In this document: in pieces, positions 1 through 50,617 of the stretch
Numbering within the stretch: the stretch's first letter is position 1
How the letters are laid out: each line of letters begins with the position of its first letter
Source of the DNA: Pseudanabaena sp. M085S1SP2A07QC
GTDB lineage: Bacteria > Cyanobacteriota > Cyanobacteriia > Pseudanabaenales > Pseudanabaenaceae
NCBI GenBank assembly: GCA_020404895.1
Contig: JADBWK010000022.1
Coordinates: 1-50,617, forward strand
Direction of reading: 5' to 3'
DNA: 50,617 nt
Position numbers and translations under genes: made by a program
The notes under the pieces: model-generated
Told to the model about the DNA's origin: nothing
Database searches by the model: none
The model's input: the letters and a program-made list of their open reading frames with translations, nothing else

Positions 1-2
1 AC

Positions 3-128
3 TGGGTGCGTCCTCATGGGGGCTTAGAGAAGAACAAGACTCCAGCTATGGAGATCGGGTTATATCATCGACCCCTTTCTATGCTGGAGTTGCTTTCATT
101 GTGGGGCTTTCACTGCCTCACGTCTTAA
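3..128 (+). pseudogene. C-terminal tail of an IS transposase (cut by window edge)
   Basis: The frame starting at base 3 is open to TAA at 126-128 and reads WVRPHGGLEKNKTPAMEIGL followed by HRPLSMLELL. The R-P-H-x-x-L-x-x-x-x-T-P-A pattern is the usual end of a DDE/integrase-core transposase. The family cannot be fixed from 41 residues. The element edge is probably near base 140, because hsdR homology begins at 141. Read on the opposite strand, that edge begins GGCACTGGTCAG, which would be its terminal inverted repeat. The rest of the element lies outside the window. Confidence 0.55.
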
Positions 129-140
129 CTGACCAGTGCC

Positions 141-2039
141 CAATCGGGCGAACTCCACAATGCCATGAAAGACATTCTTCCTGATGCCCTCTTTATCGGT
201 TTCACAGGCACACCCCTACTCAAAGCCGACAAACAAAAAAGCATCGAAGTCTTCGGGCGCTATATCCACACTTACAAATTTAACGAAGCCGTCAGCGATG
301 GCGTAGTCCTCGATCTCCGTTACGAAGCCCGCGACATCGACCAAATCATCACCTCCCAGCAAAAAATCGATCAATGGTTTGAAGCAAAAACGCAAGGATT
401 AAACGATTTGGCTAAGGCAAAACTTAAACAGCGCTGGGGAACCATGCAGTCAGTTCTCTCCAGTCAATCACGCCTAGAGCAAATCGTTGATGACATCCTC
501 ATGGATATGAGTACAAAGCCGCGCCTCATGGATGGACGCGGTAATGCCATGCTCGTTTGTAGCAGCATCTATCAAGCCTGTAAAACCTATGAGATTTTTT
601 CTAGAACCTCTCTCGCTGGTAAATGTGCGATCGTCACCAGCTACAAACCCTCACCCAGCGACCTCAAAGGCGAAACCACTGGTGAAGGCTACACCGAAAA
701 GCTGAACCAGTACGAAATTTACAAAAAAATGTTAGCGGATTGGTTTAACGAAGCCCCTGAAACAGCCATTAATAAAGCCGAACAATTTGAAATCGCCGTC
801 AAGAAAAAATTTATCGAAGAACCTGGGCAGATGAAGCTGTTGATCGTAGTCGATAAGCTACTCACAGGATTCGATGCCCCATCTGCAACTTATCTCTATA
901 TCGACAAGCAAATGCGAGATCATGGACTATTCCAAGCCATCTGTCGCGTCAATCGCCTCGATGGTGAAGACAAAGAATATGGCTATATTGTTGATTACAA
1001 AGATCTATTCAAAAGCCTCGAAGGAGCAGTTAGCGACTATACCTCTGGCGCACTTGATGGCTATGACCAAGCCGATGTGGCAGGACTCCTAGAAGATCGT
1101 CTCGAAAAAGCCACTGAAATACTCGACTCGATCCGCGAAGCGATCGCCGCTCTCTGCGAACCCGTCCCCAAGCCCAAAAATGAATCCGATTACTTCCATT
1201 ATTTTTGTGCAAAGGACTCAGGCAATACCGAAGAACTCAAAGCCAACGAACCCAAGCGCCTAGCCCTCTATAAACTCATCGCCTCGCTAATTCGCTCCTA
1301 TGCCAACATCGCCAACGAATTACCAAAAGCAGGCTACAGCCCTACCGAAATTGTCAAACTGAAGGATGAGGTTGATCGCTACACAAAGCTACGCGATGCC
1401 ATCAAACTCCATAGTGGTGACTACATCGACCTCAAAAGCTATGAGCCAGATATGCGCTACCTCATTGACAGGTATATCCGCGCTGAAGAAAGCGAGAAAA
1501 TATCGACCTTTGATGATTTTTCCCTAATTCAACTCATTGTTAATCGCGGAGTCAAAGCCGTTGACGAGCTACCGAAAGGCATCCGCAATAACCAAGAAGC
1601 CGTTGCCGAAACCATCGAAAATAACGTCCGCCGTTTAATAGTTGATGAGAAACCGATCAACCCCAAGTATTACGAAAAAATGTCTGAGCTGCTCGATGCT
1701 CTCATCAAACAAAGACGAGACAATGCGATTGATTATCAGGAATACTTAGCTCAAATCGCCGAACTTACTAAACAAGCTGCCAATCCACAGGGCAATCAAA
1801 ACTATCCCGCATCCCTAGACACATCAGCCAAGCGATCGCTATACGACAACCTCAATCAAAATGAGTCGCTTGCCCTAGCGATCGACAAAGCCATCAGAGA
1901 CAATCGCCAAGACGGTTGGCGCGGCAACAAAATCAAAGCTAAGAAGATAGAACTTGCGATCAAAGCATTGTTAAATGATGCAGATGAAGCTTGGATTAAC
2001 AGCATCTTAGAAATTGTGAGGGAGCAAAATGAATATTAG
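141..2039 (+). pseudogene. hsdR: type I restriction enzyme R subunit, N-terminally deleted
   Basis: This is the C-terminal 60% or so of an HsdR translocase/endonuclease. In-frame homology starts at base 141 with QSGELHNAMK, the stretch just after the DEAH box, and continues through the helicase motif FIGFTGTPL, the second RecA domain (LLIVVDKLLTGFDAPSATYL, then FQAICRVNRLDGEDKEYGYIVDY) and the helical C-terminus. A full HsdR is about 1000 residues. The nuclease domain and the Walker A and DEAH motifs are missing, because an IS end abuts base 140. Only an internal ATG at 165 could start translation, so a working enzyme is not expected. The 3' end overlaps the next gene by 11 bp, a normal spacing for a type I restriction operon. 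hsdM and hsdS are not in the window. Confidence 0.85.
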
Positions 2040-2860
2040 TCCTCATCAAATTTCTGTCAGTGGCATTGACATCGAAATCAACCGCAAGCCCATCAAAAAC
2101 CTCCACCTTGGAGTCTATCCCCCTCACGGAAAGGTGCGCGTCACTGCCCCGATGCACATTTGTGATGAGTCAATCCGCCTCGCAGCGATCGGGAAACTCG
2201 CATGGATCAAGCGCCAGCAGTCAAAATTTCAATCCCAGCCGCGTCAATCCCAACGAGAAATGGTAAGCGGCGAAAGTCATTATTTCTTAGGACAGCGCTA
2301 CCTCTTACAGGTTGTCGAACATCAAGGCAAGAACCACATAGCCCTAGAAAATAAATCGGTAATGCTTCTTTATGTCAAACCCACAACTATAGCAATGTAA
2401 GCTTTGCTTAGGACATAAAACCCAAAAGATGGCAGAGCGAAGCTCTGCCATCTTTTGGGTTTTGAATTGTCCTATCTATCTCTTACGTTGCTATAGCCAT
2501 GAAAAAAGGCTAGAAATCATCCAACAATGGTATCGCACTCAGCTAAAAGCGATTATCCCCGCACTAATCGATAAATGGAAGGCGATCGTTGGTGTAGAAA
2601 TCAATGAATGGGGAGTCAAACAAATGAAAACTAAATGGGGAAGTTGCAATATTGAGGATCATCGCATCTGGCTCAATCTCGAACTCATCAAAAAACCTTT
2701 ACACTGCATTGAGTACATCATCGTTCACGAATTAGTCCATCTCCTCGAAAGACACCATAGCGATCGCTTCAAAGCAGTCATGGATAAAGTAATGCCACAC
2801 TGGAGGATTTATCGCGACGAGTTAAATCAGTTACCTCTAGGTCACAATGACTGGAGTTAA
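2029..2860 (+). pseudogene. YgjP/SprT-like zinc metallopeptidase, split by a MITE
   Basis: Two reading frames (2029-2389 and 2496-2860) together make one YgjP-type (DUF45) protein. The first part carries the N-terminal beta domain. The second has WGSC and the HELVHLLERHH zinc site (HExxH plus a downstream His). They are separated by a 104-bp palindromic element with a duplicated TA. Removing the element plus one TA restores a continuous frame ...YVKPTT-SHEKRLEIIQQW... exactly, so the break is a recent insertion. YgjP-type genes often sit directly behind hsdR, as here, where the start codon overlaps the hsdR end. As it stands the first part stops at 2400, inside the element. Confidence 0.85.
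2390..2493 (+). mobile_element. MITE family A, copy 1 (104 bp, inside the YgjP gene)
   Basis: The element has 12-bp near-perfect terminal inverted repeats (TAGCAATGTAAG against TAGCAACGTAAG) and sits between duplicated TA dinucleotides at 2388-2389 and 2494-2495. The core is a long palindrome built on AAAAGATGGCAGAGC and its complement. Identically sized copies lie at 18920-19023 and 33240-33343, with a window-truncated copy at 50524. It encodes nothing. TA target duplication fits mobilisation by an IS630/Tc1-mariner-type transposase, but no such transposase is visible here. Confidence 0.9.
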
Positions 2861-2900
2861 AATTTTCAGTCTTCTCCCTTAGTTATTACATGTAATCTCA

Positions 2901-2998
2901 AAATACAAAACGGCTAAACCATTTTGCGTTTTTAAAATCCTTACTGGGTTTAATTTCTAATTCATAAAAGTATGACAACACTTTTGTGAATTGGTATC
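2901..2998 (+). repeat. two-hairpin intergenic repeat, family D copy 1
   Basis: This fills the spacer between the YgjP gene and the helicase stop codon. A first imperfect hairpin (AAAACGGCTAAACCATTTTG) is followed by a linker with CCTTACTGGGTTT and a second hairpin around CATAAAAGTATGACAACAC. The same two-hairpin order recurs at 28267, 30187 (reversed) and 39189, with a single arm at 31262. It may also end transcription between the converging genes. Confidence 0.6.
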
Positions 2999-3000
2999 AC

Positions 3001-6000
3001 TTAGCGTGTAATAACAACATAGGTTGCCTCCCTAATTCTATAAGTTTGATCCACTGACTTACTTATAAAGTCCATCCCTTTGTCAAATAAGATTCTAAAG
3101 TGTTGTCCATCTTGTTTTTGAATTTCTAATGAACGCGCATGGATAAAGCGATCGCCAGAACTTACACCTGATATATAGGCTTCTTGGACAACCTGACCTG
3201 AAATTATGGCTAATCGTTCTTCAATTTCCTCTAAACGGTCTGGTTTAGAAGGATCTTCAAGGATATTCACAATAAACTCAGTACCTGAGTCTAACCAATC
3301 TCCTTGCAATAGGCTAACTAGATATCTTGCTCCTGCAAAATTAAGATAGCGATCGCGATAAGTAACCTTTGCAACTGGGCTAACCATCAAAACTGTCTCT
3401 AGTCCTAGTCTTTGACGTAACTCTGCCAAGCTGACACTGCCCCAAGATGGATCTGGGAAGATAACCTGAGTATTTGGATCTTCTAATTCAATCGCTTTTA
3501 CTTCTCTAGCATTCAATATCAAATCATTTAGCTTTGCTTGAATAGTTTGGACACCTTCTTCACTGCGAGTTTGTAGCCATACCAGTTGATTCTCAGTTTC
3601 TTGATGTAATCCAAGGGCGATACGATTTTGGGGTGAGGTTTGGAAATAGAGGGTTGGCAACTTATCTACATCGGTTTGATAGAGATTGACCAATCCTTGA
3701 TCGATCCATTGTGATAGGCGCTTGCGTAAAACTAGATTTTGGTCAAGATTAGGTTGCGGCAGTTCATGCAAAATAATTGTTAAAGGCTCACATTTTTTGA
3801 CCATTTCGGTAATTTTCTTTAGCCAAGACATTGGCTCACCTCGATCTAGACAAAAGAGATCGCTTAGGCTCGGTAAGTAAATCATGCTGCCAGTTGTAGC
3901 CATCCCGCAGTGAGCGGTTAAATTATTAGCGACTATCTCTAACCGCACACGACTAGAACTAGGGGCAAAATTCTGTAATACTTCGTCAGGTTCCACAATT
4001 TCGATAATTGGACGTAGAAACCTGACAACCTCTTTTCGATCTAGTTCGTGGTGAAATATTTGATTAGAATAGGTTCTCAGGCAGTCATAACAACTACTTT
4101 CGCAGCTACAAGTATCAGTTAGCCTGTATGCCTCAATCAGAATATCTTTGAAGTTGTCAGAGATCCTTTGACTGTAACCCGCTCCACCAGGGACGTTGTC
4201 GTAGATGATAATTTCGGCTTGTCCATTGCCATTTTCTAAAGGTTTAAATAAACCATCAAGTTCTTCTCGGCGGACATCAATTACTTGAGCGGCGGCGGCA
4301 AGTAAGGCATAGGTAAGCGATCGCCAAAAATCAACTCGATTATTTGAAGTCTCAGCATCTGAGGCGATTACTCTATCTTCAACCGTATGCGTGACTGCAT
4401 CCGCCCCGAATAATGGTATAGGTTTGGTGGAGCGATCGAATCGAATTTTGAGAAAGTCAGTTTTAAACTCATGCCCTAAATGAATCAAATTCCAACGTCC
4501 TGAGCAAGTCTTGCCATTTAGGGGATGCAGATGCGTAGGTCTTGGAGGGGATGTGGTGACAGCCTTTTTACTACGAGCTAGTTTCTGCTTTTCTTCGTCC
4601 CATTTACGCACTTGTTCGCTTACATCTAATCCGCAACTCTCACAAGTATGAAATCCTTGCTTGGTAAAATTAAAATTTCTTTGTCCTTTATTTGCCAAGA
4701 AAAAAGTTCCATTTTGATTCACGGTAAGTTGGCAAATATTTTCTACAGATGAAGTTTTTTGAACTAATCCTGGATTAGCTAAGAAGACTTGTGATGTAAG
4801 TTGACGGATTGGTTTGAGATAAGGGGTAACTTTTGCTGTTGCTGCCCAATCGGTTACAAATGCTTTGGGAACTTTATATTCGTTAATTACTTTGTCAACT
4901 GCTGATGTTGGTCTGTGTTGACATACAGGACATTGATCAATCTCATTTTCTGGAGTCTTAAACTCAATAAAGTGATTGCAATTTTTACAAACCCAGTAGT
5001 ATTTTCTCTCTAGATTCCTTGGGCTATGAATACCCACACTGCTATAAACACGATCATCGACAACTACATCTTGACCAGGGGCGTATTCACCCAAGGCAAG
5101 ACGGCGATCGCGTTCTAGTCGATGTTTACCTTGTGATGATTTATATTCGTTGCTTTCGCCTGTGAGCAAGCGAACAACATCAATGGGAAATCCGTAGATA
5201 GGTAAGATACTCGCCTGAACTAATTCATCATGCAATTTACGCTTAGCGATTTTCTCTAACTCAAACTCAAGTCCATCTCGCCGCCGTTCTAATCCTTTAC
5301 GCTTTTTGCGATCGCTTTCAGCATCAATCTGTCTGTTCGTTTCTTCTAATGGAGATATGAGATCGTTCCAGTCTTGACATTGCTCTTGCTGAAACTCATC
5401 AATTTTTTGACAGAAATCATCTAATAAACTCCTAGCAGTTCCAGAAGCTTTTAAGCGCTCAATCCAGTCCTGAGCTAACTCGTTAGCTGGATCTGTATGC
5501 AACCATTCTTTTAAAGTACAAACCATTGCAGTTGCTGGTGGTGTAAATACATAGAAGGTTAGAGGTTGTGGTAGTTCTAAAAAGCTTTGAATATCAACTT
5601 TTTCAGCGCCTAGAGAATATATGCCCAAAAATGCAGCTAATAACTCAGCGCGAATATGTCGCTGTTGGATTTGCCAGTTGCCAGCATCTACTTTTGGAAT
5701 TTGATTAGAACCCGCGATTAGTTTATCGGGTTGCTCAAAATAAAAGCGATCGTGGGGGCGGCGCTGTCCATACATCAGCGTAATCGCTACGCCATCAGTA
5801 CGTCGTCCTGCTCGTCCTGCTCGTTGTTGATAGTTGCTCACATGGGGTGGGAAGTTACGGAGAACTACTGCTTGCAATTCACCGATATCTACACCCATTT
5901 CTAGGGTTGTCGAACAACTGAGCAGGTTAATCTGTCCCCGCCGAAATCCATTTTCCCGCTTTGCTAGTTCTTCTGTACCAAGTTGGGCAGTATGTTCTTG

Positions 6001-9000
6001 CGATCGCAATGCCAATGGAGCTTGATCTGGATTTTTTGTAATCAAATGTTGTTGATAATGTTCTTTTTTAGCAATATCAAGCTTCACTTTATCATAAGGT
6101 TCTAATTTACCTTCACACTTGAAAGCACGACAAGCATAGACATTTAAGCTATGGTTAGGAACTGTAGAATTAAGCTCATTCAAATTTGGGACATGAACAA
6201 CTTGCTGACAGAGATCGCACTGATGCCAGTTATCAGTTGTCTCAATAACATTGAGCAAATCCCACTTAAGTTGATAGCCATTTTTAGCTTTGACAAGTAG
6301 GCTTGAGCTTTCAAGTTGACGAAATAGAGCAACTAAATTTTCTTGACTTGGTGGTTCTTTAAACATTTGGGAATAAAACCAGCCTAAGCGATTTTGAACC
6401 TTACTAACTTCACCAGATTCCTTCAGTTTCGGTAAAAAAGATGGTGAGTCAGTGAAATATTTTTTTTCTTTGTCATCTTTTTTTAGAAAAAGATAGTTTT
6501 TGGATTTTCCAAGCTCTACCATGGGAGGACGAGCGCCATCAACGCCTCCCGTTTCTGGAAAGTAGCTTGAAGCGCCATCAATGCTGACAATCCCAGTACG
6601 CCGAATAATATCTGTGAGTCCAATCAGAAAGATATATGCTTCTGTATTAGTGATTTTGAATATATTAGCCACAGAATCAACTAAATGACTATCTGGAGAA
6701 AGTTGGATATGGCAAGCAAGAATAGCAAACGCCTCTAATGAATTTCGCCGAGCAAAGGGAATAGCAAATTCTCGTAGTAATAGCTCTTTTGCCCTTTTTT
6801 GGGCGTGATCGCTACAAGTTATGGCATTCTGAATTCCATCTATTGGATCGTCTGGACGATAGCTTTTATAGTTTTCCTTTGAATCTCGATCTGGGTGTGG
6901 GATAGAACGCTCTAAGAAAACCTGTTTTAGCTGTTCGGTAAGCCCCGTCATGTCGGCAATACCATCACAGTTTTTAACTGTTTTGAAAGCTTGGTAAACC
7001 GAATGACGGTAGAGCATCTCAGTATGAGTACGTTGATAGTCAGAAGCAAAGAAAGCTGCATCTTGACGACCATCTGAGAATGTCAAGAGTTTTCGTTTTG
7101 ATATGCTTTCATCCGATCGCGTAGGTTCGGGCAGTAAATCAAATAAGCTATCTACCATTGCCTCTAGAGGCGCATCTGTATAGGCAACAAAGCGGTTAAT
7201 GGCAAGCGATCGGTTTGGTCTAGCACCACAAGCTGCACATTTTGGTAAATAGCTCCCTTCGGCTTTTCTTTTAGCTTTTGCTTTATTCCAGTGCCACTGA
7301 AGCAGAAATTCCTTTTCTGATGTTGGAGTAGTTGTAGAATTTGTAGAGATCTCATTTTCAGAAGGAAAGCCTAACCAACCATGTTGATTTTTTAAGAATT
7401 TAAACGTACCTGATGATTGAGTATCATCTTCTCCATTTTCGTCATCCTCTTCATCTTCAGTTTTACCTCGTAAAGGATTGAGTGTCAGTGTATAAATTTT
7501 GGTATTATCTTTTAGCCCTTGATTGCTGCGTGGCAGAGGTTTTAGCTCTCCAGAATTACTATCCCATTGAGTAAAAGCATAATCTTGACCACACTGAGAG
7601 CAACTACCCAACTCCAAAACAGGTGATTGGCAATCATCGCAAATTTGCTTTTCGTTTAAATAGAGTTTGCGACAAGTTGGATTAATACAGCTATAAATTC
7701 CTTCTAGACTGCGGAATAACAAATGTAATCTCACAGGAAGTAAGGGCAGATCAGCAGTATTTTCACGCGCTAATGTGCCTAGTTGCAAAAGGTTAGCGAG
7801 AGCTTTTTTAGCTTTTTCCACAATATTTACGTCAAGGCTTCCATCTAATGAAGTAGGTAGATCGATATTCCATAGTTGTGCTGATTTGGCAATGTCATCC
7901 CAAGGTTGAGGGGCTTTTGTGAGAATATCGATTAAACGCTGGATAAGCGGATGCCCCTTAAGTGCAAACCAAAGTAAGCGATGGAAATCATTCTGTGCTT
8001 GAGATTTAGCGATCTCAAGGTGGTTTGTGGGTACGACTAAGAGCAGTCGATCGCGCCAGTCAGCGATCGCCTCAATTTCATGTAACTCCATTGTACTCAG
8101 GTATTCCAAAACGTCAGCATCACTGTGATCGGGAGCTAGATCGTAAGGAATTCCCAAACGCTCTAAAGCCGTAACGCGATTGCCACGAATGACTTGACTA
8201 AATGTTTCGCCAAACAGTTCACCAGCAAAAGTCTTCACCCGTTCATCGATCGCCGCTTCACCTAAACTGGCACTGGTGGCAATGCAACGAATATTGCCAT
8301 CAGGTATTGACATAGACGCTTTCAAACGTTTGAGAAGCATAGATACTTCTGACCCTGTAGATCCGTTGTAAGTATGCGCTTCATCGAGAACTAACATTTT
8401 AAATTTTGCACTCGAAGCCACAAATACCCGATTACGCTCAGTAGGACGAATCAACATATGCTCAAGCATTGAGTAGTTGGTAACAAGAATATGTGGCGGA
8501 CAGTCCCAAATATCTCTGCGAGAAATGGCTTGAATAGTTTGGATCTTCTTGACTGCTTCTTCAATCAATCGATCGCGAGTACTCAGATTTACCTTGTCAA
8601 AGCTTGTAAACAAATCTTGTAATTCTGAACTCTCATAAGTCTCTAGTTCCTTCCGCAATGATTCTTCTGCGTCTTCATGCTCAGTTTCAGTACGGCTAGT
8701 ATAGAAACCAAACTTAATCAATGGTTGCTGCGGATTTTGACGACAAAGTAACTGGCGTAAGCGTTTCACCTGATCGTTTACCAGAGCATTCATTGGGTAA
8801 AGTATTAACGCCCTAACTCCGCGATCGCGTAAATCATCTCCCTCCTTCAGCAACATATCCAACATGGGAATTAGAAAGCATTCTGTTTTGCCAGAACCAG
8901 TTCCCGTCGCTACGATGATATTTTCGCCATTATTGACTGCTTGAATCGCCTTTTGCTGATGCTCATAAAGACGGCGATCGCTTGGCACAGATAGCTCTGT

Positions 9001-9231
9001 CATCCGAGGATGCAAAATCGATTGTTCAACTAAATCTCTAACACTACCAGCAGATTGATAAGGTTGTGAACCCTCAAGATAAGGCTGTTGCCAGACGATT
9101 CCTGGTTGTCTGAGATTTTTTTCTAGCCTTTCGCGTAAATTGCGATCGCGCAGTGGATAAGCCGTGAGTAAGTAGCGAATAAAGTCTTCACGAGGGTTAG
9201 TAATTGCCTTAATGGGGTCGAGGTATTTCAT
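3001..9231 (-). CDS. DEAD/DEAH-box helicase with DUF1998 (MrfA/DruE/DISARM-like), 2076 aa
   Basis: A very large superfamily 2 helicase. The RecA1 domain has LYEHQQKAI (about 89-97), Walker A ATGTGSGKT (108-116), DEAH (283-286) and an S-A-T-like ATSAS. The RecA2 domain carries motif VI QQRAGRAGRR (near 1135-1145). Cys-rich zinc-binding clusters lie between and after them (for example CINPTC with CDDC and CSQC, CDLC, CKNC with CPVC, CESC). DUF1998 sits near 1700-1735 with the C-S-C, C-Y-D-C-L and LDR signature. The last 250 or so residues end in HAR...FDKGMDF, loosely like a PLD/MIT_C-type tail but without a canonical HxK. The start overlaps the upstream stop by ATGA, so it is translationally coupled to the 310-aa gene. 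Length and architecture match Druantia DruE or a DrmA-DrmB fusion. The partner genes are not ones I can assign, so the system type is open. Confidence 0.9.
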   Translation of the reverse strand: MKYLDPIKAITNPREDFIRYLLTAYPLRDRNLRERLEKNLRQPGIVWQQPYLEGSQPYQSAGSVRDLVEQSILHPRMTELSVPSDRRLYEHQQKAIQAVNNGENIIVATGTGSGKTECFLIPMLDMLLKEGDDLRDRGVRALILYPMNALVNDQVKRLRQLLCRQNPQQPLIKFGFYTSRTETEHEDAEESLRKELETYESSELQDLFTSFDKVNLSTRDRLIEEAVKKIQTIQAISRRDIWDCPPHILVTNYSMLEHMLIRPTERNRVFVASSAKFKMLVLDEAHTYNGSTGSEVSMLLKRLKASMSIPDGNIRCIATSASLGEAAIDERVKTFAGELFGETFSQVIRGNRVTALERLGIPYDLAPDHSDADVLEYLSTMELHEIEAIADWRDRLLLVVPTNHLEIAKSQAQNDFHRLLWFALKGHPLIQRLIDILTKAPQPWDDIAKSAQLWNIDLPTSLDGSLDVNIVEKAKKALANLLQLGTLARENTADLPLLPVRLHLLFRSLEGIYSCINPTCRKLYLNEKQICDDCQSPVLELGSCSQCGQDYAFTQWDSNSGELKPLPRSNQGLKDNTKIYTLTLNPLRGKTEDEEDDENGEDDTQSSGTFKFLKNQHGWLGFPSENEISTNSTTTPTSEKEFLLQWHWNKAKAKRKAEGSYLPKCAACGARPNRSLAINRFVAYTDAPLEAMVDSLFDLLPEPTRSDESISKRKLLTFSDGRQDAAFFASDYQRTHTEMLYRHSVYQAFKTVKNCDGIADMTGLTEQLKQVFLERSIPHPDRDSKENYKSYRPDDPIDGIQNAITCSDHAQKRAKELLLREFAIPFARRNSLEAFAILACHIQLSPDSHLVDSVANIFKITNTEAYIFLIGLTDIIRRTGIVSIDGASSYFPETGGVDGARPPMVELGKSKNYLFLKKDDKEKKYFTDSPSFLPKLKESGEVSKVQNRLGWFYSQMFKEPPSQENLVALFRQLESSSLLVKAKNGYQLKWDLLNVIETTDNWHQCDLCQQVVHVPNLNELNSTVPNHSLNVYACRAFKCEGKLEPYDKVKLDIAKKEHYQQHLITKNPDQAPLALRSQEHTAQLGTEELAKRENGFRRGQINLLSCSTTLEMGVDIGELQAVVLRNFPPHVSNYQQRAGRAGRRTDGVAITLMYGQRRPHDRFYFEQPDKLIAGSNQIPKVDAGNWQIQQRHIRAELLAAFLGIYSLGAEKVDIQSFLELPQPLTFYVFTPPATAMVCTLKEWLHTDPANELAQDWIERLKASGTARSLLDDFCQKIDEFQQEQCQDWNDLISPLEETNRQIDAESDRKKRKGLERRRDGLEFELEKIAKRKLHDELVQASILPIYGFPIDVVRLLTGESNEYKSSQGKHRLERDRRLALGEYAPGQDVVVDDRVYSSVGIHSPRNLERKYYWVCKNCNHFIEFKTPENEIDQCPVCQHRPTSAVDKVINEYKVPKAFVTDWAATAKVTPYLKPIRQLTSQVFLANPGLVQKTSSVENICQLTVNQNGTFFLANKGQRNFNFTKQGFHTCESCGLDVSEQVRKWDEEKQKLARSKKAVTTSPPRPTHLHPLNGKTCSGRWNLIHLGHEFKTDFLKIRFDRSTKPIPLFGADAVTHTVEDRVIASDAETSNNRVDFWRSLTYALLAAAAQVIDVRREELDGLFKPLENGNGQAEIIIYDNVPGGAGYSQRISDNFKDILIEAYRLTDTCSCESSCYDCLRTYSNQIFHHELDRKEVVRFLRPIIEIVEPDEVLQNFAPSSSRVRLEIVANNLTAHCGMATTGSMIYLPSLSDLFCLDRGEPMSWLKKITEMVKKCEPLTIILHELPQPNLDQNLVLRKRLSQWIDQGLVNLYQTDVDKLPTLYFQTSPQNRIALGLHQETENQLVWLQTRSEEGVQTIQAKLNDLILNAREVKAIELEDPNTQVIFPDPSWGSVSLAELRQRLGLETVLMVSPVAKVTYRDRYLNFAGARYLVSLLQGDWLDSGTEFIVNILEDPSKPDRLEEIEERLAIISGQVVQEAYISGVSSGDRFIHARSLEIQKQDGQHFRILFDKGMDFISKSVDQTYRIREATYVVITR

Positions 9232-10160
9232 ACGAGTTCACATCCTAATTTATTAAAAGCTTTCTTCATGAGTGGGCGTTTGAGTGGCTCAAAGTATCGA
9301 GTTCGATACATATCATCAACTGGTTCTGAAATTCGCCACAACCATCGCGCATAGTCACTGGGGAGATTTATTCCTTGCAAATTCAATCTGCCCTGCGGTT
9401 CATCCCAAATAATTTTGAGATTTGCATTTGCTTCTATATCCAAAGCAAACATCGCGAGGATAGCTACATCTGGCTCGATTTCATAAAATTCTGTGCCATC
9501 CATCCAGATATATTCTCCTGTTGGCAACTGTATTAATGGTGATAAGTTTTGAGTCAAGATTTGGGCATAGTTGGCAGGTTGCCATCGCGCTGTTTGTTGT
9601 GACAAATTGGGACGAGGTATATATTGCTGAATATTTTGATCTGTTCTCCAATTGTCATTTTCAAAAGGATTGCGAGTCAAAGGCGATCGCAAAAACACTT
9701 GATCGGGCTTTTGAGGAATTGGTAAGTTTGCCAAGCTATCTGCAACAGTCCATAGCCTCACACCAATTTGTTCTACATGAGATCTAATCCATGAAAGACT
9801 CTGTTTTTTAGGGCGAACTCGTAAATTATCAAGATCTGTTGGGTCGCTCTCAAGAGTTTGATGAACTAAAGCTAAATAAGTGCGATCGCCTGTAAATAGC
9901 AAACTTGTTAAGTTGTCTTTATCAAGTGCTATTAGCGTGGGAGGCGCTATACAGTATTGATTGCGATCGCCTGCCAAGATTTCACCCATTGCTTCTAGTT
10001 CATTTAAATCTTGCCTAAGAGTCTCAGTATTTAGATTGCGATCGGGTGCGATCTTTGATTTAAGCAAAGAGATAATTTGGCTGAGCGTTAAAGCTAAAGG
10101 CAGCGACGAATTTGTAGACTGTCGATGCTGACTAAGTAGCAGAATAATTGTGTTTTTCAT
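9228..10160 (-). CDS. unknown 310-aa protein, middle gene of the helicase operon
   Basis: I do not recognise a family. The N-terminal 75 residues or so (SQIISLLKSKIAPDRNLNTE, then LRQDLNELEAMGEIL) look like a winged helix-turn-helix, with the polar recognition-helix spacing of two-helix DNA-binding domains. The rest is mixed alpha/beta, with no transmembrane segment and no obvious catalytic motif. It begins 2 nt after the stop of the large upstream gene and ends in a 4-bp ATGA overlap with the helicase. The three genes must therefore be co-transcribed and are probably made in fixed ratio. A DNA- or complex-binding adaptor for the helicase is plausible, but this is inferred from context only. 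Confidence 0.8.
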   Translation of the reverse strand: MKNTIILLLSQHRQSTNSSLPLALTLSQIISLLKSKIAPDRNLNTETLRQDLNELEAMGEILAGDRNQYCIAPPTLIALDKDNLTSLLFTGDRTYLALVHQTLESDPTDLDNLRVRPKKQSLSWIRSHVEQIGVRLWTVADSLANLPIPQKPDQVFLRSPLTRNPFENDNWRTDQNIQQYIPRPNLSQQTARWQPANYAQILTQNLSPLIQLPTGEYIWMDGTEFYEIEPDVAILAMFALDIEANANLKIIWDEPQGRLNLQGINLPSDYARWLWRISEPVDDMYRTRYFEPLKRPLMKKAFNKLGCELV

Positions 10161-10162
10161 TT

Positions 10163-13135
10163 CTATTTACGTCCCAACATTTTATTAACTTGAGCCATAG
10201 ATGGCGGCTTACGTTCAATTTTTTTAAAGCAATCAACCTGTCGCAAATATTCGTATCCCTTTTGGTAATCACTCAATCGCACAAGGAGATAATCGCTATA
10301 AATCTCTCCATCTGGGACTCCAATTTCCGTGATCAAATCGCTTAATTCTTCTCGTTCTCGAATAATCTGAAGATATTTTTGAAATGTTTTTCTTCCTTTT
10401 AGCTTAGTTTCAACCAAGTACCATACTCCAGGTTGTTTATCAGTAAATAGAGCAATTGGTTGAGGTGGAGTTCTTGGAGGGAGTTTTGTGTGAGAAAGTA
10501 AATGGGGTGTAACAATTTCACTAGACTGGATTCTAGTCTTTGGTTTTAATGTTTGGCTATCCAGAAATACCTCTAATTTATCTAGTAGAGATTCTCTATT
10601 TAACCAATCAGGCAAATAATAGGATCGAGACTGCAAGCTGGAAATCATCACTCGAATTTTTTGCAGATCAATTCCAATTATTTTGATTGCTGCCATAAAT
10701 TTTTCGATGGGTTCACAGTCAAGAATTGTATAGCAATAATTTTCTAGTTCCTCATCTGTCTCAGCTATTTGAGGTAATGTGGGCTTATCATCACCGCACC
10801 AACATCCTAAATCTTGAAGCGATCGCCCTTGGATCTGAATGTGATAAATTCCAGTACTTAAATGTAAAGGAACAGCGATCGTGTCTTGCTCTAGATTTTG
10901 TACTCTAATCCTTTCAGGCTCATGATGAGGTGTTAAAAGATTCCAACAAATTAATGAATAATTTTGATTTGATTGAAATCCTGAAAGATAAATAGCTTGA
11001 CTATCCCAAGTGTAACTGATCGGCTGACTCGAAACTAACTCAACTAATCTTTGCGTTTCCATTCCTGAACGCTGAAAATCCAGAGCATACCAATCTGAAT
11101 CAGATAGTTTTCCATGTAGAGTTGCTAGACTAATCATGACAGTCCCAGACTTGTCGGCATAAACAACATAAGAAATTTTGCTTTCTCCATTACATAGGGT
11201 AAGCGTGACTTTTTCGAGAGTCCACAGTCCTCGTATAGTGATAGTTTGCGCCCAAAATTGTTCTAAGCGATCGCATTGAATCGGTAGATTTTCAACGATA
11301 TCTCCTTGCCCGTTAAAAACCTGTAAATCAGCAAAACTAGATACTTCAAACATCAAATGCAGAGATTTTAGCTCAAAGCTATATGAATATCGTAGATTCT
11401 CATTCCAAAAACGAACTAAATACTTGCCTGAAGTTGAAATCATCTGTTGCAGTGAAATATTCTGCCAGCGATCGCTGGTCAAAATCTCCACCGATGTTCT
11501 AGCAGTTATTTCCTGACTAGTAAGATTTTCAACTGAAATATTAAATGATAGATTTTGAGATGTGGGGGGATGCCACAAGGTTGGTGCTTCTAGGTAAATT
11601 TCTTTTTTTCCTTTGATCATTAGTCCACGCAACACTGGCTGCTTGTTCTCAGAAATTTGCCACTTAACTATTACTGGAGGATATTGCCCAGATCGAATGA
11701 GAATGACTTCAGAACTATTAGTGAGTAGTTGAATGTGCTGACCACACCAACCAGAAATGCTGCATGGAACGTAGCTACTCAATATATCTATCTCATTATT
11801 TAGTTTCAGTTTGACATCCTTAGGAATGAAACAAATTATTTCATTGGTTTTAGAAATAACTGGATTAGCATTATCTAGAGAAATATGCGTACCTATATTG
11901 GCATCAAATATCAGGCAGGGTAAAGCGTCTGCGATTCCTTCTTGAGTCCAAGTAACTAATTCACGATTGTTATGATCTAATAAATGCAACCTCCATTGAG
12001 TCTCTATATTTCTGATGTTTATAATTTGCTCAGGAATACTTAAAAATTCTGAATTAGAACATGGGATATTTCCTTGCCAGATAGATCCTGAAATAAAATC
12101 GGGAATATGACAATAACTACCAAGTAAAGCTGACCATGTTGGCTCTCGCAGATTTTGTTCTGGTAACACCAGTTGAATATTCCCTGTATCAAAAACATCC
12201 AAAAGCATTGACAATGGTTTCTTGCGGGGTTTAATAGTTCTAAGATAAGAATTACTAGGAGTCTGTGTATGAGTGAGAACTTGGATGAGATTGTCCCAGT
12301 CTCTCAAAAAGAAATGCTTAGGCAAATAATAATTACTAAGCCTACTTTCTCTTTGATTCGCATCCCTTAGAATGTCTGGACTTTCATTATTTCGTTCAAG
12401 TTCAAGCGCAACAGAGGCAATACCCTGAACCAATTGCCCCGAAATTGGTTCTACTTTCTCAATGTCAGAACAGCTAACTCTTAGAAATCCAATTAATATA
12501 CCCCACTGAGGATGTCTCTCCTGACAAAAATCTAGCAATTCTTGAGATAGAAGTTTTTCTGAGGTGTGAGCTAATTCCCACCATCCGTAATCACTAGCAA
12601 TATTTTGGACAAGTTGAGCAAAGTGGTGCAGATTTCTTTGAGGTATTCCGCTTTGTAGCCATAAAGTTGCAACATGAGCAATACCCGCTTTACGCTTAGC
12701 TTTAACTAATTTCAACAGGTTGCTACCTTGCCTAGAAATTTCCCGAAGTGTATTAGCCACACCTTGACTGTAGGGAATTCTAATAAATTGACAATTACAA
12801 AATCCTTCCCAAAAGCCTTGCTCTGAACTCGAGTAATAGTAAGCATATTCAGAAAGAGCAGCCGTAATAATTTTGACCCAGTTTTGGCGATGATCAAAGC
12901 TCTCACGTAATGATGAATAGGTTATATTGCCTTCTTGCCTTAGGTGCGATCGCAGATTTTCACCAACAATTCTTAAAAGCTGATTTGAAGTATCTCTCTC
13001 TATGACCAAACTTCCCAAAAATCTTCTGCCTTCTGGAAATTGTGCCTGTCTCCATCCGCGCAAAATAATTTCCTCCCATAAAGTGTGTGTATCTTTAGAA
13101 CTTGTAAAATCGAAATCCATATTACCCCCAGACAT
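10163..13135 (-). CDS. unknown ~990-aa protein, first gene of the helicase operon
   Basis: No family recognised. The protein is soluble. The N-terminal third is helical and Trp/Leu-rich. The middle is beta-rich (many short alternating segments, roughly 400-750), as in stacked beta-sandwich modules. The C-terminus has a compact block, GVWYLVETKLKGRKTFQKYL then DYLLVRLSDYQKGYEYL. I prefer the ATG at 13135 because AAAGGA lies just upstream. The frame is open further to a TTG at 13198 (1011 aa) without a ribosome site, and another ATG at 13120 is preceded by GGGGG. It is the largest companion of the helicase and the gene nearest the WYL-controlled promoter. By analogy with other large-helicase defence systems it could be a sensor or scaffold, which is conjecture. 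Confidence 0.85.
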   Translation of the reverse strand: MSGGNMDFDFTSSKDTHTLWEEIILRGWRQAQFPEGRRFLGSLVIERDTSNQLLRIVGENLRSHLRQEGNITYSSLRESFDHRQNWVKIITAALSEYAYYYSSSEQGFWEGFCNCQFIRIPYSQGVANTLREISRQGSNLLKLVKAKRKAGIAHVATLWLQSGIPQRNLHHFAQLVQNIASDYGWWELAHTSEKLLSQELLDFCQERHPQWGILIGFLRVSCSDIEKVEPISGQLVQGIASVALELERNNESPDILRDANQRESRLSNYYLPKHFFLRDWDNLIQVLTHTQTPSNSYLRTIKPRKKPLSMLLDVFDTGNIQLVLPEQNLREPTWSALLGSYCHIPDFISGSIWQGNIPCSNSEFLSIPEQIINIRNIETQWRLHLLDHNNRELVTWTQEGIADALPCLIFDANIGTHISLDNANPVISKTNEIICFIPKDVKLKLNNEIDILSSYVPCSISGWCGQHIQLLTNSSEVILIRSGQYPPVIVKWQISENKQPVLRGLMIKGKKEIYLEAPTLWHPPTSQNLSFNISVENLTSQEITARTSVEILTSDRWQNISLQQMISTSGKYLVRFWNENLRYSYSFELKSLHLMFEVSSFADLQVFNGQGDIVENLPIQCDRLEQFWAQTITIRGLWTLEKVTLTLCNGESKISYVVYADKSGTVMISLATLHGKLSDSDWYALDFQRSGMETQRLVELVSSQPISYTWDSQAIYLSGFQSNQNYSLICWNLLTPHHEPERIRVQNLEQDTIAVPLHLSTGIYHIQIQGRSLQDLGCWCGDDKPTLPQIAETDEELENYCYTILDCEPIEKFMAAIKIIGIDLQKIRVMISSLQSRSYYLPDWLNRESLLDKLEVFLDSQTLKPKTRIQSSEIVTPHLLSHTKLPPRTPPQPIALFTDKQPGVWYLVETKLKGRKTFQKYLQIIREREELSDLITEIGVPDGEIYSDYLLVRLSDYQKGYEYLRQVDCFKKIERKPPSMAQVNKMLGRK

Positions 13136-13198
13136 TTTCCTTTGGTTATATTTATGTTGGCGATTAACAAAGTAATCTGCATCTCTAAATACTAACAA

Positions 13199-13334
13199 AA
13201 AAAACTTTAATATTCCACAAAAAGAAAATATGATACATACCTAAATCAACAATCACGAAATCATTTTATTTAAAAGGCTTTTTAGCCCTAAAATTAGTCT
13301 AGCTGTAATATTTTCTTTTACTTGACATCACAAC
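13199..13334. promoter_or_regulatory. divergent promoter region with a 12-bp inverted repeat
   Basis: This AT-rich spacer separates the helicase operon from the WYL regulator gene. AAAAGAAAATAT (13220-13231) and its exact complement ATATTTTCTTTT (13308-13319) face each other, one near each gene start. WYL regulators commonly bind inverted repeats in such divergent spacers, so these are candidate operators. The low complexity of the sequence makes a chance match possible. Confidence 0.4.
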
Positions 13335-14540
13335 ATGCTCAAAAAAGACACTAACTTTCCCTATAGTGATCGCCAAGCATTTGATCGATTAATTTTGCTG
13401 ATCGCTACTCTGATCCACAATCCAGGAGTGGGATATTCTGCCCCAGATTCATTTGAATCTAAGAAAAATGAACATCATAATGCGATTAAAGAGGTGCAAA
13501 CAAAACTTTGGGAAACAGCAAAATCGCACCACATCTCTTTACCTGAAGGTTATCCAGCATTACCAACTATCCGTAAGGATCTGGAATATTTAAGACAACG
13601 CGGTATCTTAGATAAACGAATGTATCGCTGGGGCTATTATGTTGGCACAGGAGTCATGAGCTTAGATGAACTCCAATCAGTTCTAAATGCGCTATCTTCC
13701 CAAGCCAAATATCAAGGAGATGCTCAATCTAGAAGAATTTACGAAACTCTAACCAAAAGATTAAAGGGCATAGACTTAGAAAATCAAGGTAAATTTCTTT
13801 ATCCAATTAGACAAATACTTAATCGTTCAGTTGGTCATACAGATCCAGAAGAAATGATTAGACTGGATGAGAACCAGAACAACCTGTTCCACAAAATAGA
13901 TACCGTGGAAGACGCAATCATGAAAGGGCAAGCCATTGAGATACATCGCAGTAACGATTCCTATGGTACTGGCCGAATTGGCTACTTGCAAATTTTTCCA
14001 TTGCAATTAATTTATTACGATATCGCTTGGTATATCATCTATGAATACTGCGACAATAATCACTTGGCAATTAGAAGAGTTAATCGATTTACAAATTATT
14101 GTAAAATTTTAATCGGTAAAACCCGCACTATAGATGAACAACACAAGCGACTTCAAGATGCTCATAAATTGCGTGAAAACGGATGGGGATTATATTTAGG
14201 GTCAGTTGAAGAGCAGCAACAAGAATTAGCAGGCAATTCTATATTTGAAACGGTGAAGGTAAGATTTTTCCCACCTGCAACGGATTTTATTTTGGAAGGA
14301 GATCGCCGCCATGCTAAGCACAAAATTATTAAAGGATATAAAGATAAGGAAATAGGTCAGCCAACTTATGTCGATTATATTATCAAGCTACCAGAAAGAT
14401 CTTTTAAAGAATTTAGTCTTTGGGTATTTCGTCATATGAACTACGCTCAGGTTATGGCTCCCAGTAAGTTAGTTCAAGTCCACACGGATGCTGCACAGAA
14501 ATTATTTGAGAGATATCAGAAAAATTCTTGCTGTAAATAA
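13335..14540 (+). CDS. WYL-domain transcriptional regulator
   Basis: A 401-aa protein. The N-terminus has a helix-turn-helix with its recognition segment near 77-105 (PTIRKDLEYLRQRGI). The WYL domain begins about residue 210, with the core FPLQLIYYDIAWYIIYEY and the R-R-V-N-R-F end expected of the family. A WCX-like C-terminal extension follows. WYL proteins bind DNA and sense a ligand, and several (BrxR, CapW and DISARM-linked ones) control phage-defence operons. It is divergent to the three-gene helicase operon with 136-200 bp between starts, so it most likely represses that operon and itself. Its stop codon lies inside the left arm of the inverted repeat at 14531. Confidence 0.9.
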   Translation: MLKKDTNFPYSDRQAFDRLILLIATLIHNPGVGYSAPDSFESKKNEHHNAIKEVQTKLWETAKSHHISLPEGYPALPTIRKDLEYLRQRGILDKRMYRWGYYVGTGVMSLDELQSVLNALSSQAKYQGDAQSRRIYETLTKRLKGIDLENQGKFLYPIRQILNRSVGHTDPEEMIRLDENQNNLFHKIDTVEDAIMKGQAIEIHRSNDSYGTGRIGYLQIFPLQLIYYDIAWYIIYEYCDNNHLAIRRVNRFTNYCKILIGKTRTIDEQHKRLQDAHKLRENGWGLYLGSVEEQQQELAGNSIFETVKVRFFPPATDFILEGDRRHAKHKIIKGYKDKEIGQPTYVDYIIKLPERSFKEFSLWVFRHMNYAQVMAPSKLVQVHTDAAQKLFERYQKNSCCK

Positions 14541-14632
14541 TTCGTTGATAACTTATTCGACGCAACGAGAGAATAAGGCTTTCACCATGTCGTCAGCAAT
14601 AAATTAACTATAAATCAACGAATTATTTACAG
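14531..14632 (+). repeat. 102-bp element with perfect 19-bp inverted ends
   Basis: CTGTAAATAATTCGTTGAT (14531-14549) is exactly complementary to 14614-14632. Inside is a second stem, CTTATTC (14552-14558) with GAATAAG (14572-14578), and a GACG/CGTC pair. The left arm contains the last Lys and stop codon of the WYL gene. It may be a MITE, a terminator or a structured RNA. It encodes no protein and resembles none of the other repeat families in the window. Confidence 0.55.
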
Positions 14633-14745
14633 TAAGACATAATTTTACCTGTGTCTGGCCTAAATGGCTTAAGGAGACGGGATTTATTGGACATACTCTC
14701 ATTTACTATCGAAAGAGACTGTCAAGTAAAATGTGTAAATTCTAG

Positions 14746-14925
14746 AAGCTATATGTGGAGGCGATCCTCAGCAGTGGTTCTCAGAATTGTGGTAAACCTG
14801 TTCAGGATAGCCAAATTTCTTGTCCTCTTCCTAGTTCTGGAAGCTATGAGGTGAGTTTATTCACTTCAACTGAAACCCGAGGCAATTTCAATTATGTGGG
14901 GAGGTTAGAGTTCAATAAAACCTAG
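14746..14925 (+). pseudogene. remnant of an unidentified gene (C-terminal end only)
   Basis: A start-less frame of about 59 codons ends at 14925. Its last part, SSGSYEVSLFTSTETRGNFN then YVGRLEFNKT, reads like the beta-strand end of a real extracellular or repeat-domain protein. Nothing upstream continues it, since a stop lies at 14743. The region 14633-14941 otherwise shows no gene. This is treated as debris at the island junction. Confidence 0.3.
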
Positions 14926-14941
14926 CCGCACGTTCTAACCC

Positions 14942-15883
14942 CTATTCCAACTTCTCCGACGCTTTCAAAAAAGCTCGTTTCGCAGCAATCTTATTTTTAC
15001 GATTGGTATAACGCCTAAAACTCCTGACATCACGATGTCTAGTCAACTCCATCGCCAAAGAAGGATCTAACTCATACTTCACAATCAAATTTGTCGCAAA
15101 CGTATGTCTACCCCGATGCGAATGCAAATCAATTCCCGTCTTCTCCGCCAAATCATCCATCACATGCCGAATCCCCCAATAAGTCAACCGCTTACCCTGA
15201 CTGCGATTAGAGCAAGACACAAACAAAGCACTATCAGTCAATAACTCCCCTTCTTGCGCTTCCCTCCAATCCAAATAAGCATCCAAATCCTGAATACCCA
15301 ACTTAGTTAATGGCACTTCTCCCTTACTATCCCATTTCGCCTCCTTAATCACCAATTCCCCATTTACATAATCCTCAACATTCAGACGACAGACCTCCTC
15401 CGCCCTCAAGCCATGCAACAACACTGAAAACAACGCCCGATCGCGCAACACCACCTTACCTAACGAAATCGCCTCATAAATTCGCAACACCTCCTCATCC
15501 TCCAAATCCTTAGCCACAGGATCGGGCAACCGCTCCTGCTGAATGCCAAGCGTCGGATCGGCAACCACATATTCCGAGAGCAACATCCACCGATAAAACG
15601 ATTTCAGAGTCCGCAGCACCCGATTCACCGAACTCAGTGCCAACTCACGCTCCTTCAGCAAAAAAGTTTTAAACTGCGTCACTTTGCGCCGACTCACATC
15701 CACCCAAGCCAGATCGCACCAATCCATAAATGTCCGTAAATCTGCCTGATATGCCTTACGACTTTTGGGTTGTAAAGACCTTGACGCTAAAAACTCATCA
15801 ACCCTTGCTTGGCGCAAGTCTGAAGTGACGATCGCTTTGGGCGGTTCGCCGTAAACAACTAAAATTGTCTCTGGAATCGACAT
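14942..15883 (-). CDS. tyrosine recombinase/integrase (XerC/D type)
   Basis: The core-binding domain (about 25-115) is followed by the catalytic domain. The catalytic residues are present: Arg in LLHGLRAEEVCRL (about 158), Lys in AKWDSKGEVPL, the H-x-x-R box in LHSHRGRHTFATN (about 255), the second His in ELTRHRDVRSF and the nucleophile Tyr in RRYTN (about 292). I chose the ATG at 15883 because the decayed copy at 17767 aligns from the same Met (MSIPE). An in-frame ATG at 15934 would add 17 residues. The enzyme could move or invert DNA by strand exchange. It stands between the helicase cassette and the ATPase-nuclease gene, and its own decayed sister lies beyond that gene in opposite orientation. 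Confidence 0.92.
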   Translation of the reverse strand: MSIPETILVVYGEPPKAIVTSDLRQARVDEFLASRSLQPKSRKAYQADLRTFMDWCDLAWVDVSRRKVTQFKTFLLKERELALSSVNRVLRTLKSFYRWMLLSEYVVADPTLGIQQERLPDPVAKDLEDEEVLRIYEAISLGKVVLRDRALFSVLLHGLRAEEVCRLNVEDYVNGELVIKEAKWDSKGEVPLTKLGIQDLDAYLDWREAQEGELLTDSALFVSCSNRSQGKRLTYWGIRHVMDDLAEKTGIDLHSHRGRHTFATNLIVKYELDPSLAMELTRHRDVRSFRRYTNRKNKIAAKRAFLKASEKLE

Positions 15884-16029
15884 AGCAGCATCACGTGAAT
15901 TAACAATTAACTTCCTATCGACATCACCGCGCATACAAAGTGAGATCGCCCGCCATTAGCAACCCCTATCTCCAAGTAGTGCTAGACGACTCAAAAAATG
16001 AGCATTTTCAAGATCGAAAGCCCAATTAG

Positions 16030-16088
16030 TCATAGAAATATCTTAGAGCAAATAATCATCAATTATTTGCTCTAAGATATTTCTATGA
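16030..16088. repeat. perfect 27-bp hairpin between recombinase and ATPase-nuclease
   Basis: The arms at 16030-16056 and 16062-16088 are exact complements with a 5-nt loop (CATCA). A further outer pair, ATGAGCAT and ATGCTCAT, brackets it within 15999-16105. It lies in the divergent spacer (15884-16197) between the two genes. It is therefore not an ordinary terminator, and could be a recombination or binding site, or a MITE. Confidence 0.6.
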
Positions 16089-16197
16089 ATGAGTATTTAT
16101 GCTCATTACTGTTAACCTGTTTTCTGGGTTTCAGGGCTTTGCTTGGCGCGTTGCGTTATATTGATGGGGTATCTGTGCCCGTTAGTTAGCTGTCGTT

Positions 16198-17754
16198 ATG
16201 CAAAAATGGTTTAATACTGCTGGTCCTTGTAAGGCTGACATTCACTACATGTTGCCAGCAAGCGAGCGTTTGCCTGAGCTAGAGAAGTTGATCGCTCAGG
16301 AGAATTACTTTGTAATTCATGCGCCACGGCAGACGGGTAAAACAACAGCAATGATCAACCTTGCAAAAGAATTGACTGAGAGTGGTCAATATGTTGCAGT
16401 GATGTTATCGGTTGAAGTAGGTGCAGCATTTCCCCATAATCCCCAATTAGCACAGAATAGTATTTTAAATAGTTGGTGGAATCAGGTACGTTTCTTGCAG
16501 TTGCCATTACCGAATCCCTCACAAATTCAACAGGAAACAGGTGTTAGTCAACTTGACTTACAAACGGTCTTACAAGCTTGGTCAATGGCATCAGCTTTGC
16601 CTCTAATTATTTTTGTAGATGAAATTGATGCTTTGAGTGACGAAACTTTAATTTCGGTGCTAAGACAGTTTCGTTCTGGTTATCCTAATCGTCCTAAGGG
16701 ATTTCCTCAGTCACTTGCCTTGATTGGGATGAGAGATGTGAGGGATTATAAATATGCATCAGGAGGTAGCGATCGCCTGCAATCTTCTAGTCCATTTAAT
16801 ATCAAAGTTCAATCTTTTACTTTGAGTAACTTTACTTTGGAGGATGTTAATAGGCTTTATAAGCAACATACAGAAGCCACAGGACAAATATTTACGCCCG
16901 AAGCAGTTGATTTAGCTTTTCATTTGACACAGGGTCAGCCTTGGTTGGTGAATGCGATCGCTAAGGAAATTGTTGAATATATTGCTAAAGATCCAGCTAT
17001 TGAGATAAATGTTGATTTAATAGAGCAAGCTAAGGAGATTTTAATTAAGAGGCAAGATACACATTTAGATAGCTTAGCTGAAAGATTAAGAGAAGATAGG
17101 GTGAGGATAATTGTTGAACCAATTTTGTCAGGTCAAGAGTTAGTTAATACTCCAGAAGATGATTTGAGATATGTTTTAGATTTAGGATTATGCAATCGGG
17201 ATAGCAGAGGTGGTATTCAAATTGCTAATCCAATTTATCGAGAAGTTATTCCTAAAGTACTATCATCTATTACGATCGCGTCTTTAACTTCAATAGCACC
17301 AACATGGCTAGATCAGGATGGTAATCTCAATGCTCAAGCACTGCTAGATTCGTTTATCATGTTCTGGCGGCAGCATGGAGAACCATTATTTGGAAGTACA
17401 CCCTATCCAGAGATTGCACCCCACATAGTATTGATGGCATTTTTGCATCGGGTGGTTAATGGTGGTGGCACATTGGAAAGGGAATATGCCATTGGTTCGG
17501 GGCGAATGGATATTTGTTTGCGCTATGGCACAGTGATTTTGGCAATAGAGTTGAAGGTATGGCGCGATAAGAATCCTGATCCGATTAAGGAAGGATTACA
17601 GCAGTTGGATAAATATTTATCGGGATTGAGTTTGGATACAGGTTGGTTGGTGATCTTCGATCGCCGTTCTGGTTTGCCGCCGCTAAGCGATCGCACGACT
17701 ACTGAGAATGTTATTAGTCCAGCAGGTCGAGAAATCATTGTAATTCGAGGCTAA
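16198..17754 (+). CDS. AAA-like ATPase fused to a PD-(D/E)XK nuclease domain
   Basis: 518 aa. An N-terminal STAND/AAA-like ATPase (COG1672-type) has Walker A APRQTGKTT (42-50) and Walker B LIIFVDEID (about 135-143). Its winged-helix part runs to about 330. The C-terminus is a PD-(D/E)XK-type fold: ERE, then GSGRMDICL (the metal Asp) and AIELKVW (the E-x-K), about residues 425-456. Such proteins are frequent in cyanobacterial islands. The combination suggests ATP-gated DNA cleavage, in defence or as a selfish function. The gene is flanked on the left by an intact tyrosine recombinase on the opposite strand and on the right, 12 bp after its stop, by a decayed recombinase copy. Confidence 0.85.
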   Translation: MQKWFNTAGPCKADIHYMLPASERLPELEKLIAQENYFVIHAPRQTGKTTAMINLAKELTESGQYVAVMLSVEVGAAFPHNPQLAQNSILNSWWNQVRFLQLPLPNPSQIQQETGVSQLDLQTVLQAWSMASALPLIIFVDEIDALSDETLISVLRQFRSGYPNRPKGFPQSLALIGMRDVRDYKYASGGSDRLQSSSPFNIKVQSFTLSNFTLEDVNRLYKQHTEATGQIFTPEAVDLAFHLTQGQPWLVNAIAKEIVEYIAKDPAIEINVDLIEQAKEILIKRQDTHLDSLAERLREDRVRIIVEPILSGQELVNTPEDDLRYVLDLGLCNRDSRGGIQIANPIYREVIPKVLSSITIASLTSIAPTWLDQDGNLNAQALLDSFIMFWRQHGEPLFGSTPYPEIAPHIVLMAFLHRVVNGGGTLEREYAIGSGRMDICLRYGTVILAIELKVWRDKNPDPIKEGLQQLDKYLSGLSLDTGWLVIFDRRSGLPPLSDRTTTENVISPAGREIIVIRG

Positions 17755-17766
17755 AGACTGCTTGCT

Positions 17767-18085
17767 ATGTCAATACCAGAGCCAATTTTAGTTGTTTATA
17801 GTAAACCGCCCAAAGCGATCGCCACTACAGACTCGCGCTAAGCAAGGGTTGATGAGTTCTTAGCGTCGAGGTCTTTACAGCCGAAGAGTTGTAAGGCTTA
17901 TCAATCGGACTTGCGAATATTTATGGATTGGTGCGATCTGGCTTAGTAGTGAGTCGTCGCAAAGTAACACAATTTAAAACTTTTTTGCTGAAGGAACGCG
18001 AACTATATAGCACTAAGTTCGGTAAATCGGGTACAGCGAACTTTGAAATCGTTTTATCGGTGGATGTTGCTCTCGGAATACGAAC
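17767..18085 (+). pseudogene. decayed tyrosine recombinase copy
   Basis: The translation aligns with the N-terminal third of the intact recombinase at 14942-15883: MSIPEPILVVYSKPPKAIAT, a TAA stop, ARVDEFLASRSLQPKS, FMDWCDLA, stops, then after a frameshift ALSSVNRVQRTLKSFYRWML. Many synonymous differences show an old paralog rather than a fresh duplication. The catalytic domain is lost, because the frame runs into a WG-repeat fragment at ADPN. Confidence 0.85.
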
Positions 18086-18088
18086 GTG

Positions 18089-18259
18089 ATGGCTGATCCG
18101 AATAAGTGGGAATTTACAGATAAAAGTGGGACAGCAGTAATCACTTCTAAATTTGATGCTGCTTATGCTTTCTCTAACAGGCTTGCAATGGTTTTTATCT
18201 CAGGTAAATTAGGCTATATTGATAAAAGTGGAAGATATATTTGGCAACCAGCAAAATGA
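18089..18259 (+). pseudogene. WG (KWG) repeat protein fragment
   Basis: 56 codons containing two WG-type repeats: NKWEFTDKSGTAVITSKFDA then AYAFSNRLAMVF, and GKLGYIDKSGRYIWQPAK, which looks like a protein C-terminus. WG-repeat proteins are common in cyanobacteria. The Met-Ala-Asp-Pro start coincides with the point where the recombinase remnant ends (VADP in the intact copy), so the junction looks like a deletion or illegitimate fusion. It is unlikely to be functional. Confidence 0.6.
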
Positions 18260-18279
18260 TCGCAGTATTAAGTAAATGA

Positions 18280-18930
18280 GAAGAAAGCTACTTACCTGCG
18301 ATCGCAGTTGAGCAGACTGAACAACAAAGCACCGCCGCCTTTCGGGGCGCAATGATCCCCGCAATTCCTGATGTGATCTCACAGGAACAGTTTCGCACAG
18401 GTATGACCTACGAAACTGCACTGAATACTTTGCTGCAAGCGCAACAGCGTTGGGTACAGCAACTGCATGGAGACCACCGTTTTACGATCAGCTTACGGAT
18501 TATTGGCAGTGGTAACCCATCGCAAAACTTAGTATTAGGATTGGTCGGCAAAACTGAAGGGGCGAACAAAGCGGAAACACTTAGCGCCGCAAGGAATTTT
18601 TTTAACAAAGTTAGGGATACATTTCCCAGTGGTTATCCCCTCGAAATTTGCGAAACTCCCGATCAACTCGCCCTCTTACGATTGCCATTTTTACCAGCCA
18701 ACGGCGGACAAATCGGTGAACTCAGGCGCGGTAATACTTCTCTGCAAACCATTAGCAGCAAAGAAGTTCCCGATGCTAGAGGTGTTTGCATTTATCCTTG
18801 GATTGCCCATGCTAACGATTTTCAGGATCTATTTCGCGCCCTAGTCAGTCATCCTACCCCTGTAGCCGTTGCCATTAACCTGCGGGCAACGGAATTAACA
18901 ACTACTGAAGCTAGTTATATAGCAACGTAA
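18280..18930 (+). pseudogene. unidentified gene, both ends damaged, cut by a MITE
   Basis: The frame opens after a stop at 18277. The first ATG is at 18352, but protein-like sequence (AVEQTEQQSTAAFRGA) already precedes it. The product is soluble, 192 aa from the ATG, with blocks TISLRIIGSGN, LVLGLVGKTEGANKAETLSA and LPANGGQIGEL. I do not recognise the family. The last residues (YIAT, stop) are encoded by MITE copy 2, which begins at 18920, so the native C-terminus is lost. The 5' end adjoins the WG fragment and is probably truncated too. Confidence 0.5.
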
Positions 18931-19023
18931 GAGATAGATAGGACAATTCAAAGCCCAAAAGATGGCAGAGCTTCGCTCTGCCATCTTTTGGGCTTTATGT
19001 CCTAAGCAAAGCTTACATTGCTA
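18920..19023 (-). mobile_element. MITE family A, copy 2
   Basis: This is a 104-bp copy in reverse orientation to copy 1. It is flanked by TA (18918-18919 and 19024-19025) and has the same terminal repeats and the GATGGCAGAGC palindrome. The inner arm varies slightly (AAGCCC for AAACCC, changed on both sides of the palindrome). It supplies the stop codon of the truncated gene before it. Confidence 0.9.
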
Positions 19024-19148
19024 TAGGAATTTGCTCAGCCATCCTCACCAAACAAGTATTACTCAAACGGAATCGGCATCGACTCAAACAACTCATCAAT
19101 CATAAATTATAATGCTATCCTGAGTCTTTGCTCTTAACTCACAAAGTT

Positions 19149-19400
19149 ATGTTAGCCTCCGAACCCTCCTTAAAAATCGACATTTCCGAAGCCCAAATTC
19201 AACTACTCCACTTACTCGACCTAGCGATCAACCCGTAGCTAGATTAGTATCCATTGCCCCCAAGCGATCGTTATTTGGCAGCGACAAAGACAAAATATTC
19301 ATGTCAAATGACTTTGAATCTCCCTGATCAACGAAAATATCCTACTAAGCAAAGACCACAAAATCCTTGAAAACTACACCCATGCAAGATGGAAGGAATA
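19149..19400 (+). pseudogene. frameshifted small gene of unknown family
   Basis: Protein-like sequence jumps between frames: MLASEPSLKIDISEAQIQLL then HLLDLAINP and a stop; ARLVSIAPKRSLFGSDKDKI then FMSNDFES; then INENILLSKDHKILENYTHA ending in RWKE and a stop. At least two indels separate these. I do not recognise the family. The region 19026-19409 shows nothing else. Confidence 0.4.
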
Positions 19401-19409
19401 GCAGGATGT

Positions 19410-19667
19410 TTATTTAGTGGCACGAGTCTCAAATCTTTCCGCTACATTATATATCTTCCGCTCAATTCGCTTAAACTGAGTAAAGGGAGTATGCCAAGAG
19501 AACCCATTAGGAAGCACAAATCCAAAACCGATAAACGTAGGAACCACAAAAGGATAGTAAAAAGGCTTATCATCCACCTCAGTACCACCCAACTGAATCA
19601 CAAAATTACCACACCAGAAATACAACCCAGCCATTTGAATATCTAGACTGTAAGTAAGCGATCGCAA
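19410..19667 (-). CDS. small hypothetical protein, possibly truncated
   Basis: 85 aa, or 75 from the second Met. It is rich in aromatic residues and Gly/Pro (MAGLYFWCGNFVIQLGGTEV, then DDKPFYYPFVVPTFIGFGFV), which suggests a compact beta-rich or membrane-associated fragment. Its end overlaps no other gene. It lies in a zone of broken genes, so it may itself be a remnant. No function can be given. Confidence 0.35.
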   Translation of the reverse strand: MRSLTYSLDIQMAGLYFWCGNFVIQLGGTEVDDKPFYYPFVVPTFIGFGFVLPNGFSWHTPFTQFKRIERKIYNVAERFETRATK

Positions 19668-19707
19668 TTTGTCCTATATATTCATATATATTCTACGTTT
19701 ATTTGAG

Positions 19708-19740
19708 GTAAAGTTGCAGCGCAAAACGCCGCAACTTTAC
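19708..19740. repeat. hairpin upstream of the Tic22-like gene
   Basis: GTAAAGTTGC (19708-19717) pairs with GCAACTTTAC (19731-19740) across a loop containing an inner GC/GC pair. The rest of 19668-19987 is AT-rich spacer that should hold the promoter of the Tic22-like gene. I see no other gene in it. Confidence 0.5.
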
Positions 19741-19987
19741 TTTACCTCTGGTCTTTAGGAACTATACTTATGATATTCGAGTCTTAAATGGTAACAATAT
19801 ACGCACAAACTAGTCTGAAGCTGCTATAAAAAGGTTGTCTTTTTGCGCGGAATATTGTTAAAGTTGCCAGAAAGTTATTTTCGGACAATTGTTATCTTTG
19901 ACTTTTAACTTTTCAAGGCTCATTCACACCGTTGTGCATCCCAAATCTCAAATAAACCTCATAAATAGTATTGTAGCTAGGAGAAAT

Positions 19988-20800
19988 ATGTCCGTATTCA
20001 AGTCGTTGGTTAGTCTAGCAGCCACCGCAGGTGTCGCAGGGGTGATCGCTGTTAGTCCCATATTTACTCTCAAAGCTGAAGCCCTCACTGAAGCTCAAGT
20101 TTTGGAAAGATTGGGCAGTATTCCCATTTTCACGATTACTGATGATAAAGGCTCACCTCTTCTAGGTGCAGTTCCTCAGCAACCAAATGCTAAGCCCGAT
20201 GATAGCCAGCTTTTGTTTTTCTTCCTTGGTCCCGACGAAGCCCAAATGATGCTCAGTCAAGTCCAAAAGTCAAATCCTGAAGTTGGCAAAAAAGCACAAA
20301 TCATTGTGCGATCGATGAATGATGCCTATAAAGTAATTCGTGAAAACAAAGACAAAAAAGTCGTATTCCAGTTTATCCCCGCTAAGGCAAGTATTGACTC
20401 AGCAAGGACAATCTTGACTTCGCAAGGAGTTGCGGCTGACAAGATCCCTAATGTGCCTGTTTTCTTTGCGATCGGTGGTCAAGCCAATAACCAAGGCTTG
20501 CTGACCATGAGCATTGATCAAAATGGCAAGAAGGAACAAGTTGTGCCTTTCTTCCTTGATAAAACTGACTTGCAAAACTTGCTTGATCGCGCTAGCAAAG
20601 ATCAGCCCGATGTGACTAAGGCAACTAAGATTCAAGTTGCTTCATTGTTCCAAGTTCTAGACTCTATGGTGTCCAAGGATAATAAGCCTAACCCCGAAGT
20701 CGAACGCTTCCAGTTTGTGCCATCACGGTCTTCGTTTGAGTACATTCTCAAGAACACTAAGCAATCTGCTACACCTCAAGTAGCACCAGCTAAGAAATAA
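19988..20800 (+). CDS. Tic22-like periplasmic/thylakoid protein
   Basis: 270 aa. The start at 19988 is set by AGGAG seven bases upstream, and by a typical signal sequence directly after it (KSLVSLAATAGVAGVIAVSP, cut after LKAEA). The mature part has two related alpha/beta modules, each with FFLG-like or PFFLD strands followed by L-Q-hydrophobic helices (DEAQMMLSQVQK; KTDLQNLLDRASK), as in Tic22. In cyanobacteria Tic22 is a soluble periplasm/thylakoid-lumen protein needed for outer-membrane biogenesis. A longer frame to 19889 exists but precedes the ribosome site. A bidirectional hairpin terminator follows. Confidence 0.85.
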   Translation: MSVFKSLVSLAATAGVAGVIAVSPIFTLKAEALTEAQVLERLGSIPIFTITDDKGSPLLGAVPQQPNAKPDDSQLLFFFLGPDEAQMMLSQVQKSNPEVGKKAQIIVRSMNDAYKVIRENKDKKVVFQFIPAKASIDSARTILTSQGVAADKIPNVPVFFAIGGQANNQGLLTMSIDQNGKKEQVVPFFLDKTDLQNLLDRASKDQPDVTKATKIQVASLFQVLDSMVSKDNKPNPEVERFQFVPSRSSFEYILKNTKQSATPQVAPAKK

Positions 20801-20838
20801 AAAAAGGGCGCGGATGCGCCTTTTTTTTATTTCTTAGC
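20789..20838. terminator. bidirectional terminator between tic22-like and DUF3086 genes
   Basis: The palindrome begins inside the last codons: GCTAAGAAATAAAAAAAGGG, CGCGGATGCG, then the complement CCTTTTTTTTATTTCTTAGC. The A-run and T-run on either side make it usable from both directions, between converging genes. Confidence 0.85.
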
Positions 20839-20865
20839 TGGGAGCGCAACGGCGCTCCTATTTTT

Positions 20866-22389
20866 TTACCAGTCCCAATCAGAATCTTGATTATTACGTC
20901 CGCGATTATTGCCGTAGCTAGTATCACGAGGATCGCGATCGCCATAGTTACGACTTGAATAGTCGCGTGAACCATAGTCGCGATTATCCCGTTCTTTGGG
21001 AGCATAATCACGCCCCATATCTCTGGGATTATCTCGTGGTGACTCACGAACGTAATCACGATTATTTTGACTTTCGCGACTGTTATCACGATTCATATCG
21101 CGATTCATATAAGCTGAGGGAGTCGCAGGTTTCGCTTCGGGTGCGCCACCAAAAGCAATTAAAAGTGGGAATCTTAGCAAATCCACAGCGATCAGTTCTT
21201 CAGACTCGTCAATAACAACTAAGGGGATTAATCCTTCTTTGACAAGGCGATCTCCTTTAGTCGCTAAAGGTTCAGGATCTTCAAATAGAGCAATACCCTT
21301 GTCAGAGCCAAAATGCTCTCTGGTCAATCCTAAGCAGTCTTGAAAACCACGCCGCCATTCGCCAAGGCGTTCGGGGGAAGTGGCAAGGACGAGTACCCGC
21401 AATTTTTCACCATAAACAGCTTTTAATATAGAGATTGCTGCCGAAGTGACGAGAATATTTTGTAAGCGTGTTCCCATCGTGCGGATTGCGCCGCGTCCAG
21501 ATTGTTCAAAAAACCACTTAGAAACGCGATCGGCATGGACTTGCTCAAAGGTGCGTCTGAGCTTCCATGCTAGTCCATAGTAATCAGGCAAGGTGCGGTA
21601 ACGCTCTAAAAGTTGATCGACTCTTTGTTTATACTCAGCAAATGTTTGCTCCGATAGGCGTAATGGCTCGGCTGCCTTAACTGGTTGTTTGTCTACTGGA
21701 GCTACAGTTTCGGCAACAGGCTGAGGAGAGGTCGCTGCTACAAGGTTTAGTTTTTCAGCGCTTGCCACTAAGTCTTGTAAGCTACCAACCAGATAGTCTT
21801 TAAAACCTTGAACCCTTATAGCGATGTCTTGAGATATACCTGCGTAGGTGCTAGTCATTTCTTTGTCAAGACGATCTTTTCGCTTCTCAAGAACTGCGAT
21901 CGCAGATTGGAGTTCTTGCTTTTGATATTCCAGCCGAGCGACATCAGCTTGAGCTAACCGAATAATCCCTGCCTGTAAATCGTCTAACTGGTCTTGTAGG
22001 ATTTTAGACTTGATATTTTTAAGGCTCTCTAGCTCTCTCCTAAGCTCAGACTCTTCTTGCTTAAGTTGATTAATGATGGTTAGTATTTCTGAAGCATTGA
22101 AACTATCTTGTGGCTGTGGCTCTGGTTCAGTTTCTGGGATAAATGCCTTAATTTGCAAGCTTTTAGATTCAATGGCATCGCCATTATCTTCAGTCGATAA
22201 CTCGCCTCGATTGTCAAATAGAGATTGCTCTGTGTGGATATTTTCATCTATTGACTCACCAACGACTTCAACGAGCTCATTGTCTGATGTGTTTCCTAAT
22301 GATGCGATCGCTTCAGGGGTTTCTCCTTGGTGAGATTGATCTAAATTTTCTTTTAAATTTTCTTCTACAGGCAATTGATCGGACTCCAT
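20866..22389 (-). CDS. DUF3086 domain protein with Arg/Asp-rich tail
   Basis: 507 aa. An acidic, disordered N-terminus (1-115) is followed by a coiled coil (about 115-210, ELRRELESLKNIKSKILQDQ and on) and then the DUF3086 globular part (about 255-425, with YYGLAWKLRRTFEQVHADRV and IRTMGTRLQNILVTSAAISI). The last 75 or so residues are an NRD/SRD/YGSRD-rich low-complexity tail ending SDWDW. The family is found in cyanobacteria and its function is unknown. RD-rich tails often bind RNA or phase-separate, which is inference here. It stands alone, and the upstream spacer 22390-22616 contains a hairpin. Confidence 0.85.
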   Translation of the reverse strand: MESDQLPVEENLKENLDQSHQGETPEAIASLGNTSDNELVEVVGESIDENIHTEQSLFDNRGELSTEDNGDAIESKSLQIKAFIPETEPEPQPQDSFNASEILTIINQLKQEESELRRELESLKNIKSKILQDQLDDLQAGIIRLAQADVARLEYQKQELQSAIAVLEKRKDRLDKEMTSTYAGISQDIAIRVQGFKDYLVGSLQDLVASAEKLNLVAATSPQPVAETVAPVDKQPVKAAEPLRLSEQTFAEYKQRVDQLLERYRTLPDYYGLAWKLRRTFEQVHADRVSKWFFEQSGRGAIRTMGTRLQNILVTSAAISILKAVYGEKLRVLVLATSPERLGEWRRGFQDCLGLTREHFGSDKGIALFEDPEPLATKGDRLVKEGLIPLVVIDESEELIAVDLLRFPLLIAFGGAPEAKPATPSAYMNRDMNRDNSRESQNNRDYVRESPRDNPRDMGRDYAPKERDNRDYGSRDYSSRNYGDRDPRDTSYGNNRGRNNQDSDWDW

Positions 22390-22463
22390 AAAGTTCTCAT
22401 CGCATCGGACTTTCCTATTTTATACCAATTTCTAATGAAGAATTTTACCAACCTACATTCAGT

Positions 22464-22530
22464 CAGTAATTCTCATTATAAAAATCATTTTTTTGAAAGT
22501 CCACCGTAGTTAGGCTTTCAAAAAAACGAT
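22464..22530. repeat. short repeat motif plus hairpin in the spacer
   Basis: CAGTAATTCTCATT (22464-22477) recurs at 28797, 33205, 33591 (inverted) and 43936. Directly after it, AATCATTTTTTTGAAAG pairs with CTTTCAAAAAAACGATT (one mismatch). The remaining spacer to 22616 shows nothing else. Confidence 0.5.
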
Positions 22531-22616
22531 TTTGTCATTTCTAGCGCCTTTGGTTCTCAAAACACCAAAATTGGTTGCATATGGTTGCTTAGCATTCTCA
22601 ATTGTCTTGAAGGAAG

Positions 22617-23801
22617 CTATGCTCCACTATTGGGACGAATCAAAACGATAGGAGTCTGTTCAGCAGCATTCCCCGCAGGATTCATTAACAAAGCTTGATT
22701 GAGAAGTTTCTCTGATACACCTGAAGTCGAGGCTAACACCTTCACACGTCGCAAATCGTTTACATCTACAATCGCTGCTTCTAGTCCAGTCCCTGCCTTG
22801 ATTTCATCAACTACCGTCTGAGGATTTTTTGGTCCTAGAACAATAAATTGGTCATAGGGAGGCAAAGTCCCTGTCACATCATCAATCAGTCTTGCTTGAT
22901 CACCAGCCAGCATATAAAACACCCCTGGCACTCGCAAAAATGCTTTGGCTAAAGCACCGACAATAAAGGCAAAAGCAACTCGCCACGCACCCGACTCATT
23001 AATCAATGATTGTAAACCGCAAGCAGTGGCGAGACTAGAAGTGCTTTTAAAATAATAACAAAGACGCTTAGCTAACCACTTAGGCTTAATGTCACTGGGG
23101 TGATAAAAATTGCCTTGCATAATCGCGATCGGAGTCTCAGCGATCGTGACGACATCACCTGCTTGAGCATGACTCATCACATAGCGCTGCATCACTTCAA
23201 CTGGATTATCTCCTGCTGACAAAATATGTGTGCGGATGGGTAATACATCTGCATCAGGGGTGGGTCGCCAACGTTCCCTTTGGTTGGCATCAGGAAACTG
23301 TAAGGGAATAATGCAATGTTTGACTTTTTCTTCGCGTCCTGCTGGCCCGTAGATAGTGTAATGAACTCGTACCCATACAGTCTTCAGTTCTTCTAAGTTT
23401 TTGCCACTTAGGTCAACCTGAATCTCAACACCTGTACTGTGATTGGGAGTAACAATATATGACTCCCAATAGTTATCGTTACGACTAGCAGAATTTGGAT
23501 GACGCGATCGCAACTCAACTTTGCTATTGATGCCCTTAAGGCTATCGCTAGACAGCATCGAAATCACAGGATTTACTTCGACTAGAAATACATCCAAATT
23601 TCGAGTTTTGTTGGTTGCTGTGAGCAATAACTCAATGCGATATTGTTCTGGCTCGTAGGTCAAAAATTGCCACAGCCCACTATCAAACTCTAGTAAGTTG
23701 CCTTGGCGAGTCTTGTATTGCCACTCAAACAATAACCACAGAAGCAAAACTAAACCTAACAAAACTGCGATCGCAATACTCACACCAATCAAAATATTCA
23801 T
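22617..23801 (-). CDS. membrane-anchored F420-0:gamma-glutamyl ligase-like protein
   Basis: 394 aa. One N-terminal transmembrane helix (about 3-26) is followed by a beta-rich domain and then the CofE/F420-ligase-type domain (from about 195), with the conserved start VLPIRTHILSAGDN, a GDVVTIAETPIAIMQG segment, and late VLGPKNPQTVVDEIKAGTGL and IVDVNDLRRV. In archaea CofE adds glutamate to coenzyme F420. Cyanobacteria keep this family without a visible F420 pathway nearby, so the substrate is unknown. It lies 112 bp downstream of trpA on the same strand, with a hairpin between. Confidence 0.75.
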   Translation of the reverse strand: MNILIGVSIAIAVLLGLVLLLWLLFEWQYKTRQGNLLEFDSGLWQFLTYEPEQYRIELLLTATNKTRNLDVFLVEVNPVISMLSSDSLKGINSKVELRSRHPNSASRNDNYWESYIVTPNHSTGVEIQVDLSGKNLEELKTVWVRVHYTIYGPAGREEKVKHCIIPLQFPDANQRERWRPTPDADVLPIRTHILSAGDNPVEVMQRYVMSHAQAGDVVTIAETPIAIMQGNFYHPSDIKPKWLAKRLCYYFKSTSSLATACGLQSLINESGAWRVAFAFIVGALAKAFLRVPGVFYMLAGDQARLIDDVTGTLPPYDQFIVLGPKNPQTVVDEIKAGTGLEAAIVDVNDLRRVKVLASTSGVSEKLLNQALLMNPAGNAAEQTPIVLIRPNSGA

Positions 23802-23853
23802 AAGCCTTAAATACCTACTTTCTAATCTTTAAGCCCTTTAAGCCCTAAATGTA

Positions 23854-23908
23854 ATGACCAATTTTTTTGTGGCGCTGCTTTGCAACCCTTTACAAAAAAT
23901 TGGTCGCC
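23854..23908. repeat. hairpin between trpA and the F420-ligase-like gene
   Basis: GACCAATTTTTTTGT and its complement ACAAAAAATTGGTC flank a 25-nt loop (GGCGCTGCTTTGCAACCC...). It lies directly after the trpA stop and may end its transcript. Confidence 0.5.
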
Positions 23909-23913
23909 AACCC

Positions 23914-24708
23914 CTAATCCCTACTAATAGATTGCTTGAGAGTTTTGCAAAGTTCAGCGATCGCATGTAAGCCACCATCAGGTTCAGCAAGCTTTCTGAC
24001 CATCGCACTGCCAACGATCGCGCCATCCGCGTTCCAGTCGATGACCTGCTTGGCATGTTCAGGCTGCGATATGCCAAAGCCAACGGCGATCGGTTTGTCT
24101 GTAATGACCCTCAGTTGCTCGATCATCGTTTTTACTCCCTTAGCAACTTCGGTGCGCACGCCTGTAACACCCGTAGCACTAACTACATATATAAAGCCTT
24201 GTGACTTCTCTGCGATCGCTGCTACGCGCTCAGGTGGGCTAGTAGGAGCTATCAACAAAATCACTTCAATACCAGCTTTTTCAGCAGGTTCTAGCAAAAC
24301 ATGAGATTCTTCTAAGGGTAAATCGGGAACAACTAAACCGCGAACCCCTGCTTCATAGATTGTTTGCAAAAACTTGGCTACACCCATATTCAAAATTGGG
24401 TTGTAGTAAGTGAATAAAATAATAGGCGATCGCAGCTCTGGAGCAACGTTTCGCACAACATCTAAAACTTTTTCCAGCGTTGTCCCATTTCGCAATGCTC
24501 TTGTTGCCGCAGCTTGGATTACAGGTCCATCTGCCAATGGATCTGAGTAAGGAACCCCAAGCTCTATCATGTCCGCACCGTTTTGATCTAAGACCCACAA
24601 AGCTTTTGCAGTTGTCTCTAGGTTAGGATCGCCAGCCGTAATAAATGGAATTAGCGCGGCTTGCCCTTTAGCTCGCAGTTCTTCAAATCGAGCGGAAACG
24701 GATATCAT
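23914..24708 (-). CDS. trpA: tryptophan synthase alpha subunit
   Basis: 264 aa, the normal length of a TIM-barrel TrpA. It splits indole-3-glycerol phosphate into indole and glyceraldehyde-3-phosphate for the beta subunit. The signature [17 protein letters not shown] carries the catalytic Glu and Asp. The loop [11 protein letters not shown] and the phosphate-binding GFGIS/GAIVGSA segments are in place. It is monocistronic here: trpB is not in the window, and the next gene upstream is a small unrelated one 150 bp away. It starts at the only suitable ATG. Confidence 0.97.
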
Positions 24709-24825
24709 GACGTAAAATTTCCCACAAAGTGTAGTCCCGTATTATAGTAACGCCTCATGGCTACTTGTTACTGATCCCTGCTAAAGGCGCAAAAAACCGA
24801 TTTTTACGAAGTCAAAGGCGGGGCA

Positions 24826-24879
24826 ACCCACAATAAATTCAAGTCATACCCTAGTGCTGACTTGAATTTATTGTGGGGT
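24826..24879. terminator. hairpin at the end of the small minus-strand gene
   Basis: ACCCACAATAAATTCAAGTC and its complement GACTTGAATTTATTGTGGGG enclose an 11-nt loop. The right arm contains the last two codons and stop of the 24868 gene. With no U-tract it may act as an mRNA 3'-end stabiliser rather than a strict terminator. Confidence 0.5.
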
Positions 24880-25056
24880 ACATTTTCCAGCGCGAATTAG
24901 TCCGACTCGTTTGGCGATCGCTTCACTCTGAGAGGCAAAAGCACCCCAAGTTTCCACAGAATCCAGAATTTCGTCGTTGCGATCGCTTTTAATGAACCAT
25001 TGCTCTGAATCTGTGCGATCACCGAGACCTTTTGAGTTGTCAATTTGAGCTGACAT
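24868..25056 (-). CDS. small conserved cyanobacterial-type protein
   Basis: 62 aa from the ATG at 25056. A GTG four codons earlier is a weaker start. The sequence EQWFIKSDRNDEIL...AIAKRVGLIRAGKCTPQ has the pattern of small cyanobacterial proteins in which an SxxEAIAxRxGLIRAGKCxPQ helix-loop closes the chain. It is soluble and acidic to neutral. The function is unknown, and its neighbours give no clue. Confidence 0.65.
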   Translation of the reverse strand: MSAQIDNSKGLGDRTDSEQWFIKSDRNDEILDSVETWGAFASQSEAIAKRVGLIRAGKCTPQ

Positions 25057-25241
25057 AGGATTTATCACAGTACTAAATTACATAAATACTAAAGTTTACC
25101 GAAGACGAACTCTATTATTTATGTAATTTAACAGGTTGCATCGCGTCCCTAAACGTAGTAAAAGAAAACATAGATTTGTTAAGCTTTTGTAATATATTGC
25201 AGACCACTTAAGAAATACTAATTAACTACAAATATTAAAAA

Positions 25242-25826
25242 ATGGCGTTAACTACGGCGCAAGTCTTTGGAGAATTTACAGAAAATTTTTCTGAAAGAAG
25301 CGAATTTTTGGTTCTAGGCTTCTCTCCATCATCTTTACCAATCCAACTACGTTGGAGAACAAACGGACTTTCTGCTGATTTTCTGGGAGATTATGTCAAG
25401 AACTTTTTCCCGGGAGATACTCGTGCTGCTTTAAACAAACAAACTGAAGTCCGTCATGCAGTTAGCTTTGTCGCTAATGAATTGCTTGAGAACGCTATGA
25501 AATATAGCGATAAAGGTGCTGGTCAGCCAGTCAACCTAGAATTACACCTCTTTAGCGATCACCTAATATTTGTATCAAAAAATAGTGTTCACCAAGATGC
25601 GATCGCAGATTTTCAGACCTATTTGCAGCAAATTACTACTAGTGATATTGGTGAAATGTACATAAACCAAGTCGAGAAAAGTTCTGACAATGATGAATCT
25701 AAAAGTTCTGGGCTTGGCTATTTGACGATGATCATGGACTATGATGCGGTTCTAGGATGGAAGCTTGAACAGATTTCTAATACGCCAGCCATAATAGTTA
25801 CAACAATGGTGCAGTTGCCCCTGTAG
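25242..25826 (+). CDS. HATPase-like regulatory protein (SiaB/DUF6272-like)
   Basis: 194 aa. It has the GHKL N-box (SFVANELLENAMKYS), with the Glu and Asn that coordinate ATP/Mg, and then a short C-terminal ATP-lid region (SGLGYLTMIMDYD). It has neither the histidine-kinase phospho-acceptor His nor a transmembrane region, as in serine kinase-like anti-sigma/partner-switch proteins. A STAS-domain gene follows 87 bp downstream on the same strand, the usual substrate of such kinases. I infer a partner-switching pair, with target unknown. Confidence 0.75.
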   Translation: MALTTAQVFGEFTENFSERSEFLVLGFSPSSLPIQLRWRTNGLSADFLGDYVKNFFPGDTRAALNKQTEVRHAVSFVANELLENAMKYSDKGAGQPVNLELHLFSDHLIFVSKNSVHQDAIADFQTYLQQITTSDIGEMYINQVEKSSDNDESKSSGLGYLTMIMDYDAVLGWKLEQISNTPAIIVTTMVQLPL

Positions 25827-25913
25827 CCGAATATTCCACTAAATTATTAGGTTAATCCCTAGTGAAGTTGTTAAAAAATATGAATCAAATTTTTTGCCAG
25901 GAGAATTTAAATA

Positions 25914-26258
25914 ATGGAAGTTAAAGGAGATGACTATCGTGTCTGGTATGAACAATCAGATACAGTTATCTATTGCCAAGGATCTTTACGTTTAGCAGGG
26001 ACAGAAGAATATGCTCCAATTGTGCAAGTTTTAGAAAATGTAATTGCGCAAAACCCTAGACAGATCAGCTTAAATCTTTGCCAGTTAGAGTTTTTAAATA
26101 GTTCAGGTATTAATGTCCTATCTAAATTCGTGATCAAAGTTCGTCAAAAAGAAACAATTAAGATCACGGTGCAAGGCTCTGAAAGTATACCTTGGCAGGG
26201 GAAATCCTTGAAAAACTTGCAAAGACTAATGCCTGCGATTAAGTTGGAATGGGTTTAA
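25914..26258 (+). CDS. STAS-domain protein (anti-sigma antagonist-like)
   Basis: 114 aa, one STAS-like domain. The conserved strand-loop-helix LNLCQLEFLNSSGINVLSKF has Ser-Ser at the usual phosphorylation position (D/N-S-S/T-G). The preceding gene encodes a HATPase-like kinase, so the Ser is a likely phosphorylation switch. AGGAG lies just before the ATG (GCCAGGAGAATTTAAATAATG). A strong bidirectional terminator follows. Confidence 0.8.
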   Translation: MEVKGDDYRVWYEQSDTVIYCQGSLRLAGTEEYAPIVQVLENVIAQNPRQISLNLCQLEFLNSSGINVLSKFVIKVRQKETIKITVQGSESIPWQGKSLKNLQRLMPAIKLEWV

Positions 26259-26260
26259 CC

Positions 26261-26313
26261 AAAAGCAAAAAGACCAAGCGCCCGCTACGCGGGTGCTTGG
26301 TCTTTTTGCTTTT
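26261..26313. terminator. bidirectional terminator
   Basis: AAAAGCAAAAAGACCAAGC pairs with GCTTGGTCTTTTTGCTTTT around an inner CCGC-TAC-GCGG stem. It lies between the converging STAS gene and the 26318 gene. Confidence 0.85.
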
Positions 26314-26317
26314 TAGA

Positions 26318-26818
26318 TTAAGAAGCGATAGCTGTAAGTTTAATAATAGTTTCTTTGCGAATAGTCTCTAAAAGATTTTGGATTAAGTCTGGTGAAATAT
26401 GACCAGTATCAACCTCGCGACCTGAAACCTGCGACAAAAATTTCAAAATCTGTTTTGGCAAAATCAATGTTAGTCCATTTTTAAGATGCAGTTCTAGTTT
26501 ACAAGCTCCTGTAACTACAGGGTAAATACTGTATTGATTTAATCCATTGATAAACTGTCCGCCAGCATCGAAATAGCTCAATTGTAAATATCGATAGCTA
26601 GGGGTTTGACTACCATAACCATATAGTTCTTGTTTGATGAACGTAGAAAGCTCAATAGCGTTATTAGTATCTGCAAATGCCAAACACTTCTCTAATGCAT
26701 GGGTTAGTGGCAACTTATTGATCGCTTCTTCCAATTCTAGACGCGATTCTAAGGCGGCTAAAATATTGTCTAAACTAAAGGGAATGCGAGCTTCGGAAAC
26801 TGACATGATGATATGCAT
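26318..26818 (-). CDS. hypothetical protein, weakly AbiTii-like
   Basis: 166 aa. The helical N-terminus (ALEKCLAFADTNNAIELSTF, then IKQELYGYG) followed by PSYRYLQLSYF resembles the N-terminal part of AbiTii-type proteins (helix, ELxGY, YR). The match is by eye and weak. There is no transmembrane segment. The start at 26818 is supported by AAGGA 11 bases upstream. A second ATG, at 26806, would remove four residues. It is a single gene bordered by a terminator and a palindrome. Confidence 0.5.
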   Translation of the reverse strand: MHIIMSVSEARIPFSLDNILAALESRLELEEAINKLPLTHALEKCLAFADTNNAIELSTFIKQELYGYGSQTPSYRYLQLSYFDAGGQFINGLNQYSIYPVVTGACKLELHLKNGLTLILPKQILKFLSQVSGREVDTGHISPDLIQNLLETIRKETIIKLTAIAS

Positions 26819-26833
26819 TGATAAAGCTATCCT

Positions 26834-26936
26834 TAGGAATGAAAATTAATTAACTTGTGCAATTAAAACCAAAATTTGTTGGGGCGGGCGAAGCCCGCCC
26901 CAATAAATTTTGGTTTTAATTAATTTTCATTCCTTA
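26834..26936. repeat. nested palindromic element upstream of the 26318 gene
   Basis: The outer arms GGAATGAAAATTAATTAA and TTAATTAATTTTCATTCC enclose AAAACCAAAATTT and AAATTTTGGTTTT, which enclose a GGGGCGGGC-GAA-GCCCGCCCC stem. The layered symmetry over about 100 bp resembles the MITEs in this window. The outer right arm ends CATTCCTTAG, matching CTTAGGAATG on the left. Confidence 0.6.
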
Positions 26937-27043
26937 GTAAAACTAAGATATAAAACTCAGAAAGTAAAGACAAATGCTGGGCTTTACGGAATTTCTCATT
27001 TTAAAGAATGATTTTGATAAAAGTTTGCCGACGACGGGCATTA

Positions 27044-27106
27044 ATCAAAACGGATTTGAGGGATTTCAGAACCTACGGTTCTGAAATCCCTCAAATCCGT
27101 TTTGAT
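27044..27106. repeat. perfect 30-bp hairpin upstream of the COG0523 gene
   Basis: Bases 27044-27073 and 27077-27106 are exact complements with a 3-nt loop (TAC), starting ATCAAAACGGATTTGAGG. It sits 55 bp before the start of the next gene, so it is not that gene's terminator. It may be a mobile hairpin, or the 3' end of an unseen transcript. Confidence 0.6.
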
Positions 27107-27130
27107 GAGCTATGTGATGATCAGCTAAAA

Positions 27131-27148
27131 TGATAATCAAAGTTATTC
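27131..27148 (+). promoter_or_regulatory. candidate Zur/Fur-type box
   Basis: TGATAATCAAAGTTATTC is an imperfect inverted repeat of the TGATAAT...ATTATCA kind bound by Fur-family regulators. It sits about 14 bp before the start of a zinc-type COG0523 GTPase gene, the sort of gene Zur represses. The match is loose. Confidence 0.3.
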
Positions 27149-27161
27149 TTGCCTAAAGTCC

Positions 27162-28268
27162 ATGATCACTTCCGATCGCATTGTTAAACAAGAAGTTACC
27201 CCAGATATTATTGATGTAGATGTCCCCAAACGCGGGATGCCAGTTACGATCATTACAGGCTTTTTAGGCAGTGGCAAGACCACCTTGCTTAATCACATTT
27301 TACAAAACCAGCAGGATTTAAAGGTCGCTGTTTTAGTAAATGAATTTGGTGATATCAACATTGATAGTCAATTGTTAGTTTCTGTCGATGAAAATATGAT
27401 GGAACTAAGCAATGGCTGTATTTGCTGCACCATCAATGATGGTCTAGTTAATGCTGTTTATAGTGTCCTTGAAAAAGGCGATCGCATTGATTACATGATT
27501 GTCGAAACTACTGGGGTTGCCGATCCTTTACCGATCGCTTTAACATTCTTAGGCACTGAGCTACAGCACTTGACTCGTCTTGATTCGATTTTGACTGTAG
27601 TTGACTCCGAAGCTTTTACATCTGATCACTTTAATAGTGATGCAGCCTATGCTCAAATCATGTATGGCGATATTATTATTCTTAATAAAACCGATCTAGT
27701 TCCCGAAGAAAAACTACAAGAGCTAGAAACTTACATTAACAAAAACAAGACGAAAGCCAGAATTTTGCGATCGCATCTAGGAGTTGTCCCATTACCGCTA
27801 ATTTTGGATATTCAGATCGACCAATCAGCGATCGCTGCCACTAAAGAGTCTAATGATCATCACGGGCATAGCGATCACGCCCACCACGACCACGACCATG
27901 CTCACACCGATGAACTTAGCCATGATGTAAATTGCCAGCATGATCATCATGACCATGATCATCATCACCATTCTCATCACCTAGAAAACGACGGTTTTAT
28001 CTCAATTTCATTTCAAAGCGATCGTGCCTTTGATCTTGATAAATTTCAGAACTTTCTGGATAAGCAATTGCCCATTGATGTTTTCCGTGCCAAAGGTATT
28101 TTATGGTTCACGAATATTGACAGTCGTTACGTCTTTCAACTCAGTGGTAAACGTTATGAACTCAAGACAGATGATCGCGGTAAGTCTTTAAACAATCAGA
28201 TGGTGATCATTGGTCGTAATTTACATCGTGAAGAACTACTAGCAAAACTTACAGACTGTCTCGTCTAA
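27162..28268 (+). CDS. COG0523 (CobW/zinc-chaperone type) GTPase with His-rich linker
   Basis: 368 aa. The G3E GTPase domain has Walker A GFLGSGKTTLL (33-43), the family's metal motif GCICC (85-89), ETTGVADP and the NKTD guanine-specificity box. A linker of about 40 residues (near 236-277) is almost entirely His and Asp, and the CobW C-terminal domain follows (ISFQSDRAFDLDKFQNFLDK). The CxCC plus His-rich stretch points to zinc (or another divalent metal) storage and delivery, as in ZagA-like proteins, rather than cobalamin synthesis, and no cob genes are nearby. A loose Zur-like box precedes it. Confidence 0.88.
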   Translation: MITSDRIVKQEVTPDIIDVDVPKRGMPVTIITGFLGSGKTTLLNHILQNQQDLKVAVLVNEFGDINIDSQLLVSVDENMMELSNGCICCTINDGLVNAVYSVLEKGDRIDYMIVETTGVADPLPIALTFLGTELQHLTRLDSILTVVDSEAFTSDHFNSDAAYAQIMYGDIIILNKTDLVPEEKLQELETYINKNKTKARILRSHLGVVPLPLILDIQIDQSAIAATKESNDHHGHSDHAHHDHDHAHTDELSHDVNCQHDHHDHDHHHHSHHLENDGFISISFQSDRAFDLDKFQNFLDKQLPIDVFRAKGILWFTNIDSRYVFQLSGKRYELKTDDRGKSLNNQMVIIGRNLHREELLAKLTDCLV

Positions 28269-28369
28269 AACCAAAACACAAAATGGCTACGCCATTTTGT
28301 GTTTTTAAAACCCTTGCAGGGCTTGGGTTTTAATTCACAGAAGTGTTGCTACGCTTTTGTGAATTGGCA
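28267..28369 (+). repeat. two-hairpin intergenic repeat, family D copy 2
   Basis: CACAAAATGGC-TAC-GCCATTTTGTG is followed by a linker with AAAACCCTTGCAGGGC and then a second hairpin (TTCACAGAAGTGTTGCTACG, then CTTTTGTGAA). It has the same order as at 2901 and 39189. It begins at the stop codon of the GTPase gene and probably ends its transcript. Confidence 0.65.
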
Positions 28370-28370
28370 T

Positions 28371-28414
28371 AAACCAAAAAAGAAGTACTCTCATAGGTGC
28401 TTCTTTTTTGGTTT
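28371..28414. terminator. terminator of the thioredoxin gene
   Basis: AAACCAAAAAAGAAG (28371-28385) pairs with CTTCTTTTTTGGTTT (28400-28414), loop 14 nt. It overlaps the last codons of the minus-strand gene and carries a U-run in that direction. Confidence 0.75.
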
Positions 28415-28730
28415 ATGCGTGAACTGCTATGCGATCGCATAACTGATCGGCTTGAATTACCCCCTCAACTCTGTCAACAGGTGCTCCATCCTTAAACAAA
28501 ACCAACGTCGGTAAAGCATAAACCTTATACTGTGAAGCGAGATCGGGGTAATTATCAGTATTGATCTTTACGATCTGAACTTTATCTTTCATCCTCTCAC
28601 TAACCTTGTCCAAAATCCCTGTCATGAGCTGACAAGGACCACACCAAGGTGCATAAAAGTCTACAAGTACAGGCAATTCTGAACTCTCCAACAATTCGTC
28701 AAAACTACCAAATTGCTTTTTTACTGACAT
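28413..28730 (-). CDS. trxA: thioredoxin
   Basis: 105 aa, the full length of a single-domain thioredoxin. The redox centre WCGPC is at 29-33, the buried Asp at 24 (VDFYAPWC) and the cis-Pro in YALPTLVLF. It reduces disulfides of target proteins in the cytosol. It is monocistronic, with a strong terminator and its own upstream spacer. The variant FDELLESSELPVLVDF N-terminus is typical of cyanobacterial m/y-type thioredoxins, but subtype is not assigned. Confidence 0.95.
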   Translation of the reverse strand: MSVKKQFGSFDELLESSELPVLVDFYAPWCGPCQLMTGILDKVSERMKDKVQIVKINTDNYPDLASQYKVYALPTLVLFKDGAPVDRVEGVIQADQLCDRIAVHA

Positions 28731-28796
28731 GTGGCGATCTCTCCTCTAAAAACTCAATTCTATAACAATTGCCATAAAAGTAGGAGAGACGCAATA

Positions 28797-28871
28797 CAGC
28801 AATTCTCATTATGAAGCCGATACAAAACCCTTAAAGTTGAGCCCCCGCAGGGGCTCAACTTTAAGGGTTTT
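28797..28871. repeat. repeat motif plus perfect 22-bp hairpin upstream of efp
   Basis: CAGCAATTCTCATT (28797-28810) is one copy of the motif also seen at 22464, 33205, 33591 and 43936. AAAACCCTTAAAGTTGAGCC CC (28824-28845) pairs perfectly with 28850-28871 across a 4-nt loop. It lies 120 bp before the efp start and has no obvious role as terminator for either divergent gene. Confidence 0.55.
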
Positions 28872-28990
28872 GGTAGTTTTTGCACAAGTACTTAATATGT
28901 TCCGCCTATTTTTATGTGGGTTTTAATATTTTTTGTCGCAAAGGTTACATCGCTAGGCTAAAATTGTCACTGGCTATTACTCAACCTGCA

Positions 28991-29551
28991 ATGATCTCTA
29001 GTAACGATTTCCGACCCGGTGTAACAATTGAACTTGATGGCGAAGTCTGGCGTGTAGTTGAATTTTTACACGTAAAACCAGGCAAAGGTTCCGCATTTGT
29101 TCGCACCACGCTAAAAAGCGCCATGACAGGTAAGACCTTAGAAAAAACCTTTAGGGCTGGCGAAACACTCCCTCAAGCAGTTCTAGAAAAAAGCTCAATG
29201 CAGCACACCTATAAAGAAGGCGATGATTACGTCTTTATGGATATGCAGAGCTTTGATGAAGCTACATTAACTACTGCCCAGATTGGTACTCGCGTCAAGT
29301 ACATCAAAGAAGGGATGGAAGTCAATGTCGTACGTTGGGGTGAAAGAATCATTGAAGTGGAATTGCCCAATACTGTTGTCCTCGAAGTGATCGAAACTGA
29401 TCCAGGCTTAAAGGGTGACACAGCGACAGGCGGTAGCAAATCCGCAAAAGTGGAAACTGGTGCATCAATTAATGTTCCTTTATTTGTGAATATTGGCGAT
29501 CGCATTAAAATTGATACTCGTGAAGACACGTATTTGGGGCGTGAAAATTAG
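28991..29551 (+). CDS. efp: elongation factor P
   Basis: 186 aa from the ATG at 28991 ([10 protein letters not shown]). The longer frame upstream is not conserved protein. It has three OB-like beta domains. The loop PGKGSAF carries Lys32 at the tip position that is modified in many EF-P proteins, and the C-terminus has the family signature ending [20 protein letters not shown] relieves ribosome stalling at proline runs. It runs directly into accB with no gap (TAG then GTG), so the two are a single operon. Confidence 0.96.
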
Positions 29552-30037
29552 GTGGAATTTAGCTTAGAGCAAGTACGTGAATTAGTCACGATTCTAAATA
29601 AGACAGATATTACCGAACTGACTCTAGAATCAGGCGATGTCCGTCTGAGCATACGTAAAAGCGAAAATAGAGTTGTCGCACCTCTGGCAATATCAACAGC
29701 TACTGTTACCCCAGTGCCATTAACAGCGATCGAGAATACGGCTGCAAGCACTGTGTCCCATACCACGACGATCGCAGATTCTCTTCCTTCCAAAAAACTG
29801 ATAGAAATCACATCTCCCATGGTTGGCACTTTCTACCGTTCTCCAGGTCCCGACGAGTCTCCGTTTGTTGAGATTGGCGATATCGTCAAAAAAGGTCACA
29901 CTGTTTGCATCATCGAAGCCATGAAACTAATGAATGAGATCGAATCAGAAGCCTCTGGCAAAATCGTAGAAATCTTGGTAGAAAATACTCAACCAGTTGA
30001 GTATGGTCAAGTTTTAATGCGAATCGAAGCAAATTAA
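29552..30037 (+). CDS. accB: biotin carboxyl carrier protein of acetyl-CoA carboxylase
   Basis: 161 aa, starting with GTG immediately after the efp stop. An N-terminal alpha-helical part is followed by a Pro/Thr/Ala-rich linker (40-80) and the biotinyl domain (83-161), with the biotinylation site [10 protein letters not shown] (Lys125) and the earlier [20 protein letters not shown] (the thumb). BCCP carries carboxybiotin between AccC and AccAD in fatty-acid synthesis. The efp-accB order is widespread in bacteria. A clear terminator follows. Confidence 0.96.
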
Positions 30038-30060
30038 AGAAGAGATTATTTTCATTTACT

Positions 30061-30111
30061 CATCAGACATAGAAAAGGCAGCACTTTGTGCCGCCTTTTC
30101 TATGTCTGATG
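30061..30111 (+). terminator. terminator after accB
   Basis: CATCAGACATAGAAAAGGC pairs with GCCTTTTCTATGTCTGATG around GGCA-CTTTG-TGCC. It is a near-perfect 19-bp-plus stem 24 bp after the stop. Confidence 0.8.
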
Positions 30112-30186
30112 GCAAACGCACGTCTAAGAGATATTACCTTTAATTGTAAACAATTATTACGATATTTTCATCAAACATTAAGTAAT

Positions 30187-30292
30187 ACCAATTCACAAAA
30201 GTGTGACAACACTTCTATAAATCAAAAACCAAACCCTGAAGAAGTTATACCAAAACACAAAATGGCTACGCCATTTTGTGTTTTGGTATAAC
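30187..30292 (-). repeat. two-hairpin intergenic repeat, family D copy 3 (reversed)
   Basis: ATTCACAAAAGTGTGACAAC comes first, then AAAAACCAAACCCTGAAG, then ATACCAAAACACAAAATGGC and its complement. The order is the mirror of copies 1, 2 and 4. The segment GAAGAAGTTATACC is itself mirrored after the hairpin by GGTATAACTTCTTC. Confidence 0.65.
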
Positions 30293-30308
30293 TTCTTCAG
30301 AGGAAATC

Positions 30309-30557
30309 ATGGAAACCAAATTTGACTTTAATGGCAAAAATCTTTTTACACCGATCGCTTTTCGCGAAGACTTTAATCAATTTGCTCGCTTAAGTAAAAC
30401 TCAAGCTTGGTCAATGTTTTTTACAGCAAGCCGCGAAGACAATGCGTTGGGATTTAGTAAAAACATTGGAAGATTTTGCACAGGGCTATTTATTGCCTCA
30501 GTCGTCGAAGCCGTCCAAGGTGTTACCATTTTTCATGTTTTTTTAAATGATTGTTGA
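30309..30557 (+). CDS. small hypothetical protein
   Basis: 82 aa from the ATG at 30309, chosen because AGAGGAAATC directly precedes it. The frame upstream lies in the palindrome. It has a charged N-terminus (METKFDFNGKNLFTPIAFRE) and a C-terminal hydrophobic segment (FCTGLFIASVVEAVQGVTIF), possibly membrane-associated. No family recognised. It is convergent with the next gene. Confidence 0.5.
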   Translation: METKFDFNGKNLFTPIAFREDFNQFARLSKTQAWSMFFTASREDNALGFSKNIGRFCTGLFIASVVEAVQGVTIFHVFLNDC

Positions 30558-30615
30558 TGTTCAAATCTTGATGCCGTTCACCTGTTTGGTAATCAAGATT
30601 TGATCTTTATAAAGG

Positions 30616-31152
30616 CTAAGCTTTACGAACATTTTTAATCAGCCAATTAAATTTTGCTTCGGCTAATTCTAAGTTACCCAACATAGATTGACCAAATCCA
30701 CCAAAATGTGATTCTAAGTTGTCAATATCGTAGCCATATCCAAGACGACTAACTGTACCGCGCAGACGATCAGAAAGGCAAAGACAAATGGCGCGATAAA
30801 ATCGCGATGAAAAATTTATATCCTGTTGAAGTTTTGACAAGAGTTGAACTCTTGGTATTGATAATACGACGCATTCTTCTAGCGATCGCACACTAGCAAG
30901 AGGAGGTCTAGTGTCAATAAAAGATACTTCACCAACAATTTCGCCTTCAGAAATTTTGGCAAGTTCTTTGTGATCTTGCGATTCAATAGCTACACTGAAC
31001 GATCCGCTTACAACGATATACAGAGCTTCACTAATCTGACCTTCTCGAATCAGTAAGCGATCTGGGCCAATTGTCTCACTTTTACCTTTCTGGACAAGCC
31101 AGTCAAGGTCACTATTATTGAGTTCGCTAAAGAAAAGTAAAATTTTCTTCAC
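30616..31152 (-). CDS. stand-alone cyclic-nucleotide-binding-domain protein
   Basis: 178 aa. A single cNMP-binding beta barrel (about 20-125) without a DNA-binding domain. The phosphate cassette region reads GEIVGEVSFIDTRPPLASV: the G-E is kept, but the usual P-R-(A/T)-A/S is P-P-L-A-S, so the critical Arg may be displaced and cNMP binding is uncertain. The C-terminal 55 residues are helical and end in SMLGNLELAEAKFNWLIKNV. It is probably a signalling adaptor. It lies alone between convergent and co-directional neighbours. Confidence 0.75.
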   Translation of the reverse strand: MKKILLFFSELNNSDLDWLVQKGKSETIGPDRLLIREGQISEALYIVVSGSFSVAIESQDHKELAKISEGEIVGEVSFIDTRPPLASVRSLEECVVLSIPRVQLLSKLQQDINFSSRFYRAICLCLSDRLRGTVSRLGYGYDIDNLESHFGGFGQSMLGNLELAEAKFNWLIKNVRKA

Positions 31153-31261
31153 ATTTAACCTCGGTAACTGGATAAAACTTAAGAAGTCATATTTTTGCAG
31201 ATTCTTTCGTAAAAATAGTATTCTTAATCAAAAAATTTAAGAATACTATTTTCAAATATCT

Positions 31262-31300
31262 ATTCCAACTCACAAAAATGTGACAATATTTTTGTGGACT
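31262..31300. repeat. single hairpin arm of repeat family D
   Basis: AACTCACAAAAATGTGACAA, then TATTTTTGTGGACT, is a diverged copy of only the second hairpin of the two-hairpin repeat, without the first hairpin or the linker. Confidence 0.4.
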
Positions 31301-31322
31301 AATAAATAAACCATGTAAAAGT

Positions 31323-31355
31323 AAAAAAATGCGGCTTTAAGAGCCGCATTTTTTT
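31323..31355 (-). terminator. terminator of pgi
   Basis: AAAAAAATGCGGCT pairs with AGCCGCATTTTTTT across TTAAG, 11 bp from the pgi stop. This is the classic GC stem plus U-run for the minus strand. Confidence 0.85.
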
Positions 31356-31365
31356 GGAGATTCAA

Positions 31366-32955
31366 TTACAAAATCAACATCATTTTCAAGGTTTTTGGTT
31401 TAGACAAATCTCCTTCAAATAGGATTTTGCAATTGGCATGAAGATGTCGGGCAATGTGGTACAAAGACTCAATTTCATCTTGAGCATCGATTTTGATGGC
31501 AATTTCTTCGAGAGAGAGAGACACATTTGAAGTTGTCAAAGCTTCAACAAGCTTCATTTGTAAAGCAAGTACTTTTGCGCCAGCTTTTTTACCTGCTTCA
31601 ACACCAGGTTGATGGTAAGCATTGATATTCACCAATGAAGCATAAAAACTAACAGCTCTCTCATACAGAGCAATTAATGCTCCTACCGTAAGCTCAGAGA
31701 CAAATGGGATCGTCACTGTAATTGAGTCTCTACCATTTTCATACAGTGCACTCCGAGTACCTTGAAGAAATCCTAGTAAATAATCGCCAGAGACAACACC
31801 TTCTTCAACTTCGGGATGTGGCTTTGCCGAGTCTTGTAAAACTTCGATAAAAGTTGCAAAAAAGTTAGGGACACCTTCGCGCAGTTGCTGCACATAAGCA
31901 TGTTGATCAGTAGATCCTTTGTTGCCGTAGACCGCAATCCCTTGATAGACAGTATTGCCGTCAAGATCTTTCTCTTTACCGAGAGATTCCATCACCAGTT
32001 GTTGCAGATAGCGACTAAACAACAACAGTCGATCCTTATATGGCAAGACAACCATATCTTTTTCACCCTTACCATTGCCTGTGAAGTACCATGACATTGC
32101 TAGAAGCGCCGCAGGGTTTTGTCGAATATCCTCAATGCGTGTCGCGGCATCCATCAAACTTGCGCCACGGAGCATTTCACGAATGTCAATGCCTTGCAAA
32201 GCCGCAGGTACTAAGCCCACTGCCGAGAGCTCCGAAGTTCTGCCGCCAATCCAGTCATACATGGGGAATTGAGCGATCCAGCCATTAGCGATCGCATATT
32301 TTTCCAATGCACTACCGACACCTGTAATTGCGATCGCATGTTTCGCAAAATCCAAGCCTGCTTTTTTAAAGGCAAACTCAGCTTCTTTCATACCATTTGC
32401 TGCTTCAGGAGTACCGCCAGACTTGGAAATCACCAACACTAATGTAGTGCTAAGGCGATCGCCCAATAGGTCAAGCACTAAGTCGATCCCATCGGGATCG
32501 GAGTTGTCGATGAAGCTAATTTTGAGGGGTACATCCGCCTTAGCAAAACATTGGGCAACAAATTGTGGTCCTAAGGCTGATCCACCAATGCCAATCGAAA
32601 GAATATCTGTAAACTTTGGTGCACTTGGTGGATGAATGATCCCCGTATGTACCTTATTTGTAAAATCTTCTATGCGATCAAGAGTCTCTGTAATATCTCT
32701 GCGCAATTCTTCTGTAGGGGCGATTTCAGGCGACCTCAGCCAATAATGCCCCACCATCCGTTGCTCATCAGGGTTGGCGATCGCTCCTAGCTCTAAAGCT
32801 TTCATATCGGCGAAAGCCTTGACAAACTTAGGTTGTATCTGTGTCACAAAGTCTGGCGTAAACCTGATCCGACTGATATCCACGTACAGACCCAACTCTG
32901 AATGGTAGTACAGCCAGTCTTGATAACGTTGCCACAGTTCCACAGCCGAACTCAT
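31366..32955 (-). CDS. pgi: glucose-6-phosphate isomerase
   Basis: 529 aa, the usual cyanobacterial length. Two SIS-type sugar-isomerase domains carry the signatures [19 protein letters not shown]-like ([12 protein letters not shown]), [17 protein letters not shown] and the C-terminal [18 protein letters not shown] with the catalytic His. It interconverts glucose-6-phosphate and fructose-6-phosphate between glycolysis, the oxidative pentose pathway and gluconeogenesis. It has its own terminator. The 886-bp spacer upstream is filled with mobile repeats. Confidence 0.97.
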
Positions 32956-33010
32956 ACGAACCTCACTTTGCTCTTTGTGAATAGCTTACAGCGCTTTGCG
33001 CTGATGTAAA

Positions 33011-33061
33011 AACCAATATTTTTGTTGAAAGGGTTGCAAAGTAACCATTTCAACAAAAATA
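33011..33061. repeat. hairpin upstream of pgi
   Basis: AATATTTTTGTTGAAA pairs with TTTCAACAAAAATATT (inner loop GGGTTGCAAAGTAACCA, itself GGTT/AACC paired). It lies 55 bp before the pgi start. Confidence 0.5.
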
Positions 33062-33239
33062 TTGTGTTAAAACTTCATACAAATTGTTGTAAATGTGAAT
33101 AGCTTAAATATACATAACCTTTGGCTACGCACCAAACCAATCGTAAGTGATAATTAGCAACCTTGTTGCTGATATTCCTACAGATTGCGATCAACTTTAG
33201 ATTTCAGTAATTCTCATTAAGCGTATTTTCTGAAAGCTA

Positions 33240-33343
33240 TAGCAACGTAAGAGATAGATAGGACAATTCAAAACCCAAAAGATGGCAGAGCTTCGCTCTG
33301 CCATCTTTTGGGTTTTATGTCCTAAGCAAAGCTTACATTGCTA
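33240..33343 (-). mobile_element. MITE family A, copy 3
   Basis: 104 bp, bracketed by TA at 33238-33239 and 33344-33345. It is identical in plan to copy 2, with the palindrome GATGGCAGAGCTTCGCTCTG. It is intergenic. Confidence 0.9.
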
Positions 33344-33475
33344 TAGTCGCAGGATAAGTACCTGTGCAGAATAAATTCACCCCGTAAGGTTTTGACCCTG
33401 CGGGGCAAAACCTTACGGGGTGGGATATGTAATTAATTAAGTGTGCCTACTTAGCTTTCAAAAAATTGACTTTTA

Positions 33476-33587
33476 TAGCTGTCGCCATTCTTGTTGGGAC
33501 ATAAAACCCAAATAGTGAGAGGCGGCGCAAAGCGCCGCCTCTCACTATTTGGGTTTTGATTTGTCTTGATAAAAGTGGCTAAGGCTA
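33476..33587 (+). mobile_element. MITE family B, copy 1 (112 bp)
   Basis: It is flanked by TA at 33474-33475 and 33588-33589. The terminal arms are TAGCTGTCGCCA and (complement) TAGCCTTAGCCA. The core is AAATAGTGAGAGGCGGCGC with its perfect complement. The inner shoulders GACATAAAACCCAAA and TTTGGGTTTTGATTTGTC match those of family A, whereas core and tips differ. A partial relative lies at 48206. Confidence 0.8.
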
Positions 33588-33745
33588 TAAAATGAGAATT
33601 GCTGCTTTGAATGTTAGATTTTTTGTATTTCGTGTTTTTCGTGGTATGGGCGATAAAAACGCCAAAATCAGTTGTTAAGCATACGTTAAGAAGTGCATCG
33701 AAGTTGGGTTGCTAATACCTGCAAAGTGTTATGGTGATCTCATAG

Positions 33746-33841
33746 CCAAATCAGCTATTCGGCGCAGTGGGGTAATTAAAAACAAGATTGCGCGTTTCAA
33801 ATTTTTTAGCTGATTTGGAACTCAGAAGCGAGGTCATAGAG
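33746..33841 (+). promoter_or_regulatory. structured leader of lrtA/hpf
   Basis: CCAAATCAGCT (33746-33756) pairs perfectly with AGCTGATTTGG (33808-33818), and an inner GCGCA...TGCGC pair lies within the loop. The structure ends 23 bp before the ATG and a GAGGT ribosome site follows. The known cyanobacterial lrtA mRNA has a long 5' leader that controls its stability in light and dark, so a regulatory fold is plausible. Confidence 0.45.
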
Positions 33842-34417
33842 ATGAAACTTGTAATTCAAGGCAAGAATATTGAAGTCACGGAAGCCATTCGCGAGTACGT
33901 CGAGCAAAAGATCGACAAAGCGGTGAGCCATTTCCAAGCGTTAACCACAGAAGTAGATGTCCATCTATCTGTGGCTCGTAACCCTCGCATTGCTTCTAGC
34001 CAATCGGCTGAAGTAACAGTGTACGCCAATGGATCAGTGATCCGCGCCGAGGAAAAGAGCGAGAATTTGTATGCAAGTATCGACCTAGTCGCTGACAAGA
34101 TTTCCCGCAAGTTGCGGAAATTTAAGGAGCGCAAGAGCGATCGCGCTGCGGCAAAAACCAGTGTTGCCGTGGTTGAGCAACCTCCAATACCATTACCTAA
34201 TGGCAATCGTGTGGTTGAGTTGCCAAATCAGGTTGTGCGAAATAAGTACTTTGCCATGCCTGCACTATCTGTCGATGAGGCTCTTGAACGTCTGGATTTA
34301 ATAGATCATGACTTCTATGTTTTTCGTAACTCTGATACGGGGGAAATCAACGTTGTCTATGAGCGAAATCATGGCGGTTATGGCGTAATTCAACCTCATG
34401 ATGTCAAAAAAAATTAA
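33842..34417 (+). CDS. hpf: long-form ribosome hibernation promoting factor
   Basis: 191 aa from the ATG at 33842 ([20 protein letters not shown]), with GAGGT nine bases upstream. The N-terminal HPF/YfiA domain (1-100) has the helix [21 protein letters not shown] charged linker (100-135) leads to the C-terminal dimerisation domain [20 protein letters not shown], then [20 protein letters not shown]. It binds resting 70S ribosomes and pairs them into 100S dimers. Its cyanobacterial form is LrtA (light-repressed transcript). Leader and terminator are both evident. Confidence 0.95.
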
Positions 34418-34448
34418 GACAAACTTCAGAAGAGGACGCTAATAGTTC

Positions 34449-34490
34449 CTCAAAAAAGGAAGGACGCTTAGCGTCCTTCCTTTTTTTGAG
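34449..34490 (+). terminator. terminator after hpf
   Basis: CTCAAAAAAGGAAGGACGC pairs with GCGTCCTTCCTTTTTTTGAG across TTA, a perfect stem with a U-run, 32 bp after the stop. Confidence 0.85.
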
Positions 34491-34558
34491 TTTAAATTTG
34501 CTACGCTAGAAGACTAAAGCAAATTTCTCGCAGTTTTATTTTTTATACCAGAGCAGAC

Positions 34559-34945
34559 ATGACTGTTAAGTACGGCGAACAAGCGATCGCAGAAGTAAAT
34601 CTAACCACTTTTCCGAATCCTCGAATCGGGAGAGATTACAAAATTCAAATAACTCTTCCTGAATTTACTAGCAAATGTCCATTTTCAGGCTATCCCGACT
34701 TTGCCACAATTTATATTACCTATACACCCAATCTGTTATTGGTGGAACTCAAGGCAATCAAGCTGTACATCAATAGCTATCGTGATCTCTTTATTTCCCA
34801 CGAAGAAGCGGTTAATCAAATTCTTGATGATTTTGTGAAGGCAGGCGATCCCTTGAGAATTAATGTCAAAGGAGATTTTACGCCTCGCGGTAATGTGCAT
34901 ACAGTTGTGGAAGTAAATTACACAAAGCCACAAGAAACAATTTAG
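34559..34945 (+). CDS. queF: NADPH-dependent preQ0 reductase (7-cyano-7-deazaguanine reductase)
   Basis: 128 aa, the short unimodular QueF of the tunneling-fold family. The catalytic Cys is C40 in SKCPFSGYPDF (the C-P-x-[ST]-G-x-P-D-[FW] motif), and the QueF motif region is VELKAIKLYINSYRDLFISH. It reduces preQ0 to preQ1 with NADPH in queuosine synthesis. Other que genes are not nearby. It lies 38 bp upstream of exbD on the same strand, though the functions are unrelated. Confidence 0.93.
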   Translation: MTVKYGEQAIAEVNLTTFPNPRIGRDYKIQITLPEFTSKCPFSGYPDFATIYITYTPNLLLVELKAIKLYINSYRDLFISHEEAVNQILDDFVKAGDPLRINVKGDFTPRGNVHTVVEVNYTKPQETI

Positions 34946-34983
34946 CTATAGATGCGTCACATTTAAACAATTGCAGTTGCTTT

Positions 34984-35418
34984 ATGAAAATCCGTAAGAA
35001 ATACCAAGTATCGACTAATGCTGAGATCAATCTAACAGCTTTGTTAGATGTAGTGTTTTCGATTTTGGCATTTTTTATCTTGCTATCAGCCGCTCTGACT
35101 ATGCCAAGTCGGGTGGGAATTGATTTACCAATTAGCGATCGCAATAGTAAGGGTGAATCAAATTCAGGAGATCTTCAACCAGAAGATGTTTTTGTAATCA
35201 CCCTTGATCCTGCGGGTCAAATGTTAAAAGATGGAAAATCTATACCGCCTCAGCAGTTGTCACAAGAGATCACTCGGTTTTTAGCCGCTTCCACCAGAGG
35301 CATGATTGTACTTAGTGCTGATGACTCAACTGTCTCATATCAAATTGTGATTAGTCGATTATCAGAATTAAGAGCGATCGCTGGTAATCGGGTGGCGATC
35401 GCGACATCTAGGTCTTGA
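34984..35418 (+). CDS. exbD: ExbD/TolR-family biopolymer transport protein
   Basis: 144 aa. A basic cytoplasmic N-terminus is followed by one transmembrane helix (about 18-40, NLTALLDVVFSILAFFILLS) with the ion-pathway Asp in LLDVVFSILAFF, and then a periplasmic domain of ExbD type ending with VVISRLSELRAIAGNRVAIA. With ExbB it uses proton flow to power TonB or TolA. The TonB-like gene follows, but no exbB is visible. exbB may be elsewhere in the genome. Confidence 0.85.
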   Translation: MKIRKKYQVSTNAEINLTALLDVVFSILAFFILLSAALTMPSRVGIDLPISDRNSKGESNSGDLQPEDVFVITLDPAGQMLKDGKSIPPQQLSQEITRFLAASTRGMIVLSADDSTVSYQIVISRLSELRAIAGNRVAIATSRS

Positions 35419-35483
35419 TTCGATTGTTTTGTTTCGTAAATTTATACTTGCAAAAACAAAATACTTATAAAAAGTACAAATCA

Positions 35484-36596
35484 ATGTTGCCAATTGAACC
35501 CAAAAGCGAACTAAATGCAAGTAAAGCTGATAACACTATGTTTAAATCCGCGCATATAGTTTCTAAGAATACTGTGCTTCAATTTGCGAATAAAGCAGGT
35601 CAGATGTTTATGCAGCATCCTTTTTGGTTGCTTGTAGCAGCTTCTGTTGGAATCCATACTGTCTTTGCTTTAGTCGCACCAAATCCAATCAAAAAAGAAG
35701 AGCTCCGCGAAGTCGTAGTATCAACCCTTCCAGTAGTCAAGCTACCTCCTAAGCCTTTACCAAATGTCTCAAAATCGAATAAATCGCCCATAGATAATTT
35801 ATTCGTAAAGAACATGCCAAAATTTGGTTCCCCACAAAGTACATTTCCTGACATTTCTAGTAGTCCGTTAACCACCTTAGACTTAGATAGCCTTAGCAGT
35901 TTTGAAGGTTTAGAACCAATTACAGAACGGTACTCGGTTCCTCCATTAACCAATGATACTGATACAGCAAAGTTTGTGAAAACACAAACTCCTGCGCCTA
36001 CAACAGCTAAACAGGAGCCACCACAGAGCTTTACTCAGTCTGGACAGATCGATAATACTGCTCCTGTGAAGCCAGCGGATAATCTGAAGCCTGAGTTTAA
36101 AAATGGCAATCTCAAGGATGTTGGAATCGCTCCAAACAAAAATAATGACAATAATAAAGTCCCTCAGAAAGTTGCAACAAATCAATCTGGTGGCAATGGA
36201 GATCGCCGCGAGAAATCGATTGACAATCTTGCAACGGCTTACATAACTAATCCCAAAATTCTTGATTTGACTGCCAGAAAATTACTCAGAAATACAGAAA
36301 TTGCTCCTCCAGAAGCTTTGTTATCGGATCTAGATAACAGTAGACGAGAAAAAGGAGTGGAATGGATTCCGCCCAAACGAGCAAATACTTCTGGGAAAAG
36401 TGGGACAGTCACATTTATGTGGTTAGTTGATCCTAACGGTAAAATCGTAGAGGATACTGTTCTTCTTGTTTTAAGTGGAATTTCTGAGTTAGATGATATT
36501 GCTAGAGAAGCAGCTAAGGATTACAAATTCAAACCAATTGAAGATCCTGCTAGTGGCATATATCGTCTTGTGACTGCTAAATATAAATTTACTTAA
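35484..36596 (+). CDS. TonB-like energy transducer
   Basis: 370 aa from the ATG at 35484. The TTG at 35415 overlapping exbD is less convincing. One transmembrane helix (PFWLLVAASVGIHTVFALVA) is followed by a Pro-, Asn- and Lys-rich periplasmic stretch (about 70-260) and a C-terminal TonB-like fold (SGTVTFMWLVDPNGKIVEDT, then AREAAKDYKFKP). It is co-directional with exbD, so a TonB system for outer-membrane uptake is likely. The receptor is not in the window. Confidence 0.75.
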   Translation: MLPIEPKSELNASKADNTMFKSAHIVSKNTVLQFANKAGQMFMQHPFWLLVAASVGIHTVFALVAPNPIKKEELREVVVSTLPVVKLPPKPLPNVSKSNKSPIDNLFVKNMPKFGSPQSTFPDISSSPLTTLDLDSLSSFEGLEPITERYSVPPLTNDTDTAKFVKTQTPAPTTAKQEPPQSFTQSGQIDNTAPVKPADNLKPEFKNGNLKDVGIAPNKNNDNNKVPQKVATNQSGGNGDRREKSIDNLATAYITNPKILDLTARKLLRNTEIAPPEALLSDLDNSRREKGVEWIPPKRANTSGKSGTVTFMWLVDPNGKIVEDTVLLVLSGISELDDIAREAAKDYKFKPIEDPASGIYRLVTAKYKFT

Positions 36597-36615
36597 ATAC
36601 AAATTTACTTAAAGC

Positions 36616-36640
36616 AAAGGCTGCGCATTGCGCAGCCTTT
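36616..36640. terminator. bidirectional terminator
   Basis: AAAGGCTGCGC pairs with GCGCAGCCTTT around ATT, between the converging TonB-like and lipoprotein genes. Confidence 0.8.
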
Positions 36641-36644
36641 ACTT

Positions 36645-37718
36645 TTATGGATAAATTATTGGAAAGTCTTGGACATAATTGCCATCACAGGCATATTTAG
36701 CTCGATATTCTTGTAAAACCATGCGATCGCCTTCTAGTTTATAAAGAGCTGATGAGCCGCAATCACCAATACCTCGAAACTTAGTGAAGTTAGTCATGGT
36801 TTGCGATCGCACATTAACTCTAGGCAAACCTGCGATCGACCTGAAAGTAACCCGTAGCGGCTTTTCACCTGCTTTTGGCTCTTGGAAACTATCAAATTCA
36901 AGAGGGACAGCACGGGGTTTTTGAGCTTCGTCAATCCATAGAACATATTCAAAGTTTCCTTGATAAGCTGCTAGGAAACACTGAATTTGCACCAAGTACT
37001 TTTTATCAGAAAGTTGGAATGCTTTAGAACCCATTCCTCTTTGTCCATCTTCTGAACGGAAGTTATCCTTGCAAACCCCTAAACTTTCGCGGTTTTGTAG
37101 CACATATTGCAATGAATCTGCGGCAGCATTAGTAGTTGCTGGCTTAGATGGATTTGAGCGCGTCAGATATCGCAATAATTGCTCTTCAGTTAATTTTTTG
37201 TTCGGGAAAGTTACCCGCAATACGGGCTCAGGATTTTGAGTGGTAGGTGATTCGAGAGTATATATATATCCATCATTGTTAAACTCGATCGCCCCATCTT
37301 TCTGAGGATTATAATTCATTGCTTCTAAGTCCAAACCGCCACTGCCATCTTTGTTGCGGCTGATGTAATATCTAGGGCGATCAGGCTCCTTTGAGTCGGC
37401 ACAAATATAAACTCGATAATTGGAAGTCTCTCCATAGGCATAAATCACCTTGTTTTTGCCACAGATAATATCGCCTTCAAGTTCTTTGATATCGCCAATA
37501 GCAAGCGCCTTTGTAGAAGTGTTTGGAGCTATAGAGACTGGCTTTGTAGGTGTTGGAGTTGTATCAGGAGAGGGAGAAACCGTTTTGGAAGTAGTATTTG
37601 TCGTTGTTGTCGTTAAATTATTAGGTGACGGTGATGATTTTGACGGATCTTGATTACTACACCCAATAAACGTAAGGCTTGCCATCACAGTCATTAAGCC
37701 AAGTCGAATTTGCAACAT
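36645..37718 (-). CDS. lipoprotein with DUF1176-like region
   Basis: 357 aa. The signal peptide ends in FIGC, with the lipidated Cys at 20. A Thr/Ser/Pro-rich linker (about 25-70) is followed by a beta-rich region with four or more Cys, then a second domain (from about 200) with KYLVQIQCFLAAYQGNFEYV and late YKLEGDRMVLQEYRAKYACD, which resembles DUF1176. The function is unknown. The protein probably sits on the periplasmic face of the outer or inner membrane. Confidence 0.7.
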   Translation of the reverse strand: MLQIRLGLMTVMASLTFIGCSNQDPSKSSPSPNNLTTTTTNTTSKTVSPSPDTTPTPTKPVSIAPNTSTKALAIGDIKELEGDIICGKNKVIYAYGETSNYRVYICADSKEPDRPRYYISRNKDGSGGLDLEAMNYNPQKDGAIEFNNDGYIYTLESPTTQNPEPVLRVTFPNKKLTEEQLLRYLTRSNPSKPATTNAAADSLQYVLQNRESLGVCKDNFRSEDGQRGMGSKAFQLSDKKYLVQIQCFLAAYQGNFEYVLWIDEAQKPRAVPLEFDSFQEPKAGEKPLRVTFRSIAGLPRVNVRSQTMTNFTKFRGIGDCGSSALYKLEGDRMVLQEYRAKYACDGNYVQDFPIIYP

Positions 37719-37810
37719 GATTCTTGCTCCTGATATCTGCTCTCTAAGTATAGCGATCGCGCCTTTAGTTAAGACATAAAACTAAATCGAGAGTTCCAAC
37801 TTGCTAATAT

Positions 37811-37840
37811 TGCGGCGCGGCTTCGCCGCGCCGCAAAAAA
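37811..37840. repeat. GC-rich hairpin downstream of the NlpC/P60 gene
   Basis: TTGCGGCGCGGC pairs with GCCGCGCCGCAA across TTC. It lies just past the stop of the minus-strand NlpC/P60 gene and may end its transcript. Confidence 0.6.
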
Positions 37841-37850
37841 TTGGTTCTTA

Positions 37851-38501
37851 TTAACATGTTGTAATTCTACCTACACCACGGAGTTGCTTAGCATACCATT
37901 GGGAAACTTGATCTAATCCTGATAGTTCACTAATAGCGATTCCGTTATGTCCATGCTCTTTCCCTGAGCTGTGAATATATTCACCATTGCCGATGTAGAT
38001 GCCAACATGGGTTGCTTTTGTTGGATTGCCAAAAAAAATCAAATCACCAACTTGGATTTCTTTAATATTTACATTCTTTGCAAATGATTCTTGTTGATAG
38101 GCATCGCGAGGTATCCAAATGTCAACCGACGCAAAAGCAGCTTGCATTAATCCCGAACAATCATAATTTGGAGCAACTGTACCTCCCCACAAATACTCAT
38201 TTGGTATTGCCATAGACTTTTGAATAAAAGAAATTACCTTAGTAAGGCGATCGCTTATTTCTTGAGCACTCAGAGATGGCAGCAAATTATCACTAAAACT
38301 TTGGCGATCGCTTAGTTCTAACTTCTCAAAATCTTGACGATTAAGTAACCCTGTATATTGATCTTCGAGTAATTGGATTTCGAGGAAACTTGGCTCAGAT
38401 TGTAATACTTGTAAATATCTACCCTTTGCCATCTGCGTTGCTAAGCGATCGAGCTTTGGCGAATCATAAATATTAATATCAGCCAAACTGCGATAAATCA
38501 T
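37851..38501 (-). CDS. NlpC/P60 family cell-wall endopeptidase
   Basis: 216 aa. An N-terminal SH3-like region (1-70) is followed by the NlpC/P60 papain-like domain: YDCSGLMQAAF (catalytic Cys), THVGIYIGNGEYIH (catalytic His) and the third polar residue in the following strand. It cleaves the gamma-D-glutamyl bond of peptidoglycan stem peptides. There is no clear signal peptide. It starts 3 bp after the stop of a MazF-like toxin gene, so the three genes form one transcription unit, an unusual partner for a toxin-antitoxin pair. Confidence 0.85.
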   Translation of the reverse strand: MIYRSLADINIYDSPKLDRLATQMAKGRYLQVLQSEPSFLEIQLLEDQYTGLLNRQDFEKLELSDRQSFSDNLLPSLSAQEISDRLTKVISFIQKSMAIPNEYLWGGTVAPNYDCSGLMQAAFASVDIWIPRDAYQQESFAKNVNIKEIQVGDLIFFGNPTKATHVGIYIGNGEYIHSSGKEHGHNGIAISELSGLDQVSQWYAKQLRGVGRITTC

Positions 38502-38504
38502 AAT

Positions 38505-38858
38505 TTAGATTCCAAGGGTATGTCTCAAAGCTTGATCAATTTCAGTTGTTGGTAGTGAACCGATCACATTGTAAATTGCGGAAGTTGTGATCGTTGTTAG
38601 GTTGTCGGTCATTATCACTGAGTCTGTGAGCAAACCTGATTGTTTTCCTGCGATCGTGTTCAACATTACCGATACCCGACTAGGATGAATACTCCTGATC
38701 ATCCGACTAGTAATCATCGCAACTACTACTTGTGGTAGTCCTGTTTGCAAGTTATCAGCTTGGACAATTATTGCTGGTCTTGTTTTGGCTGTAGCCAGAT
38801 CTGAGTTGGGGAAAACTACAAGAACAACATCTCCGCGTTTAATGTTTTTTGGCGACAT
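38505..38858 (-). CDS. MazF/PemK-type toxin (endoribonuclease)
   Basis: 117 aa. The MazF core is present: RGDVVLVVFPNSDL (the Arg and the strand at the active site), KTRPAIIVQAD and the late VVAMITSRM, with ...NVIGSLPTTEIDQALRHTLG as the C-terminal helix. Such proteins cut mRNA at short motifs. The 38839 antitoxin gene overlaps it by 20 bp upstream, the normal order. The NlpC/P60 gene follows. Confidence 0.85.
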   Translation of the reverse strand: MSPKNIKRGDVVLVVFPNSDLATAKTRPAIIVQADNLQTGLPQVVVAMITSRMIRSIHPSRVSVMLNTIAGKQSGLLTDSVIMTDNLTTITTSAIYNVIGSLPTTEIDQALRHTLGI

Positions 38859-39087
38859 CGTAATTATCGTAAATACTCATTTCGGGGCTATCCCACTCTT
38901 CTGCAAAAGTAAATAAACTAGCTAGTAGTATCTGTGCGTCGGATCTATTAATACCAAGGGATTCTAAATTAATCTCATCTGACTTTAGAAATGTAACGAT
39001 AACTTTTGTGCCATCGGGTATGCCTGTGGGTAGATCGGTGATCTTGATCTGTCCATTACGGTAGAGACCTTCAAAACTGGTGAGCAT
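38839..39087 (-). CDS. antitoxin of the MazF-like pair
   Basis: 82 aa. The N-terminal part (YRNGQIKITDLPTGIPDGTK, then VIVTFLKSD) is a short beta-rich region like that of antitoxins paired with PemK/MazF toxins in cyanobacteria, and the acidic C-terminal helix (EEWDSPEMSIYDNYDV) would wrap the toxin. Its end overlaps the toxin start by 20 bp, so they are translationally coupled. It probably also represses the promoter. Confidence 0.75.
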   Translation of the reverse strand: MLTSFEGLYRNGQIKITDLPTGIPDGTKVIVTFLKSDEINLESLGINRSDAQILLASLFTFAEEWDSPEMSIYDNYDVAKKH

Positions 39088-39140
39088 AGCGAGCTATTCC
39101 ATAATTTTGGAGCGAAGTTATCTCATAAGATACCAAAATC

Positions 39141-39188
39141 TAACCCTAAAAAGAGATACGACACTTCGCGCCGCATCTCTTTTTAGGG
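39141..39188. repeat. hairpin in the spacer 39088-39407
   Basis: CCCTAAAAAGAGATACGACA pairs (one arm imperfect) with the later GCATCTCTTTTTAGGG. It is followed directly by family D copy 4. Both are upstream of the antitoxin gene, so neither is its terminator. Confidence 0.5.
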
Positions 39189-39296
39189 ATACACCCAGTA
39201 AAGAAATGGCGTAGTCATTTCTTTACTGGGTGTATCACAGAAGTGTTGTCACACTTTCGTGAATTAAAAACCAAATCCAGTAAGGGTTTTAGTATT
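39189..39296 (+). repeat. two-hairpin intergenic repeat, family D copy 4
   Basis: ATACACCCAGTAAAGAAATG, GCGTAGTC, then the complement TTTCTTTACTGGGTGTAT, then CAGAAGTGTTGTCACACTTT. After the second hairpin comes AACCAAATCCAGTAAGGGTT. Parts are rearranged compared with copies 1 and 2. The remaining spacer to 39407 shows only AT-rich DNA that should contain the sigma-factor promoter. Confidence 0.6.
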
Positions 39297-39407
39297 ACAC
39301 TACGGTGCTAAAAACAATTAGTACGAACTACAGGTTGCATTATCATACTTTGCTGCTAGTATGTGTGCATCAAAATTGAAAACTTATAAAGTGAGCTAGC
39401 AATAGCC

Positions 39408-40034
39408 GTGACCGTGCAGCTTCCCCCCCTTCCCGAAATTCATCACCCTAAGATTCAGGCGCTTTTTCAGAAGAGCGATCGCGAACTCGTGACGCTATTT
39501 CAAAGACATCCTGAAGAGGGTCAATATTTTGCAGCGATTTTTTGTCGCTATGGACAAGTGCTGTACACCCTAATTGGTACAGCCACAAGATCGCCAGTGC
39601 AATCGGACTACTTATTTGTCAAAACTTGGGAATATATCTACCACGAGATGCGAGTGCTAGACTTGCGGGCGAATACGCCGCGCCTATCCTTGCAGAGTTG
39701 GCTGATTAATATTGCTGCCATGATGATTAATCGCGCTGAAATCCCTCCTGTTGAAGAGATCCAATATTCACTTAAAGATACACCGCCAGTATTTTGGTGC
39801 TACCTTAATCAAGCGCTAAATCAGATGGCAGGAAACCTACGTCTGATACTATTGTTGTCTCAAACTTTTCGGTGGAGCCATACGCGCATCGCTGCTTACT
39901 TACATGCTGAAGGCGAAAACATCTCTGCTAGTGATGTTAAACAACTTCTAGTTAAGGCATATCACGCCCTAGAAGATGCCCTTCCCGAAGATATCCGAGA
40001 CATTTACCTAGCTCAAACTGCCGTTACTGCCTGA
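39408..40034 (+). CDS. sigma-70-like (ECF-type) RNA polymerase sigma factor
   Basis: 208 aa, beginning with GTG. Region 2-like helices lie at about 25-110 (ELVTLFQRHPEEGQYFAAIF; the Trp-rich SLQSWLINIA) and a region 4-like helix-turn-helix near 150-195 (LRLILLLSQTFRWSHTRIAA, then SASDVKQLLVKAYHALEDAL). The sequence is diverged, so the call rests on the overall helical plan. It is followed 10 bp later by a single-pass membrane protein, the usual position of an anti-sigma factor. It would direct polymerase to a set of stress or envelope promoters. Confidence 0.65.
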   Translation: MTVQLPPLPEIHHPKIQALFQKSDRELVTLFQRHPEEGQYFAAIFCRYGQVLYTLIGTATRSPVQSDYLFVKTWEYIYHEMRVLDLRANTPRLSLQSWLINIAAMMINRAEIPPVEEIQYSLKDTPPVFWCYLNQALNQMAGNLRLILLLSQTFRWSHTRIAAYLHAEGENISASDVKQLLVKAYHALEDALPEDIRDIYLAQTAVTA

Positions 40035-40044
40035 GGTAAAGATT

Positions 40045-41589
40045 ATGCAAACATTGAGTCCCACCATCTCTCCAACTATTTCCAGAACATACAACCCAAG
40101 GGGTACTGACGCAGAGACTGATTTTTTGCCTGCGATCGCTCAGTCTTCAGTCTTGCAAACCGCTTTGGCTGGTTTGGATGCGAGCCTCAATGATGAGCTA
40201 GATCGCTATCGCCATTGGCAAGACAACGGTCAAACCATCTCATATCTCAATCCCTTTAGACCTCGTGCTGTTTCTACGCAGTCGATCTGGACATCACCAA
40301 GTTTGTCCGATGCACTCTCCCCGATCGCTCCAATTACTGATTCAACTACCAGCGATCGGCGGACAATTCAAATGCCTGTGATGCCACCGATGGGCGCAGG
40401 ATTACCAGCAAATTCATCAATTAATATTTCGGCAGCCGAGTTACATAACTTTAAAGGGCTAGAATCTCTGCAAAGTCTTGAAAGTTTCAGTGGCAGAGGC
40501 TTCGAGCAAGATTCGCCCTATGCTCAAGATATGAATGGCTATGGTGAGTCAAGCAGTATGGCTTCGCCGACGATGGCAAGAGTACCTGAACCCGACGATG
40601 ATGAGATTTTGCAAAGCTTTGCCAATGATTATGCAGATTCCTATCAACAACCCATTGAACAAGAGTCTGCGTATCCGATTCCCAGCGCACCAAACGAAAA
40701 GAGTGCCCTGCGCAGCTTAATGAATCCAGTGGGGATTATTTCGCTGTTATTGTTACTTTGCTCTAGTGCGGCGATCGGCTATCTGATGGTCGATCCATCT
40801 GGGGTGATGAAACTTTTTAAACCTGAATCAAAACAAAAATCTTCGCAAAATGATGTCAAGAACTCAGATTTAGGTAGTGATATTAATCTCCAAAATCAGC
40901 AACAAAAATCAAATGATGCAGGTTTATCATTTGTTCCTTTTGCTGGCGATAAAAATACATTGACAAATAGTAATAAATCGTTAGCTAATTCTGCGATCGC
41001 GCCCAAAAATCCATTAAATAACCCATCGTCAAAGTCATCAAGTTTATTCGCTCCAAATAGCGCCTTTGTTCCCAGCACACCTTTAAGAACTGTGCCATCA
41101 ACTGCATTACCGCCCATTTCAGTTGCCCCACTACCACCTGCTTTAGCGCCTGCGCCTGCGGAGCGTACCTATAGTCCTCCTAGCAGAAACTACGATTCGG
41201 CTCCTGCGCCCTCCTACAATCCTCCCGCTCCCCGCCCTTCAACTAGCAGAGCTAATAGTTCTCCAAGTCCCGCTAGATCGACTCCTCCAAACTCTACCAG
41301 CCCTACTGACAATCCTGCGCCAACGACAGTGTATGTAACTCCGCGTAGCAATACTGCTGTGAAATATGCTGCACCTTTATCATCTGCTCCTGCGGCTCCC
41401 GCCCCAAGTAGCAGCTATCGGGTAGTTGTCGAGAATAGCTATGCTGCAAGTGCTCAACAGGTTGAGCGAGATGCTTATGTGCGCCCTAGTGATGGACAAG
41501 TGCAAGTTGGCTCTTATCGAGATGCTAATGCGGCTCAGCAAAGAATTGAGCAATTACGCCGTCAGGGTATTCCAGCCAGAATTGAATAA
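40045..41589 (+). CDS. single-pass membrane protein with Pro-rich linker and SPOR-like end
   Basis: 514 aa. A long cytoplasmic, low-complexity N-terminus (1-227) is followed by one transmembrane helix at about 228-250 (GIISLLLLLCSSAAIGYLMV), a Ser/Asn/Pro-rich periplasmic linker (about 255-450) and a C-terminal SPOR-like motif, QVQVGSYRDANAAQQRIEQL. It lies directly behind the sigma-factor gene, so an anti-sigma or envelope-sensing role is possible. SPOR domains bind denuded glycan strands at division sites. Both readings are inference. Confidence 0.65.
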   Translation: MQTLSPTISPTISRTYNPRGTDAETDFLPAIAQSSVLQTALAGLDASLNDELDRYRHWQDNGQTISYLNPFRPRAVSTQSIWTSPSLSDALSPIAPITDSTTSDRRTIQMPVMPPMGAGLPANSSINISAAELHNFKGLESLQSLESFSGRGFEQDSPYAQDMNGYGESSSMASPTMARVPEPDDDEILQSFANDYADSYQQPIEQESAYPIPSAPNEKSALRSLMNPVGIISLLLLLCSSAAIGYLMVDPSGVMKLFKPESKQKSSQNDVKNSDLGSDINLQNQQQKSNDAGLSFVPFAGDKNTLTNSNKSLANSAIAPKNPLNNPSSKSSSLFAPNSAFVPSTPLRTVPSTALPPISVAPLPPALAPAPAERTYSPPSRNYDSAPAPSYNPPAPRPSTSRANSSPSPARSTPPNSTSPTDNPAPTTVYVTPRSNTAVKYAAPLSSAPAAPAPSSSYRVVVENSYAASAQQVERDAYVRPSDGQVQVGSYRDANAAQQRIEQLRRQGIPARIE

Positions 41590-41665
41590 GATTTGCTAGA
41601 TTGTAAAAGCGCTTTGTGCTTCCACAATTTAGCAATGATAAGTTACTTGCGAGACGCAAAAATCT

Positions 41666-42016
41666 ATGCACTTTTTTTTCGATGCGATCGCCTGCGGTTT
41701 GTTGGCAGCCTTAACATGGATGGGGCTAGTATGGATGTCACCTAATCACCCAATTGAATCTGGAAAAGCATGGGTGCAGGGGGTAGGGATAGTTGTGATC
41801 GCAAATATTTTTGTTTGGATTGCATTAGTAGGATTAAATTTGCGCTGGATTCCTTTATGGGCTGTTTGCTTTTTGTTAATTAATGCAACGATTGCTCGCC
41901 TAGTATTTCCACTTTGTGAAGGGATTAAAATTCCCATGATTTGGGCTTTAGTAATTCACCCTATAGCGATCGCTTTGATGAGCATGTTACTGGGTGGAGC
42001 TGTAGGTTTTTTATAA
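41666..42016 (+). CDS. small four-helix membrane protein
   Basis: 116 aa, nearly all hydrophobic. It has about four transmembrane segments (FFFDAIACGLLAALTWMGLV; VVIANIFVWIALVGL; WAVCFLLINATIARL; WALVIHPIAIALMSMLLGGA). No family is recognised. A shared terminator separates it from the convergent 42053 gene. Confidence 0.6.
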   Translation: MHFFFDAIACGLLAALTWMGLVWMSPNHPIESGKAWVQGVGIVVIANIFVWIALVGLNLRWIPLWAVCFLLINATIARLVFPLCEGIKIPMIWALVIHPIAIALMSMLLGGAVGFL

Positions 42017-42017
42017 A

Positions 42018-42046
42018 TAAAGGCGGGTGCATAGCACCCGCCTTTA
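42018..42046. terminator. bidirectional terminator
   Basis: TAAAGGCGGGTGC pairs with GCACCCGCCTTTA across ATA, between two converging membrane-protein genes. Confidence 0.8.
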
Positions 42047-42052
42047 TATTAT

Positions 42053-42277
42053 TTAATAGAAAAAATTTAGAAATATTAGCATGATGCCAAAGGCAAGCAT
42101 TCCAACGGCAAAAACTGACAAAGCGTTGGTAAGTTGCTCTGAGAACTGCATAACTTCTGCGGCAATGACTTCTGGCGTTTTGTAGCGATCCGCCCACCAG
42201 AAATAACTTAGCGTAAATGCTGCTCCTAAAAACAGGGTGATAAATAGAGTGAAACCGATCAAAGGGGTGTACACCAT
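42053..42277 (-). CDS. small two-helix membrane protein
   Basis: 74 aa. The transmembrane helices are FTLFITLFLGAAFTLSYFWW (near the N-terminus) and LSVFAVGMLAFGIMLIFLNF (C-terminus), joined by a polar loop. Function unknown. The upstream spacer 42278-42550 holds a hairpin at 42491. Confidence 0.6.
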   Translation of the reverse strand: MVYTPLIGFTLFITLFLGAAFTLSYFWWADRYKTPEVIAAEVMQFSEQLTNALSVFAVGMLAFGIMLIFLNFFY

Positions 42278-42490
42278 ATACTTTCCAACTCCTCTGGATG
42301 ATTTAAATTTTAGAAATAGTACCAGCTATTTCTAAACTGGTATTAGTCTAGTCAAGACATAAGTTGTGTTGGTAGCGATCGCTACGAGCTCAGCTTGTTT
42401 CTATTATCAACCTTTAGCTGATCTTTTGTATTGAGCCATGTTTCGACAATTGTTACGTTCAATTACAATTCAACTCGATGCAATCGTGTT

Positions 42491-42539
42491 CTAATGCCAA
42501 AGCACAAAGTGGCGTAGCCACTTTGTGCTTTGGCATTAG
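42491..42539. repeat. perfect hairpin near the small secreted-protein gene
   Basis: CTAATGCCAAAGCACAAAGT pairs with ACTTTGTGCTTTGGCATTAG around GGCGTAGCC. It lies downstream of the minus-strand 42551 gene and may terminate it. Confidence 0.7.
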
Positions 42540-42550
42540 AAGGGAAAGAT

Positions 42551-42874
42551 TTAAAAAGTCTGCTGTACCCTTTTTACGAGGTTGCTTGCAGTTCGATTGT
42601 CAGGACCTGCTACAGCAAAAAAGACAACTCCCCGTTTTGCTTCACAGCGTATTGATACGCTGTAGTTGCCATTGACTCCAAAAGCCCCATTAGCAAGAGG
42701 TTCAAAGTTACTATCGAAGCCAGAATCTTTGGCGGCTATTTCTGCTCTTCTAATACATGACTCTTGACTAATAGAAACGTATTTTACGTGATTAAAAATA
42801 ATCGGATATTGAGCCATAGCCATCGCAGGAAAAGCGAAAATACTCAATATTGGTAATACTTTTAGATAGTTCAT
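42551..42874 (-). CDS. small secreted hypothetical protein
   Basis: 107 aa. A signal peptide is clear (MNYLKVLPILSIFAFPAMAM, cut near A-Q). The mature part has two Cys (SCIRRA; SIRCEAKRG) that could form a disulfide, and ends in helix TASNLVKRVQQTF. No family recognised. Stand-alone. Confidence 0.6.
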   Translation of the reverse strand: MNYLKVLPILSIFAFPAMAMAQYPIIFNHVKYVSISQESCIRRAEIAAKDSGFDSNFEPLANGAFGVNGNYSVSIRCEAKRGVVFFAVAGPDNRTASNLVKRVQQTF

Positions 42875-42965
42875 GATGCTTGTGAGAATTAATGTTTATT
42901 AATTAAAACCTGTATAGCAAAAAATTGCTTTTACATTCACATTTTATTAACCAGCAATAATATTT

Positions 42966-43913
42966 CTAAAAAGTGTGATAAGTGATCGCAATCCATTCAT
43001 CAATCTGAGCGCGATCGCATATGACAAAACCTGCTTCAATCATTGCGGAAGTTACATCCTCTTCACGATCGCTGGTATAACCTGCGGTGATTAAGATTCC
43101 TGAATGTGTAGAAGTATTACGTAAAGCTTTGTTAAATTCAGCGGCGAGGGAAATATGCACTCGCGCAAAAATATTTGCCACGATGAGATCGAATTGTCCA
43201 TTAGCCTTGATCTCGGTAACTGACTCAATGCTATCACCACCCATCCAATGTCCTAGTTGACTAGCACTGCCTAGACTTGCCTCTGTGACTGTTACCTGTG
43301 ATGAGACTTGATTCCGTTCCACTGCGTCTTGAGTGGCGGATACAGCAATGCGATCGTTATCGATCGCTAAAACCTTTGCTCCAAGTTTTGCTAAAGCCAC
43401 GCTCAGGATTCCTGAGCCTGAGCCAAGATCGAGGGCATAAAATGATGGCTGAGTGTGCCTTTCTATTAGTTGCAAACTAAGGATGGTAGCGGGATGGAGA
43501 CCACTTCCAAAGGCGAGACTATTTTGGAGACGGAGAACAATCTCTTGGGAATTGCTAGGTTGATAATCAGAGTCAGCAGATAGAATTACAAAGCGATCGC
43601 CTATGTAACGAATCAATGAATTTTCGGGATTATATTCTATCTTAGGGGGCTTCTGAGCAACTACAAAAGTTTGTAACTCGGTAGTCATGCCTGTGCGATG
43701 GAGTGGTTTTAGGATGGAATCGATCGCTTCTATGCGTTGATAGATTTGGGTGTCTTCAGGTAAATACAATTGAATAGTGAATGTCCATTTGGCTGAGCGA
43801 TCACGATATTCACTAATATGCATATCTTCGGCTGCGATCGCATTAGCAAGCAATGTGCAAACCCAATCCACGGCTTCATTAGTAGTATCGAGGCTCAATT
43901 CTATCCATGACAT
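42966..43913 (-). CDS. prmA: ribosomal protein L11 methyltransferase
   Basis: 315 aa. The N-terminal substrate-recognition domain (1-130) is followed by a Rossmann SAM domain: HPATILSLQLIERH, LDLGSGSGILSVALAKLGAK (motif I), AIDNDRIAVSATQDA, then FDLIVANIFA in the NxxA-type position of the family. It trimethylates L11 of the ribosome. Part of its coding sequence (43662-43704) recurs as a short diverged copy at 45292. Single gene. Confidence 0.93.
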   Translation of the reverse strand: MSWIELSLDTTNEAVDWVCTLLANAIAAEDMHISEYRDRSAKWTFTIQLYLPEDTQIYQRIEAIDSILKPLHRTGMTTELQTFVVAQKPPKIEYNPENSLIRYIGDRFVILSADSDYQPSNSQEIVLRLQNSLAFGSGLHPATILSLQLIERHTQPSFYALDLGSGSGILSVALAKLGAKVLAIDNDRIAVSATQDAVERNQVSSQVTVTEASLGSASQLGHWMGGDSIESVTEIKANGQFDLIVANIFARVHISLAAEFNKALRNTSTHSGILITAGYTSDREEDVTSAMIEAGFVICDRAQIDEWIAITYHTF

Positions 43914-43935
43914 AATTGGTTTCTTTCCATTTAAT

Positions 43936-45106
43936 CAGCAATTCTCATTATGAAAAATGATGTCTTTGAAATCATTACACAAAGCTTCTTTAATAATTAT
44001 TAGCAGGTTTGGGAATGGTAAAGATCCCTCTAGACAAAACTATTCCTGTGTTACATTTGGCGCAAATGTTCAACTTAGTTTACTAACGCAGTTTCCCGAT
44101 CGCAGTTTGCTCTTGACAAGTTTGCAAGCGGGGAACATTTCCACTGATGCACCATTTACCAGCTTTAATGCGCTCAACAATGGCTTTACTCGTCTAGCCT
44201 ATGAAGGCAATACAGGTAATACATTTAGGCTAACTGATCTCAACTATCGCTTTTATCTAGGCGATCGCCTTGCGATTATTGTAGGACCTAAAGGTATAAG
44301 TGCAGTCAACGTATTCCGTGGCGCAAATCGGATTGAGAGTGCAGGGAGTTGCCCAATTTCGCTCTTTGCTCAGCGCAACCCGATCATTAGCCTTAATGCT
44401 GGACAGACTGGTTTAGGTTTTGACTGGCAGATTGCCAAAGGTTTTAGCTTGCAGGGTGTCTACTCGGCAGGTAATGCGGCGGCGACTGATGATGGTGGTT
44501 TGTTTGGTAGACCGACTTCGATTGGTGTGCAGTTAGCAGCCACTATCTTTGAGCGCGTCGATGCTGCAATCTATTACCTCAATTCCTACACCAATAACGG
44601 TACGCTCGGCAGTGCTGTTGGTGATAACTTCGTGGGCATCACTTTCCCAACCAATGTCGCCTCGAAGTTTAACACCAATGCTTTTGGTGGATCGCTTAAT
44701 TGGCAAGCAATCAACTTAATCTTGGTGGATGGCTTGGCTTCACCAATTCCAATATTCAGAATGCTGGATTCTCTGGCGACGTGAATATTGGAATTGGATG
44801 ACCTATGCCAATTTGCTCGACCTGTTCAAAGAAGGTGATTTGTTTGGGCTTTATGTCGGGCAACCACCTAGCATCACTAGCAGTAACTTGAGTGGAAATA
44901 TCAACTTCCCTAGTTTGCTCAGTGGCACGGGTGGTATCACTGGTTCTCAACCTGCGACCACAACCCATCTTGAGTTGTTCTATCGCTATCCTATTTCCAA
45001 AAACATCATTATTACTCCAGGAGTAGTGTTTGTGTTTAGTCCTGGCAATACGGCAAGTAGCGACACAATCACGATTGGTGCTTTGAGAACTACGTTTTCG
45101 TTCTAA
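43936..45106 (+). pseudogene. iron-uptake/OprB-type porin, 5'-truncated and twice frameshifted
   Basis: The coding part reads in three frames. 43957-44723 carries LTQFPDRSLLLTSLQAGNIS and ISLNAGQTGLGFDWQIAKGF, strands of the cyanobacterial OprB-like porin barrel. About 44724-44792 continues in the third frame, LGGWLGFTNSNIQNAGFSGD. The second frame resumes at about 44793 with WMTYANLLDLFKEGDLFGLY and ends SF at the barrel terminus. The signal peptide, SLH domain and coiled coil expected before the barrel are absent. The repeat motif CAGCAATTCTCATT lies just upstream (43936). A dead gene. Confidence 0.8.
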
Positions 45107-45124
45107 AAGCTCATTTAAGAATTG

Positions 45125-45207
45125 TACTTCTTGCCCCCCTAGCCCCCCAATTCTGGGGGGAACCATATTTAAGTCCCCCAGAATTGGGGGATTTAGGGGG
45201 CTAGATA
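45125..45207. repeat. intergenic palindrome (GGGGG-rich)
   Basis: GCCCCCCTAGCCCCCCAATT, CTGGGGGGA, then TCCCCCAGAATTGGGGGATT and AGGGGGCTAG. This is the well-known style of cyanobacterial intergenic palindrome, running into the MITE C half-copy. Confidence 0.6.
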
Positions 45208-45226
45208 CCTAGAGCTTTAAACAAGA

Positions 45227-45286
45227 TTAGAACTTACGCAAAAGAACGAAATGTAGGGGCAATTCATGAATTACCCCTACATTTTT
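45227..45286 (-). mobile_element. truncated copy of MITE family C
   Basis: TTAGAACTTACGCAAAAGAACG and TAGGGGCAATTCATGAATTACCCC match one half of the complete element at 46484-46578 in reverse orientation. The far terminal repeat is missing. Confidence 0.65.
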
Positions 45287-45291
45287 TGCTA

Positions 45292-45333
45292 TACAAAAGT
45301 TTGTAATTCGGTAGTCAGCCCTGTGCGATAGAA
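45292..45333 (-). pseudogene. duplicated scrap of prmA
   Basis: TACAAAAGTTTGTAATTCGG and TAGTCAGCCCTGTGCGAT match prmA positions 43662-43704 with four or so mismatches over 42 bp, in the same orientation. It is too short to be a gene. It suggests an old duplication enclosing the porin pseudogene. Confidence 0.5.
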
Positions 45334-45360
45334 TAGCAATTTTAGGGCTATCCGAACTTA

Positions 45361-46374
45361 CTATTTGGGCTGATGAGAAGTAATGCAATGGAAAGCGCCA
45401 CCGCCAAGAAGAATATGCTTGGCTGATAGACCGATCACTTGACGATTTGGGAAATGCTTGGCGATGGCTTGAACTGCTAGCTCATCATTAGCAGAACCGT
45501 AAAGAGGAATGATTACGCTGTCGTTGGAAATATAGAAATTGAGATAGCTAGCGGGCATGATCTCCCCTTCATCATCGAGAACGAGACTTGGTGAAGGGAT
45601 TTTAACTACATTTAATTTATGCCCTTGAGCGTCGGTCATCGCTTCTAATTGAGCAGCAATATTGTTGAGAACTTGATAATTAGGATCGTCCTCAGAAGTT
45701 GACTGCATACACATGACGGTATGCGGTGCAATAAAACGCGCGATCGTGTCGATATGTCCATCGGTATGGTCATTGAGAAGCCCTTCTTCGATCCACAGAA
45801 CTTTTTCTACACCTAAAGCATTTATTAATCCAGACTCGATCGCCTGTTGATCCATCTGCGGATTGCGATTGGGATTGAGTAGGCATTGCTTAGTAGTAAG
45901 GCATGTTCCTTCGCCATCGACCTCGATCGCACCACCTTCGAGCACCCAATCAAATTCAAATTTAGGTATGTCAAGGGTTGCCAGAATATTCGCAGCTACG
46001 CGATCATCATGTTCGAGCATATATTTACCTCCCCAACCGTTCCATTGAAATTGCAATGCTCCAATTGTTCCTTCAGCATTTTTGATATATATGGGAGTGA
46101 TATCACGCATCCAAATGTCTCCAAAAGGAATCTGATGGAAACGCACTGGCAAATCGCCCAAAAGTTCTTTGGCAAGGGCGGCAGTTTCTTCTAATACCAA
46201 TATTTCTAGCTTTTCGGATTTGGCGATCGCTCTTGCGAGAGCGACAAATTCAGTTTGAACAATATCGAGGTATTCTAACCACAGGTCGCGATGGCTGGGG
46301 AAAGCTAGCCAACAGGCTTGGTGTGGTTGCCATTCGGCTGGCTGTGCGTAGCCCAATTTTTTTGGGTGATCCAT
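45361..46374 (-). CDS. aguA: agmatine deiminase
   Basis: 337 aa, the usual length of the PPAD-type guanidino-modifying enzyme. It turns agmatine into N-carbamoylputrescine in polyamine synthesis. Conserved blocks are FGDIWMRDITP, VLEGGAIEVDGEG, LNDHTDGHIDTIARF and the C-terminal LGGGAFHCITSHQP with the nucleophile Cys330. The start ATG at 46374 fits the family (MDHPKKLGYAQPAEWQPH). A single gene. The usual partner, N-carbamoylputrescine amidase, is not in the window. Confidence 0.95.
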   Translation of the reverse strand: MDHPKKLGYAQPAEWQPHQACWLAFPSHRDLWLEYLDIVQTEFVALARAIAKSEKLEILVLEETAALAKELLGDLPVRFHQIPFGDIWMRDITPIYIKNAEGTIGALQFQWNGWGGKYMLEHDDRVAANILATLDIPKFEFDWVLEGGAIEVDGEGTCLTTKQCLLNPNRNPQMDQQAIESGLINALGVEKVLWIEEGLLNDHTDGHIDTIARFIAPHTVMCMQSTSEDDPNYQVLNNIAAQLEAMTDAQGHKLNVVKIPSPSLVLDDEGEIMPASYLNFYISNDSVIIPLYGSANDELAVQAIAKHFPNRQVIGLSAKHILLGGGAFHCITSHQPK

Positions 46375-46483
46375 GACGGTTGCGGTGTTGTTAGTAATCC
46401 ATCGAAAATCCTACCTTTATTTTGGGCGATCGCGCTATACAACTAAATCGCTATTCAAATCTTTATTACCAATTTACAAAATG

Positions 46484-46578
46484 TTAGGACTTACGCAAAA
46501 ATGCCCTGAAAGCCTAATTTTGCCGTAGGGTCAATTCATGAATTGCCCCTACGGCTCGTTCTTTTGCGTAAGTCCTAA
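46484..46578. mobile_element. MITE family C, complete copy (95 bp)
   Basis: The 17-bp perfect terminal repeats are TTAGGACTTACGCAAAA (46484-46500) and TTTTGCGTAAGTCCTAA (46562-46578). The centre has AATTCATGAATT inside a GTAGGG/CCCTAC stem. The GACTTACGCA terminus is a common cyanobacterial repeat end. Its right end supplies the stop codon of the hsdR remnant at 46575. Confidence 0.85.
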
Positions 46579-46769
46579 AACTGATAAAACTTTTCGAGAT
46601 CGGCATCTGTAAAAGTAATAATCTGCACTAAAAAGGCATAGGTTCTGACGTAATCGCCTAGACGGGTTCGCAAGTCGGCTTTTTCTTCTGAGGTAAGTAC
46701 TTGATAGCTATCGGGTGCAGAATCGCGGAAATCTATCGAGGTGTTGAGTTTTAGATATAAATAGGGCAT
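46575..46769 (-). pseudogene. hsdR-like C-terminal remnant, stopped by a MITE
   Basis: 64 codons read SYQVLTSEEKADLRTRLGDY, then VRTYAFLVQIITFTDADLEK and FYQF and TAG. The L-x-x-Y-x-x-L-x-Q-I...F-T-D-x-D-L-E-K-x-Y pattern is the C-terminal helical region of HsdR-type restriction subunits, normally continuing into a GRxLLRKLP helix. The stop TAG comes from the tip of MITE C. The upstream helicase part is gone. It is from a different HsdR branch than the fragment at the window start. Confidence 0.55.
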
Positions 46770-46803
46770 GATCTTAGAGATTGCTCTTGCAGAGAAAAAG
46801 CTA

Positions 46804-47016
46804 ATGATATCTGGTTTTAAACATTTGAGCGTGAAACCCATAGTCAAAAACTTGAGATTTTTCCCCTTGGTTCTCGTTGGGCTAACTGTGTTTGCCCTTA
46901 ACGCCAATCCCGATATGCATCCTTATCTGCAAATTTCCATAGTTTTACTAGAGGCAAAATTGGGAATCCTCATAGTATATTTACTAGCTAAGAAGATTTC
47001 TAAGCCTGTAAGATAA
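46804..47016 (+). CDS. small membrane protein
   Basis: 70 aa from the ATG at 46804. A longer frame to 46768 overlaps the hsdR remnant. It has two transmembrane helices (FFPLVLVGLTVFALNA and ISIVLLEAKLGILIVYLLAK) and a basic end. It lies 43 bp upstream of the TM2 gene on the same strand. Function unknown. Confidence 0.5.
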   Translation: MISGFKHLSVKPIVKNLRFFPLVLVGLTVFALNANPDMHPYLQISIVLLEAKLGILIVYLLAKKISKPVR

Positions 47017-47059
47017 GCCTGTAGTTACACACTAACCAAGTTTTAAGAGGAAAATAGTA

Positions 47060-47395
47060 ATGAGGACTAGAACTAGTGCAATTCTTTGGTGTTTCTTTCT
47101 AGGAGCATTTGGAGCGCACAAATTTTATCTAGGGCAATCTGGTTGGGGAATCGTTTACTTACTGTTTTTCTGGACTGGTATCCCCTCTATTGCTGCTTTT
47201 ATTGAGTTTATTATGCTGTTGTTAATGGCTGATAATGAATTCAACCGTAGATTTAATGGTGGGGCAAATCAAGCGACAGCATCGGTTAGAGACTCTACCG
47301 CAGCTCTGGGAGATCTTAAAAAACTTTATGATGACGGTATAATCACAGCTGAAGAGTACGAAGAAAAACGAAAAAAGCTACTTAAAAATATTTAG
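47060..47395 (+). CDS. TM2-domain protein with SHOCT motif
   Basis: 111 aa. The N-terminal TM2 domain (3-65) has the signature LGAFGAHKFYLGQSGWGIVYL then two hydrophobic helices. The C-terminal SHOCT-like helix-hairpin is LKKLYDDGIITAEEYEEKRK. This pairing is common in bacteria, and SHOCT is thought to mediate oligomerisation. AAGAGG lies 10 bp before the ATG. The next gene starts 17 bp later, so they are co-transcribed. Confidence 0.88.
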   Translation: MRTRTSAILWCFFLGAFGAHKFYLGQSGWGIVYLLFFWTGIPSIAAFIEFIMLLLMADNEFNRRFNGGANQATASVRDSTAALGDLKKLYDDGIITAEEYEEKRKKLLKNI

Positions 47396-47412
47396 AAAAA
47401 ATATTTAAGATT

Positions 47413-48123
47413 ATGTCTCAACCTTCATGGTTTGATCAAACACCATCTTGGGTTTGGTGGTCTTTTGTACCAGCATTGGGTGGTGGCGCGATCGCCTATG
47501 CTGGTGTAAAGTCTGGCTCAAATATTTGGATTGGTATCGGTGCATGTTTCGTCACGGCTGGAATTATTTTCTACTCATCCCCATATCTTTCTGGCTTTGC
47601 GACGATTGTTTGGCTTGCCCAAATTTCAACCGCCTTTGCCCTAAAACGTGAGTATTTAGCGAAGACTTATCCAAAGCATTTACCATTGCCTGAAGATGAA
47701 AGACTATTTAAGGCGATCGCAGCTAATCGTCCCAAAATTGAAATCAATAGTTGCTCTAAAAATGACTTAGTTAATGTTTTAGGCTTGCCGATTGTTTATG
47801 CCAATGATATTGACTCATTAAGAGCAGAAGGGCATATCTTCACTAGTCTCGAAGAACTCCACGACATTCTCGAAATCCCCAACTCAACTCTGCAAAAAAT
47901 CGCGCCAATGGTTGTTTTTAGCTATGATTATCGCCAAGAATCAGGCTATTCATGGAAGCGAGTTAACTCCATGACTGCCGACGACTTGATGGCGATTGGC
48001 ATAGAATCCAACATAGCGATCGCGATCGCCGAAGAGCGACAACGAAGAGGCGAATTTAAATCGATTATGGATGTCAAAAAGCGTACTGGCATTCCCTTTA
48101 GTGCATATAAACAACTTACTTAA
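47413..48123 (+). CDS. membrane protein with helix-hairpin-helix domains
   Basis: 236 aa. Two or three transmembrane helices (about 12-75, WSFVPALGGGAIAYAGV; IGACFVTAGIIFYS; LAQISTAFAL) precede HhH-type repeats: NSCSKNDLVNVLGLP with SLEELHDILEIPNSTLQKIA, and NSMTADDLMAIGIESNIAIA with SIMDVKKRTGIPFS. HhH motifs bind DNA backbone or act as protein modules, as in ComEA-like proteins. Role not known. It follows the TM2 gene at 17 bp. Confidence 0.7.
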   Translation: MSQPSWFDQTPSWVWWSFVPALGGGAIAYAGVKSGSNIWIGIGACFVTAGIIFYSSPYLSGFATIVWLAQISTAFALKREYLAKTYPKHLPLPEDERLFKAIAANRPKIEINSCSKNDLVNVLGLPIVYANDIDSLRAEGHIFTSLEELHDILEIPNSTLQKIAPMVVFSYDYRQESGYSWKRVNSMTADDLMAIGIESNIAIAIAEERQRRGEFKSIMDVKKRTGIPFSAYKQLT

Positions 48124-48205
48124 ATAGATTAGGAGCGGCGCTTTGCACCGTTCCTAATTGTTAGAGGCTTATCTATGTTAATTTTTAGAGCAACATTAAA
48201 AGATA

Positions 48206-48272
48206 TAGCCTTAGCCACTTTTATCAAGACAAATCAAAACCCAAATAGTGAGAGGCTGCGCAACGCGCCACC
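48206..48272 (-). mobile_element. truncated MITE family B copy
   Basis: It begins after TA (48204-48205) as TAGCCTTAGCCACTTTTATC, then AAGACAAATCAAAACCCAAA and TAGTGAGAGG, matching one arm of the 33476 element. The palindrome then diverges after GCGC and the second arm is absent. Spacer 48124-48338 shows nothing else. Confidence 0.65.
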
Positions 48273-48338
48273 TTTACTTTAGGTTAGTGATATTACCTTT
48301 ACTGACAACAGATCTATTTCTATACAGATTTAACTAGA

Positions 48339-49679
48339 ATGGCAACTTGGCAAGCAATAGTTTCGCTGGTTACCTTTATCAGTGTGATTTTTCTACTGAT
48401 TACTGAGTGGCTACATTTTACGATCGCCGCATTTTTAGGCGCTCTCATTCTAATAGTCCTGAATGTGCTGACTATGCCCGAAGCCCTTGGATATATTGGT
48501 AAAAGTCATGGGACTTTAGGGCTTTTCTTCGGAGTGATGGTGATGGTACGTGCCTTTCAGCCAACTAGAGTCTTTGAGTATCTTGCTACTCAGATGGTGA
48601 TCTTGGCTAAAGGAAGAGGCGATCGCCTGTTATTGGGCATAGTTGCCATTACTACTCCAATCTGTGCAGTTCTCCCTAATGCCACAACTGTAATGCTACT
48701 AGCCCCGCTCATTCCGCCAATGGCTGAGGAAATTGGGGTGGATTTTGTACCATTACTAATTTTGATGGTGTTTGTGGCAAATAGCTCAGGCTTATTAACT
48801 ATTGTTGGCGATCCTGCGACTTATATTGTCGGTGATGCGATCAATATGAGCTTTGTCGATTATTTACTCAAACTCAGTCTTGGTGGGGCGCTTGCTGTTG
48901 GCGTGATTGTTGCCATACTGCCATTTCTATTTCGCAAAATTTGGAACAAAAAGTTAGAAAACCTTGAGCGTCTTCCTCATCCTAAGATCAATCACCCTCG
49001 TACCCTGATCGTTGGTGCAATCATCACTGCTTTTGTGCTGCTATTTTTTGTAATTGGTGAATCGCTCCCGATTCCTGTACCTCCCGCAACCATAGCCTTA
49101 CTGGGCTCGGCTCTTGCGTTGATGCTAGCGCATCATAGCAAAATTGACACAGTGCAGCATATTTTGAGGGATGTGGATTGGAGTACTTTAATTTTCTTTA
49201 TGTGTATTTTTGTGCTGATTGGAGGACTCGAAAAAACAGGTGTAATCAGCAGTATGTCAGGATTTTTGGGAGTGCTTTTGGGAAAAAATATTGCCCTTGG
49301 TTCGATTATTCTGATCTTTTTTATAGGATTAATTTCCAGTGTTGTCCCGAATATTCCTCTCGTGGTGGCGATGGTTCCCTTACTCAAGCAATATGTGGTT
49401 AATGTCGGTTTAGCTGGTTCGGAGATTATCTCTCCCGATTTTGCAGGACAATTACCAGCGATCGTTTTACCTCTGTTTTACGCGATGATGTATGGTGCAA
49501 CCCTTGGTGGAAATGGAACTTTAGTAGGAGCTTCAGCCAATATTGTCGCCGCAGGTGTTGCGGAACAGCATGGGCGAAGAATTTCATTTAAGACATTTTT
49601 GCACTATGGCATTCCTGTAATGATCTTGCAGCTTGTGGTTGCTGCCATATATGTCACCTTGCGATTTTTGATTTTTTGA
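48339..49679 (+). CDS. ArsB/NhaD (SLC13-like) ion permease
   Basis: 446 aa, with about ten transmembrane helices across the whole length, as in arsenite-efflux ArsB, NhaD and P-protein transporters. Conserved elements include ITTPICAVLPNATTVMLLAP, SGLLTIVGDPATYIVGDAIN, the SSVVPNIPLVVAMVPLL re-entrant region and the late GATLGGNGTLVGASANIVAA, the mirror of the first. The substrate (arsenite, Na+ or a dicarboxylate) cannot be read from sequence. No ars genes adjoin it. Monocistronic. Confidence 0.88.
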   Translation: MATWQAIVSLVTFISVIFLLITEWLHFTIAAFLGALILIVLNVLTMPEALGYIGKSHGTLGLFFGVMVMVRAFQPTRVFEYLATQMVILAKGRGDRLLLGIVAITTPICAVLPNATTVMLLAPLIPPMAEEIGVDFVPLLILMVFVANSSGLLTIVGDPATYIVGDAINMSFVDYLLKLSLGGALAVGVIVAILPFLFRKIWNKKLENLERLPHPKINHPRTLIVGAIITAFVLLFFVIGESLPIPVPPATIALLGSALALMLAHHSKIDTVQHILRDVDWSTLIFFMCIFVLIGGLEKTGVISSMSGFLGVLLGKNIALGSIILIFFIGLISSVVPNIPLVVAMVPLLKQYVVNVGLAGSEIISPDFAGQLPAIVLPLFYAMMYGATLGGNGTLVGASANIVAAGVAEQHGRRISFKTFLHYGIPVMILQLVVAAIYVTLRFLIF

Positions 49680-49751
49680 TAATCTCTTCTCACTCAAAAT
49701 AATTACATTATTCAAGAGGTAAAGGAAGATATAGAAAGTATTTTTCTAGCA

Positions 49752-50134
49752 TCATCGATGCTGGGTCATGGCGATGACCATTTCTACAGAGAGGTCTGAG
49801 ATATTACCAAGAGTAGGTAGTATATCGGTTCCAGAATAGACTAGTGGCAGTTCTGAGTATTCCCAAACCCAATTTGTTTTCGCTGAATATCAATTAGCCA
49901 AGCGAGTTGAGTGCCGTTTATCAAGCAGTGTAGGATTTTGTTCTGTAGCTCTAATGTGTTTTGGTCGGGGGAACGAATTTCAATCAGCCAGTCTGGTGCT
50001 CCTTGCAGTGGACTATCGAATTGAGTAAGGCGATCGCTTTGGAAGTGCAATGTATGTTTGATTTTATTGTAGTTTAAGAACTTTGTTCGTTGCAAATATT
50101 GAGAAATCTCAGGCAGTTTTGAGGGCGATCGCAC
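49752..50134 (-). pseudogene. Uma2-type (PD-(D/E)XK) protein, frameshifted and 5'-truncated
   Basis: The main frame contains APDWLIEIRSPDQNTLELQN and GTQLAWLIDIQRKQIG, the metal-binding D...E-x-R/K core of Uma2 (DUF820). After QIGFG the frame breaks. The true C-terminus is in another frame, EYSELPLVYSGTDILPTLGN and MVIAMTQHR. Upstream, a stop separates VLIVDF from LVRSPSKL, so the N-terminus is also lost. A pseudogene. The spacer 50135-50224 contains nothing else. Confidence 0.7.
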
Positions 50135-50224
50135 CAGCTAAAAATCAACAATTAGAACTGCGATCGACGCTTGAATATTTTAGAATTTGAGATATTTAGG
50201 AAAGCGATTACTTTATAACTGATG

Positions 50225-50523
50225 TTACGTGGAAGGAATGGACATTTTTTGAAGAAGAGAGAAACTAGCCCGAATGGCGTTGAGGTAAAGTTTAGCCTTG
50301 AGAGCAAAGTGATTGAGCTTAGTCTTGATGCGGAGACGCTCCAACTTAACAAAAGCGAAAAAGCAAGCAAAGATATGATTTTTCTGAGTATGTGGAATAC
50401 CCGTGGGAGACTTAGCCAAAGCGAGATTAGATTTGAGTGATTTGTGAAATTCTTCAACTGTCCATCGTTTTTGATAGATTGTGTTGATGTCAGATGCGGT
50501 TAAGTCGAGATTACTACAAGCTA
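50225..50523 (-). pseudogene. IS4-type transposase C-terminus, cut by MITE A copy 4
   Basis: The open frame from the MITE edge reads ACSNLDLTASDINTIYQKRW, then TVEEFHKSLKSN. YQKRWTVEEFHKSLK fits the Y-(2)-R-(3)-E-(6)-K signature of IS4-family transposases exactly. It ends at PST and stop (50225). The N-terminal part must lie beyond the window, on the far side of the MITE. The first Met is internal, so the gene is broken. Confidence 0.75.
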
Positions 50524-50617
50524 TAGCAATGTAAGCTTTGCTTAGGACATAAAACCCAAAAGATGGCAGAGCTTCGCTCTGCCATCTTTTGGGTTTTGAA
50601 TTGTCCTATCTATCTCT
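50524..50617 (+). mobile_element. MITE family A, copy 4 (truncated by window end)
   Basis: It starts after TA (50522-50523) as TAGCAATGTAAGCTTTGC, in the same orientation as copy 1. 94 of the expected 104 bp are visible, up to CTATCTATCTCT. It lies inside the transposase gene. Confidence 0.85.

What the first reader, a model, noticed from the sequence alone, without database searches (positions are those of the whole stretch)
3001..14540. WYL-controlled three-gene helicase cassette, candidate undescribed anti-phage system
Three tightly coupled minus-strand genes (about 990 aa unknown, 310 aa winged-helix-like unknown, 2076 aa DEAD/DEAH-DUF1998 helicase) face a divergent WYL regulator. Spacing is 2 nt and a 4-bp overlap. 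Large helicases of this architecture are core to Druantia (DruE) and to DISARM (DrmA/DrmB). WYL regulators control several defence operons. The locus sits between a broken type I restriction gene and a tyrosine recombinase. I cannot match the two partner proteins to any named system.
Basis: partly seen in the sequence, partly recalled or inferred. Interest (0 to 1): 0.85.

Follow-up and report, generated by a model that had tools for sequence, protein, structure and literature searches.

The report
Divergent Druantia-type cassette in cyanobacteria
The three genes are a real, conserved operon that looks like a previously unnamed relative of the Druantia bacterial antivirus systems: a DNA-shredding helicase with two partner proteins that standard tools do not recognise, one of which swaps its end domains between strains as a virus-recognition part might.

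Summary
Three coupled minus-strand genes (985-1011, 310 and 2076 aa; 2-nt gap, 4-bp overlap) face a divergent WYL gene. The same order recurs in six other cyanobacterial loci, including plasmids; the 310-aa gene occurs only in this cassette or its remnants.

The helicase is a DruE, so the cassette belongs to the Druantia branch of YprA-family defence systems. Its DruE forms a separate clade (100/100), equal in rank to type III and to types I/II/IV, yet carries the PLD-nuclease tail typical of type III.

The partners have no direct Pfam, NCBIfam or PADLOC match. Profile comparisons link the N-terminus of the large protein to DruH, the type III sensor, including residues essential in E. coli. 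They link the C-terminus of the 310-aa protein, which starts with a predicted winged helix, to DruD of type I. The large protein ends in a NusG-NGN-like domain, and both of its ends have been exchanged between close alleles.

Best reading: a new Druantia subtype that joins type III and type I/IV features, a variant of a known kind. Defence activity is untested. Whether the preprint's "Druantia III-like" branch already contains it could not be checked.

The parts
3001..9231 (-). DruE-like YprA-family helicase, 2076 aa. Walker A at residues 110-116, DEAH at 283, motif VI at 1136, MZB zinc module 1639-1718. C-terminal PLD-like tail: YRDRYL at 1958, HxR at 2031-2033, FDKGM.
9228..10160 (-). 310-aa partner: N-terminal winged-helix-like fold (only part modelled above pLDDT 50), C-terminal region similar to DruD
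10163..13120 (-). 985-aa partner (1011 aa if the TTG at 13198 is used): DruH-like N-terminal domain, central region, NusG-NGN-like C-terminal domain (about residues 920-1010 of P0003)
10163..10740 (-). exchanged C-terminal segment of the large partner (window allele unlike L001 and L043, which agree with each other)
12120..13120 (-). N-terminal segment of the large partner (L043 allele unlike window and L001); holds the DruH-like motif at residues 130-186 of P0003
13121..13334 (.). divergent intergenic region between the large partner and the WYL gene, the expected site of regulation; no convincing operator repeat found
13335..14540 (+). WYL-type transcriptional regulator, 401 aa, divergent

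Best explanation
This is a chromosomal copy of a distinct, so far unnamed Druantia-branch anti-phage system. Shown by computation: the helicase is a DruE with intact ATPase motifs and a type III-like PLD nuclease tail; the three genes are a conserved, co-inherited unit; the large partner has a DruH-like N-terminal domain and a NusG-NGN-like C-terminal domain; the small partner has a predicted winged helix and a DruD-like C-terminus. Inferred: the large protein is the infection sensor, since its DruH-like surface is conserved and its two ends are swapped between alleles. The 310-aa protein is a DNA-binding adaptor that helps DruE engage duplex or forked DNA, since the duplex-entry residues of E. 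coli DruE are not conserved here whereas the ssDNA-channel and ATP residues are. DruE then loads on 3' single-stranded parts of phage replication intermediates, unwinds them and cuts with the PLD tail. The WYL protein, where present, holds the operon down until it senses a nucleic-acid or stress signal.
For: DruE profile hits of 766, 691 and 520 bits. Conserved gene order in window, L001, L032, L043, L044, L045 and L118. The five plasmids with the 310-aa gene are the same five with the large gene and the only five with DruE above 55% identity; the next DruE is at 28%. Cassette DruE clade 100/100, III 100/100, I+II+IV 97/97. PLD tail shared with type III. DruH link: PADLOC DruH E 7e-4 for the L034 homolog over its residues 101-164; profile-profile score 28.1 against 200 column shuffles of 13.2 +/- 2.4, maximum 20.6; a DruH is the best non-family hit and DruHs are four of the five best, among 250 other ORFs. 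The aligned residues include W88, T131/L132 and G137, in groups whose mutation abolishes defence in E. coli DruH (PMC13192584). DruD link: score 27.9 against shuffles 14.3 +/- 2.5, maximum 24.1, and DruD of L063 is the best hit among about 340 ORFs not pre-selected by this profile. NGN link: 38.6 against 11.6 +/- 2.0, best decoy 24.9. End swapping. dN/dS 0.13-0.29. Residue conservation.
Against: No phage experiment exists for any member. The DruH and DruD links cover about 60-110 columns and are weak in absolute terms (hhalign probability about 2-16%); the full-length comparison with E. coli DruH alone fails, and one of the two DruD proteins shows no link. AlphaFold models are too poor to compare folds (pLDDT 36 and 30), so the Ig-like domains and nuclease activity of DruH are not shown for the large protein. 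The WYL gene is not always present. Several copies are decayed, so the system is often lost.
Confidence: 0.72

Rival explanations
1. It is simply a divergent Druantia type III (or the preprint's 'Druantia III-like/III-B' branch), with the 310-aa gene an optional add-on.
For: Shared PLD tail and DruH-like N-terminus. One tree joins cassette and III with SH-aLRT 83. [quoted passage not shown]
Against: The careful tree leaves cassette, III and I/II/IV unresolved with long separate stems. Seven typical type III loci and the Chryseobacterium III-like locus have no gene between DruH and DruE. All seven intact cassettes have the 310-aa gene.
Confidence: 0.2
2. It is a DNA-repair or plasmid-maintenance helicase operon, not defence.
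For: YprA-family helicases such as MrfA act in repair (PMC12458937), and several copies lie on plasmids.
Against: The helicase matches defence-branch DruE models far better than repair models and carries the type III nuclease tail. The cassette is rare: four of 386 genomes keep any trace of the large gene's body and 7 of 26 genus genomes have a hit to the 310-aa gene, some of them fragments. End swapping is unlike a housekeeping repair gene.
Confidence: 0.06
3. A genuinely separate defence system that shares only the DruE helicase with Druantia, its two partners being unrelated to DruH and DruD.
For: No partner of the window matches any PADLOC, Pfam or NCBIfam model above threshold; the DruE clade stands apart.
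Against: Profile comparisons beat shuffles and unrelated ORFs for both partners.
Confidence: 0.12

Closest known systems
Druantia type III (DruH + DruE; E. coli, PMC13192584)
   Same: DruE with tandem C-terminal PLD-like region (YxDRYL, HxR); the gene before it has a DruH-like N-terminal domain; tightly coupled genes (DruH and DruE overlap by 1 nt in L046)
   Different: Extra 310-aa gene between them; the large partner ends in an NGN-like domain instead of the DruH C-terminal helical region; DruE forms its own clade; PADLOC does not recognise the partner
Druantia type I (DruA-B-C-D-E; e.g. L060, L063)
   Same: A roughly 260-360-aa gene (DruD) directly before DruE; the C-terminus of the 310-aa protein resembles DruD of L063
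   Different: No DruA; the other partners show no link; type I DruE is reported to end in an inactive Vsr-type domain, not PLD (PMC12458937)
Druantia type IV as defined in PADLOC (DruF4-DruL4-DruE4; L048, L050, L051)
   Same: Cyanobacterial plasmids; large gene, then a 300-360-aa gene, then DruE; DruL shares an APP motif and an end-to-end co-linear but weak alignment with the 310-aa protein
   Different: DruF is unrelated to the large protein by profile; DruE4 lies in the I/II/IV clade
ARMADA, BRIGADE, TALON, DISARM, Dpd (other YprA-family systems)
   Same: YprA-family helicase with MZB module
   Different: No PglX-like methyltransferase, BrxHII-like helicase, deazaguanine genes or split DrmA/DrmB here; ARMADA helicases fall outside the Druantia clade

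Membership tests
Druantia (any type) | DruE helicase of the Druantia clade | tested here: met
   PADLOC DruE 766 bits; tree places it with types I-IV against ARMADA, 100/100
Druantia type III | DruH recognised by profile | tested here: not met
   No PADLOC DruH hit for the window protein; one homolog hits at E 7e-4
Druantia type III | DruH-like N-terminal domain by profile-profile comparison | tested here: met
   Score 28.1 vs shuffle maximum 20.6; DruH best non-family hit among decoys
Druantia type III | DruE nested in the type III clade | tested here: not met
   Separate clade, 100/100 for both
Druantia type III | C-terminal PLD-like tail on DruE | tested here: met
   YxDRYL and HxR in all six cassette members aligned
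Druantia type III | two-gene operon DruH-DruE | tested here: not met
   Three genes in all seven intact loci
Druantia type I | DruA, DruB, DruC, DruD | tested here: not met
   No DruA/B/C; only a weak DruD-like C-terminus
Druantia type IV (PADLOC) | DruE4, DruF4, DruL4 | tested here: not met
   DruE outside the IV clade; no profile link to DruF4; DruL link weak
Druantia (any type) | protection against phages | not testable with these tools
   needs plating assays
ARMADA | PglX-like methyltransferase and BrxHII-like helicase partners | tested here: not met
   Partners have no such domains
DISARM | separate DrmA and DrmB plus methyltransferase | tested here: not met
   Helicase and MZB are in one protein; no methyltransferase in the cassette
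Druantia III-like / III-B branch of PMC12458937 | helicase falls in that branch | not tested

The most novel reading that the evidence does not exclude
A fifth type of Druantia, parallel to type III and to I/II/IV, in which a DruH-like sensor carries an exchangeable NusG-NGN-like domain that may watch transcription complexes, and a DruD-like winged-helix adaptor couples it to a DruE helicase-nuclease. It would show the composition from which today's Druantia types could have been assembled.
Probability: 0.45. Interest if true: 0.72.

Novelty: new variant of a known kind. Interest (0 to 1): 0.58.

Why it matters
Profile-based defence finders would report an orphan DruE here and miss the system. 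The cassette combines parts typical of separate Druantia types (type III nuclease tail and DruH-like domain, type I DruD-like adaptor), which bears on how these systems are related. The exchange of both ends of the large protein between close alleles points to the part that recognises the phage and makes that testable by swapping ends. An NGN-like domain on a defence sensor would suggest a link to transcription.

Tried and rejected
Sequence searches of both partners against Pfam, NCBIfam and PADLOC: nothing. Viral contigs with both partner alignments and the phage collection with the large partner: no relative. AlphaFold with the only two sequences allowed: models unusable (pLDDT 36 and 30), so no fold search was run; only the N-terminal 70 residues of the 310-aa protein (three helices and a hairpin) are worth mention. 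Elevated protein divergence as positive selection: rejected, because dN/dS is 0.23-0.29 and the divergence is due to exchanged ends with high dS. Operator palindrome for WYL: none convincing. The 110-aa N-terminal extension of the 310-aa homolog in L118/L119 as a relocated NGN domain: rejected. DruL as a firm relative of the 310-aa protein: only suggestive, because real decoys score as high. Large partner against DruB, DruC, DruF and the 955-aa type I protein: no link. Tyrosine recombinase as the cassette's own integrase: rejected, because it is a multi-copy pair in the genus.

Full report
WHAT IS THERE. The window is a 50.6-kb contig of a cyanobacterial genome (G000, contig 106) close to Pseudanabaena: the best matches are the Pseudanabaena sp. 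ABRG5-3 plasmid and same-genus genomes. Gaps are 2 nt and a 4-bp overlap. The homologs in L001 and L043 keep exactly this 2-nt and 4-bp spacing, and the others differ by a few bases.

WHAT THE HELICASE IS. P0001 matches PADLOC DruE with 766 bits (type I model), 691 bits (type III model) and about 500 bits (types II and IV). DpdJ, BrxH and DrmA models score below 100 bits. Pfam gives DEAD, Helicase_C and MZB, the former DUF1998. The nearest solved structure is the DruE of E. coli Druantia III (9tu7, E 1e-82). Sequence after the MZB module aligns with the type III PLD-like tail: all six cassette helicases aligned have YxDRYL and HxR followed by FDxGM, like seven of eight type III proteins, the eighth being truncated. 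PMC12458937 reports two PLD-like domains for type III and inactive Vsr-like domains for types I and II. In a careful tree of the helicase core, the six cassette proteins form one clade (100/100). Type III (100/100) and types I/II/IV (97/97) form the two others, and the order among the three is not resolved (a quick tree joins cassette and III at 83). The ATP-pocket residues of E. coli DruE (K121, R165, D251, E252, R1135, R1139) and most of the single-strand channel residues (N156, R207, N221, R231, R647, R1372) are conserved; several duplex-entry residues (K812, R886, K890) are not (residues from PMC13192584).

CONSERVED UNIT. The same order (large protein, 310-aa protein, DruE) is intact in L001 (MAG), L032 (G280), L043 (Pseudanabaena ABRG5-3 plasmid; the same locus as G408), L044 (Fremyella/Tolypothrix plasmid, large gene split), L045 (Nostoc linckia plasmid) and L118 (G395), besides the window. 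In the plasmid collection the five records with the 310-aa gene are the same five with the large gene and the only five with DruE above 55% identity; the next DruE is at 28%. Among 386 cyanobacterial genomes the 310-aa gene was found only beside the large gene. Decayed copies occur in G187, G334 and G390. The WYL gene is divergent and adjacent in window, L043 (92%) and L045 (50%), absent in L032 and L044, and beyond the contig end in L001. In G386 an 88% identical WYL protein faces an unrelated 1369-aa gene. The regulator is thus a shared, exchangeable part.

THE LARGE PARTNER. No library profile matches it in the window. Three results tie its N-terminus to DruH. First, the G334 homolog hits PADLOC DruH at E 7e-4, residues 101-164 against 90-155. 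Second, its family profile against eight DruH proteins scores 28.1, against 13.2 +/- 2.4 (maximum 20.6) for 200 column shuffles. Third, a DruH is the top non-family hit and DruHs are four of the five best against 250 other ORFs. The aligned motif is W...TLWLQSGIP in the cassette and W...TLACEGGLP in E. coli DruH. W88, T131/L132 and G136/G137 of DruH are among the substitutions that abolish Druantia III defence (PMC13192584). The last ~90 residues are related to stand-alone ~104-aa proteins in Nostocaceae. Together they match the NGN domain of NusG end to end: score 38.6, hhalign probability 85%, shuffles 11.6 +/- 2.0, best real decoy 24.9. The central part resembles nothing detected; the Ig-like domains known in DruH were not shown here.

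EXCHANGED ENDS. Between window, L001 and L043 the DNA of the cassette is mostly 80-99% identical except at the two ends of the large gene. In the first kilobase window and L001 agree (about 90%) and L043 differs (62-75%). In the last 0.6 kb L001 and L043 agree (85-90%) and the window differs (49-65%). All genes are under purifying selection, so this is exchange of segments by recombination, not fast point mutation. L118 lacks the C-terminal third of the large protein altogether. Exchangeable ends are what one expects of a recognition subunit; this step is inference.

THE 310-AA PARTNER. Its first 70 residues are modelled as three helices and a hairpin (winged-helix-like; moderate confidence). 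Its C-terminal 80 residues match DruD of the Pseudomonas putida type I locus (L063). The score is 27.9 against shuffles 14.3 +/- 2.5, and that DruD is the top hit among about 340 ORFs not pre-selected by this profile; a second DruD (L060) shows no link. DruL of type IV aligns over 217 columns with a shared APP motif but is no better than the best decoys. Like DruD and DruL it is the gene immediately before druE.

HOW IT PROBABLY WORKS. By analogy with Druantia III (PMC13192584), the large protein would sense infection, the 310-aa protein would bind duplex or forked DNA and link sensor and helicase, and DruE would load on 3' single strands of phage replication intermediates, unwind them and cut with the PLD tail. 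The helicase and tail are shown by conservation; the roles of both partners and of WYL control are inferred. WYL regulators beside defence loci are documented (PMC9122601, PMC9122588; titles and abstracts seen).

VERDICT. The cassette is real, conserved and most likely a defence system, but not one without relatives: it is a new branch of Druantia that joins features of separate types. Main uncertainty: PMC12458937 mentions an unresolved 'Druantia III-like' branch, and its tables were not available, so the helicase may already be listed there without its partners described. Weak points are the remote links of the two partners and the absence of any experiment.

Noticed in passing
window 14942-15934 and 16198-17754: Tyrosine recombinase and neighbouring AAA-ATPase gene (weak hits to AAA_35 and a PD-(D/E)XK nuclease domain) occur as a multi-copy pair in nearly all genomes of the genus (roughly 71-97% DNA identity, often tail to tail), including further copies in this genome; they look like an unnamed mobile or repeated unit.
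   Followed up: partly
L009, L010, L016-L019, L022, L024-L026, L036:6831-7145, L037:6582-6896: Stand-alone ~104-aa NGN-only (NusG-like, no KOW) proteins in Nostocaceae; in the two loci read in full each lies just downstream of a ~396-aa gene, an M20 peptidase in the one that was scanned.
   Followed up: partly
window 2029-2860: YgjP-like metallopeptidase split into two ORFs (model positions 3-83 and 95-206), probably a frameshift, beside the truncated HsdR.
   Followed up: no
window 165-2039: HsdR lacks its first ~400 residues; in-frame stop just upstream near the contig start.
   Followed up: partly
L121:8667-14209: The same WYL regulator (88%) divergent to an unrelated 1369-aa gene with a weak match to a MADS component; possibly another defence gene under the same regulator.
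   Followed up: partly
L043:20239-28037: A second YprA-type helicase (1896 aa) overlapping a GajB/UvrD-like protein lies directly downstream and tail to tail with the cassette on the Pseudanabaena plasmid, in a dense cluster of helicase genes.
   Followed up: no
L118:5849-15466: Cassette variant in G395: large protein shortened to 693 aa (lacks the C-terminal third), 310-aa homolog with an unrelated ~110-aa N-terminal extension, DruE intact.
   Followed up: yes
L035:8271-11423 and L044:9029-11596: Homologs of the large protein with long N-terminal extensions (a predicted coiled coil in L035), annotated 'chromosome segregation ATPase-like' in L044 and L045.
   Followed up: no
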